Positions 1 to 40,163 of a DNA stretch of 40,163 nucleotides are shown here, in pieces. The first letter of the stretch is position 1. Each line of letters opens with the position of its first letter. This DNA comes from Rhizobium sp. PDO1-076 (lineage in GTDB: Bacteria; Pseudomonadota; Alphaproteobacteria; Rhizobiales; Rhizobiaceae). The DNA lies in contig NZ_AHZC01000277.1 in assembly GCF_000247475.1 (NCBI RefSeq), positions 1-40,163 of the forward strand, written 5' to 3'. The notes beneath the pieces are model-generated. The model ran no database searches. It was not told the origin of the DNA and saw only the letters and a list, made by a program, of their open reading frames with translations. The position numbers and the translations under genes were made by a program.

Positions 1-421
1 CAGCGTGACATTGAACGGAAGGGGCGGCCAGAGCCGCGGCCAGAGCCAGACCGACATGGCCGGCGCCATAGAGATGGATCTCGGGCCGGAGCTCTCGTGC
101 CGCTTCCTCGCGCGCGAGCAGGTCGGCACGCGCCTGTGCGTCGAGGCTGGTCAGGGCAAGGACGACACGGCCGCCGCAGCACTGGCCGATCTCCGGGCCG
201 AGCGGTATGTCGAGCGTTGCCGATGCTTCACCGGCCGCCAGCATGGCGCGCGCCTTGTCGATGGCGAGAAATTCCAGATGCCCGCCGCCGATCGTGGCGT
301 ATACGGCAGCCGGGGCGACCAGCATATAGGCGCCAGCCTCGCGCGGGGTCGAGCCCTTGGCATCGGTGACCTTGACGAACACGAGGGCGGGATGGGTGGA
401 GAGGAAGTGATCCACGGACAT
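1..421 (-). CDS. xdhC: XdhC, xanthine dehydrogenase maturation factor (3' end beyond window)
   Basis: XdhC binds molybdenum cofactor, helps its sulfuration and delivers it to the XdhAB apoenzyme; it is not part of the mature enzyme. The first 140 residues are visible. The N-terminal XdhC/CoxI domain begins MSVDHFLSTHPALVFVKVTD and carries the family QCCGG motif near residue 80. The second, Rossmann-type domain begins at LYGAGHVGLAL just before the window edge. The ATG at 421 opens the conserved N terminus. It is the last visible gene of the bdhA-xdhA-xdhB-xdhC series, 124 nt after xdhB, and that gap holds a RIME-type palindrome pair. The assignment is firm from motifs and context; the C terminus cannot be seen. 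Confidence 0.9.
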   Translation of the reverse strand, partial: MSVDHFLSTHPALVFVKVTDAKGSTPREAGAYMLVAPAAVYATIGGGHLEFLAIDKARAMLAAGEASATLDIPLGPEIGQCCGGRVVLALTSLDAQARADLLAREEAARELRPEIHLYGAGHVGLALAAALAAPSVQCHA

Positions 422-436
422 GCACCTCAACCGCCT

Positions 437-520
437 GCCGGCACCTTCTCCCCGCTTACGGGGAGAAGGGCGAGTGCCGTAACGGTTCCATTCCCTTGCC
501 CCGCTTGCGGGGAGAGGGGC
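437..520. repeat. RIME-like intergenic palindromes between xdhB and xdhC
   Basis: Two adjacent GC-rich palindromes fill most of the xdhB-xdhC gap. The first is an exact 11-bp stem at 444-454 and 459-469 (CCTTCTCCCCG arm, CTTA loop). The second, around 493-520, has the same CCCCG-CTTG-CGGGG core with imperfect outer arms. This layout fits the Rhizobium-specific intergenic mosaic elements (RIME). Being inside an apparent operon, the hairpins would be transcribed and could affect RNA stability or xdhC level. The family name is from memory of the consensus. Confidence 0.7.
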
Positions 521-545
521 AGGATGAGTGGCAAAAGCAGCGCCC

Positions 546-2882
546 TCATCTCCCCCTCAACCGTTCCACCGCCATCAGCACCCGTTCCGGCGTGGCTGGG
601 GCATCCAGCCTTGGGCAGAGCTTGTAATCGGCGACGGAGGCGACCGCCATGGACAGGGCCTCCAGCACCGAGATCGCCAGCATGAAGGGTGGTTCGCCGA
701 CCGCCTTGGAGCGGCCGATGGTCGGCTCCGCATTGACCGACCAGTCGGCCAGCCGCGTATTGAAGATCTTCGGGCGGTCGGAGGCCAGCGGGATCTTGTA
801 GGTCGAAGGGGCATGGGTGCGCAGCCGCCCCTTGCCGTCCCACCAGAGTTCCTCGGTCGTCAACCAGCCCATGCCCTGGACGAAGCCGCCCTCGATCTGA
901 CCGATGTCGATCGCCGGGTTGAGCGAGCGGCCGACATCGTGGAGGATGTCGGTGCGGTCCATCAGATACTCGCCCGTCAGCGTATCGATCGAGACCTCGG
1001 AGCAGGACGCGCCATAGGCATAGTAATAGAAGGGCGTGCCGCGCCCGGCGGCGCGGTCCCAGTGGATCTTCGGGGTCTTGTAGAAGCCGGCCGCCGATAG
1101 CTGGACGCGGGCGAAATAGGCTTGTCTGATGAAATCGCCGAAGGCAAATTCCTGAACGCCGACGCGTACGCGGTTCGGCAAGAACTCTACGTCAGACGCG
1201 GCGACCTGATATTTCTCCGCAGCGAAGGCGATCAGCCTTTCCTTAATCTGGCGGGCTGCATCATAGGCGGCCATGCCGTTGAGGTCAGAGCCGGAGGAGG
1301 CGGCAGTGGCTGACGTGTTCGGCACCTTGCCGGTCGTTGTCGCGGTGATCTTGACCGTGTCGACATCGACCTGGAACGCGTCGGCGACGACCTGGGCGAC
1401 CTTGGTATAGAGGCCCTGGCCCATTTCGGTGCCGCCGTGGTTCAGGTGGATCGAGCCATCCTGGTAGACATGGACGAGGGCGCCGGCCTGGTTGAAGGCG
1501 GTCATGGTGAAGGAGATGCCGAACTTGACCGGGGTCAGCGCGATGCCCTTTCGGATGGCCGGGCTGGTGCGGTTGAAGGCGATGATCTCGCGGCGGCGCG
1601 CCTGATAGTCGACCGAGGTTTCCAGTTCCTCGACGATGCGCGCGACGATGTTGTCCTCGACCACCTGATGATAGGGCGTGACATCACGGCCAGAGCCATT
1701 CTCGCCGTAGAAATTGGCTTTGCGCACATCGAGCGGGTCCTTGCCCAGCGCATAGGCGATTTCCTCGATCACTCGTTCCGCACCGAGCATGCCCTGCGGG
1801 CCGCCGAAGCCGCGATAGGCGGTGTTGGAGACGGTGTGGGTTTTCAGCGGCTGCGAGGTCAGCTTCACATGCGGATAGAAATAGCTGGAATCGGCGTGAA
1901 ACAGGGCGCGATCGGTGACCGGACCGGAAAGGTCGGAGGAATAGCCGCAGCGCGCGGCGAAATTCGCCTCGATGGCGTGGATCTTCCCTTCATCGTTAAA
2001 GGCGACGTCGAAATCCATCTTGAAGTCGTGGCGCTTGCCGGTGACGCCCATGTCCTCGTCCCGGTCAGGACGGAATTTGACCGCGCGCTTGAGCTTCTTG
2101 GCCGCGAGTGCCGCGAGCGCTGCGAACTGGTTGCCCTGGGTTTCCTTGCCGCCGAAGCCGCCGCCCATGCGCCGTGTATTCACGGTGATGGCGTTGGAGG
2201 GGATATCCAGAACATGGCCGACTATATGCTGGATTTCGGACGGATGCTGGGTCGAGGACCAGATGGCGACTTCGTCGTCCTCGCCGGGAATGGCAAGGGC
2301 GATATGGCTTTCGAGATAGAAATGCTCCTGGCCGCCGATGCGCATGGAGCTTTTCAGCCGGTGCTCGGCCTTGTCCAGTTCCGTTTCCGGCGTGCCGCGC
2401 TTCAGTGTCATGCCGGGGGTGACGAGGGCGGCGCCGTTTTCCAGCGCGCCGTCGATATCGGTCCAGAAGGGCAGGTCGCGATATTCGACCTTGGCCAGAC
2501 GCGCTGCCTTGCGGGCGGCGTCCCGGGTTTCGGCAATGACGGCGAAGATCGTCTGGCCGTGGAACTCAATCCGGTCGGTTGCGATCAGAGGCTCGTCATG
2601 GCGACCGCCGGACGAGACATCGTTGACGCCGGTGATGTCGTCCGCGGTGAGCACGCAGATGACGCCGGGATGGGCTTTGACGGCCGACAGGTCGATCGAC
2701 AGGATGTCTGCATGGGCGCGGTCCGCCATGCCGAGCGCGCCATGCAGCAGACCTGCGGGTTCGGGAATATCGTCGATATATTCGGCACTTCCGGCGACAT
2801 GCTTGTGCGCAGAATCATGCCGGAGCGACTGGTGCATCGGCCCCTTGATGTATTTATTGGTTTCGTAGGTCGCCTTATCCAT
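546..2882 (-). CDS. xdhB: XdhB, xanthine dehydrogenase molybdopterin-binding subunit
   Basis: Large catalytic subunit of xanthine dehydrogenase, which hydroxylates hypoxanthine to xanthine and urate using molybdenum cofactor in the cytoplasm. The protein is 778 aa, normal for bacterial XdhB. Visible landmarks are the entry region HVAGSAEYIDDIPEP (residues 28-42), the cofactor-binding loop GGGFGGKETQ (240-249), AYRGFGGPQG, and GTEMGQGLYTK. The C-terminal GEPPFML contains Glu730, which matches the position I recall for the catalytic glutamate in Rhodobacter capsulatus XdhB. The ATG at 2882 is chosen over an upstream in-frame start at 2987 because it has a GGAGG about 7 nt before it and begins the conserved sequence; the longer form would translate RIME-type repeat. 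It follows xdhA after a 343-nt repeat-filled gap. Confidence 0.96.
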   Translation of the reverse strand: MDKATYETNKYIKGPMHQSLRHDSAHKHVAGSAEYIDDIPEPAGLLHGALGMADRAHADILSIDLSAVKAHPGVICVLTADDITGVNDVSSGGRHDEPLIATDRIEFHGQTIFAVIAETRDAARKAARLAKVEYRDLPFWTDIDGALENGAALVTPGMTLKRGTPETELDKAEHRLKSSMRIGGQEHFYLESHIALAIPGEDDEVAIWSSTQHPSEIQHIVGHVLDIPSNAITVNTRRMGGGFGGKETQGNQFAALAALAAKKLKRAVKFRPDRDEDMGVTGKRHDFKMDFDVAFNDEGKIHAIEANFAARCGYSSDLSGPVTDRALFHADSSYFYPHVKLTSQPLKTHTVSNTAYRGFGGPQGMLGAERVIEEIAYALGKDPLDVRKANFYGENGSGRDVTPYHQVVEDNIVARIVEELETSVDYQARRREIIAFNRTSPAIRKGIALTPVKFGISFTMTAFNQAGALVHVYQDGSIHLNHGGTEMGQGLYTKVAQVVADAFQVDVDTVKITATTTGKVPNTSATAASSGSDLNGMAAYDAARQIKERLIAFAAEKYQVAASDVEFLPNRVRVGVQEFAFGDFIRQAYFARVQLSAAGFYKTPKIHWDRAAGRGTPFYYYAYGASCSEVSIDTLTGEYLMDRTDILHDVGRSLNPAIDIGQIEGGFVQGMGWLTTEELWWDGKGRLRTHAPSTYKIPLASDRPKIFNTRLADWSVNAEPTIGRSKAVGEPPFMLAISVLEALSMAVASVADYKLCPRLDAPATPERVLMAVERLRGR

Positions 2883-2915
2883 GAAGGCCTCCGTCTTGTG
2901 CTGCGGTGCGGGCGT

Positions 2916-3202
2916 TACCCCCTCTGTCCTGCCGGACATCTCCCCCACAAGGGGGGAGATCGGGATGGGGATGCGACGCGGCCTCACCCTCCCCTCAAGG
3001 GGAGGGTCGGAGCTCCGCTCCGGGATGGGGTGCCGTGTGAGAGACGAGACCCGAGCTGATGCGCCGAACTCGCGGCCAAGGTCACCCCCACCCGCCGCTT
3101 CGCGGCGACCTCCCCCCTCAAGGGGGAGGTGGGGAGCGCGGGGCCAGCGGCCGATCTCCCCCCTTGTGGGGGAGATGTCGGCGGAGCCGACAGAGGGGGG
3201 TA
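2916..3202. repeat. Composite RIME-like mosaic between xdhA and xdhB
   Basis: This fills most of the 343-nt xdhA-xdhB gap; I see no gene in it. Two copies of one element face each other: 2916-2963 read forward and 3151-3202 read in reverse complement both run TACCCCCTCTGTC, a variable GC segment, GACATCTCCCCC, ACAA, GGGGGGAGATCGG. Between them lie further palindromes: a 10-bp stem at 2986-2995/2998-3007, a short GC stem with a CTTCG loop at 3093-3107, and a CCTCCCCC/GGGGGAGG stem around 3109-3130. This is mosaic RIME-type structure typical of Rhizobiaceae. The outer copies, being inverted, could also pair with each other in the transcript. Confidence 0.8.
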
Positions 3203-3225
3203 TGCCCAGTTCATTGCGCTCCCCA

Positions 3226-4695
3226 TCACGCCTCCTCCGCCGTAAATCGCTGCAGTTCCTGCGGCGTGCCCGACACTTCGAGGTAAAACCGCGTCAACAG
3301 GTTCTTTGCCGTCAGCTGGCGATATTCCGCCGTGGCGCGCCAGTCGGTGAGCGGCTGGTAGTCGTGGTCGAAGGCGTCGCGGGCTGCGTCTACCGAGCTT
3401 TGCGTGAAGGGCCTGCCATAGAGCGCGGCTTCGACCGAACGGGCCCGTTTCGGAGTGCCGGCCATGCCGCCGAAGGCGATGCGGATATGGGTGACGACGC
3501 CACTCGCATCGGTTTCGAGGTGGAAGGCGCCGCACAGCGCCGAGATGTCCTCGTCACGGCGTTTGGAGATCTTGTAGATGGCAAGGACGCTCTCGGTCTT
3601 CGGCCGAGGCACGAAGAGGCGTTCGACGAACTCGCCCGGCTGGCGGTCCTGCTTGCCGTAGTCGATGAAGAAATCTTCGAGCGGCAGGGTGCGGATGCCC
3701 GTTGCCGAGCGCAGGGTGACGGTCGCACCAAGGGCGATCAGCACGGGCGGCGTGTCGCCGATCGGCGAGCCGTTGGCGACATTGCCGCCGATCGTGCCCA
3801 TGTTGCGCACCTGCTGGCCGCCGATGCGGGTAATCAGCCTGGCGAATGCCGGGATCTCCTGCCGCAGCGCCTCGAAAGCGGCGCTGTAGCTGACGCCGGC
3901 GCCGAGCGTGATGCCTTCCGGCGTGACGATGATGTCCTGCAATTCGTCCAGGTGGTTAATAAACACGACCGGATCAAGCACGCGCATCTGCTTGGTGACC
4001 CAGAGACCGACATCGGTGGCACCGGCAACGATCGTGGCCTTCGGACTAGCGGCCATGGTGGTGGCGAGCGCTTCGACGCTGCCGGGAACGATCAGGCTGC
4101 GGCCATCACCTTCGAGCAGGATCGTCTCGCGGGTCGTCAGCTCTTCGAGGCGGGCGATGATATTGGCGCGCTCGCGTTCGAGCGGATCGAAAAGGGCCGA
4201 CGGGCGCATGCGGGCCACGAGTTCGGCCGCCTTGACGATCGGTTCATAGCCGGTGCAGCGACAGAGATTGCCTTGCAGGGCGCGCTCGATCTCAGCCCGG
4301 CCAGGGTTTTCACTCGCCAGCCATAAGCCGTAGAGCGACATGACGAAGCCGGGAGTGCAGAAGCCGCATTGCGAGCCGTGACAGTCGACCATGGCCTGCT
4401 GCACGGGATGCAGCGTCCCGTCCTTGGCCGCCAGGTGCTCGACCGTCACCACATGGGTGGCGTTGAGCGAGCCGACGAAGCGGATGCAGGCATTGACCGT
4501 TTCATAAGCGAGCCGGCCCGAGACGAGGCGGCCGACCAGCACCGTGCAGGCTCCGCAGTCGCCCTCGGCACAGCCTTCCTTGGATCCGGTCAGCCGACGC
4601 CTCAGGCGCAGGAAATCCAGCAGCGTCTCGGTCGGGTCGAGGCTGGAAAGGGCGATGTCCTCGCCGTTCAGGATGAAACGAATGCTGTCTGCCAT
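3226..4695 (-). CDS. xdhA: XdhA, xanthine dehydrogenase iron-sulfur/FAD subunit
   Basis: Small subunit of xanthine dehydrogenase, passing electrons from the molybdenum site in XdhB through two 2Fe-2S clusters to FAD and then NAD+. The 489-aa protein has the ferredoxin-like cluster with Cys42, Cys47, Cys50 (GCAEGDCGACTV) and Cys70. The second cluster is in the helical domain with Cys110/Cys113 (QCGFCTPGFVMS) and Cys145/Cys147 (NLCRCTGY). The FAD domain follows, with AGATDVGLWVTK and GGNVANGSPIGDTPPVLIALG. The ATG at 4695 is preferred over 4815 because it has a GGGGGA about 11 nt upstream and starts at the conserved N terminus. It lies 94 nt after bdhA and before xdhB. Confidence 0.96.
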   Translation of the reverse strand: MADSIRFILNGEDIALSSLDPTETLLDFLRLRRRLTGSKEGCAEGDCGACTVLVGRLVSGRLAYETVNACIRFVGSLNATHVVTVEHLAAKDGTLHPVQQAMVDCHGSQCGFCTPGFVMSLYGLWLASENPGRAEIERALQGNLCRCTGYEPIVKAAELVARMRPSALFDPLERERANIIARLEELTTRETILLEGDGRSLIVPGSVEALATTMAASPKATIVAGATDVGLWVTKQMRVLDPVVFINHLDELQDIIVTPEGITLGAGVSYSAAFEALRQEIPAFARLITRIGGQQVRNMGTIGGNVANGSPIGDTPPVLIALGATVTLRSATGIRTLPLEDFFIDYGKQDRQPGEFVERLFVPRPKTESVLAIYKISKRRDEDISALCGAFHLETDASGVVTHIRIAFGGMAGTPKRARSVEAALYGRPFTQSSVDAARDAFDHDYQPLTDWRATAEYRQLTAKNLLTRFYLEVSGTPQELQRFTAEEA

Positions 4696-4789
4696 GTATA
4701 GATCGTGTCCCCCTTGATGTCCGGCCGCCGGACCGCGGCTGCGTCGCCCATTGTTTCGATGGTGGGCGGCGCAGCGCAATCTTTCAAGT

Positions 4790-5563
4790 CTATTGTGCTG
4801 TCCAGCCACCATCAATCGAGATCGAGGTGCCGGTCACCTGGGCGGCCGCGTCGCTGGCGAGATAGAGCGCGAGGGCTGCGACCTGGTCCACTTCGACAAA
4901 TTCCTTGGTCGCCTGGAGGTGCAGCATGACGTCGTTCTTTACCTGGTCTTCCGATATGCCGCGCGCCTTGGCGGTGTCGGGGATCTGCTTTTCGACCAGC
5001 GGCGTCAGCACATAGCCGGGGCAGATCGCGTTGACGGTGATGCCGTCGCGGGCGGTTTCCAGCGCCACCGTCTTGGTCAGGCCGAGAATACCGTGCTTGG
5101 CAGTCACATAGGCCGACTTGAAGGGCGAGGCGACGAGGCCGTGGGCGGAGGCGATGTTGATGATACGGCCCTTCTTCCTCGCCTTCATGCCGGGGATGGC
5201 GGCGCGAATCGTGTGAAAGGCGCTCGACATGTTGATGGCGATGATCAGGTCCCATTTCTCGATCGGGAATTCCTCGACCGGGGCGACATGCTGAATGCCG
5301 GCATTGTTGACGAGTACGTCCACCGAGCCGAATTCGCGCTCGGCCGTGGCGATCAGGTCAGCAATTTCAGCGGCTTTCGACATGTCTGCGCCGTGATAGA
5401 GCGCCTTGCCGCCGGCAATTTCCAGCGATTGTCGGATCTTCTCGATTTCGGCTGCATCACCAAAGCCATTGATCACCACATTGGCTCCATCGGCCGCGAA
5501 GGCACGGGCGATGCCCAGGCCGATGCCGCTGGTGGAGCCGGTTACGACGACTGTTCTTTTCAT
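4790..5563 (-). CDS. bdhA: 3-hydroxybutyrate dehydrogenase (SDR family)
   Basis: Oxidises D-3-hydroxybutyrate to acetoacetate with NAD+, the step by which rhizobia use the monomer released from poly-3-hydroxybutyrate. The 257-aa protein is a classical short-chain dehydrogenase: the cofactor motif TGSTSGIGLG starts at residue 8, NNAG is near 86-89, and the catalytic set is Ser139 (IASAHG), Tyr152 and Lys156 (YVTAK). The C-terminal SISIDGGWTAQ is the usual bacterial BdhA ending. An AAGGAA lies 8 nt before the ATG. It is first in the series with xdhA and xdhB, the same order as the bdhA-xdhA2-xdhB2 mixed-function operon described in Sinorhizobium meliloti, which supports this product over other SDRs. 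Confidence 0.93.
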   Translation of the reverse strand: MKRTVVVTGSTSGIGLGIARAFAADGANVVINGFGDAAEIEKIRQSLEIAGGKALYHGADMSKAAEIADLIATAEREFGSVDVLVNNAGIQHVAPVEEFPIEKWDLIIAINMSSAFHTIRAAIPGMKARKKGRIINIASAHGLVASPFKSAYVTAKHGILGLTKTVALETARDGITVNAICPGYVLTPLVEKQIPDTAKARGISEDQVKNDVMLHLQATKEFVEVDQVAALALYLASDAAAQVTGTSISIDGGWTAQ

Positions 5564-5794
5564 CAGATTGATTCCTTTTCGACGGATGCCGATGGATGAC
5601 GGGCGTTATGTTGCGCCCGCGAAGACAAAGGTTAGTCCCAAAGGAAGTTCCCACGCAACGACGTTTTGCCGCAGCCCGGCAAGGGCCGGGTCGCCGCGTA
5701 CCGGAAATGCGACACAGTGTTCGACGTGGGCCTCTTTGCCGCCGCATCGAAAAATCCTATGTCAGACCGAAGCAAACGTCACCGGAGCATCATC

Positions 5795-6841
5795 GTGGAA
5801 CTTGGCCTTTATACATTTGCAGACGTCGATCCGAATGCGGCCAACAAGGGTGCCGAGGCCAAGCGTCGCGTGGATGAATTGCTGGAGGAGATCAAGCTGG
5901 CCGATGAGGTCGGCCTCGACGTTTTCGGGCTCGGCGAGCATCACCGCCCGGACTACATGGCGTCGTCTCCGGCAACGATCCTGGCGGCCGCGGCCGTGCA
6001 GACAAAGAATATCCGTCTTTCGAGTGCTGTCACCGTGCTGAGCTCGGATGATCCGGTGCGCGTTTTCCAGCAATTCGCCACCGTCGATCTCTTGTCGAAC
6101 GGCCGCGTCGAGATGATGGCGGGCCGCGGTTCGTTCATCGAGAGCTTCCCGCTGTTCGGCTATGAACTCGAGGACTACGACCTGCTGTTTGCCGAAAAGC
6201 TGCAATTGCTGATGGAGATCCGCGAGAACGAAGTGGTCACCTGGGAAGGCGAGACCCGCAAGCCGATCAAGGGGCGGGGCGTCTATCCGCGGCCGTTGCA
6301 GGATCCGCTGCCGTTGTGGATCGCGATCGGCGGCACGCCGCAGTCGGCGGCGCGCGCCGGCTATCTCGGCCTGCCGCTGGCGCTCGCCATCATCGGCGGT
6401 GAGCCGCATCGTTTTGCGCCACTCTTCGACCTCTATCGCCAGAGTGCCGCCAAGGCGGGCGTCGATGCCGCCACGCTGAAGACCAGTATCAACGTGCATG
6501 GCTTCATCCACGACACGACCGAAACGGCCGCCGATATCTTCTATGCGCCACAGGCCGAGGTGATGAACCGCATCGGCCGCGAGCGTGGCTGGGGGCCGAC
6601 GAACCGGGCGCAGTTCGATGCCTCACGCGGACCGACAGGGGCGCTTTTCGTCGGCGATCCTGAAAGCGTGGCCGAAAAGATCGTTGCTCAGCACGCGATC
6701 TTCAAAAACGACAGGTTCCTGCTGCAGATGGCGATTGGGCCGATGCCGCACAAGGATATCATGCGCGGCATCGAGCTCTACGGCACAAAAGTTGCGCCGC
6801 TGGTGCGTCAGGCGTTGACGTCGAAGGCTTCGGCTGCGTAA
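5795..6841 (+). CDS. LLM-class flavin-dependent oxidoreductase (luciferase-like monooxygenase family)
   Basis: A flavin-dependent oxidoreductase of the bacterial luciferase-like superfamily; substrate unknown. Family features are the start [13 protein letters not shown], the [15 protein letters not shown] segment that lines the flavin pocket, [30 protein letters not shown] split over two strands, the glycine-rich [14 protein letters not shown], and [14 protein letters not shown] chose a GTG start at 5795 (348 aa) because GGAG lies 7 nt upstream and homologues begin near ELGLYTF; an ATG at 5759 in the same frame has no visible ribosome-binding site and adds a basic stretch. It is divergent from bdhA across about 230 nt and sits 47 nt before map, so it may share a transcript with map. 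Fold and cofactor are secure, the reaction is not. Confidence 0.87.
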
Positions 6842-6888
6842 GCAGCCGAAACTCAAGATTTGCGCGCCACTGTGGCTGAAAGACCAAG

Positions 6889-7641
6889 ATGATCGTCCAA
6901 AGCGATGAAGACCTGAACCATCTCAAGGACATCGGCAAGCTTTGCGCCGTCGCTATGAAGACGATGGCGGCTGCCCTCGAGCCGGGGATCACCACGCGCG
7001 AACTGGACCTGATCGGGCGAAAGATCCTTGAAGAGAATGGCGCGCGTTCGGCGCCCGAGCTTTGCTACGAATTTCCGGGCGCGACTTGCATCAGCGTCAA
7101 CGAGGAAGTGGCCCACGGAATTCCGGGTGACCGGGTGATCAAGGCGGGCGATCTGGTCAATATCGACGTGTCGGCCGAGAAGAACGGCTTCTTCGGCGAT
7201 ACCGGCTCGTCCTTCATCGTGCCGCCGGGCGTGGCGAAGATCGAACGTCTGTTGCGCGATGGCAAGCGGGCGCTCTGGGTCGGGCTCAATCAGGTCAAGA
7301 CCGGCCAGCCGATGGCCAATATCGGCAATGCAATCGGGGCCTTTGCCAAGAAGAACCGCTACACGCTGATCCAGAATCTGGCCAGCCACGGTGTCGGTCG
7401 CTCGCTGCATGAAGAACCGAAGGAACTTTCGACCTGGCCTGATCCTGACGAGACACGGATCATGGAAGAGGGGCTGGTGTTTACCATCGAGCCCTTCCTG
7501 TCGCTCGGTGGCATTTGGGCCGAGGACGGCGAGAAGGACAACTGGACGCTGTTCAGCGAGCCAAGTGCTCCGACGGTGCAGTTCGAGCATACGATCGTGG
7601 TGACCCGCAACGGACCGCTGGTGCTGACGCTGGCGGATTGA
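6889..7641 (+). CDS. map: Methionine aminopeptidase, type I
   Basis: Removes the initiator methionine from nascent proteins in the cytoplasm, a di-metal enzyme. The 250-aa length suits a type I enzyme without extra domains. All five metal ligands are present: Asp93 (VNIDVSA), Asp104 (FFGDTGSS), His167 (ASHGVGR), Glu201 (FTIEPF) and Glu233 (QFEHTIVV). His76 in AHGIPG is the usual substrate-side histidine. The NWTLFSEPSAP segment before the last ligand varies from the E. coli enzyme, and Rhizobiaceae often carry more than one Map, so this may be an accessory copy rather than the essential one. No rpsB or ribosomal neighbours are seen. Confidence 0.92.
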   Translation: MIVQSDEDLNHLKDIGKLCAVAMKTMAAALEPGITTRELDLIGRKILEENGARSAPELCYEFPGATCISVNEEVAHGIPGDRVIKAGDLVNIDVSAEKNGFFGDTGSSFIVPPGVAKIERLLRDGKRALWVGLNQVKTGQPMANIGNAIGAFAKKNRYTLIQNLASHGVGRSLHEEPKELSTWPDPDETRIMEEGLVFTIEPFLSLGGIWAEDGEKDNWTLFSEPSAPTVQFEHTIVVTRNGPLVLTLAD

Positions 7642-7647
7642 CCGATC

Positions 7648-7670
7648 CGCCGGCGGTTCGCCCGCCGGCG
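7648..7670. terminator. GC hairpin between convergent genes, possible bidirectional terminator
   Basis: An exact 8-bp stem CGCCGGCG (7648-7655) repeats at 7663-7670, where it is its own reverse complement, with a 7-nt loop. It sits between the stop of map and the stop of the convergent small gene. Neither side has a clear T run, so intrinsic termination is plausible rather than certain. Confidence 0.4.
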
Positions 7671-7683
7671 CGGTTCGTCAGTC

Positions 7684-7914
7684 TCAGGCCGAGAAGCTGA
7701 TCGATATGCCCTTCTTGCGGAAGAAGGACTGCATGATCTTGCGGCCCTGGCGGTTGGACTGTGCAAGCTTTGCCGGTTCGAAGACGGCTTCCTTGACACC
7801 CTCCCTTGCCATGGCGGCCTTGAGTGCGGCGACGTGGATATCCAGGTCTTCGTTGTCTTTGTTGATCGACACGTAGATGTTGTCGATGGCCTGTTGCAGG
7901 GTCAGGTCGCTCAT
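7684..7914 (-). CDS. Small conserved-looking protein of unknown function (76 aa)
   Basis: I do not recognise the family. The 76-aa product is soluble, mixed charge, with a helical-looking N-terminal half (MSDLTLQQAIDNIYVSINKD) and a basic C-terminal half (NRQGRKIMQSFFRKKG). No signal peptide, cysteine pair or membrane segment is present. A GGAG lies 7 nt before the ATG, codon use matches the neighbours, and the gene has its own divergent spacing from the MFS gene (about 180 nt), so it is probably a real gene. The phrase NRQGRKIMQSFFRKKG might suit nucleic-acid or phosphate contact, but this is only a guess from composition. Confidence 0.72.
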   Translation of the reverse strand: MSDLTLQQAIDNIYVSINKDNEDLDIHVAALKAAMAREGVKEAVFEPAKLAQSNRQGRKIMQSFFRKKGISISFSA

Positions 7915-8095
7915 GGTGGTGCTCCTTGGCTATTTGCCTCTCCACTAGCGAATTCTGTCGCAAGAGCAAGCCGGTGTTTGTGAAGCTTGTGTTTGCTGAC
8001 GCCTCCGCGGGTTGGTTCCCGCATTCAGATCTGTGAAGGATGGCATCAGCAATACTCGTTTGTCGCTCACTTTGTGCGATGCGATAAGCGGCACC

Positions 8096-9283
8096 ATGAA
8101 GGATATCCACCCGAAAGACGTCAATCTCGCCAAGACAGCTATCGCCGGTGCACTGGCCATGGCCGCTGCCATGGGCTTCGGACGTTTCGTCTTCACGCCC
8201 ATCCTGCCGAGCATGATCAGCGGCCTGCCGCTGTCTTCTTCGGATGCAGGGATGATCGCTGCCGGTAATTTCGTCGGTTATCTGGTCGGTGCGGTGCTCG
8301 CCGCCTATGGTTGGGCGTCCGGGCGGGAGCGGGCAATCGGCCTTGCCGCCCTGGTTGCGAGCTCAATGCTGCTCGTCGCCATGGGCCTGAGCAGCGATGT
8401 TCTGGTCTTTATCCTCATCCGGTTCGCGGCCGGCGTTGCCAGCGCCTTTTCGATGATCTTCATTTCGTCGATCGTGCTGGCGCATGCCGCGGCACGCGGC
8501 AGCGAACCTGCCCAGGCTCTGCATTTCGGCGGTGTGGGATTTGGCATCGCACTCTCTTCACTCGTCGTCTTTGTCGCCTCAAGGCTCAACGAGCAGGGAT
8601 CGGCGCCCTGGCGGATCGACTGGCTTTATAGCGCCGGCGTGACGCTGGTGCTTCTCGCGCTTGTTTGGTGGCTGCTCCCGCACACGCCCTCGCGCGCAGG
8701 CGGGCCTGTTGCCGAGCCGCCGCTTGTCTGGCGACGGCCGCTGGTCCTGCTCACTCTTTCCTATGGGCTTTTCGGCTTTGGCTATGTGGTCACGGCGACC
8801 TTCATCGTCACCATGGCGCGCATGTCCAATGCCGGGCCGTTCATCGAGTTTCTTACCTGGTTCGTGACGGGGATTGCCGCGGCTGCCTCGCTCTTTCTGT
8901 GGCGGCCGGTGATGGCGCGGATCGGCCTGTTTTCTGCCTATGGCGCGGCCCTGCTGATCCAGTCGTTGGGGGTTGCGGCAACCGTTGCCCTGCCTGTGTC
9001 CGTGGCGCCGCTGGTGGGTGGCTTGCTGCTCGGCCTGACATTCATGACCGTCACCGCCTATGGCCTGCGGCTGGGGCGGGTGCTGGCACCCGACAGCCCG
9101 CGCCGGGCGCTGGCGCTGATGACCGCTGCTTTCGGGATCGGCCAGATCATTGGTCCGATCGTTGCTGGCACATTGGCAGAGCGCAGCGGCAGCTTTGCCG
9201 CGCCGACGCTGCTGGCGGCGGCCGTGCTGGCCGTGTCGCTGCTGCTGGTGCTCCCGCTGGTTCTTCGGCGCGCTGAAAAATGA
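8096..9283 (+). CDS. YbfB/YjiJ-family MFS transporter
   Basis: A 395-aa inner-membrane carrier of the major facilitator superfamily with about 12 hydrophobic helices. The family-specific opening is AMGFGRFVFTPILPSMI near residues 23-39, as in YbfB/YjiJ-type proteins; the substrate is not known. The ATG at 8096 is chosen over the upstream 8012 start because the 28 extra residues are hydrophilic and unlike the family, and the first helix begins soon after the chosen start. It is monocistronic by position: divergent from the 76-aa gene and 131 nt before bacA. Confidence 0.86.
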   Translation: MKDIHPKDVNLAKTAIAGALAMAAAMGFGRFVFTPILPSMISGLPLSSSDAGMIAAGNFVGYLVGAVLAAYGWASGRERAIGLAALVASSMLLVAMGLSSDVLVFILIRFAAGVASAFSMIFISSIVLAHAAARGSEPAQALHFGGVGFGIALSSLVVFVASRLNEQGSAPWRIDWLYSAGVTLVLLALVWWLLPHTPSRAGGPVAEPPLVWRRPLVLLTLSYGLFGFGYVVTATFIVTMARMSNAGPFIEFLTWFVTGIAAAASLFLWRPVMARIGLFSAYGAALLIQSLGVAATVALPVSVAPLVGGLLLGLTFMTVTAYGLRLGRVLAPDSPRRALALMTAAFGIGQIIGPIVAGTLAERSGSFAAPTLLAAAVLAVSLLLVLPLVLRRAEK

Positions 9284-9414
9284 AGGTTTGGTAACTGTGA
9301 ACAGTTGCGGGTAATTCCGCCACATTTAGGCGATGGCATTGCTGGCGTTGAGGTTCTGCCCTAGGTTCGGCCGACCTCCAAGACCGTCCCGACACCTCAC
9401 GAAAGCAGCCTTCC

Positions 9415-10692
9415 GTGTTTCAATCCTTCTTCCCGAAGCCCAAACTGTTCTTCTCATCCTTCGTTGTCTGGACCCTTCTTTCTGTTCTCGTCTGGTATTT
9501 CTTCGGCGAGCAGATGGGCACAGCCATTGGCCTCCCGCCTCCGCCGGCCGATGCCGAGCCGATCATCAACCTCACCTTCTTCCTGACCAATTCCTACTTG
9601 TGGTTCTATATCTACGCCGCAGTCTGGTCACTCGCCTTTGGCCTATTCTGGCGATTCTACGCCAAGGATCATCCGTGGCGGTTCTGGTCGATCTGGGGCA
9701 CGATGTTCATCATCTTCACCACCTATTTCGACGTGCAGGTCTCGGTCCTGCTGAACAACTGGCGCCGGCCCTTCGGCGATCTGCTGCAGAACGCGCTGCA
9801 GGGCAAGCCGGGGATCACGACCGGAGACTTCTACAGCCTGATGATCACGTTCTGGAGCATCGCCTTCCTGAACGTCTTCGTCTTTGTCATCGTCCGCTTC
9901 TTCGTCAGCCACTACATCTTCCGCTGGCGCACCGCGATGAACGAATATTACATGTCGAAGTGGCAGAAGCTGCGCCATATCGAAGGCGCGTCTCAGCGTG
10001 TCCAGGAAGATACGATGCGCTTTGCCTCGACCTTCGAGGGGCTCGGCGTCAGCCTGATCGATGCGGTCATGAACCTCATCGCCTTCCTGCCGATCCTCTT
10101 CGTCCTGTCCAGCTATGTCACCGAATTGCCGATCATCGGTGCCGTGCCGCACAGCCTGTTCTGGCTTGCACTGATCTGGTCGGTGTTCGGAACCGCACTT
10201 CTGGCGCTTGTCGGCATCAAGCTTCCGGGCCTGGAATTCCGCAACCAGCGGGTCGAGGCGGCCTACCGCAAGGAACTCGTCTATGGCGAGGACAATGCCA
10301 ACCGGGCGCAGCCGCTGACCATCGCGGAACTGTTCTCCAATGTCCGGAAAAACTATTTCCGGCTCTATTTCCACTACACGTATTTCAACCTGGCGCGTTC
10401 CTTCTACGGTCAGGCCGACGCGCTGTTTCTGATCTTTATGCTGGTGCCGACCATCGTCGCCGTGAAGATCACCTATGGTATCTATCAGCAGATCGCCACG
10501 GCCTTCGGGCAGGTGTCGAACTCGTTCCAGTATCTGGTCAATGTCTGGCCGACGATTGTCGAGCTATTGTCGATTCACAAGCGTCTGCGCGCTTTCGAAG
10601 CGGCGATCGACAACGAGCCGTTGCCGGAGATCGACCAGCGCTATCTGGAGCGTGAAGCCGATGAAGGCGAGATGGGGGCGAACCGTCCCTGA
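9415..10692 (+). CDS. bacA: BacA/SbmA-family peptide transporter
   Basis: An inner-membrane transporter importing proline-rich and other cationic peptides; in rhizobia BacA is required for bacteroid survival against plant NCR peptides, and its loss changes lipid A very-long-chain fatty acids. The 425-aa protein has the family start [13 protein letters not shown], a periplasmic loop after helix 1, [39 protein letters not shown], and [19 protein letters not shown]. No ATP-binding domain is present, as expected for the SbmA/BacA type. The start is GTG at 9415; the residue order from there matches BacA starts. A strong hairpin terminator follows at 10737. Confidence 0.95.
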
Positions 10693-10725
10693 TCGGGGGC
10701 GGTCGTCAGACACGCAATCTGCGTT

Positions 10726-11784
10726 TCAGAATGACGAAGTGGCCGGTTCCCGGCCACTTTGCTTTTGCAGCAGGTCGAGCGCTTCGGAATAGGTGACGCA
10801 GGCAACGTCCGGCTTGTGGCAGACCTCGCCGACCAGCCGTTCCATCGCGGCCCAGTAGGCGCCGCCATTCATCTCGACGAAATGCAGGCCGATCTGCAGG
10901 GGGATGCGGTCTCCCTCATACTGCTTGTCGAAAGCCGCGCGGAAGGCGTCGTAGCTGCGGGCTTCGAATTCGGCGGCCTTTCTCGGATGATCGATGCCGG
11001 CGGAGTGGCGGATGAAAAGGTTGTAGTCCATCGCAACGATGCGGCGCTGCCTGGGGCCCTCCGGGATCAGCGGCAAGCCAAAGCGTGTCACGGATCCTTC
11101 CAGAGTGGGCAGAAGCGGATCGTGGGTGACGGGGCTTGCGTCATAGCGGAAGCCATGTTCGCGCTCGGCCTCGTAGAGACTTTTGGGCGCCGACAGGTAA
11201 GGTGCGCGGAAGCCGACGATACCCTTTGCGACAAATTCCGCCCATGCGGCCGGTTCGCGATCGGCCACGCCGTTGTCCTTCCAGGCATTGGCGAGTACAC
11301 GGTCGAATGTTGCCATCTCGCTCAGCCAGTCCTGTCTGGACCAGTCCTTGCCGTCGAAATGACCGCAGGTATGGCTGGCGATCTCGTGGCCTTCCAGATG
11401 GGCGTTCCAGACATTGTCCAGCCGCGCCGTGACATCGGCGACAGTGGGTGCAAAGCCGATATTCGATCGGCCGGCCTTCTTGCCCGGCCCCTGGTAAGTG
11501 CCGGCGCGCTCGCGCGGGATCAGCGTCGTGCAGGAGAGAAAGTAGGTGAAGCGGGCATTGGAGCGCTTGGCGATAGCGCGGCTGCGTTGCCAGAGCCGGT
11601 TGTCATGGGCGCCGTCGAAGGAGATCAGCAGCAATTGCTTCGGCCTTTGCACGTCCACTGAGGCAGTTGGCGTGCCGCCCGTTGTCACGCCCGGTGCTGC
11701 GCCGATTGTCGCAGGGCCCTGCGGCTCGGCGGCGGCGCTGGACGCGGTAAGCGCAAGGGAAATGGCGAAAATCGAACGCAACAT
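10726..11784 (-). CDS. Polysaccharide deacetylase-like protein, exported
   Basis: A NodB-fold deacetylase-like protein of 352 aa with a Sec-type signal peptide (MLRSIFAISLALTASSAAAE, cut after about residue 19). Motif 1 is SFDGAHD (residues 55-61) instead of the usual TFDDG, so the second aspartate is displaced. Motif 2 HEIASHTCGH supplies His133, His138 and His142. Motif 3 is GFRAPYLS. These suggest metal binding and perhaps activity on a periplasmic acetylated sugar polymer, but substrate and activity are not certain. The ATG at 11784 is preferred over a TTG at 11799 because it opens the signal peptide. Its last codons lie inside the bacA terminator hairpin of the convergent gene. Confidence 0.82.
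   Translation of the reverse strand: MLRSIFAISLALTASSAAAEPQGPATIGAAPGVTTGGTPTASVDVQRPKQLLLISFDGAHDNRLWQRSRAIAKRSNARFTYFLSCTTLIPRERAGTYQGPGKKAGRSNIGFAPTVADVTARLDNVWNAHLEGHEIASHTCGHFDGKDWSRQDWLSEMATFDRVLANAWKDNGVADREPAAWAEFVAKGIVGFRAPYLSAPKSLYEAEREHGFRYDASPVTHDPLLPTLEGSVTRFGLPLIPEGPRQRRIVAMDYNLFIRHSAGIDHPRKAAEFEARSYDAFRAAFDKQYEGDRIPLQIGLHFVEMNGGAYWAAMERLVGEVCHKPDVACVTYSEALDLLQKQSGREPATSSF
10737..10759 (+). terminator. Intrinsic terminator of bacA
   Basis: Perfect 10-bp stem AAGTGGCCGG (10737-10746), TTC loop, CCGGCCACTT (10750-10759), followed on the plus strand by TGCTTTTG. It lies 45 nt after the bacA stop and inside the 3' end of the convergent deacetylase reading frame, so it is coding on the other strand. 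Confidence 0.75.
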
Positions 11785-11910
11785 GCTTTGGCCTGACAAA
11801 AATCAAAGCAGGCGTCCTTTCATCCAAATGCGGCGAAGCTTTGAACGCACTGGAATTTCACCGCCCGGACCAGTATGGCTTTGCCGTTCTCAATCGAAAG
11901 GTTCTTGCAG

Positions 11911-12489
11911 ATGACGCTCCTGATTCTCGGTATCATCCTGTTCATTGGCGTGCACATGATCCGCGTCGTCGTTCCGGGCTTTCGCCAGGCGATGATTGCG
12001 AAACTGGGCCGCGGCGGATGGGGTGGGCTGCATTCGGTCATGAGCATCGGGTCGCTGGCCGTGCTGGTCTGGGGATATGCGGCGGCACCGATCGTCAATC
12101 TGTGGTTCCCGCCGATGGGCATGAACCATCTGACCGTCACGCTGATGCTGTTTGCCTCGATCTGTCTGGTTGCCGGCCTGCTGCCGGCCGGTCACATCGC
12201 CATGAAGACCAAGCATCCGGTGGTGCTGGCGGTGAAGATCTGGGCGCTGGCGCATCTGCTGTCGAACGGCGACCTTCGCTCGGTCCTGCTGTTTGTCGCG
12301 TTTCTCGCCTGGGGCGTCGTGTTGCGGATCAACTACAAGCGCCGCCTTCGCGCCGGCGAGATCACGCCGCAGGCCTTCGTCTCGACCCGGTTCGACGCCT
12401 ATGCCGTGGTCGGCGGCATCGCGCTTTGGGCGCTGATCACCTTCTGGCTGCACGAGATCTTGATCGGTGTTGCACCGCTTGCCATGTGA
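11911..12489 (+). CDS. NnrU-family integral membrane protein
   Basis: A 192-aa membrane protein with about six hydrophobic helices. It resembles the NnrU family, named from a nitric-oxide-linked gene in Rhodobacter; the family is also close to 15-cis-zeta-carotene isomerase. Family marks are IGVHMIR in helix 1, a histidine in GLHSVMSIGS, and KHPVVLAVKIWALAHLLSNGDLRS, with the HP and HLLSNGD elements typical of NnrU. The ATG at 11911 is preferred over 11875 since homologues start at MTLLILG and an AAAGG lies about 10 nt upstream. No nitrite or nitric oxide reductase genes are nearby, so a denitrification role is not supported here. Confidence 0.8.
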   Translation: MTLLILGIILFIGVHMIRVVVPGFRQAMIAKLGRGGWGGLHSVMSIGSLAVLVWGYAAAPIVNLWFPPMGMNHLTVTLMLFASICLVAGLLPAGHIAMKTKHPVVLAVKIWALAHLLSNGDLRSVLLFVAFLAWGVVLRINYKRRLRAGEITPQAFVSTRFDAYAVVGGIALWALITFWLHEILIGVAPLAM

Positions 12490-12596
12490 GCCGTTAGCCT
12501 TTTGGCGGTTTTCCCCTTACAAGCGGGCAAAAATCGGTTAGAAGGCCGCTCACGCAGTGAAATGCATGGAAAGGCCGGCAGTGTCCGGGAATGAGT

Positions 12597-13268
12597 ATGG
12601 TTGACAACAACGACAGCTTTATCCGCGAAGTGAACGAGGAGCTGCGCTCCGATCAGGTGCGCAATGCCTGGAAGCGCTACAGCCGGCTCATTATCGCCGC
12701 CGCGGTCCTGATCGTTGTCGGTACGGCCGGGCACCGGCTGTGGAACCATTGGCATTCAACCCAGGCGTCGGATGCCGGCGACAAGTTCCTGGCGGCCCTC
12801 AGCCTTGCGGACCAGGGCAAGAATGATGAGGCGGAAGCTGCCTTGAAGGCGCTCGAGCAGGACGGCTACGGCGCTTACGGCGTGCTGTCGCGATTCCGTG
12901 CCGCAACGGTTCTCGGCCAGAAGGGCGATCTGCCTGCGGCCGTTGCCTCGTTCCAGGCAATCAGCCAGGATACGGCGGTTCCGGAAATCATTCGCAACAC
13001 GGCGAAGATCCGCGCAGCCTGGCTGCTGGTCGATGCCGGGACCTATGAGCAGGTGTCCGCCGAAGTCGAAGCCATGGCAACTCCGACCAATGCCATGCGT
13101 CATGCTGCGCGCGAAGCGCTTGGTCTTGCCGCCTACAAGGCAGGCGACATGACCCGGGCCCGCGAATGGTTCGAACAGATCACCGAGGATTCCGAGGCGC
13201 CGCGCAATGTTGCGAACCGCGCCCAGATGCTTCTCGACAACATCACGGCTTCCGGCAAGGCGCCGTAA
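12597..13268 (+). CDS. YfgM-like membrane-anchored TPR protein (upstream of der)
   Basis: A 223-aa protein with a short cytoplasmic N terminus, one membrane helix around residues 29-47 ([19 protein letters not shown]), and a periplasmic helical-repeat region with TPR-like spacing. It fits the TPR_21/YfgM family. E. coli YfgM is an ancillary SecYEG/PpiD partner encoded just before bamB and der; here der follows after 38 nt and bamB is absent from between. The start at 12597 is preferred over ATG 12591 because GGGA at 12587-12590 is 6 nt from it but touches the earlier ATG. YfgM-like function is inferred from architecture and synteny. Confidence 0.83.
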
Positions 13269-13306
13269 GCCAGCTTGGGCGCCTGCGCCCGGAAGGACGA
13301 AGTTTC

Positions 13307-14725
13307 ATGAGTTTCACCGTCGCCATCGTCGGGCGCCCAAATGTCGGCAAGTCGACGCTGTTCAACCGTCTGGTTGGCAAGAAGCTGGCGCTTGTCGATG
13401 ACACGCCAGGGGTCACCCGCGACCGGCGTCCGGGCGATGCCAAGCTCGTGGACCTGCGTTTCACCATCATCGACACCGCCGGTCTGGAAGAGACTGGCCC
13501 GGACACGCTCGAAGGCCGCATGCGCGCCCAGACCGAACTGGCGATCGACGACGCGGACCTGACGCTGTTCGTGGTCGATGCCAAATTCGGCCTGACACCG
13601 CTCGACAAGACATTCGGCGAATTGCTGCGCCGGCGCGGCAAGCCGGTGGTGCTGGTCGCCAACAAGTCGGAAGCCAAGGGTTCCGATGGCGGCTTCTACG
13701 ATGCCTACACGCTCGGTCTTGGCGAACCGGTTCCGATTTCGGCCGAACATGGCCAGGGCATGATCGATCTGCGCGATGCCATCGTCGAGGCGATCGGCGA
13801 GGATGTGGCCTTCCCGGAAGAGATCGATGAGCCGGAAACCGACGTTGACCTGCGTGGTGAAGAGGATTTCGACGACGACTACGAGCCGGAATATGACGAC
13901 AGCAAGCCGCTGCGTGTGGCCATTATCGGCCGCCCGAATGCCGGTAAGTCGACGCTGATCAATCGTTTCCTCGGCGAAGACCGTCTGTTGACGGGACCGG
14001 AAGCCGGCATCACCCGCGACAGCATTTCGGTCGAGTGGGACTGGCGCGGCCGGATGATCAAGATGTTCGACACGGCAGGGATGCGCAAGAAGGCGCGCGT
14101 CCAGGAGAAGCTTGAAAAGCTCTCGGTTGCCGATGCGCTGCGCTCGATCCGCTTTGCCGAAACGGTTGTCATCGTGTTCGATTCGACCATTCCGTTCGAG
14201 AAACAGGACCTGCAACTGGTGGATCTGGTGATCCGCGAAGGCCGTGCTGCGGTTCTGGCATTCAACAAATGGGACCTGGTCGAGGATCCGCAGGCGGTTC
14301 TGGCCGAATTGCGCGAGAAGACCGACCGTCTGCTGGCGCAGGCGCGTGGCATTCGTGCTGTTCCGATCTCCGGCCAGACAGGCTACGGCCTCGACAAGCT
14401 GATGCAGGCGGTGATCGATACCGACCGCGTGTGGAACCGTCGTATCTCGACCGCCAAGCTCAACCGCTGGCTCGATACGCAGCAGATCCAGCATCCGCCA
14501 CCGGCGGTATCCGGCCGTCGCCTGAAGCTGAAATACATGACGCAGATCAAGGCTCGTCCGCCGGCGTTCATGATTTCCTGCACGCGGCCGGAAGCGGTTC
14601 CGGAAAGCTATATCCGCTACCTGACCAATGGTCTGCGCAATGATTTCGAGATGCCGGGCGTCCCGATCCGCATCCATTTCAAGGCGAGCGACAACCCGTT
14701 CGAAAATCGCAAGCGGAAGCGCTAA
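13307..14725 (+). CDS. der: Ribosome biogenesis GTPase Der (EngA)
   Basis: Essential double GTPase needed for 50S subunit assembly. The 472-aa protein has the first G domain with [12 protein letters not shown] (residues 9-20), DTPGVTRDR and NKSE, then an acidic linker rich in Asp/Glu around residues 170-200. The second G domain has [12 protein letters not shown] (from about 208), [11 protein letters not shown] and NKWDLV. The C-terminal KH-like domain contains [10 protein letters not shown] and the family ending in [12 protein letters not shown] with a basic tail. The ATG at 13307 follows a GGAAGGA and begins right at the first G domain; upstream in-frame starts overlap the previous gene. It is probably co-transcribed with the YfgM-like gene. 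Confidence 0.97.
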
Positions 14726-14734
14726 CAGCGCTTG

Positions 14735-15811
14735 CTAAACTGCATCGGCATCGGCAGATCTTGTGCTGAGCCGCTGCCGCAGGCCGCGTTTGCGCCTTTG
14801 GGTCCTGGCTTCCACGACATTGTCGAAGAACTGTTCCGTGGCCGCTTGCCAGGAATAGGTTTCAGCGAGCGCCCGCGCGGCCTCGGGTGAACCCTGCAAG
14901 GCGCTGAGGCAAGCGACCTGCAGGTCCTTGTCCAACGCTCCAGCGGTCGAGCCTTGGGGAATGATGTCGACAGGACCAGTCACCGGATAGGCAGCGACCG
15001 GAACGCCGGATGCCAGCGCTTCGAGGATTGTGTTGCCGAAGGTATCCGTTCTGGAGGGGAAGACGAAGACGTCAGCCTCGGCATAGGCCTCCGCCAGATC
15101 TTCGCCATGTTTGACGCCGGTGAAATGCACATCCGGATACCGGGCCTGCAATTCGGCGCGGGCAGGGCCATCGCCGACCACCACTTTCGAGCCCGGCAGA
15201 TCGAGATCGAGGAAGGCGGAGAGGTTCTTTTCCACCGCGACACGGCCGACCGTCATGAAGATCGGGCGCGGCAGGCCGAATGGCTTTTCGCTTTTCGGGC
15301 GCGGGTGGAAATTCTCGGTATCGATACCACGGCTCCACAGGCAGAGGTTCTTCACACCGAGGCCCGAAAGTTCCTGGCGCAGGCTCTCTGTTGCCACCAT
15401 GCAGGCGCCGCTGCGATTGTGGAACCAGCGCACATAGGCATAGAGCCACGATGCGCGAACCGGCAGGCGGGCCGCGACATATTCGGGAAAGCGGGTGTGG
15501 TAACTGGTGGAAAACGGCTGCTTGTTACGGATACACCAATGCCGGGCCATCAAACCGAGCGGGCCTTCGGTGGCGATATGCACATAGTCGGGCTGTTGGC
15601 TCTTGATCATCCGGCCCACCTGGCCGGGCATGGCAAGCGATAGACGGATTTCCGGATAGGTCGGCATGGGTATGCTGGAGAACGGCTCCGGCGTGATCAT
15701 GGAAACCGTGACACCCATCCTGGCGAGTTCGCGATTGGTGTTTTCGATCGAGCGCACCACGCCGTTGACCTGCGGGTGCCAGGCATCGGTGACGATGGTC
15801 AGTCTCGGCAT
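14735..15811 (-). CDS. GT4-type glycosyltransferase
   Basis: A 358-aa retaining glycosyltransferase of GT-B fold. N-terminal acceptor half begins MPRLTIVTDAWHPQVNGVVR, a form typical of lipid-directed GT4 enzymes (mannosyl- and sulfoquinovosyl-transferase relatives), with YHTRFPEYVAAR. The donor half has FMTVGRVAVEKNL and the E-x7-E motif region FPSRTDTFGNTILEALASG. The basic C-terminal tail (RRKRGLRQRL) could bind the membrane surface. The start at 15811 is preferred over 15841 because it sits at the conserved N terminus. It converges on der with only 9 nt between stops, and is divergent from the alpha-glucosidase across 201 nt. Glycolipid synthesis is likely, but donor and acceptor cannot be read from sequence. 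Confidence 0.85.
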   Translation of the reverse strand: MPRLTIVTDAWHPQVNGVVRSIENTNRELARMGVTVSMITPEPFSSIPMPTYPEIRLSLAMPGQVGRMIKSQQPDYVHIATEGPLGLMARHWCIRNKQPFSTSYHTRFPEYVAARLPVRASWLYAYVRWFHNRSGACMVATESLRQELSGLGVKNLCLWSRGIDTENFHPRPKSEKPFGLPRPIFMTVGRVAVEKNLSAFLDLDLPGSKVVVGDGPARAELQARYPDVHFTGVKHGEDLAEAYAEADVFVFPSRTDTFGNTILEALASGVPVAAYPVTGPVDIIPQGSTAGALDKDLQVACLSALQGSPEAARALAETYSWQAATEQFFDNVVEARTQRRKRGLRQRLSTRSADADAV

Positions 15812-16012
15812 GGCGGATCGCGTTTTCCGGAATCGCATCACGGGCTTGGAGCGATTCCTGCAAGTTTTTCCTGCAAACGATATGGCGGTGGAACATTACA
15901 GCTTGATGTCAGTCTTCATGTGACACCTCAATTGCCACTCGCGCAGGCGCTGTGCTGACCTATAGTACATGGACCGTGTCCCGCCGCTGATTCCCGCCAA
16001 AAGGATTTCTCG

Positions 16013-17674
16013 ATGACCAAGAGCACCACCAAGACTGCCGCCACCGCAAAGACGACAGACTGGTGGCGCGGGGCGGTGATCTATCAGGTCTATCCGCGCT
16101 CCTTCCAGGATACCAACGGCGACGGCATAGGCGATATCAAGGGCATTACAGACCGGTTGCCCTATATCGCATCGCTCGGTGTGGACGCGATCTGGCTATC
16201 GCCTTTCTTCACCTCGCCGATGGCCGACATGGGGTATGACGTGTCCGACTACTGCGATGTCGATCCGATGTTCGGGACATTGGCCGATTTCGACGCGATG
16301 ATGAACGAAGCGCATCGGCTGGGGCTGAAGGTGATGATCGACCAGGTGATTTCGCACACGTCAGACCAGCATCCGTGGTTCAAGGAAAGCCGGGCGAGTC
16401 GCGACAATCCGAAAGCGGACTGGTATGTCTGGGCTGCGGCAAAGCCGGACGGCACGGCGCCGAACAACTGGCTTTCTGTTTTCGGTGGACCGGCCTGGGA
16501 ATGGGATGGCGTGCGCAAGCAGTATTTCATGCACAACTTCCTCGGTTCGCAGCCCGACCTCAATTTCCACAACAAGGAAGTCCAGCAGGCGTTGCTGGAA
16601 ACGGTGAAGTTCTGGCTGGACCGCGGCGTCGACGGTTTCCGGCTCGACACCGTGAACTACTATTTCCACGACAAGGAGTTGCGCGATAACCCGCCGCATG
16701 CGCCCGACAGCGAGGATGCCGGCCTCGATGCGCCCGATGTCAATCCTTATGGCATGCAGAGCCATCTCTACGACAAGACGCAGCCGGAGAATATCGAGTT
16801 CCTCAAGCGCTTCCGGGCGCTTCTCGACCAGTATGAGGGGCGAACGACGGTTGGCGAAGTCGGGGACGGCGCGCGGTCGCTGAAGACCGTGGCCGCCTAT
16901 ACGGCTGGCGGCGACAAGCTGCATATGTGCTACACATTCGACCTGCTCGGTCCGGATTTCACCCCGTCGCATATCCGCCATTGCGTGCAGTCGTTCCAGA
17001 ACCAGGTGGCCGACGGCTGGGTCTGCTGGGCGTTTTCAAACCATGATGTGCACCGGCATGTCAGCCGCTTCATGCAGAATGCCGACGAGCGGACCGCGGT
17101 CGCCAAACTTGCGATCAGCGTGCTGTCGACGTTGCGCGGTTCTGTCTGCCTCTATCAGGGTGAAGAACTGGGACTGCCGGAAGCCGAACTGCAATTCGAG
17201 GATCTGCGCGACCCCTATGGCATCCGCTTCTGGCCGGCGTTCAAGGGACGCGACGGATGCCGCACGCCGATGGTTTGGGACAAGACCAGGAAGCAGGCCG
17301 GCTTCACCTCCGGCAAGCCTTGGTTGCCTGTATCCGCAGAGCATCAGGCGCTCTCGGTGAGTGCACAGGAGAATGATGCCGACTCGGTGCTGTCGCACTA
17401 TCGGGCGGTGCTCGCCTTTCGCAAATCCCATGCCGCTCTTGCCGATGGCGACATGCATTTCCTTGCCACCAACGAGGATGTGCTGGCCTTTACCCGTCAA
17501 AAGGGCGACGAGCGGCTGCTGTTCGTCTTCAATCTGCGCCGCGGCCCGCAGGAGATTTCGCTGCCGGAGCATTTGAGCGTCAAACAGGTTCTGCCGCTTC
17601 CGGGCATGCAGGGGGATGTCAAGGACGGCTCAGTGATGCTCGGCGCATTGGATGGCTTCTGCGCCAAGATTTGA
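16013..17674 (+). CDS. GH13 alpha-glucosidase
   Basis: Hydrolyses terminal alpha-linked glucose from sucrose, maltose or similar sugars, probably in the cytoplasm since no signal peptide is seen. The 553-aa protein opens with WWRGAVIYQVYPRSFQDTNG, followed by conserved GH13 regions: catalytic nucleophile Asp212 (DGFRLDTVNYY), acid/base Glu282 (TVGEVGDG) and Asp345 (FSNHDVHR). Region YQGEELGLPEAEL is typical of the oligo-1,6-glucosidase/AglA branch. AAGGA stands about 8 nt before the ATG. Rhizobial aglA usually lies beside an aglEFGK transporter; none is present here, so this is a stand-alone copy. It converges on the AraC gene with 15 nt between. Confidence 0.92.
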   Translation: MTKSTTKTAATAKTTDWWRGAVIYQVYPRSFQDTNGDGIGDIKGITDRLPYIASLGVDAIWLSPFFTSPMADMGYDVSDYCDVDPMFGTLADFDAMMNEAHRLGLKVMIDQVISHTSDQHPWFKESRASRDNPKADWYVWAAAKPDGTAPNNWLSVFGGPAWEWDGVRKQYFMHNFLGSQPDLNFHNKEVQQALLETVKFWLDRGVDGFRLDTVNYYFHDKELRDNPPHAPDSEDAGLDAPDVNPYGMQSHLYDKTQPENIEFLKRFRALLDQYEGRTTVGEVGDGARSLKTVAAYTAGGDKLHMCYTFDLLGPDFTPSHIRHCVQSFQNQVADGWVCWAFSNHDVHRHVSRFMQNADERTAVAKLAISVLSTLRGSVCLYQGEELGLPEAELQFEDLRDPYGIRFWPAFKGRDGCRTPMVWDKTRKQAGFTSGKPWLPVSAEHQALSVSAQENDADSVLSHYRAVLAFRKSHAALADGDMHFLATNEDVLAFTRQKGDERLLFVFNLRRGPQEISLPEHLSVKQVLPLPGMQGDVKDGSVMLGALDGFCAKI

Positions 17675-17689
17675 GTTTCGGATCTGGGG

Positions 17690-18592
17690 TCAGGCCTCGG
17701 CGAGTTGGTCGGGCTGGCTTTTCAACCGGTTGACGTCGGCGAGCGGCGGCGCGCCGAACTGCCGGCGGTATTCCCGGCTGAACTGTGACGGACTGTCATA
17801 ACCGACTCTTCGGCCGGCGGTTGCTGCATCCATCGCTTCGGTCAGGATCAGCCTGCGTCCTTCCTGCAGCCGCAACTGTTTCTGGTATTGCAGCGGGCTC
17901 ATGTTGGTCATGGCGCGGAAATGTTCGTGGAGCGACGAACTGCTCATCCGGGCTTCCATCGCCAGGGCCTCGATCGAGAAGGGCCTGTGAAAGTTGTTGC
18001 GGATCCAGTTGATCGCGCGATTGACGTTCTGTAGCCGGTGGTTCGGGGTCAGCATCTGGTGCAGCAGGCCCGCGTGTTCACCACGCAGCAGCAGGTAGAG
18101 AAGCTCGCGCTCTACAAGAGGCGCGAGAAACGGAATGTCCTGCGGTCGGTCTAGCAGGCCTACGAGGCGGACCGCTGTATCGTGCAAGGCTGCCGGGGTT
18201 TCGGCCACGCCCAGCGGCTTGCAGGATGGCGTGGTCTGGGCGATCGGCGCATTCATTTCCAGGACCAGCGTGCCCAGCAATGAAAGGTCGAGGTCGAGCT
18301 TCATGCAGAGATAGGGCTCGTCGATGCTCGCCTCGCAGACATTGCCAATCACCGGCAGGTCGAGCGAGACGACGAGATGGTGGCCTGCGCCATATTCCAG
18401 CAGATTGTCGCAGACTTTAAGCTGCTTGCGCCCCTGCGCTATGATGCAGATCGCCGGCTTGTGCACACCATGCCACGGCTCGCTCGGCTGGCTGGCGCGG
18501 ATCAGCGTCAGGCGCGGCACAGCCGTCGCCTGCAATCCTTCCTCGCTGGCGTGTCGTGCAATCATGTCACGCAATGCAGTCGACATTGTCAT
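17690..18592 (-). CDS. AraC-family transcriptional regulator (AraC_N cupin type)
   Basis: A 300-aa regulator. The N-terminal half is the AraC_N effector-binding type, with CIIAQGRKQLKV and YGAGHHLVVSLDLPV. The C-terminal half has two helix-turn-helix units, around ALAMEARMSSSSLHEHFRAM and AAGRRVGYDSPSQFSREYRR, the standard AraC DNA-binding layout. The first ATG at 18592 has AAGGA 4 nt before it; a second ATG two codons on (18586) has the same site at 10 nt and is an equally good start. It is divergent from the small-protein/Atu4866 unit, and the shared region holds 17-bp-phased direct repeats that are likely its binding sites. The effector is unknown. Confidence 0.9.
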   Translation of the reverse strand: MTMSTALRDMIARHASEEGLQATAVPRLTLIRASQPSEPWHGVHKPAICIIAQGRKQLKVCDNLLEYGAGHHLVVSLDLPVIGNVCEASIDEPYLCMKLDLDLSLLGTLVLEMNAPIAQTTPSCKPLGVAETPAALHDTAVRLVGLLDRPQDIPFLAPLVERELLYLLLRGEHAGLLHQMLTPNHRLQNVNRAINWIRNNFHRPFSIEALAMEARMSSSSLHEHFRAMTNMSPLQYQKQLRLQEGRRLILTEAMDAATAGRRVGYDSPSQFSREYRRQFGAPPLADVNRLKSQPDQLAEA

Positions 18593-18660
18593 CTTGTCCT
18601 TACTCTGAGGTTCCGGCTTTCGGTCGCTTCCAGTGTCTAACTAGGGATTGCCGCGTTTTC

Positions 18661-18702
18661 TGCCAATTGGAGTATTATGCAATTCGGAGGATCGTGCAAT
18701 TC
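18661..18702. promoter_or_regulatory. Three direct repeats at 17-bp period, candidate AraC operator
   Basis: TGCCAATT at 18661, TGCAATTC at 18678 and TGCAATTC at 18695 stand exactly 17 bp apart. Units one and two also share GGAG at the same relative place. The repeats lie in the 206-nt divergent region between the AraC gene and the 45-aa gene. AraC-family dimers commonly use direct repeats, so this is a good operator candidate. Confidence 0.55.
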
Positions 18703-18798
18703 TTTCGGGCGTCTGTTCTACCGCTTCCGGGATCCGGTTCCCCATATGGAACTCACCCGACGATGGCCGGCGGGGACGAGATCCCAGGAGGAAATTTC

Positions 18799-18936
18799 AT
18801 GACTGCTCTTCAATACCTGCTGGAAAGCCCATTGCGCTGGACACTGTCGGGAACGCGACAGGTGTTTGCCTCGATCAAGAACAGCTACGCCGTGCGGCGT
18901 GATGCGGATGAGCGGAGACATGGCCTCAATGGCTGA
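18799..18936 (+). CDS. Small protein of unknown function (45 aa)
   Basis: A 45-aa reading frame preceded by an almost perfect ribosome-binding site (AGGAGG ending 6 nt before the ATG). The product starts MTALQYLLESPLRWTLSGTR and ends in a charged stretch, RRDADERRHGLNG. It has no cysteines or clear membrane helix. Its end overlaps by 8 nt an ATG at 18929 that opens the membrane-segment frame leading into the Atu4866-type protein, which suggests translational coupling. I do not recognise the family. The strong site, the overlap and the position behind the AraC-linked repeats support a real gene. Confidence 0.6.
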   Translation: MTALQYLLESPLRWTLSGTRQVFASIKNSYAVRRDADERRHGLNG

Positions 18937-19057
18937 CCTGCCGCATGTCACGCCGGGGCTGGTCGTGCTGATCGCTGCACTCGCATTCCTTGCCTTTTTT
19001 GTCCTGGTGCCGGTCCGTGGCGACCGTCACCAGTTTATCGATCTTCAGGAGAACGAC
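18929..19057 (+). other. In-frame N-terminal membrane extension of the Atu4866-type gene
   Basis: Open frame of 43 codons from ATG 18929 running directly into the downstream gene without a stop. It encodes MADLPHVTPG and then a strongly hydrophobic helix, LVVLIAALAFLAFFVLVPV, followed by RGDRHQFIDLQEND. Third-position GC is high, as in real genes here. If used, it gives a 121-aa membrane-anchored form. Confidence 0.5.
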
Positions 19058-19294
19058 ATGGCCAATCACCCTTACGTCGGATTGTGGGTTACCGGAGACG
19101 GTCACATTCGTCACGAACTTTTGCCGAGCGGTCGCTATATCGAGGGGCGCGGTAGCCGCGAGCGTGCCTATGAGGGGCGCTACGAGGTCCGCGGCAGCCA
19201 GATCAACTATTGGGACGACAGCGGCTTCATCGCCGATGGAGAATTCCGCAGCGACATCCTATATCACGCGGGCATGGTGCTCTACCGGCACTGA
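19058..19294 (+). CDS. Atu4866-type small protein
   Basis: A 78-aa protein matching the family named after Agrobacterium Atu4866, known to me mainly from structural genomics as a small beta-rich protein without assigned function. Recognisable family sequence is MANHPYVGLWVTGDGHIRHE, LLPSGRYIEGRG, the YEGRYEVRGSQINYWDDSGF core and the ending GMVLYRH. The internal ATG at 19058 has CAGGAG about 8 nt upstream and matches the family's usual start. The same frame stays open back to 18929 with a membrane helix, so a longer anchored form is possible. The gene is divergent from an AraC regulator and 23 nt from the convergent channel gene. Confidence 0.8.
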   Translation: MANHPYVGLWVTGDGHIRHELLPSGRYIEGRGSRERAYEGRYEVRGSQINYWDDSGFIADGEFRSDILYHAGMVLYRH

Positions 19295-19317
19295 TGAAAG
19301 GTGAAGCCGGGCGAGGA

Positions 19318-20106
19318 TTACATACCCTCGTCCGGTATGTTCAAGACATGGCCGCAGGCCTTGCAATGAACCGCATCGGCATCGTGACGCTGCAGGCCGC
19401 ATTCGGGGCAGGGGAACGACACCTTGTATGGGCGCACAATCGCCTGGGCGAGCCGGACGAACAGGGATATGCCGATGATCATCGTCACGATCGAGGTCAG
19501 CTTGCCCGCGGTGCCGGGCAGGGTGATATCGCCGAACCCCGTGGTCGTGACCGTTGCCACCGTGAAGTAGAGCGCATCGATGAAGCCGGAACCGGCGTCT
19601 TCGGCATAGAAGAAGAAGGTGTAGACGAATCCTGTCACCAGGAAGAGGAAGACGATCAGGTTGATAAAGGCGGTAACGACATCGACCTGTTCGCGCAGAC
19701 CGAGACGGTGCAGCATCAAGGTGAAAACCGGCCGCTGGACCACGGCCCAGATGCGGGCCACGCGCAGGAAGGCGAAGTTGAACAGCCACTGCGGAAACAG
19801 CAGCGTCCCGAGCACGAAGATATCGATCCAGGTCATCGGCTTGGTGAGGAACCGGCGCGTGCTGGGTGAAGCCGACCACTGGGCGATCAGTTCGAGGGCA
19901 ATCCAGACGGCGATGCCGTAGTCGAGGATCAGATAGGTCGGCCGATCGCGCAGATAGGGGCCCGCGAGAAAGAAGCCGATGATCGCTAGATCAATCACCA
20001 TCAAGGCCGCCTGGAAGCGGATCGCTGCGGTGTGATGGCCGAAATAGAGGCTGGCAAGGCGCTGGCGGAGATTGGTCAGCGTTTTGGAACTCAAATCAGC
20101 GGTCAT
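19318..20106 (-). CDS. Voltage-gated-like potassium channel with C-terminal zinc ribbon
   Basis: A 262-aa inner-membrane channel with six predicted helices (about 32-50, 58-76, 92-108, 110-128, 142-166, 202-224). The pore loop carries the filter TTTGFGD at 187-193, a K+ channel signature variant with Phe. The fourth helix has only Arg115, Arg118 and Arg125, so voltage sensing may be weak. The cytoplasmic tail is a zinc ribbon: Cys233/Cys236 (CPECG) and Cys248/Cys251 (CKACG), in place of an RCK or cyclic-nucleotide domain. I use ATG 20106, 11 nt after the yoeB stop with GAAGAG upstream; a GTG at 20136 would overlap yoeB. The spacing suggests co-transcription with yefM-yoeB. Confidence 0.87.
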   Translation of the reverse strand: MTADLSSKTLTNLRQRLASLYFGHHTAAIRFQAALMVIDLAIIGFFLAGPYLRDRPTYLILDYGIAVWIALELIAQWSASPSTRRFLTKPMTWIDIFVLGTLLFPQWLFNFAFLRVARIWAVVQRPVFTLMLHRLGLREQVDVVTAFINLIVFLFLVTGFVYTFFFYAEDAGSGFIDALYFTVATVTTTGFGDITLPGTAGKLTSIVTMIIGISLFVRLAQAIVRPYKVSFPCPECGLQRHDADAVHCKACGHVLNIPDEGM

Positions 20107-20117
20107 CAAGCTCTTCT

Positions 20118-20387
20118 TCAATAGTGATACCGACACTGGGCAATGACCACCGTCTGGTCGTCGCCATTGCCGAATACCTGATAGACTAGGCGGTGTTCCT
20201 GCGTGATGCGGCGGGACCAGAAACCCTTCAAGGTGCCTTTCAACTGCTCTGGCTTTCCTATGCCGGCAAACGGCTGGCGAAGGGTGTCGCGAATGAGATC
20301 ATTGATCCGCTCAAGCGTTTTCCGATCCGTCTGTTGCCAATAGAGATAGTCCTGCCAGCCGTCACCGGTAAAGGCGAGCCGCATCAT
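20118..20387 (-). CDS. yoeB: YoeB-family toxin (Txe/YoeB mRNA interferase)
   Basis: Toxin of a type II toxin-antitoxin module; YoeB enters the ribosomal A site and cleaves mRNA. The 89-aa protein is full length and has the family sequence WQDYLYWQQTDRKTLERIND, GIGKPEQLKG, WSRRITQEHRLVYQV and the ending CRYHY. Residues corresponding to the active site of E. coli YoeB (Glu46, Arg65, His83) appear as Glu47, Arg66 and His88, so it should be active. Its ATG overlaps the yefM stop by one base (TGATG), giving translational coupling. Confidence 0.95.
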   Translation of the reverse strand: MMRLAFTGDGWQDYLYWQQTDRKTLERINDLIRDTLRQPFAGIGKPEQLKGTLKGFWSRRITQEHRLVYQVFGNGDDQTVVIAQCRYHY

Positions 20388-20650
20388 CAGGCGCCCAACA
20401 GCGTCTTTACTTCGACGTTTTGATACCGACCTTGGCCAATATCGTCGCTGGCGCGGAGGAGGCGTTCCGCATTCGCCGGTGAGGACAGTAGATGGATCGT
20501 CTCTATCAGGCTGTCGTACTCATCTTTGCCCATCAGAACGGCTGATGGTTTGTCGCGGCGTATGATTTCGATCGCGGCAGCATCTTCGTTGACCTTGTCG
20601 AGCAGGCCGGCCAGTTCGGCACGGGCCTTTGAGAAGAAGATCGTATCCAT
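20387..20650 (-). CDS. yefM: YefM-family antitoxin (Phd/YefM)
   Basis: Antitoxin partner of YoeB; binds and neutralises the toxin through its C terminus and represses the operon through its N-terminal DNA-binding fold. The 87-aa product starts MDTIFFSKARAELAGLLDKV and has the family segment IIRRDKPSAVLMGKDEYDSLIET, then LLSSPANAERLL. The ATG at 20650 has GGAG 6 nt upstream and lies just after a good promoter; a start at 20701 would lie upstream of that promoter's -10 and add a non-family tail. The gene begins 54 nt after the adenine deaminase stop on the same strand. Confidence 0.93.
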   Translation of the reverse strand: MDTIFFSKARAELAGLLDKVNEDAAAIEIIRRDKPSAVLMGKDEYDSLIETIHLLSSPANAERLLRASDDIGQGRYQNVEVKTLLGA

Positions 20651-20662
20651 CGTTATCTCCGT

Positions 20663-20701
20663 ACTTGTCCCGATTATGGTACAAGTCGAAGCGTTTGCCA
20701 A
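20663..20701 (-). promoter_or_regulatory. yefM-yoeB promoter with inverted-repeat operator
   Basis: On the minus strand TTGGCA (20701-20696), a 17-nt spacer and CATAAT (20678-20673) form a good housekeeping promoter. ACTTGT (20686-20681) and ACAAGT (20668-20663) form inverted arms around the -10 box with 12 nt between. Binding there would block transcription, fitting the autorepression known for YefM-YoeB. Confidence 0.65.
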
Positions 20702-20704
20702 TGT

Positions 20705-22399
20705 TCACCCGATCAGCATGAACTTGTCGACATCGACCATGCCCTTGTCGGAGATCTTCAGATGCGGGATGACCGGCAGCGGCAGGAAGGCGACCTGGAG
20801 GAAGGGTTCCTGCAAGGTGGTGCCCAGCGCATAGGCGGCCTTGCGCAAGTCGTGCAACGTGTCGCGGACGCTTTCATATGGTTCCAGGCTCATCAGGCCG
20901 GCGACGGGCAGCGGGATCTCGCCGGTCACCTTGCCGTCCTCCACGACGACGAAGCCGCCCTTGATTTCACCGAGCCGGTTCGCGGCGATGGCCATGTCGT
21001 CTTCCGAGACGCCGACGACGCAGATATTGTGGCTGTCATGGCCGACGGTCGAGGCGATCGCACCTTTCTTCAGGCCAAAACCCTGGACGAAGCCGTTGGC
21101 GTGGTTGCCGTTCTTGCCATGGCGCTCGATGACGGCGACCTTGATGATATCATTTGCGAGATCGACGGTCGTCTGGTTGCCGGACGAAGGAAGGCGGTAG
21201 CGGCGGTATTCGGTGATGATCTTGCCGGGAAGCACGCCCATGACCGGGGTCTCGCCTTCCGTGACCGGTACACCGAAATCAGCCGATTTGACGATGCGCG
21301 CCCTGACGCTGTCGAGGCCGACGGGCGCGACGGGCTCTCGGGTGGCAAAGAGTTCCGAGGTGACGCGCCTTCCACCGGCAAAGACGATCTCGGCCTTGCA
21401 GTTTTCCAGACTGTCGACCACGACCAGATCTGCGCGCCAGCCGGGCGCAACAAGGCCACGGTCGCGCAGCCCGAAGGCACGGGCAGCCGAAATCGAGGCG
21501 GCGCGGTAGATGGCGAGCGGATCGACGCCATGGGCGATTGCCGTGCGGATCATATAGTCGAGATGGCCTTCTTCGGCGATGTCGAGCGGGTTGCGGTCGT
21601 CAGTGCACAACGCGAGAAACGGCGACAGGCGTTCGGTGATGATCGGCATCAGCGCATGCAGATCCTTGGATACGGAGCCCTCGCGGACCAGGATATGCAT
21701 GCCCTTGCGGATCTTCTCCATGGCCTCTTCGGCTGTGGTGCATTCGTGCTCGGTGCGGATGCCGGCTGCGAGATAACCGTTCAGGTCGAGCCCACGCAGC
21801 AGCGGGGCATGACCGTCAATATGGCCGCCCTGGAAGGCTTCGAGCTTGGCCATGCAGATCGGATCCTTGTGGATCACGCCGGGGAAATTCATGAATTCGG
21901 CCAGGCCGATGACCTTCTGGTGATCACGGAACGGCAGCAGCCGTTCGATCGGCAAGTCGGCGCCCGCGGTCTCCAGATGTGTCGCCGGCACGCAGGATGA
22001 GAGCTGGACGCGGATGTCCATGATCGTCTGTTCGGCACTGTCGAGAAAGAACTGGATGCCTTCGGTGCCGAGCACATTGGCAATCTCGTGCGGATCGCAG
22101 ATCACGGTGGTGACGCCATAGGGCAGGACGCAGCGGTCGAATTCGTGCGGCGTCACCAGCGAGCTCTCGATATGCAGGTGGGTGTCGATGAAGCCGGGGA
22201 CGACGATGCGGCCCGTGATGTCGATTTCCACGCGCCCGACATAGGTGCCACCGGTGCCGACGACGGTATCGTCGCAGATGGCGATGTCTGAAGCGACGAG
22301 TTCGCCGGTCACCAGATCGAAGAAGCGTCCGCCTTTCAGCACGATGTCGGCGGGTTCGCGGCCGACACCCTGGTCAATGCGGCGTTCGAGATTGCTCAT
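20705..22399 (-). CDS. ade: Adenine deaminase
   Basis: Converts adenine to hypoxanthine and ammonia, feeding purine salvage or, with xanthine dehydrogenase, purine breakdown. The 564-aa protein belongs to the amidohydrolase superfamily. Metal motif [12 protein letters not shown] lies near residues 69-80. Other marks are the [11 protein letters not shown] segment, [35 protein letters not shown] and the C-terminal [17 protein letters not shown], all typical of Ade. The start at 22399 begins a normal family N terminus. Its product is a substrate for the XdhAB enzyme encoded in this window, though the genes are 16 kb apart. Confidence 0.96.
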
Positions 22400-22473
22400 G
22401 GGCGTTCACTCCGATTCCTGGCGTTTGGCCGACTGTAGCGGCTCGCGAAACCGAGGGGAATGGTGCGCAGGCG

Positions 22474-23343
22474 TCAGTCGATGATCTCGACGGTAAATGC
22501 AAAGCGCTTGCTGTCACCGGCCGCCAGCGCCACCGTGAACGGGCGCTCGACCAGTTCGGCCGTGCCACCGGCATGGGCTGCCATGCCGTGCCATGGTTCG
22601 ACGCAGAGGAAGGGCGCGCCGGGCTTTTGCCAGAGCGCGATATTGGGCAGGTTGTCGAAGGTGAAATGCAGGGCAGGGCCACCTTCCGCCGCAAAAGTCA
22701 GGCCGGTGCCGGCACCTTCCGGGAAGATCAGGGCGTCGTTGTCGAACAGCGCATGTTGGAGCTCCAGCCTGCCTGCCTTGAACGGGGACGTGTCGAGCGT
22801 CTTGCCGATCAGGCCGCCTTCCAGCTGGATGACCGGCGGTTCGGCACTATTGTCGAGGACGACCGAATGCGGTTTTCCGTCGGCGCCCGGCAGGGGCCAG
22901 AGGAAGGCGGGATGGAAACCGATGGCAAAGGGAAGTGGCGTGTCGCCCGTGTTGTGCACTGTCGCGGTGACACAGAGGCTGCGGGCCTCCAGCCGATGCT
23001 CAAGCGTCAGGCGGAAATCGAAAGGGTAGGCCTTTTTCGTTGCTTCGTTCGATATCAGTTCATGACGGCATGAACTGGCCGTGGTCTCGACCAAGGTGAA
23101 TTCCAGTCGCCTGGCAATGCCATGCTGGCCCATCGCATAGGTGCGGCCGCTGACAGCCAGGGTATCATTCGGAGCCTTGCCGACGATGGGGAAGAGGATC
23201 GGCGAGCGTCCGGTCCACCACGCGGCATCTCCGTTCCACAGCCAATTCCGGCCATCCTTGCTCGATAGCGACTGCATTTCGGCGCCGAGCGATGAAACGG
23301 CGACGGCCAGGTAGTCGTTTTCAATGTGGATTACGTCCGGCAC
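22474..23343 (-). CDS. Aldose 1-epimerase family protein
   Basis: A 289-aa protein of the galactose mutarotase-like fold, closest to the LacX/YihR-type aldose epimerase branch rather than classical GalM. Recognisable segments are GAEMQSLSSKDG, WWTGRSPILFPIVGK, the histidine-bearing MGQHGIARRLEF, FAIGFHPAF and the catalytic-type FLCVEPWHGMA. It probably interconverts sugar anomers in the cytoplasm; the sugar is unknown. I choose a GTG start at 23343 because AAGGAA lies about 5-6 nt upstream; a GTG at 23367 has no such site. It is 74 nt before ade on the same strand and may be its upstream neighbour in a transcript. Confidence 0.84.
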   Translation of the reverse strand: MPDVIHIENDYLAVAVSSLGAEMQSLSSKDGRNWLWNGDAAWWTGRSPILFPIVGKAPNDTLAVSGRTYAMGQHGIARRLEFTLVETTASSCRHELISNEATKKAYPFDFRLTLEHRLEARSLCVTATVHNTGDTPLPFAIGFHPAFLWPLPGADGKPHSVVLDNSAEPPVIQLEGGLIGKTLDTSPFKAGRLELQHALFDNDALIFPEGAGTGLTFAAEGGPALHFTFDNLPNIALWQKPGAPFLCVEPWHGMAAHAGGTAELVERPFTVALAAGDSKRFAFTVEIID

Positions 23344-23540
23344 AGGATTTCCTTCAGCTGGGAACACGCACTGAGACTAGCGCATCGATCTGCAAAGCGG
23401 AAATATTTTCCATAGGAGCCGCTGCATGAAATCAATGGCTTAATGCATTGCGCTTCCAGATGCATACATTTGAGCGCAGCGAACTTGGTCAAAGCAGCAT
23501 GGCAGAGCGTCCATCGCGCGACCAACCGAGCGCGCGGCAC

Positions 23541-23575
23541 CGTGCACCGAACGCTTTTTCGACGTTCGGTGCACG
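23541..23575. terminator. Perfect 13-bp inverted repeat after pit, possible terminator
   Basis: CGTGCACCGAACG (23541-23553), a 9-nt loop and CGTTCGGTGCACG (23563-23575). It stands 10 nt beyond the pit stop, where a terminator is expected, but the minus-strand flank has no T run. The function is therefore uncertain; protein binding is the alternative. Confidence 0.45.
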
Positions 23576-23585
23576 TGTCGAGATC

Positions 23586-24587
23586 TCAGAATGCTGCGAT
23601 CACGAAGTAAAAGGTCGCCGAGATGATGGCTGCGGCTGGAAGCGTCAGGAACCAGGCGATGACGATGTTACCGGCCAGTCCCCAGCGGACCGCCGCCGTG
23701 CGCTTGGCAGCGCCAACGCCGATGATGGCGCCGGTGATCGTATGCGTTGTTGAGACCGGAATGCCGAGCCATGTCGCGCCAAACAGGGTCAGCGCTCCGC
23801 CGGTTTCGGCACAGAAGCCCTGCATTGGGTTCAGCTTTGTTATTTTCGACCCCATGGTGTGGACGATCTTCCAGCCGCCGAACAAGGTGCCGAGCGCCAT
23901 GGCGGACTGACACGATATCACGACCCAGAACGGAACGTGGAATTCCGGCCCGAGATAACCTTGGCTGAACAGCAGCACGGCGATGATGCCCATCGTCTTT
24001 TGCGCGTCGTTACCGCCGTGGCCGAGCGAGTAGAGCGATGCGGAGATGAATTGCAGGACGCGGAAGGTCTTGTCGACGGCAAAGGGCGTCTGGCGGACAA
24101 AGATCCAGGCCACCGCCAGCATCAGAAACAGAGCCAGCAGGAAGCCGATCATCGGCGACAGGAAGATCGCACCGACCGTCTTCGACAGGCCGCTCCAGAC
24201 GATGGAACTGAAGCCGGTCTTGGCTAGGCCGGCGCCGACGAGGCCGCCGATAAGGGCATGCGACGAGGACGACGGAATGCCGAAATGCCAGGTGATGATA
24301 TTCCAGATGATCGCGCCCATCAGTGCGGCAAAGATCACTGCCGGCGAGACGATCTGCGGATCGATGATGCCCTTGCCCAAGGTCTCGGCAACATGCAGGC
24401 CGAAGAACAGGAAGGCGATGAAATTGAAGAAGGCTGCCCAGGCGACGGCATATTGCGGCCGCAGGACGCGTGTTGATACGATCGTGGCGATCGAGTTTGC
24501 CGCGTCATGCAGGCCGTTGAGGAAGTCGAAGAACAGTGCAATGCCGATCAGGGCGATCAGCAGCGGAAGGGCGAGCGTGGCATCCAT
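23586..24587 (-). CDS. pit: Low-affinity inorganic phosphate transporter Pit
   Basis: Inner-membrane metal-phosphate:H+ symporter of the PiT family. The 333-aa protein has about ten hydrophobic helices and the two family signatures: FDFLNGLHDAANSIATIVST near the N terminus and GGNDAQKTMGIIAVLL in the middle, with GIPVSTTHTITGAIIGVG in the C-terminal half. The ATG overlaps the stop of the upstream DUF47 gene by one base (TGATG), so the two are translationally coupled. The pair matches orfA-pit of Sinorhizobium meliloti, which PhoB represses under phosphate starvation. Confidence 0.96.
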   Translation of the reverse strand: MDATLALPLLIALIGIALFFDFLNGLHDAANSIATIVSTRVLRPQYAVAWAAFFNFIAFLFFGLHVAETLGKGIIDPQIVSPAVIFAALMGAIIWNIITWHFGIPSSSSHALIGGLVGAGLAKTGFSSIVWSGLSKTVGAIFLSPMIGFLLALFLMLAVAWIFVRQTPFAVDKTFRVLQFISASLYSLGHGGNDAQKTMGIIAVLLFSQGYLGPEFHVPFWVVISCQSAMALGTLFGGWKIVHTMGSKITKLNPMQGFCAETGGALTLFGATWLGIPVSTTHTITGAIIGVGAAKRTAAVRWGLAGNIVIAWFLTLPAAAIISATFYFVIAAF

Positions 24588-25231
24588 CAGACGTTCTCGA
24601 TCAAGATGCCACTGATTTCGTTGGCAACGTCCTCGAAGCGGTCGACCACCTTTTCCAGCTCGCCGTAGATCTCTGCGCCGATCATGTAGGCCATGGCATT
24701 GCCGGTGGCGCCATGGCGCCGGTACAGTTCCTTGAGGCCCTGATTGTACAATTCATCAGAATGCCCCTCGACCTTCGTTACCTGCTCGGCGATCGCAGTC
24801 AGGCGCTGGACGTTGGCGCCGAGCTTGTCGAGCAAAGGAATGGCTTCGGCGATCAGATGTGCGGCCTGGACGATGACCGTGCCCATTTCCTGCATGATCG
24901 GGTCGAAGCTTGTCTGTTCATAGAGGCGAACGGTTTTGACCGTCTTGTGCATCATGTCGATGGCATCGTCCATGGACTGGATCAGGTCCTTGATGTCACC
25001 TCGGTCAAACGGCGTAATGAAGCTGCGGCGTACAGCAAGCAGCACGTCCCGGGTGATGTCGTCGGCTTCATCCTCGAGTGCGATGATGCGGTCGCCGTTG
25101 CTTTCGATGTTCGTGCCGGCAAGCAATTCGCCCAGCGCTTCGGCTGCGCCGACCACAGTGCGGGCATGGGCCGCGAACATATCGAAGAAGCGGTCTTCGC
25201 GGGGGAGCATTTTACGAAACAGATTCAGCAT
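24587..25231 (-). CDS. DUF47/PhoU-like Pit accessory protein
   Basis: A 214-aa all-helical protein of the DUF47 (PhoU-like) family, usually encoded next to Pit transporters and thought to modulate phosphate uptake. Visible marks are MLNLFRKMLPREDRFFDMF, the metal-binding-like IIALEDEADDITRDVL (ExxxD type), FITPFDRGDIKDLIQSMDD and IEKVEGHSDE-like VTKVEGHSDELYN. It is first in the DUF47-pit unit with a Pho box 26 nt before its ATG, so both genes should respond to PhoB. It corresponds to the gene called orfA in S. meliloti. Confidence 0.92.
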   Translation of the reverse strand: MLNLFRKMLPREDRFFDMFAAHARTVVGAAEALGELLAGTNIESNGDRIIALEDEADDITRDVLLAVRRSFITPFDRGDIKDLIQSMDDAIDMMHKTVKTVRLYEQTSFDPIMQEMGTVIVQAAHLIAEAIPLLDKLGANVQRLTAIAEQVTKVEGHSDELYNQGLKELYRRHGATGNAMAYMIGAEIYGELEKVVDRFEDVANEISGILIENV

Positions 25232-25256
25232 AGGCCTCTCGGGGTTGTCACCGTGG

Positions 25257-25274
25257 GTGTCATAAAACTGTCAT
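25257..25274 (-). promoter_or_regulatory. Pho box upstream of DUF47-pit
   Basis: Two PhoB half-sites on the plus strand, GTGTCAT (25257-25263) and CTGTCAT (25268-25274), separated by AAAA. The 11-bp period and the CTGTCAT half-site fit the Pho box consensus (CTGTCAT-N4-CTGTCAT) with one mismatch. The box ends 26 nt from the ATG, close enough that bound PhoB would block initiation, in keeping with the repression known for orfA-pit. Confidence 0.82.
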
Positions 25275-25351
25275 AAAAGACCGAGTGGCTGAAAGAAACC
25301 GTGGAAAGCGTGCAAATGCCCCGCTCACACGAGAGATCTGGGGATGAACAT

Positions 25352-25379
25352 AAAAAAAGCGGCCGTTTCCGGCCGCTTT
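25352..25379 (-). terminator. Intrinsic terminator of the Liv-type binding protein gene
   Basis: Read on the minus strand, AAAGCGGCCG (25379-25370), GAAA loop, CGGCCGCTTT (25365-25356), with a seven-T run at 25358-25352. It lies 23 nt after the stop at 25403. A textbook intrinsic terminator. Confidence 0.9.
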
Positions 25380-25402
25380 CTGTCTGTGGCATGACCTGCG
25401 GA

Positions 25403-26509
25403 TTATTCCGCCGAAACGGTCTTGCCGCCTACCCACTTGTAGACGGAGAAGCTCTGCGAGGTCAGGTCGCCGGTTTCGCCATAGGTCAGCTTGCCGATGG
25501 CGGTGGCGATTTCCTCACCGGACTTCAGTGCGGTTGCTACTGCTTCCGCATCGTCGGCACTGCCAGCCCTGGCGATGCCGGCGGCAATGACTTCGACTGC
25601 TGCATAGGCGTTCAACGTGAAGGCCTCGGCCGGGATGCCCTTGGCGGTCAGGGCGGCGGCTGCAGCCTTGCTGTCTTCGTTTTTCAGGGCGTCAGCCGCA
25701 TTGGTGTAGATCGTGCCTTCGGCCGCCGGGCCGCCGACATTGATGTATTCGTTGTTCGACAAGCCGTCGCCGGCGATCAGCTGTGCCTTGAGGCCGACAT
25801 CCTGCATCTGGCGGACCAGCAGTCCGGCTTCCGGGTGATAGCCGCCGAAATAGATGACGTCGACATTTTCAGCCTTGAGGCGGGAGATCAGGGCACTGAA
25901 ATCCTTGTCGCCTGCCGTCAGCGCGTCGTTGAAGACTTCGGTGATGCCGCCGGCATTGAGGGAGAGCTTGAAGGCGTCGGCGAGGCCCTTGCCGTACTGA
26001 CCCTTGTCATTGAGGATCGCGATCTTCTTGTCCTTGAAATTGGCCAGGACATATTTCGCGGCCACTTCCGCCTGCTGGTCATCGCGGCCGCAGGTGCGCA
26101 ATACGGTGGTGAGGCCACGGGCGGTCAGGTCGGGCGCAGTTGCCGTCGGGGTGACCATGAGCGTGCCGTTCTCTGCAAAAACGCTGGAGGCGGGGACAGC
26201 GACGCCGGACGTGACCGGACCAACGACAAAACGAATGTCTTCGCCGATCAGCTGGTTTGCCGCCGAAACGCCCTGCTTCGGTTCACCGGCATCGTCAGCA
26301 ACCTTCAGGATGAGCTGTTCGCCGTTGACGCCGCCCTTCTTGTTAATTTCCTCGATCGCGGTCTCGGTGCCGTTCTTGATCTGGGCGCCGATGGCGGCGA
26401 GCGGGCCGGTGAGTGGCGCCATCAGGCCGATGGTGATGTCGGCGCGGGCCGCGGGTGCTGCTGCCAGAAGGGCGGCGAAAGCTGCGCCGGCGAGAAGTTG
26501 AAACTTCAT
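25403..26509 (-). CDS. Branched-chain amino acid ABC transporter substrate-binding protein (LivJ/BraC type)
   Basis: A periplasmic binding protein of 368 aa. The signal peptide [20 protein letters not shown] ends near ARA-DITIGL. Family marks follow: [47 protein letters not shown], and [26 protein letters not shown] stands about 7 nt before the ATG. No permease or ATPase genes adjoin it, so this is an orphan binding protein that probably uses a Liv-type transporter encoded elsewhere, as is common in rhizobia. It has its own terminator. The ligand may be leucine, isoleucine, valine or another amino acid. Confidence 0.93.
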
Positions 26510-26722
26510 GTCTGTCTCCTTGGGTGTGGCGTGCCGATCTACGTCGCTTTCGCGCCATTCGGGTTATTTTGTTTCGTCCCAGTGAGAACCGGTCTAGCGA
26601 AAAAACGCTCGGGACAAAAGCCCTGAAGCAACCAACGCCTGCCTCCGGCCCACTTCGCGAGACGCTGCGGTAGGTAGCAATGGCCTATCTCTGGCTATGA
26701 TGGAGGGCTGGCGGGGTAACGC

Positions 26723-26750
26723 AAAAAGGCGAACGCGTTCAGCGTTCGCC
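26723..26750 (-). terminator. Intrinsic terminator of the 122-aa gene
   Basis: Minus-strand hairpin GGCGAACGC (26750-26742), TGAAC loop, GCGTTCGCC (26736-26728), then a five-T run (26727-26723). It lies 21 nt beyond the stop at 26771. Confidence 0.85.
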
Positions 26751-26770
26751 GCATTGAACGAGAGAGCCGG

Positions 26771-27139
26771 TTACAAAATCGCGACACGCTCTCCGAACGG
26801 TGTGTCTTCATCGAAGTTCTGGGTGCCTATGCGTTCGCTTTCGCCGGACAGTCTCGGTGGTTGCTCCGCATCCTCGGTCTCTTTAAATGCGCCCAGGTGC
26901 TCGCTCCACTGACGGGCATGGCCGCGCTGCTCATCAGGCTCGACACCGCCATCCTGTTCCTTGCGACGGGCAAGCTCTTCGAGAGCTATCTTGTGTAGTT
27001 CCAGAAGGTCGTCACTGATCTTCGACTGTCGGGCGGCGACCCAGGCGTTTTCGGAGTCAGACCGAATACTCAAAGTCTGGCTGATCTGGGTCGGCACGGA
27101 TTGGTCAGTTCTGGATATGCGAGTGACGGGGTCTACCAC
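26771..27139 (-). CDS. Hypothetical acidic protein (122 aa)
   Basis: I do not recognise the family. The product is hydrophilic and acidic, with a helical middle (SKISDDLLELHKIALEELAR) and a probably disordered C-terminal half rich in Glu, Asp, Gly and Pro, ending DEDTPFGERVAIL. The start is GTG at 27139 with GGAG 6 nt upstream. Its own strong terminator 21 nt after the stop supports a real transcription unit. No membrane segment, cysteine or signal peptide is seen. Upstream, 27140-27370 holds no gene that I can support. Confidence 0.7.
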   Translation of the reverse strand: MVDPVTRISRTDQSVPTQISQTLSIRSDSENAWVAARQSKISDDLLELHKIALEELARRKEQDGGVEPDEQRGHARQWSEHLGAFKETEDAEQPPRLSGESERIGTQNFDEDTPFGERVAIL

Positions 27140-27370
27140 GGACTTCTCCCGATGGGATCTGTCCGCTGGCGTGTTGCCGATGACCTGATGTCAAAGACGA
27201 AACGACCTTGGACTGCTGGGCTTCAACAACCGAACCCGATGCTGTCATCCGCATCGAGAGCGGTCGTGTGGCTCTTACCTCTTGAAGATAAGGCGTCAGG
27301 CATCGCCGTGCAAGGCGGGACGCTCGCAATCACGTTTGGAGCCAGTGCCGTCGCACTATCGTTGGAACAA

Positions 27371-27398
27371 AAAAAGCGGCCGCTGGCGGCCGCTTTTT
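27371..27398 (-). terminator. Intrinsic terminator of the omega-aminotransferase gene
   Basis: Perfect 11-bp stem (AAAAAGCGGCC at 27371-27381 and its complement at 27388-27398) with a 6-nt loop. A and T runs on both sides mean it could work in either direction. A smaller hairpin CACGGC-AAAA-GCCGTG at 27403-27418 lies between it and the stop codon at 27421. Confidence 0.85.
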
Positions 27399-27420
27399 CA
27401 AACACGGCAAAAGCCGTGCT

Positions 27421-28749
27421 TCAGATGTTCTTCATCAGCACCTTGCGGAGCTTGTCGAACAGTTCGTCGATTTCGGCCTTGGTGATGATCAGCGGCGGCG
27501 AGAGCGCGATGATGTCGCCCGTCGTGCGGATCAGGAGACCATCATTGTAGGCCTGCAGGAAGGCATTGAAGGCGCGCTTGGTCGGCTCGCCGTCGATGGC
27601 TTTAAGCTCAATTGCGCCGATCAGGCCGATATTGCGGATGTCGATGACATTCGGGCAGTCGCGCAGCGAATGCAGCTGTTCCTCCCAGTAGGGGGCGAGC
27701 TCGTTGGCGCGGGTGAGGAGGCCTTCTTCCTTGTAGGTGTCGAGTGTGCCGAGCGCTGCCGCCGATGCAATCGGGTTACCGGAATAGGTATAGCCGTGGA
27801 AGAACTCGATCAGATGTTCCGGGCCGTTCATGAACGCGTCGTGGATTTCGCCGGTGACGAAGACCGCGCCCATCGGGATGACGCCGTTGGTCAGGCCCTT
27901 GGCCGTGGTGATGATGTCCGGCTTGACGTCGAAATACTGGGCGGCGAAGGGAGCACCGAGGCGGCCGAAACCGGTGATGACTTCATCGAAGATCAACAGG
28001 ATGCCGTGCTTGGTGCAGATCTCGCGCAGGCGCTGCAAATAGCCCCTCGGCGGGATGAGCACACCGGTGGAGCCGGCCACCGGCTCGACGATGACGGCGG
28101 CGATGGTCGAGGCGTCGTGCAGGGTGACAATGCGTTCCAACTCGTCGGCGAGGTCGCCGCCATGCTCGGGCATGCCCTTAGAGAAGGCGTTCTTGGACGG
28201 AAGATGGGTGTGTGGCATGTGGTCGACGCCGGTCAGCAGCGTGCCGAACATCTTGCGGTTGGTGACGATGCCGCCCACCGAGATGCCACCGAAATTGACG
28301 CCGTGGTAACCGCGCTCACGGCCGATCAGGCGGGTGCGCGAGCCATGGCCTTTGACCCGCTGGTAGGCAAGCGCCACCTTCAGCGCGGTATCGACCGATT
28401 CGGAGCCGGAATTGGTGTAAAGGACATGATCCATGCCTTCAGGGGCGAGATCGACCAGCCGGTTGGCCAGTTCGAAGGCTTTCGGATGACCAAGCTGGAA
28501 AGCCGGGGCGTAGTCGAGTTCACCAGCCTGCTCGCGGATCGCCTCGGTGATCTTCGGGCGGCAGTGCCCGGCGTTTACGCACCAGAGGCCGGCGGTGCCA
28601 TCAAGCACCCGGCGACCGTCATGAGTCGTGTAATACATATCCTTGGCGCCGACGAACATGCGCGGCTCCTTCTTGAACTGGCGGTTTGCCGTGAACGGCA
28701 TCCAGAAGGCGCGCATATCGTTGGGCGTGGCATTGAGGCGGTTGGACAT
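27421..28749 (-). CDS. Class III omega-amino acid--pyruvate aminotransferase (beta-alanine type)
   Basis: A PLP-dependent transaminase moving an amino group from an omega-amino donor such as beta-alanine to pyruvate. The 442-aa protein is of normal length. It has FWMPFTANRQFKKEPRM (typical of this subgroup), the PLP phosphate-binding NSGSESVDTALK, LLIFDEVITGFGR with Asp255, and the Schiff-base lysine Lys284 in TTAKGLTNG. GYHGVNFGGISVGG also fits. I use ATG 28749, with GGAG 6 nt upstream, over 28761. The gene stands alone, with a 40-bp palindrome over its likely promoter and its own terminator, so it is probably repressed by a dedicated regulator. Donor specificity cannot be fixed from sequence. 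Confidence 0.92.
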   Translation of the reverse strand: MSNRLNATPNDMRAFWMPFTANRQFKKEPRMFVGAKDMYYTTHDGRRVLDGTAGLWCVNAGHCRPKITEAIREQAGELDYAPAFQLGHPKAFELANRLVDLAPEGMDHVLYTNSGSESVDTALKVALAYQRVKGHGSRTRLIGRERGYHGVNFGGISVGGIVTNRKMFGTLLTGVDHMPHTHLPSKNAFSKGMPEHGGDLADELERIVTLHDASTIAAVIVEPVAGSTGVLIPPRGYLQRLREICTKHGILLIFDEVITGFGRLGAPFAAQYFDVKPDIITTAKGLTNGVIPMGAVFVTGEIHDAFMNGPEHLIEFFHGYTYSGNPIASAAALGTLDTYKEEGLLTRANELAPYWEEQLHSLRDCPNVIDIRNIGLIGAIELKAIDGEPTKRAFNAFLQAYNDGLLIRTTGDIIALSPPLIITKAEIDELFDKLRKVLMKNI

Positions 28750-28803
28750 TCTGATCTCCATGGCGAAGTCTCGATGGGGCCATATCCCATCGGGCGAAGC
28801 GGG

Positions 28804-28843
28804 CGCCCTGATAATTTGATCGCGTGGTCAAATTATCAGGGCG
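28804..28843 (-). promoter_or_regulatory. 40-bp perfect palindromic operator before the aminotransferase gene
   Basis: Two exact 16-bp arms, CGCCCTGATAATTTGA (28804-28819) and TCAAATTATCAGGGCG (28828-28843), with an 8-nt spacer. It lies 55-94 nt before the start codon and overlaps the proposed -10 box. No T run follows and no gene ends here, so it is better read as a repressor site than a terminator. Confidence 0.7.
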
Positions 28844-28857
28844 TCAAGACGCGTCAA
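28830..28857 (-). promoter_or_regulatory. Candidate aminotransferase promoter
   Basis: Minus strand TTGACG (28857-28852), 16-nt spacer, TAATTT (28835-28830). The -10 box is inside the right arm of the palindrome. The -35 lies in a 10-bp tandem repeat (GCGTCAAGAC, GCGTCAAGGA on the plus strand, 28841-28860). Confidence 0.45.
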
Positions 28858-28975
28858 GGACCATCACAAAAGGTCATGGATGCTACCGGTTTTGGTTGCG
28901 CATTGGCTGTTGCGGGCTTGTGCCGCGAATGTCCCATGCCAATCTGGATGTGGCGATTGTTGACGGCCGGACAAA

Positions 28976-29017
28976 AACAAACCCCGGCAAAGGCATCAGC
29001 CTCGGTCGGGGTTTGTT
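28976..29017 (-). terminator. Terminator downstream of the NolR-like gene
   Basis: Exact 11-bp stem AACAAACCCCG (28976-28986) with CGGGGTTTGTT (29007-29017); the 20-nt loop can form an inner AGGC/GCCT hairpin. On the minus strand it is followed by a T-rich tract. It stands 120 nt after the regulator's stop. The 387-nt stretch 28750-29136 holds this, the operator and the promoter; I see no gene in it. Confidence 0.7.
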
Positions 29018-29136
29018 CGTCTTACAATGACGCCGTTTTGCATACGCCGTCGAAATTTTCAGGCTGCCTTGATCCATTCGCTGCCTCAGCAGTTCCTCCC
29101 AAGCGCTATGGCATTGCGATCATGGCAGCGCTGTCA

Positions 29137-29454
29137 TCAGGCGGCAGATTTGCTTGCAACCGGGCCGCAGTAGATGCTTTCGAGTGTCGAGAGGATCTTG
29201 ATGACCGATTCCGATGTGCTCGAATAGTAGATGGTCTGCGCGTCGCGACGGGTCTTGACGAGCTTCTGGGCGCGCAGCTTCGAGAGATGCTGCGACAATG
29301 CGGACTGGCTCAGGCCAACCTGCGATGCCAGAACACCGACCGGAACCTCGCCTTCAACAAGGCTGCAGAGGATCATGAGACGCTTCGGATTGGCCATGGC
29401 GGACAGCAAACCGGCGGCAACAGTCGATTGTTCGGACAATGCTTTCGTTTTCAT
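29137..29454 (-). CDS. ArsR-family regulator, NolR-like
   Basis: A 105-aa winged-helix repressor. The core LLSAMANPKRLMILCSLVEG, VGLSQSALSQHLSKLRAQKL and KTRRDAQTIYYSS closely follows rhizobial NolR, which represses nodulation genes and has broad regulatory roles; homologues also occur in non-nodulating Agrobacterium. The metal-binding CxC motif of ArsR/SmtB sensors is absent, as in NolR. ATG 29454 is chosen since the family start is near here and GGAAAG lies upstream; ATG 29514 has no visible site. A NolR-type motif lies about 100 nt upstream, suggesting self-regulation. No nod genes are in the window, so I give no symbol. Confidence 0.87.
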   Translation of the reverse strand: MKTKALSEQSTVAAGLLSAMANPKRLMILCSLVEGEVPVGVLASQVGLSQSALSQHLSKLRAQKLVKTRRDAQTIYYSSTSESVIKILSTLESIYCGPVASKSAA

Positions 29455-29549
29455 CTTTTTTAACTTTCCTTTTCGAGCGCCTTGGGGGAAGGGCAGTCGT
29501 TGAAAATCCGTCATTTGGCTTATCTGCGAACTCTATCAGTACCGATCAA

Positions 29550-29565
29550 ATTGTATATGCCTAAA
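29550..29565 (-). promoter_or_regulatory. NolR-type binding motif upstream of the NolR-like gene
   Basis: Minus strand TTTAG (29565-29561), 9 nt, AT (29551-29550), an exact fit to the NolR consensus (A/T)TTAG-N9-A(T/A) as I recall it. The site lies in an AT-rich patch (29541-29572) between this gene and the HugZ-like stop. The motif is short, so a chance match is possible. Confidence 0.45.
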
Positions 29566-29566
29566 T

Positions 29567-30313
29567 TTAAGGTACGGCGTATGCTGAATTAGGTAACTCT
29601 AAAAACAGTTGTTCTTGTGTTTCGACCGGAGCAGCAAATTCGTGCCTGACAAGCAAGTCTTTGTAAATAATATCAATTCCATGCGAATCAAAGCCGCAAA
29701 ATGCCCATTTTCCCGGCGCTGCCTTGTGCAGTTCAGTGGCGATTTGGGAGGCTAGATTTGGGAAGCGCTCCCCTAAATCTAGTAGTGTCTTTTGCTCACT
29801 ATCGAACAAATCTCCATTGGGTTTGCCAATGATAAAATCATCTTCGCTCAGAATATAGGCACGTCCGAAGCCGCCGTTCAGGCTGGCGCTGCGCGGCACG
29901 AGGCGAAAGAAACGAAAATCGGGGAAATCAATGTAAAGTGCCGATTTAGGGTGGCGGGCGAGAAAGCGGGCGCGCAGCCGCATGTGGCTTTCACTGTCGC
30001 GCTCCACCGCTTCGGCCACGCATTGAACGCTCAGCCTTGCATAAGCAAGCGGGTCACCCTTGCCGGGTTCCCCGGTCAAGAGGGAGGCGCGGGGATCAGC
30101 CGACAGCGCCTTGGTGTGGGCCGACAGACCCGAGACGAGAATGATGGCTGCGCCGTCGATGTCGCTGCCGAGCAGGACCCGGCTGACGGACGGAAAACGG
30201 GTTTCGGGGTCGATCACGCCGATGGCGGCAAAACGCGCTCCGCGCAGCAAAATGCGCGCCTGACGGCGCGCATCATTGTCGGTTTCCCGAATCACCGATG
30301 GTTTGTCTGGCAT
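29567..30313 (-). CDS. HugZ-like protein (pyridoxamine 5'-phosphate oxidase fold)
   Basis: A 248-aa soluble protein with an FMN-binding split-barrel domain (about 20-150) and a C-terminal DUF2470-like domain, the architecture of HugZ heme-utilisation proteins. Marks are the N-terminal RQARILLRGARFAAIGVI, PSVSRVLLGSDIDGAAIILV, LSAHTKALSADPRASLLTGE, and FYRLVPRSASLNGGFGRAY-like FFRLVPRSASLNGGFGRAY. Heme breakdown is possible, but no heme transporter genes adjoin it, so this is inference. GAGG stands 5 nt before the ATG. The last third of the gene (29567-29830) is clearly richer in A+T than the rest, ending in ETQEQLFLELPNSAYAVP, which may reflect recombination or drift. Confidence 0.8.
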   Translation of the reverse strand: MPDKPSVIRETDNDARRQARILLRGARFAAIGVIDPETRFPSVSRVLLGSDIDGAAIILVSGLSAHTKALSADPRASLLTGEPGKGDPLAYARLSVQCVAEAVERDSESHMRLRARFLARHPKSALYIDFPDFRFFRLVPRSASLNGGFGRAYILSEDDFIIGKPNGDLFDSEQKTLLDLGERFPNLASQIATELHKAAPGKWAFCGFDSHGIDIIYKDLLVRHEFAAPVETQEQLFLELPNSAYAVP

Positions 30314-30373
30314 CTTGTCCTCTTGCGCGCCGAATGTCCCCGAAAGGTCCCAAGAACGCGGCGCGGAAGGGGG

Positions 30374-31417
30374 TTATGCTCTTCGGCGATGTTTGGTCAG
30401 TCCACTCACCACATCCTGTGCGCTGATCGTGCCGATCACGGTGCCGTTGTCAACAACGCCGATCGTCCCAGGTTGACGCGCCAGCGCGTCGAGGATTTCG
30501 ACCAGGGGTGTCTGCGGCTTGGCTGTTGCAGTGACTGCGGCCGCTCCGTCCGTGATACCCGAATGCATGACGTCGGCTGCGGTCAGCATGTTGATCGGGT
30601 TCATGTTCTGCACGAAGTCGGCAACATACTGGTCGGCCGGGTTCTGGACGATCTGCTGCGGTGTGCCGCACTGGATGATCCGGCCGCTCTCCATGATGGC
30701 GATGCGGTTGCCGATGCGGAAGGCTTCGTCCAGATCGTGGCTGACGAAGAGAATGGTCTTCTTCAGGCGTGACTGGAATTCCAGCAGTTCGTCCTGCAGG
30801 CGGGTTCGGATCAGCGGATCGAGTGCCGAAAACGGCTCGTCCATCAGCAAGATCGGTGCCCCGGTGGCGAAGGCGCGGGCAAGCCCGACGCGCTGTTGCA
30901 TGCCGCCGGACAATTCGTTGACCTTGCGATCGGCCCATTTGGTCAGATTGACCAGTTCCAGCTGCTCGGCGACCATCGCCTTGCGTTCGGCATCGGGGAC
31001 GCCGGCAAGTTCGAGCCCGAAGCCGACATTGTCGGCGACGGTGCGCCAGGGCAGCAAGGCAAACTGCTGGAAGACCATCGAGACCGTGTGCATGCGTAGA
31101 TCGCGCAGCGATTTTGCCGAGGCCTTGTAGGGATCGACCTGTCCGGTCTCGGTGCGGACGCTGACATTGCCGCGGACGACCGGCGCAAGGCCGTTGACGG
31201 CGCGCAGAAGCGTCGATTTTCCGGATCCGGAAAGGCCCATCAGGACAAGGATCTCGCCCTCCTTGACCGCCAGGGATGCGCCAGCGACGCCAAGTACCAG
31301 GCCGGTTTCCGCACCGATTTCATCGCGGGTCTTGCCCTGGTCCACCAGGGCCAGCGCCTTGTGTGGCTGGTCGCCGAAGACAATGTCGACATTGCCGAAG
31401 ATTACTGCGTCGGTCAT
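30374..31417 (-). CDS. choV: Choline ABC transporter ATP-binding protein ChoV
   Basis: Cytoplasmic ATPase of the ChoXWV choline importer, 347 aa. Walker A is GLSGSGKST, Q-loop VFQQFALLPW, signature LSGGMQQRVGLARA, Walker B ILLMDEPFSALDPL, and switch histidine FVSHDLDEA. The N-terminal extension (VFGDQPHKALALVDQGKTRDE) is typical of the ProV/ChoV/OpuAA class. The C-terminal part has a CBS-like region (TIGVVDNGTVIGTISAQDV) that may sense ionic strength. The start overlaps choW by 4 nt (ATGA), so the two are coupled. Confidence 0.96.
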   Translation of the reverse strand: MTDAVIFGNVDIVFGDQPHKALALVDQGKTRDEIGAETGLVLGVAGASLAVKEGEILVLMGLSGSGKSTLLRAVNGLAPVVRGNVSVRTETGQVDPYKASAKSLRDLRMHTVSMVFQQFALLPWRTVADNVGFGLELAGVPDAERKAMVAEQLELVNLTKWADRKVNELSGGMQQRVGLARAFATGAPILLMDEPFSALDPLIRTRLQDELLEFQSRLKKTILFVSHDLDEAFRIGNRIAIMESGRIIQCGTPQQIVQNPADQYVADFVQNMNPINMLTAADVMHSGITDGAAAVTATAKPQTPLVEILDALARQPGTIGVVDNGTVIGTISAQDVVSGLTKHRRRA

Positions 31418-32277
31418 GCGCCATCCTCTGCGTTTTCAGTTCTGAACATCCGGTCGAGGATGATGGCGAGGATGACGATGCACAAACCGGCCTCGAAGCC
31501 TCTGGCGATATTGACGGTGTTCAGCGCCCGTACGACAGGCACGCCGAGCCCGCTTGCACCAACGAGGGCGGCGATCACGACCATGGACAGGGAGAGCATG
31601 ATCGTCTGGGTCAGGCCGGCCATGATCTGCGGCATGGCAAACGGCAGTTCGACCTTGCGCAGCACCTGGGTCGGTGTGGCACCGAAGGCCTGGGCCGCCT
31701 CGACCAGTGATGGCGGTGTGGAAATCACGCCGAGCCGTGTCAGGCGAATGGGGGCAGGGATAGCGAAGATCACCGTGGCGATCAGGCCCGGAACCATGCC
31801 GAGACCGAAGAGGATCAACGCGGGGATCAGGTAGACGAATGTCGGGATCGTCTGCATCAGGTCGAGCACGGGTCGCATGAAGGCATAGATCCAGGGACGG
31901 CGGGCGGCAGTGATGCCGAGCGGAACGCCGATCAGCATGCTGACGCCGGCTGACGCCAGCACCAGAGCCAGCGTTTCCGTCGTCTCTTTCCAGTAACCCT
32001 GGTTGTAGATCAGCAGCAGACCAAGACAGGTGAACGCGGCAATGCCGATCGAACGCCTGAGAAACCAGGAAAAGGCGGTAAACAGGAAGATGAGCGCAAA
32101 GGCGTTCGGCCATTGCAGCACGAACAGAAGCGCGTCGATCGCGGCGGACAAAACGGTGGAAAGCCAGTCGAAAAACCAGTCGGCATTTGCCGTCAGCCAG
32201 TCGACGAAGTCTTTCGCCCAGTTGCCCAGTCGCAATTTACCGCTGGAATCAATAAGCCATTCGGGGAGCCAATTCAC
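31414..32277 (-). CDS. choW: Choline ABC transporter permease ChoW
   Basis: Membrane subunit of the choline importer, 287 aa. The N-terminal segment (MNWLPEWLIDSSGKLRLGNW) is the cytoplasmic or periplasmic leader common in ProW/ChoW permeases, followed by about six helices. The ATPase-contact EAA loop reads EAAQAFGATPTQVLRKVELP, followed by FAMPQIMAGL. The gene overlaps choV by 4 nt and follows choX after a 76-nt gap holding a strong hairpin. Together with choX and choV it brings choline in for glycine betaine synthesis or use as carbon and nitrogen source. Confidence 0.95.
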   Translation of the reverse strand: MNWLPEWLIDSSGKLRLGNWAKDFVDWLTANADWFFDWLSTVLSAAIDALLFVLQWPNAFALIFLFTAFSWFLRRSIGIAAFTCLGLLLIYNQGYWKETTETLALVLASAGVSMLIGVPLGITAARRPWIYAFMRPVLDLMQTIPTFVYLIPALILFGLGMVPGLIATVIFAIPAPIRLTRLGVISTPPSLVEAAQAFGATPTQVLRKVELPFAMPQIMAGLTQTIMLSLSMVVIAALVGASGLGVPVVRALNTVNIARGFEAGLCIVILAIILDRMFRTENAEDGA

Positions 32278-32323
32278 GTGCTGACACCTGCCTGATCACA
32301 TAACACTATGGGCGGAAATGAAA

Positions 32324-32346
32324 GCGGGCCGGAGTGACCGGCCCGC
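32324..32346 (-). terminator. choX-choW intercistronic hairpin (attenuator or 3' stabiliser)
   Basis: Perfect 9-bp GC stem GCGGGCCGG (32324-32332) and CCGGCCCGC (32338-32346), 5-nt loop, located 7 nt after the choX stop. Minus-strand downstream sequence is TTTCATTTCC, a weak T tract. It may end part of transcription or protect choX mRNA, so that binding protein exceeds permease. Confidence 0.6.
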
Positions 32347-32353
32347 AGTTTCA

Positions 32354-33310
32354 TCAGAGGCCGAGGGCTGCCTTGACAGCCGGCAGCGCTTCGCCACCGT
32401 CGCGCGTGGTGACGCCAGCGAGCCAAGGCTCGACCGCGGCACCGTTTGCCTTCAGCCAGGTGGTTGCGGCGACCTGCGGATCCTCACCATCGTTGAGGAT
32501 CTTGCCCATGATCTCGTTTTCCATGTCGAGCGAGAATTTCAGGTTCGAGACGAACTTGCCGACATTCGGGCACTCGGTGACAAAGCCGGCGCGGGTGTTG
32601 GTGTAGACGGTCGCGCCGCCGAAGTTCGGGCCGAAGGTGCTGTCGCCGCCGGTCAGATAGGTCAGTTCGAAGGAGGAGTTCATCGGATGCGGAGCCCAGC
32701 CGAGGAAGACGACCGGTTCGCCGGCCTTTTCGGCGCGAGCGACCTGCGCCAGCATGCCCTGCTCGGAGGATTCGACTACTTCGAGGCCGCCCATGCCCAT
32801 TTCATTCTTTTCGATCAGGGTCATGACCAGACGGTTGCCGTCATTGCCGGGCTCGATACCGTAGATCTTGCCGTCCAGCGCATCCTTGTGCTTGCCGATG
32901 TCGGAGAAATCCTTGATGCCGAGTGCGGCGCCCTTGGCATTGGTGGCGAGCGTGTATTTTGCGCCTTCCAGGTTTGCGCCGAGCGATTCAACCGACTTGT
33001 CGTCGAGGTAGGGCTTCACGTCCTTTTCCTGAGCCGGCATCCAGTTGCCGAGGAAGACATCGATGTCCTTGTTCTTCAGCGACTGATAGGTGACCGGAAC
33101 GGAGAGAACGGTGATTTCCGGCTCGTAGCCGATGGCTTTCAGAACGACGGCCGCCGTTGCCGTGGTCGCGGTGATGTCGGTCCAGCCAACGTCGGAAAAG
33201 CGAACCTTTGTACAGCTATCCGGATCAGCGGCATTGGCCGGCGCCAGACCGAAAGCCATGACGGATACGGTTGCGGCAAGAGCGGTACGATAGAAATTGA
33301 GTTTGGTCAT
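32354..33310 (-). CDS. choX: Choline-binding periplasmic protein ChoX
   Basis: High-affinity choline receptor of the importer, 318 aa with a Sec signal peptide (MTKLNFYRTALAATVSVMAF, cleaved after ANA near residue 27). The residues I recall forming the choline site in the Sinorhizobium meliloti ChoX structure are all present at the same numbers: Trp43 and Asp45 (VGWTDI), Trp90 (GNWMPA), Tyr119 (AKYTLA), Asn156 (EPGNDGN) and Trp205 (LGWAPHPM). This makes choline, rather than betaine, the likely ligand. GGGAG lies about 8 nt before the ATG. First gene of choXWV; in relatives the operon is choline-induced. Confidence 0.97.
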   Translation of the reverse strand: MTKLNFYRTALAATVSVMAFGLAPANAADPDSCTKVRFSDVGWTDITATTATAAVVLKAIGYEPEITVLSVPVTYQSLKNKDIDVFLGNWMPAQEKDVKPYLDDKSVESLGANLEGAKYTLATNAKGAALGIKDFSDIGKHKDALDGKIYGIEPGNDGNRLVMTLIEKNEMGMGGLEVVESSEQGMLAQVARAEKAGEPVVFLGWAPHPMNSSFELTYLTGGDSTFGPNFGGATVYTNTRAGFVTECPNVGKFVSNLKFSLDMENEIMGKILNDGEDPQVAATTWLKANGAAVEPWLAGVTTRDGGEALPAVKAALGL

Positions 33311-33605
33311 GATCAGGCTCCCGTTTTTTATTAAGTTCCCAAGTCAACAGTTATTAAACCACAATTGCAAGCGGGCCCGTTGCGTTTGCGGCGCAGTGCC
33401 CTCCCTGTTTGCGACGCCAAAGGGTTTTCTTTGCCGAGGCATTTCAGCCATCTCCGCCGTCCGGTAAAAAACATCCGCTTCCTCGATTGCGATCAAGGTC
33501 GTTTCGGCGTTTCAATGGTGCGTCACTCGGGCCGTTCGCATGCGGTCGGTGGCAATCCTATCTAAGTCCATGAGGCCAATCGAAGTCCATGAAGGAAGAG
33601 TTCCT

Positions 33606-33992
33606 ATGAAGACCGTTTCCATTTTGATGTTGAGTGCTGTTCTTGCCGCGCCCATTTCTGCCGTGGCCGATGGCGATCCCGTTGCCGGCGCAAAGGCCTT
33701 CAAGGCCTGTCAGGCCTGTCACACCGCGACGGAGGCGAAAAACAAGGTCGGGCCAAGCCTTGTGGGCATTGTCGGACACCCTGTCGGCACAGTGTCGGGG
33801 TTCAAATATTCCAAGGCGATGATCGATTTCGGTGCGGGAAAGGTCTGGGATGAGCCTTTGCTGGCGGAATATCTGAAGGCGCCCAAGGCCCTGATCAAGG
33901 GGACCAAAATGGCGTTTGCCGGGGTCAAGGCCGATGAGGATGTTGCCAATATTATTGCCTATCTGAAGGATCCCGCCGCCGCCGGGCCGTAA
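33606..33992 (+). CDS. Small periplasmic class I cytochrome c
   Basis: A 128-aa c-type cytochrome. Signal peptide MKTVSILMLSAVLAAPISAV is cut near ADG. The mature part has one heme site, Cys35-Gln-Ala-Cys38-His39, the loop KVGPSLVGIVGHPVG after it, and a candidate axial Met102 (GTKMAFAGV), followed by the C-terminal helix DVANIIAYLKD. It fits cytochrome c2/c550-like electron carriers. ATG 33606 has a GGAAGAG site upstream and begins the signal peptide; 33540 would add a non-family leader. It lies 233 nt before the coiled-coil gene, so it is probably separate from that operon. The 295-nt divergent region from choX holds no other gene that I can see. Confidence 0.92.
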   Translation: MKTVSILMLSAVLAAPISAVADGDPVAGAKAFKACQACHTATEAKNKVGPSLVGIVGHPVGTVSGFKYSKAMIDFGAGKVWDEPLLAEYLKAPKALIKGTKMAFAGVKADEDVANIIAYLKDPAAAGP

Positions 33993-34225
33993 GGACCGCT
34001 CCGGCCGCTTGCGATCTCGGCCGCTGCGTTGCCGTCCCGTTTTGTGCTCTCGCCCCTTGTCCTGTGCGGGCGGCCATCCATATGCAGTGGGCTACAGGCA
34101 AAGAGCTGCTTCCAGGTGGAAACTTTAGCGGATGTGCAGTGCGATGCTTCCGCAACCTGTGAATTGCGTTATGGTCGCGAAATATCGGGACGGCACAGGC
34201 CGTCGGGGTCGAAAAGGGAGACGAC

Positions 34226-35314
34226 ATGGCTACGTTGCAATCGTTTGACAGCGAGATCGAGAAAACCCGCGCGATTGTCGCCGAAATGCGCGGCAAGATC
34301 GACCAGTCAGGGGCGCTACTCGACAGCTTCGCCAAAAGCGATGCCAAGATCTCCGATCAGAATTTCGACATCGAGAATGCCCGTATCGAGGACGTGATCA
34401 AGCAGCAGAAGACCATGGAGGCGAATATCGCCGACCTGATCATCGGGCTTGAGGACGCGACCAATGTCTTCGGCAGCGAATTCGAGAGCATGAAGAGTTT
34501 CACTGGCGTCGAGAAATTCATCGGCATCTTCTCGCGCCAGCGTTCGCAGCGCATGCGGACCGAACGGGTGCGCAACATGTCGCTGGCCGGCAATCTGCAG
34601 GACCTACTGTCAAAGTCGGATAGTATTGTCGGCATCCTGAAAGAGCAGCGGGCGGTGCTCGATACGCGCTACAAGAGTTCCGAGGCGAGCCTGATCGAAG
34701 TGATCGAGCGCCGCAAGGTAACGATCGACAACCTGGAAACGACGCAGAAGCGCATCGAGACACTTAATCCGATGTTGCTCGATATCGAAAACAAGATCGC
34801 TGCCTCGACCGAGCAGTCGCAGCGAACCGATCTGGACGCGGAGCGCTCGAAGCTTGCCACCGAATACAACCAGGCGCAGGCGCGGGAGCAGGAATTGCTG
34901 GCCGAAAGCCAGACGCTTGAACGCTACACGTCGATGTTCCAGACCTTCGTCGATTCGCTCAATAACCAGATCGCGGCGCAGAACACGCTGATCAACAAGC
35001 TGACCATCGATACCGAACAGCGCATCGTGCTCTACAAGGCGCTGGAGGATTCGTTGAAGACCGCCGCCCAGCAGGAGGTCGCGCACCGGATCAACACGCT
35101 CGGCAGTCAGGTTGATACGGCGGCGGAAGAGACAATGGCCGGGATCGGCGCTGCCGCGCAGCGCCATATCGGCGATCTGCTGGAGCTGCATGAAAAGAAC
35201 ATGCTGTCGACTCAGGACATCCAGCGCCGCAAGAAACTGGCCGACGACGCGTTCGCACGGCGGTTCCAGAGCGTGCTCGACAAGCACAATTCGGCCAACT
35301 ACGTGAAACCCTGA
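34226..35314 (+). CDS. Coiled-coil protein of unknown function (first gene of AAA+ cluster)
   Basis: I cannot name the family with confidence. The 362-aa product is almost wholly alpha-helical, without cysteine, tryptophan, signal peptide or membrane helix. Heptad-like stretches cover about 1-75 and 115-260 (for example ERRKVTIDNLETTQKRIETL and ERSKLATEYNQAQAREQELL). A less coiled segment near 80-110 reads SFTGVEKFIGIFSRQRSQRM. The layout loosely recalls TelA-type toxic-anion-resistance proteins, but I see no motif that proves it. GGGAG stands 5 nt before the ATG. Next gene starts 67 nt on, behind a hairpin. Likely a scaffold or filament-like partner of the ATPase encoded two genes later. I recall a DUF6384 family in such clusters but cannot check membership. 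Confidence 0.85.
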   Translation: MATLQSFDSEIEKTRAIVAEMRGKIDQSGALLDSFAKSDAKISDQNFDIENARIEDVIKQQKTMEANIADLIIGLEDATNVFGSEFESMKSFTGVEKFIGIFSRQRSQRMRTERVRNMSLAGNLQDLLSKSDSIVGILKEQRAVLDTRYKSSEASLIEVIERRKVTIDNLETTQKRIETLNPMLLDIENKIAASTEQSQRTDLDAERSKLATEYNQAQAREQELLAESQTLERYTSMFQTFVDSLNNQIAAQNTLINKLTIDTEQRIVLYKALEDSLKTAAQQEVAHRINTLGSQVDTAAEETMAGIGAAAQRHIGDLLELHEKNMLSTQDIQRRKKLADDAFARRFQSVLDKHNSANYVKP

Positions 35315-35348
35315 TGCCTGCGGTTTCGGTCTCTGGTGCCCGCGGGCG

Positions 35349-35380
35349 GGCGTGCCTTGCAGTAATGCTTGAGGCACGCC
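35349..35380 (+). promoter_or_regulatory. Hairpin pairing the ribosome-binding site of the next gene
   Basis: GGCGTGCCT (35349-35357) pairs with AGGCACGCC (35372-35380) across a 14-nt loop. The AGG of the likely ribosome-binding site GAGG (35371-35374) is inside the 3' arm, and the ATG follows at 35382. Translation of the 383-aa gene would need this stem opened, perhaps by ribosomes or by RNA processing. Confidence 0.55.
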
Positions 35381-35381
35381 G

Positions 35382-36533
35382 ATGAACGACGCGGCAAGCA
35401 ACACGGCGGTTGCGCAGTATTTTTCCACCATGGCGGCGGCGCTTGGCGGGCTGGATATCCATTTCGGCAATCCCGACGCGAGGCTGGCCGGCAAGGGACC
35501 TTCCGCGTCGGTGCTGCTGCCCTATGTCGACCGCCTGCGCAATTCGTTTGCCTGCTGGCAGAACCGCATCGGCTTTACCGAGCAATTCCGTGTGTCTCGG
35601 GCTGAAAGCGGATTTCCGGCTTTCCAGAATGTGCTGGAACTGGAAAATGACCGGGCCGGGGCGGACAAGCGGCTGGCGAGCATTCCGGCGGCGCGGTCGC
35701 TGCGCGAGGAGATGGTCGATTTCATCCTGCGGCAGAAGGAGTTTCCAACCGCATTGCAGACGCAGATTGCCGAGCGGCTTTATCTCGAGCAGATCGGCAA
35801 GGGGGAAATCTTCTCGCCGCTTGTCCTGCCGGAGACGATCGGCGTCACCGGCAATGCGACAAGCCGCAGGCCGAGCTATCTGGTCACCTGGGCAGCCTTT
35901 GACGGCACCACTACTTTGCCGATGGTCTATGTGGCAACGATCGAGGATTCGTCCGACAATGTCGTCAAGTTGCTGGTGACAGACGAGGGCGGGCTGAACG
36001 GTGACATGGACATTCCGCTGCCGGTGGGCGGGCTGCTCAACCCCGAGCTTGCACGTCTGTTCGATGAATTTGTCAGCCGCAACTCCGCCTATTCCCTGAC
36101 GCCGGCGACCATTGCGACCAATATGGACCGGGATTTTCCGACGCTGCATCCGAAATCGCTGCGGCGCATCGTTCTCGGCCCCTTCTATTCCTCTGGGATT
36201 ACGGAGAATGCCGGGCGGGTCAACGAGATCCTGTCCAGGGTTCGCAAGCCGGAAAACGCCTGGGTGATGACCTGGACGGAGCAGGAGGTGTTTTCGAAGC
36301 GTGAGCAGCCGGCGCAGAAGGGTTTTTTCTCGTCGGCGCCTGCCGTTCAGGAATTCCACATCGAAACGCATGACCTGGAAGCGGCGCGCATGGGCGTTTC
36401 TTTCTACGAGAAACATGCACTGGTGCCGCATGATGCCTATCAGGCACTTTATGCTTCCGGTGAGGCGAAGGAAATTTTCGGGAATTTCAAGGTGCATGTG
36501 ATTTCCGGCAACCAGATTGTGAGCGAGGTCTGA
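35382..36533 (+). CDS. Soluble protein of unknown function (383 aa, AAA+ cluster)
   Basis: I do not recognise the family. The 383-aa product has no signal peptide or membrane helix. The first 130 residues look helical (YVDRLRNSFACWQNRIGF, ERLYLEQIGKGEIFSPLVL). The middle looks alpha/beta with a strand-rich TTLPMVYVATIEDSSDNVVK and KSLRRIVLGPFYSSG. The C-terminal third has TWTEQEVFSKREQPAQKGFF and ends VHVISGNQIVSEV. One cysteine is near residue 58. Only 3 nt separate it from the ATPase gene, so joint expression is almost certain. It may be an adaptor or substrate of the ATPase. A hairpin overlaps its ribosome-binding site. Confidence 0.85.
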   Translation: MNDAASNTAVAQYFSTMAAALGGLDIHFGNPDARLAGKGPSASVLLPYVDRLRNSFACWQNRIGFTEQFRVSRAESGFPAFQNVLELENDRAGADKRLASIPAARSLREEMVDFILRQKEFPTALQTQIAERLYLEQIGKGEIFSPLVLPETIGVTGNATSRRPSYLVTWAAFDGTTTLPMVYVATIEDSSDNVVKLLVTDEGGLNGDMDIPLPVGGLLNPELARLFDEFVSRNSAYSLTPATIATNMDRDFPTLHPKSLRRIVLGPFYSSGITENAGRVNEILSRVRKPENAWVMTWTEQEVFSKREQPAQKGFFSSAPAVQEFHIETHDLEAARMGVSFYEKHALVPHDAYQALYASGEAKEIFGNFKVHVISGNQIVSEV

Positions 36534-36536
36534 GAG

Positions 36537-38453
36537 ATGAGCGAATTGAGCGCCGGCCTGACCACGCTGCATGAGGCCAATATCGCCAGGCATCTGATCG
36601 TCGCGCAGGGACTGATCACCCGCGTGATCGTGCTGGATGCCGGGGAGGGGGCATCCTCGGCGCCGATCGCCGGTACCAACCGGCGCTTCGTCTCGACGGT
36701 TTCCACCGGTTCGGTGCGGCGGACCCGCGAGGTCGAACTGGCCAAGACCATTCAGGCGGCAGGCAGCGATCCGCTTCTGACGCCGGCGCAACATACGGTT
36801 CTCTACCGCGTCCGGCGCGGGGCGCAGATTGCGCTGGCGATTGCCGATGTCTTTGCCCGACAGACCGAACTGGAAAGCCTGCAGGCGCGCAATCTGACGG
36901 CGCCGCTACAGGGCGAGGATGCGGCACGCTTCAAGGCGCTGCTGTCGTCCTCGGCCTATGTCGCCACATTCGCTTTTGCCGCTTATCTGCTGTCGACGGT
37001 TTCCGGCGAGAGTGCGGAAGCAAACGGCATGCGCGAGCCGGATTTTCTCTTCGATACGGCGCAGGACGGCCTGAAAAGCATGGTCGCGGGGCTTGATGCC
37101 GTGCTGACCGGCGCGGGTGACGATGCGACGGTGATCGGCCGTTGCCGCGCTTTCGCGCAGGTGGCCCTTGATGGGCTCCTCTCACGCAAGGCGCGGTTCG
37201 AACATCTTGGCATATTCGAGACCAGCCATATCCGCGTCGATCAGGACGACTTCACGCTGGACGGTTTTGATGCGGCACCGGGGCCGAAACGCAAACCTCT
37301 GTCCATGACCTTCAAGAAGCCGGAAGAGATCATCGGCAACCACATCGCCAAATATCAGGCGCTGAAGCTTGCCAAGATGCTGATGGCCTACGATTTCGAC
37401 CGGCAGATGAACCCGTTTGTCGAACTCGGCGGCTTCCTATTTACCTTCATCGGCGACGGCATGCCGGGAACCGGCAAGACGATCCTGATCCAGATGCTGG
37501 CCGGTATGCTGAACGACTACTGCCAGGTGGCGGGTTATACCTTTCACTACGAGAATTTCGGTGTCGACCAGATCTCGTCCTACCAGGGCAAGTCGGGGCA
37601 AAATGCCAAGAGCTTCGTCAACAATGTGCTGAACCCGCGTGTCATCGGCTTCGGCACGGTCGACGATGTCGATCAGGTGACCGCCAAGCGCTCGGATGAC
37701 CGGGCATCGTCCGGCCAGCATGAGGTGACGGCAGTGCTGATGGAGAGCTTTGCCGGTGCCTCGACGGTCGTGCGGGGCAATTCCACCTTCGGCATGTTCT
37801 CAAACTATCCGGAAAATGTCGACGATGCGCTGCGCCAGCGCGCCGGTGCCCGCTGGCTGGTCGACGGACCGCAGTCGCGGGAGGATTACATCGACATATT
37901 CTCGCTGCTGATCGGGAAGAACCATGACATCGCGCTTGGCGAGCACGCGTTGTTTGCCGGCCAGGAGATCACCAAGGCGGTGTCGCGGTCCTATGGCGAG
38001 CACGACCGGCCGAAGGAGGACGGGTTGGTCGCGGTCTGGGAACGTTATGAGAAGGCGCATGGCCGGATTGTTACGCTTGCCGATGTCGGTGCCTATCTGC
38101 ACGAGATCAAGCTTGCCGAACCCCGCTTTACCGGGCGGGCGATCAAGAACATCACGGACGCTGTGAAGATGCGGGCGATGGATGTTGAACTGCCGGATGA
38201 CTGGTTCGTTGCTCCCGCCGCGTTCATGCACAAGCCGTATGACGAGAAGAAAGCGATGATCGCCGAGCTGCGTGGCCCAGTGACCATGGAAATGATCTGC
38301 CAAGAGATCAATCGTTACGCCGACAGCGAATTCCGCTATGCCGACAAGTCGGACGAGGCGGCGGTCAACGAGATCGTGCGGCGCGAAAGGCAGCGGGAGC
38401 GGGCAATCGGCGAGATCGAGACGATGAAGCGGGAAGGGCGCTGGGATACATGA
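36537..38453 (+). CDS. AAA+ ATPase of the five-gene cluster
   Basis: A 638-aa protein with a single AAA+ module after a long N-terminal region of about 300 residues without recognised motif. Walker A is GDGMPGTGKTILIQ with Lys314 and Thr315. The Walker B position reads VIGFGTVDDVD with Asp376-Asp377, where the usual second residue is Glu. Sensor 1 and arginine-finger region reads STFGMFSNYPENVDDALRQR. A C-terminal lid and a charged end (RRERQRERAIGEIETMKREG) follow. No membrane helix is seen, so it acts in the cytoplasm, probably as a hexameric remodeler of its cluster partners. Its stop overlaps the next start by 4 nt (ATGA). The target is unknown. Confidence 0.92.
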   Translation: MSELSAGLTTLHEANIARHLIVAQGLITRVIVLDAGEGASSAPIAGTNRRFVSTVSTGSVRRTREVELAKTIQAAGSDPLLTPAQHTVLYRVRRGAQIALAIADVFARQTELESLQARNLTAPLQGEDAARFKALLSSSAYVATFAFAAYLLSTVSGESAEANGMREPDFLFDTAQDGLKSMVAGLDAVLTGAGDDATVIGRCRAFAQVALDGLLSRKARFEHLGIFETSHIRVDQDDFTLDGFDAAPGPKRKPLSMTFKKPEEIIGNHIAKYQALKLAKMLMAYDFDRQMNPFVELGGFLFTFIGDGMPGTGKTILIQMLAGMLNDYCQVAGYTFHYENFGVDQISSYQGKSGQNAKSFVNNVLNPRVIGFGTVDDVDQVTAKRSDDRASSGQHEVTAVLMESFAGASTVVRGNSTFGMFSNYPENVDDALRQRAGARWLVDGPQSREDYIDIFSLLIGKNHDIALGEHALFAGQEITKAVSRSYGEHDRPKEDGLVAVWERYEKAHGRIVTLADVGAYLHEIKLAEPRFTGRAIKNITDAVKMRAMDVELPDDWFVAPAAFMHKPYDEKKAMIAELRGPVTMEMICQEINRYADSEFRYADKSDEAAVNEIVRRERQRERAIGEIETMKREGRWDT

Positions 38454-39748
38454 ACCGCCTGCTCGAAGCTGAACTGATCTATGGTCGTTTGCTGCCGATT
38501 ACTGAGCCGCATCTGATCGCGCGTTACAACAAGGCGCTGTCCGGCTTCGGGTTGCCGGAAACCAAACTGAGCGAATTCGACATCGACATAACGGGGTTTT
38601 CGCCGCAGGTCGCTGCCGAACTCAATGATCCCGACTATCTTGATCCGGGCAAGGTCAATCGGCGGTTCATCATCATGACACCGGAGCAGGACAGCCTGCC
38701 GGTGGTGCATACCAGCTTTTCCAATACCGCCGGTCTGATGCATGAATTCTATGCCGCCAATGCCAAGGCGATCAATGCGGTTACGATCCGCGATGCGATC
38801 TATGGGGAGATCGAAGACAGCGTTACGGAAGTGCGCACGCTCGAAGACCTGCTGTTGATCAACGAAGTGCGTTTTCGGGTGATGTCGGCCGAGGATCTGC
38901 TCGGCAAGGCCGGCGAATTGCGCCAGCTGTGCGACCAGTTGACCACGAGCAACGATGCCTGGCGTGATGACTCGTTGCTCAATCGTATGGTGGACCTGGC
39001 CAAGCAGACCGGCGACATCCGGCAGAACGTGCTGGTGCCGGATAAGGTGATTTTCCGCCACGATGCCTTCTGGGCCAATCATTTCGGCGGGGTCTTCGTG
39101 TTTGTCGATGACAAGATCACCACGGTGATCTGCGATCCGTCGGCGCCGGGCTTTCGCCGCTCCCGGCCATGGCAGGTGAGCTATATCCCGATCACCGACA
39201 AGGCGCAGATCTTCGATTTTCTGGCCAAGAGCGGACGGATCGAACTGCCACGCGCAAGCTGGGTGGACGCATCCGGGCTTCTGGCGCATCGGGCCGAGAT
39301 GGCGGTCCTTTCTGTCGCTGCCGGTCAGTCTCCGGTGCCGGATCTTTCCCGCATCGATCCGGTCTGGCTGCAGACCTTCCTGCATCGCAATGCCCGGGCC
39401 GTTGCAGAGGACGGCGTCTATCCCCTGCTGCAGGAGGCTCTGAGAAGCCTTGCCAGGAGCGGCAGTCTGCGCATGGCGGACGTGGCCCCCGAACACCGGC
39501 TGTGGCTGGTCCGGGCCGATCCGGCCCATGCAGACCAATGGCTGACCAACCGACTGATTTCGCGGCTGACGCCAGCCGATTTCGTCTCCCGTTTTGTCTT
39601 CGACAAGCAGGGCTTCTACCAGGCCTATGACGGTTTTTCCGATGGCTTGCGCGAATACGTTGTATCAAGGCTGACAGAGACCTATCTGCGAGACAAAGCG
39701 GCCTTTCGAAAACGCCTTTACGGCATAGGAGACGACAACAATGCTTGA
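38450..39748 (+). CDS. Protein of unknown function (432 aa, AAA+ cluster)
   Basis: A 432-aa soluble-looking protein beginning MNRLLEAELIYGRLLPITEP, with FIIMTPEQDSLPVVHTSFSN, FRHDAFWANHFGGVFVFVDD and a helical C-terminal half (MADVAPEHRLWLVRADPAHA, RLTETYLRDKAAFRKRLYG). I recall a DUF6638 family of this size beside such ATPases in Rhizobiales, but cannot verify the match. The His/Asp/Trp-rich stretch near residues 203-215 would be a place to look for a catalytic or metal site; this is only a guess. It overlaps the ATPase gene by 4 nt and the next gene by 8 nt. Confidence 0.86.
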   Translation: MNRLLEAELIYGRLLPITEPHLIARYNKALSGFGLPETKLSEFDIDITGFSPQVAAELNDPDYLDPGKVNRRFIIMTPEQDSLPVVHTSFSNTAGLMHEFYAANAKAINAVTIRDAIYGEIEDSVTEVRTLEDLLLINEVRFRVMSAEDLLGKAGELRQLCDQLTTSNDAWRDDSLLNRMVDLAKQTGDIRQNVLVPDKVIFRHDAFWANHFGGVFVFVDDKITTVICDPSAPGFRRSRPWQVSYIPITDKAQIFDFLAKSGRIELPRASWVDASGLLAHRAEMAVLSVAAGQSPVPDLSRIDPVWLQTFLHRNARAVAEDGVYPLLQEALRSLARSGSLRMADVAPEHRLWLVRADPAHADQWLTNRLISRLTPADFVSRFVFDKQGFYQAYDGFSDGLREYVVSRLTETYLRDKAAFRKRLYGIGDDNNA

Positions 39749-40163
39749 TCCGATCATCGCGTTCTTTCAGCGCGTCTTCGCCGCCATCGGTCGCGGAATC
39801 GGGATTGCGATCGCCGGATTGTTGTGGCCATTTCTGGCAGCGCATGGCTGGTATCAGCGCCGGAGCTGGCTTGTTCGCGGGCCGGTGCTGGCAATTGTCC
39901 TGCTGCTCATCGTCTTCTACGGACTTTTGATCTGGCGTACCCAAGTCTGGTATGGCTTCGACCCCGGCTTCGTGCAGGCCTACAAACTCGAAGAGCGCAC
40001 CGTTGCGGCAGGCGTGGCGCTGCCCGACCAGCCGAACCGTTGCCAGAATTCGTCGCTGGTAACGATCGCTGCCGATCTGACCGACATGAACGTCAACCAG
40101 AATGTCTGGATTTCCTCGACGCTGCTCTACAAGACGGGACTGGTTCGGGGTGGACTGGGACAA
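39741..40163 (+). CDS. Membrane-anchored protein, DUF2333-like (cut by window end)
   Basis: The first 141 codons of a gene that continues beyond the window. ATG 39741 follows GGAG by 9 nt and overlaps the previous stop by 8 nt. The N terminus has an amphipathic or hydrophobic stretch (about 12-34) and then a clear membrane helix at about 47-65 (GPVLAIVLLLIVFYGLLIW). A probably periplasmic part follows, with WYGFDPGFVQAYKLEERTVA and DMNVNQNVWISSTLLYKTG. The last segment resembles the DUF2333 family as I remember it, which has no known function. It would link the cytoplasmic ATPase unit to the membrane. Confidence 0.82.
   Translation, partial: MLDPIIAFFQRVFAAIGRGIGIAIAGLLWPFLAAHGWYQRRSWLVRGPVLAIVLLLIVFYGLLIWRTQVWYGFDPGFVQAYKLEERTVAAGVALPDQPNRCQNSSLVTIAADLTDMNVNQNVWISSTLLYKTGLVRGGLGQ

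What the first reader, a model, noticed from the sequence alone, without database searches (positions are those of the whole stretch)
34226..40163. Uncharacterised five-gene AAA+ ATPase system with coiled-coil and membrane partners
Seen: five plus-strand genes with gaps of 67 and 3 nt, then overlaps of 4 and 8 nt. They encode a coiled-coil protein, a soluble unknown, an AAA+ ATPase, another unknown, and a membrane-anchored protein. Known: AAA+ proteins remodel partners encoded beside them, and tight overlap usually marks stable complexes. Inference: the ATPase works on the coiled-coil or soluble partner at a membrane site fixed by the last protein, possibly in envelope stress or membrane remodeling. 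No motif gives the substrate. There are no signs of phage or transposon, so it may be a conserved housekeeping system that has been overlooked.
Basis: partly seen in the sequence, partly recalled or inferred. Interest (0 to 1): 0.78.

Follow-up and report, generated by a model that had tools for sequence, protein, structure and literature searches.

The report
Uncharacterised four-gene AAA ATPase machine
Many rhizobia and some other proteobacteria carry the same block of four neighbouring genes, a ring-type ATPase with three partners of unknown function, usually followed by a changeable membrane protein; the ATPase is predicted to pull apart its coiled-coil partner, likely close to the cell membrane, which would make it a new cellular machine to test.

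Summary
The five genes are real, with the stated spacings; the contig ends inside the fifth. They are a four-gene core plus an exchangeable membrane protein. In 299 Pseudomonadota genomes the ATPase and the DUF6638 protein occur in the same 20, with the coiled-coil gene beside them. In 171 family genomes 100 have the ATPase and all 100 have the coiled-coil gene. The last gene is DUF2333 in rhizobia, DUF1523 in 11 of 11 Rhodobacterales-type loci, and neither in the one Vibrio region read. Where ATPase and DUF6638 are missing, four genomes keep a divergent coiled-coil gene beside DUF2333 but have lost the block SLKTAxQQxxAHxINxxG. I read that block as the likely docking site of the ATPase, whose aromatic pore loop predicts threading. 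Function is untested. No Snf7/PspA, TelA, MIT or peptidase signature was found; four paper searches found no description. It is patchy, not housekeeping, and gene overlap is not conserved: the ATPase/DUF6638 junction is an insertion hotspot. Mechanism: moderate confidence.

The parts
34226..35314 (+). g1: all-helical coiled-coil protein, 362 aa, no family in Pfam or NCBIfam above cut-off
   Evidence: AlphaFold2 model pLDDT 64.5, long helices 120-193, 197-282, 289-355; in 24 of 299 phylum genomes
35051..35104 (+). g1 residues 276-293, block SLKTAxQQxxAHxINxxG: predicted docking or engagement element
   Evidence: present in 101 of 101 g1 genes in the fetched neighbourhoods; SLKTA absent from the eight orphan loci tested, which come from four genomes; 12 of 18 positions invariant against 98 of 362 overall; residues 276-316 are one of the pLDDT<50 segments of the model
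35382..36533 (+). g2: soluble protein, 383 aa, no family; helical N-terminal half and mixed C-terminal half with weak T-fold resemblance
36537..38453 (+). g3: classical AAA ATPase, 638 aa; its N-terminal part of about 300 residues was not folded here
   Evidence: PF00004 38.4 bits, cut-off 21.2; nearest solved sequences i-AAA protease, proteasome Rpt2, katanin
37452..37481 (+). g3 Walker A, GDGMPGTGKT, residues 306-315
   Evidence: pattern in 38 of 38 sequences, 37 of alignment A3 plus Vibrio
37578..37604 (+). g3 predicted pore loop 1, SYQGKSGQN, residues 348-356
   Evidence: HMMER aligns it with IYVG of the i-AAA protease and KYLG of Rpt2; Y349 invariant in 37 of 37; pattern YQGKSxQN in 36 of 38
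37647..37676 (+). g3 Walker B, GFGTVDDVDQ, residues 371-380; Asp where the catalytic Glu is usual (recalled)
   Evidence: pattern in 38 of 38 sequences
37821..37853 (+). g3 predicted arginine-finger region, DDALRQRAGAR, residues 429-439
   Evidence: pattern in 37 of 38 sequences; the role is assigned from the classical AAA layout (recalled)
38450..39748 (+). g4: DUF6638 protein, 432 aa
   Evidence: PF20343 240.6 bits, cut-off 27; same 20 of 299 genomes as g3
39741..40163 (+). g5: N-terminal part of a DUF2333 membrane protein (369 aa in the nearest relative), cut by the contig end
   Evidence: relative L014 PF10095 75 bits; window covers residues 1-134 and contig C60 covers 142-369
39873..39938 (+). 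g5 predicted transmembrane span, about residues 45-66, preceded by RR
   Evidence: hydropathy maximum 2.5 at residue 47 of the relative L014; RR is read from the sequence; topology inferred

Best explanation
The window holds a conserved four-gene core, a coiled-coil protein (g1), an unknown soluble protein (g2), a classical AAA ATPase (g3) and a DUF6638 protein (g4), followed by a DUF2333 membrane protein (g5), and the ATPase is predicted to thread and disassemble assemblies of the coiled-coil protein, likely next to the inner membrane. Shown: gene order and co-occurrence, the AAA motifs, exchange of the membrane partner, and loss of one otherwise conserved g1 block in genomes without a match to the ATPase and DUF6638. 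Inferred: g3 forms a ring, probably helped by g2 and g4 as adaptors; it engages g1 through the SLKTAxQQxxAHxINxxG segment (residues 276-293), pulls on it with the pore-loop tyrosine, and recycles a g1 scaffold. The rest of g1 would couple to the envelope partner, since g1 and DUF2333 persist side by side where the ATPase is gone. In working logic it would resemble Vps4 acting on ESCRT-III or NSF acting on SNAREs, without detectable sequence homology of g1 to ESCRT-III.
For: Co-occurrence: g3 in 20 and g4 in the same 20 of 299 genomes; g1 in those 20 plus 4 divergent orphans. In 171 family genomes g3 in 100 and g1 in all 100; the one full-length g1 without g3 is in a 68%-complete genome. Order g1-g2-g3-g4-membrane gene called in 99 of 102 neighbourhoods, the rest explained; g1-g2-g3-g4 also in the one Vibrio record read, ATPase 38% identical. 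Natural experiment: the four orphans have no g3 or g4 match genome-wide; a fifth, G711, has no g3 match. DUF2333 lies beside g1 in all four, and no g2, g3 or g4 in the three 18-kb neighbourhoods read. The motif block is deleted or replaced, whereas it is in 101 of 101 g1 genes beside the ATPase. Residues 276-316 have pLDDT under 50 although 276-293 are among the most conserved, as expected of a segment that folds on a partner. The aromatic pore loop aligns with those of known threading ATPases.
Confidence: 0.4

Rival explanations
1. The ATPase is a chaperone or assembly factor that loads or matures g2 or g4 (for example a ring of the T-fold-like g2), and g1 is a scaffold, not the substrate.
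For: g4 is in the same 20 of 299 genomes as g3, and g2 is beside g3 in 17 of 17 of those genomes whose neighbourhood I read; the C-terminal half of g2 has the strand-helix order of T-fold proteins and its best matches are T-fold families. Loss of the g1 block would then be loss of a contact with g2 or g4.
Confidence: 0.25
2. It is a stress-response or anion-resistance system of the TelA type, with g1 as a TelA-like helical protein.
For: g1 is all helical and of similar size; I noted a loose likeness of the C-terminal helices by eye.
Against: No TelA match in the own genome and none for g1 in Pfam; profile comparison gives 1.7% and 2.4% probability, with the reversed g1 control at 0.6% and true relatives at 100%.
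Confidence: 0.06
3. It is a defence or mobile-element module rather than a cellular machine.
For: Patchy presence; four Vibrio copies lie on 0.88-0.94 Mb plasmid records; toxin-antitoxin or endonuclease-like genes sit between g3 and g4 in many relatives; weak TRIP13 hit in a defence library, 14.9 bits.
Against: No match of g3 in 50,697 phage records; synteny beside choline-transport genes in most rhizobial loci; the inserts vary and are absent from the window; no defence model for g1, g2, g4 or g5.
Confidence: 0.12
4. g1 and DUF2333 are the functional pair and g2-g3-g4 are an accessory regulator that is gained and lost.
For: g1 next to DUF2333 in four genomes without g3 and g4; DUF2333 is far wider than g3, 68 against 20 of 299 genomes.
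Against: g1-g2-g3-g4 occurs with DUF1523 instead in 11 Rhodobacterales-type loci, and beside neither in the Vibrio region read, so DUF2333 is not a fixed part of the core.
Confidence: 0.17

Closest known systems
Vps4-ESCRT-III and the PspA/Snf7-AAA associations of bacteria (PMC11237479, passages read)
   Same: Classical AAA ATPase encoded beside a long helical protein, with membrane proteins near by; proposed ATP-driven remodelling.
   Different: g1 has no detectable Snf7 or PspA homology; no MIT domain found in g3; g2 and DUF6638 have no counterpart in the passages I read.
i-AAA/FtsH proteases, proteasome Rpt subunits, katanin
   Same: Nearest AAA sequences of solved structure (E 0.00032, 0.02 and 0.077); aromatic pore loop in the same place.
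   Different: No peptidase domain found; Walker B DD instead of the usual DE; the N-terminal part has no Pfam match.
TelA / toxic-anion-resistance proteins (PF05816)
   Same: Helical protein of similar length.
   Different: Profile comparison 1.7-2.4% probability.
NSF-SNARE disassembly (recalled, not tested)
   Same: AAA ATPase that unwinds helical bundles with adaptors; the g1 model's top rows in the second-look alignment are t-SNAREs.

Membership tests
Classical AAA ATPase (PF00004) | AAA domain over the curated cut-off with Walker A and B and arginine-finger region | tested here: met
   38.4 bits against 21.2; motifs in 37-38 of 38 sequences; Walker B second acidic residue is Asp
DUF6638 (PF20343) | g4 over the curated cut-off | tested here: met
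   240.6 bits against 27
DUF2333 (PF10095) | g5 over the curated cut-off | tested here: met
   nearest complete relative 75 bits against 22; own remainder on C60 38 bits; the window's own piece alone does not match
ESCRT-III / PspA-IM30 | g1 homologous to Snf7 or PspA | tested here: not met
   no such Pfam match; profile against PDB sequences: none at E 1 (only SCM3 at 0.27); hhalign with two PspA sequences 2.7%
ESCRT-III / PspA-IM30 | ESCRT-III-like fold of g1 | tested here: inconclusive
   poor g1 model; not among the rows shown, which does not exclude it
Vps4 | N-terminal MIT domain on the ATPase | tested here: not met
   Pfam scans of two members show only AAA-type domains; a MIT fold without sequence signal is not excluded
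FtsH/i-AAA protease | peptidase domain after the AAA domain | tested here: not met
   only PF00004
TelA (PF05816) | g1 matches the TelA family | tested here: not met
   positive control 100%
T-fold superfamily | beta-beta-alpha-alpha-beta-beta fold in g2 | tested here: inconclusive
AAA threading machine acting on g1 | ATP-driven unfolding or disassembly of g1 | not testable with these tools
   needs biochemistry

The most novel reading that the evidence does not exclude
A bacterial coiled-coil disassembly machine unrelated by sequence to ESCRT/Vps4, PSP or SNARE systems: a four-protein AAA complex that recognises its filament through a dedicated SLKTAxQQxxAHxINxxG latch and drives a scaffold under the inner membrane, coupled to interchangeable envelope proteins.
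Probability: 0.25. Interest if true: 0.8.

Novelty: new variant of a known kind. Interest (0 to 1): 0.55.

Why it matters
A co-inherited four-gene ATPase system found in legume symbionts (Sinorhizobium, Mesorhizobium) and in Rhodobacterales has no role described in the papers searched. The comparison gives it a concrete, cheap entry point: one ATPase, one candidate client and an 18-residue block whose loss tracks loss of the ATPase. If the mechanism holds, it is another answer to how bacteria recycle coiled-coil scaffolds, and it would give DUF6638, and possibly DUF2333 and DUF1523, a functional context.

Tried and rejected
TelA membership of g1: rejected. PspA homology: rejected by profile. 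Homology between g2 and g4, g2 and g5, g4 and g5, g1 and g5, or DUF1523 and DUF2333: none (0.1-1.2% probability). A general Psp link for DUF2333: PspA lies within about 1.5 kb in 2 of 30 phylum-sample DUF2333 loci, both of one genus. Defence library: only a weak TRIP13 hit. RNA families: none in the window at the gathering scores. Promoters and terminators at 33900-35420: nothing above shuffles. Fold searches: g2 no PDB or viral match under E 0.001. g1: one Foldseek match under E 0.001, a chemoreceptor model at 6e-4 with TM 0.29, then generic helical bundles (neither PspA nor ESCRT-III is among the rows shown, which excludes nothing). Published phenotypes: one paper holds a guessed Sinorhizobium tag, SMc02733, but the tag-to-gene link is from memory and unverified. 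Class sample around a gammaproteobacterial genome: 0 of 274 with g3 (a search without a positive in it), although Vibrio, Psychromonas, Neptuniibacter and Spartinivicinus proteins related to g3 exist. The 'phd' label is probably the rhizobial repeat around DUF559 inserts (judged by eye) and is not counted as a toxin-antitoxin gene. A Pfam MFS_4 match of g5's N-terminus is below cut-off.

A few are the same genome fetched twice (for example L014 and L055). In one search, two of 107 matches (G593, G691) are weak coil hits inside frames over 1,600 residues and are not counted as g1. The TelA scan covered 150 genomes, not the 299. Of the 20 phylum-sample genomes with g3, 17 neighbourhoods were read, the window included; G075, G214 and G217 were not. 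I call the window's family Rhizobiaceae because contigs of G001 and G006 have the lengths of named Rhizobium contigs, and the L039 type Rhodobacterales because named Roseovarius and Sulfitobacter ATPases are 75-80% identical to the L039 one; the other ten of that type were not named, and at least one, G070, lies in another class.
Full report
OBSERVATION. The five ORFs, spacings and overlaps are as described. The window is the entire contig C165 of a 5.5 Mb, 441-contig assembly. The nearest named relative listed is Rhizobium sp. 18065, ATPase 96% identical (records very near the window may be left out there). Gene 5 is cut by the contig end: it matches residues 1-134 of its relative, residues 142-369 lie at the start of contig C60, and the few residues between differ, probably an end-of-contig error.

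FAMILIES. Pfam identifies g3 as AAA and g4 as DUF6638. The full-length relative of g5 is DUF2333. g1 and g2 match no Pfam or NCBIfam model over its cut-off and no PADLOC model. The ATPase profile's nearest solved sequences are an i-AAA protease, proteasome Rpt2 and katanin, that is, the classical AAA clade. The conserved SYQGKS segment aligns with IYVG and KYLG, the pore-loop positions of those proteins (alignment; the role is recalled), and its tyrosine is invariant in 37 of 37. Walker B is IDDID-like with Asp where most AAA proteins have the catalytic Glu (the usual residue is recalled).

ONE UNIT. In one sample of 299 phylum genomes g3 is found in 20, DUF6638 in the same 20 and g1 in those 20 plus four; in all 20 the three lie within 7 kb on one contig. 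g2 is present in 17 of 17 of these genomes whose neighbourhood I read, once by HMM only. In 171 family genomes g3 is in 100 and g1 in all of them. The matches the other way are one full-length g1 in a 68%-complete genome, four divergent g1 genes and two weak coil hits. Presence is patchy: three 99%-complete genomes of the window's own genus have no g3 match. At E 0.001 there are 2,248 database proteins related to g1 and 3,481 related to the Vibrio ATPase; these totals may include other coiled-coil or AAA proteins, and only the best 120 of each are listed.

FOUR PLUS ONE. The full order with a membrane gene last was called in 99 of 102 neighbourhoods; the other three are explained by a missed ORF, a diverged g2 or a contig end. 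In the rhizobial loci the last gene is DUF2333. In 11 of 11 Rhodobacterales-type loci (L039-L049) a DUF1523-like protein follows instead (L039 confirmed by Pfam), with no detectable relation to DUF2333 (1.2% probability). In the one Vibrio plasmid record that I read, of four with the ATPase, g1-g2-g3-g4 occur and neither membrane family matches within 29.9 kb; the rest of that genome was not searched. The relative of g5 has one strong hydrophobic span near residues 45-66 preceded by arginines, and two cysteines conserved in at least 90% of 30 sequences lie after it. Together these suggest a cytoplasmic N-terminus and an extracytoplasmic domain (inferred).

THE NATURAL EXPERIMENT. Genomes G063, G127, G273 and G285 have no g3 or g4 match but keep a divergent g1 with a DUF2333 gene beside it; in the three 18-kb neighbourhoods read (L165-L167) no g2, g3 or g4 is found. 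A fifth, G711, has no g3 match. In all five the profile match ends at residue 275. Alignment shows that L165 and L166 have deleted the block that reads SLKTAxQQxxAHxINxxG in canonical g1, and L167 has a different sequence there; beyond the block the orphans still align weakly, 22-31%. The block is in 101 of 101 g1 genes of the neighbourhoods, in 120 of 120 best database hits and in 47 of 47 further loci (overlapping sets, chosen by closeness to canonical g1 or to the ATPase), and SLKTA is in none of the eight orphan loci, from four genomes. By contrast Vibrio g1, 27% identical over 1-230, is 48% identical over 276-362 and keeps the whole block. The block is among the most conserved stretches of g1 (12 of 18 positions invariant; the best 18-residue windows, at 262-266, have 13), yet 276-316 is a low-confidence segment of the g1 model, as expected if it folds on a partner. 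The orphans come from two genera, so this is one or two events; the rest of the orphan protein is also diverged, so drift after loss is not excluded.

MECHANISM. I commit to an ATP-driven remodeller in which g3, with g2 and g4, engages g1 at 276-293 and disassembles g1 assemblies near the inner membrane. Shown are co-inheritance, motifs, partner exchange and correlated loss. Ring formation, threading, substrate identity and location are inferred. Overlapping genes are not part of the argument: the g3/g4 overlap was called in 9 of 101 loci and the g4/g5 overlap in 40 of 91.

LITERATURE. Searches for DUF6638 (0 papers), DUF2333 (1), DUF1523 (4; only the listing seen) and the family names and accessions (0) found no description of the system. 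In PMC5256989 (passages) duf2333 is a gene in a Pseudomonas type VI locus, called uncharacterised. PMC11237479, found through the listing (passages), describes PspA/Snf7-AAA neighbourhoods; I did not see this system in the passages read. The library holds open-licence papers only.

Noticed in passing
window 38450-38453 (g3/g4 junction); inserts in L013-L134: The junction is an insertion hotspot: 35 of 101 loci have 200 nt or less between the genes, 20 carry an HTH plus ParE-type toxin-antitoxin pair, 27 a DUF559 endonuclease-like ORF, 5 match a ribbon-helix-helix insert, 14 repeats or other genes. The window is an empty site.
   Followed up: partly
L180:7215-10405, also L151: In two genomes of one genus, outside the window's class (2 of 30 DUF2333 loci with about 1.5 kb flanks), DUF2333 lies near PspA; in L180 an ORF that looks like PspC by eye is between them. 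A hint at envelope stress for DUF2333.
   Followed up: partly
window 40143-40163: The last residues of g5 in the window differ from its relative, probably an end-of-contig assembly error; the gene continues on contig C60.
   Followed up: partly
L255 (Vibrio vulnificus plasmid record NZ_CP015514.1): A diverged g1-g2-g3-g4 set sits on this 0.93 Mb plasmid record, which also carries mfd and secA genes near by; three more Vibrio plasmid records hold the ATPase.
   Followed up: partly
window 36537-38453: Walker B has Asp at the catalytic position in 38 of 38 sequences examined, unusual for this AAA clade ('unusual' is recalled).
   Followed up: no
window 30374-33992: Choline transporter genes choXWV and a cytochrome c gene precede the operon in most rhizobial loci, but not in Rhodobacterales-type loci; in one Sinorhizobium meliloti record a thymidine kinase takes the cytochrome's place.
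   Followed up: partly
Sinorhizobium SMc02733 (tag recalled, not mapped): A fragment in a ChvI DNA-binding screen lies inside SMc02733, a tag that I recall as near choXWV; whether it is in this operon is unverified.
   Followed up: no
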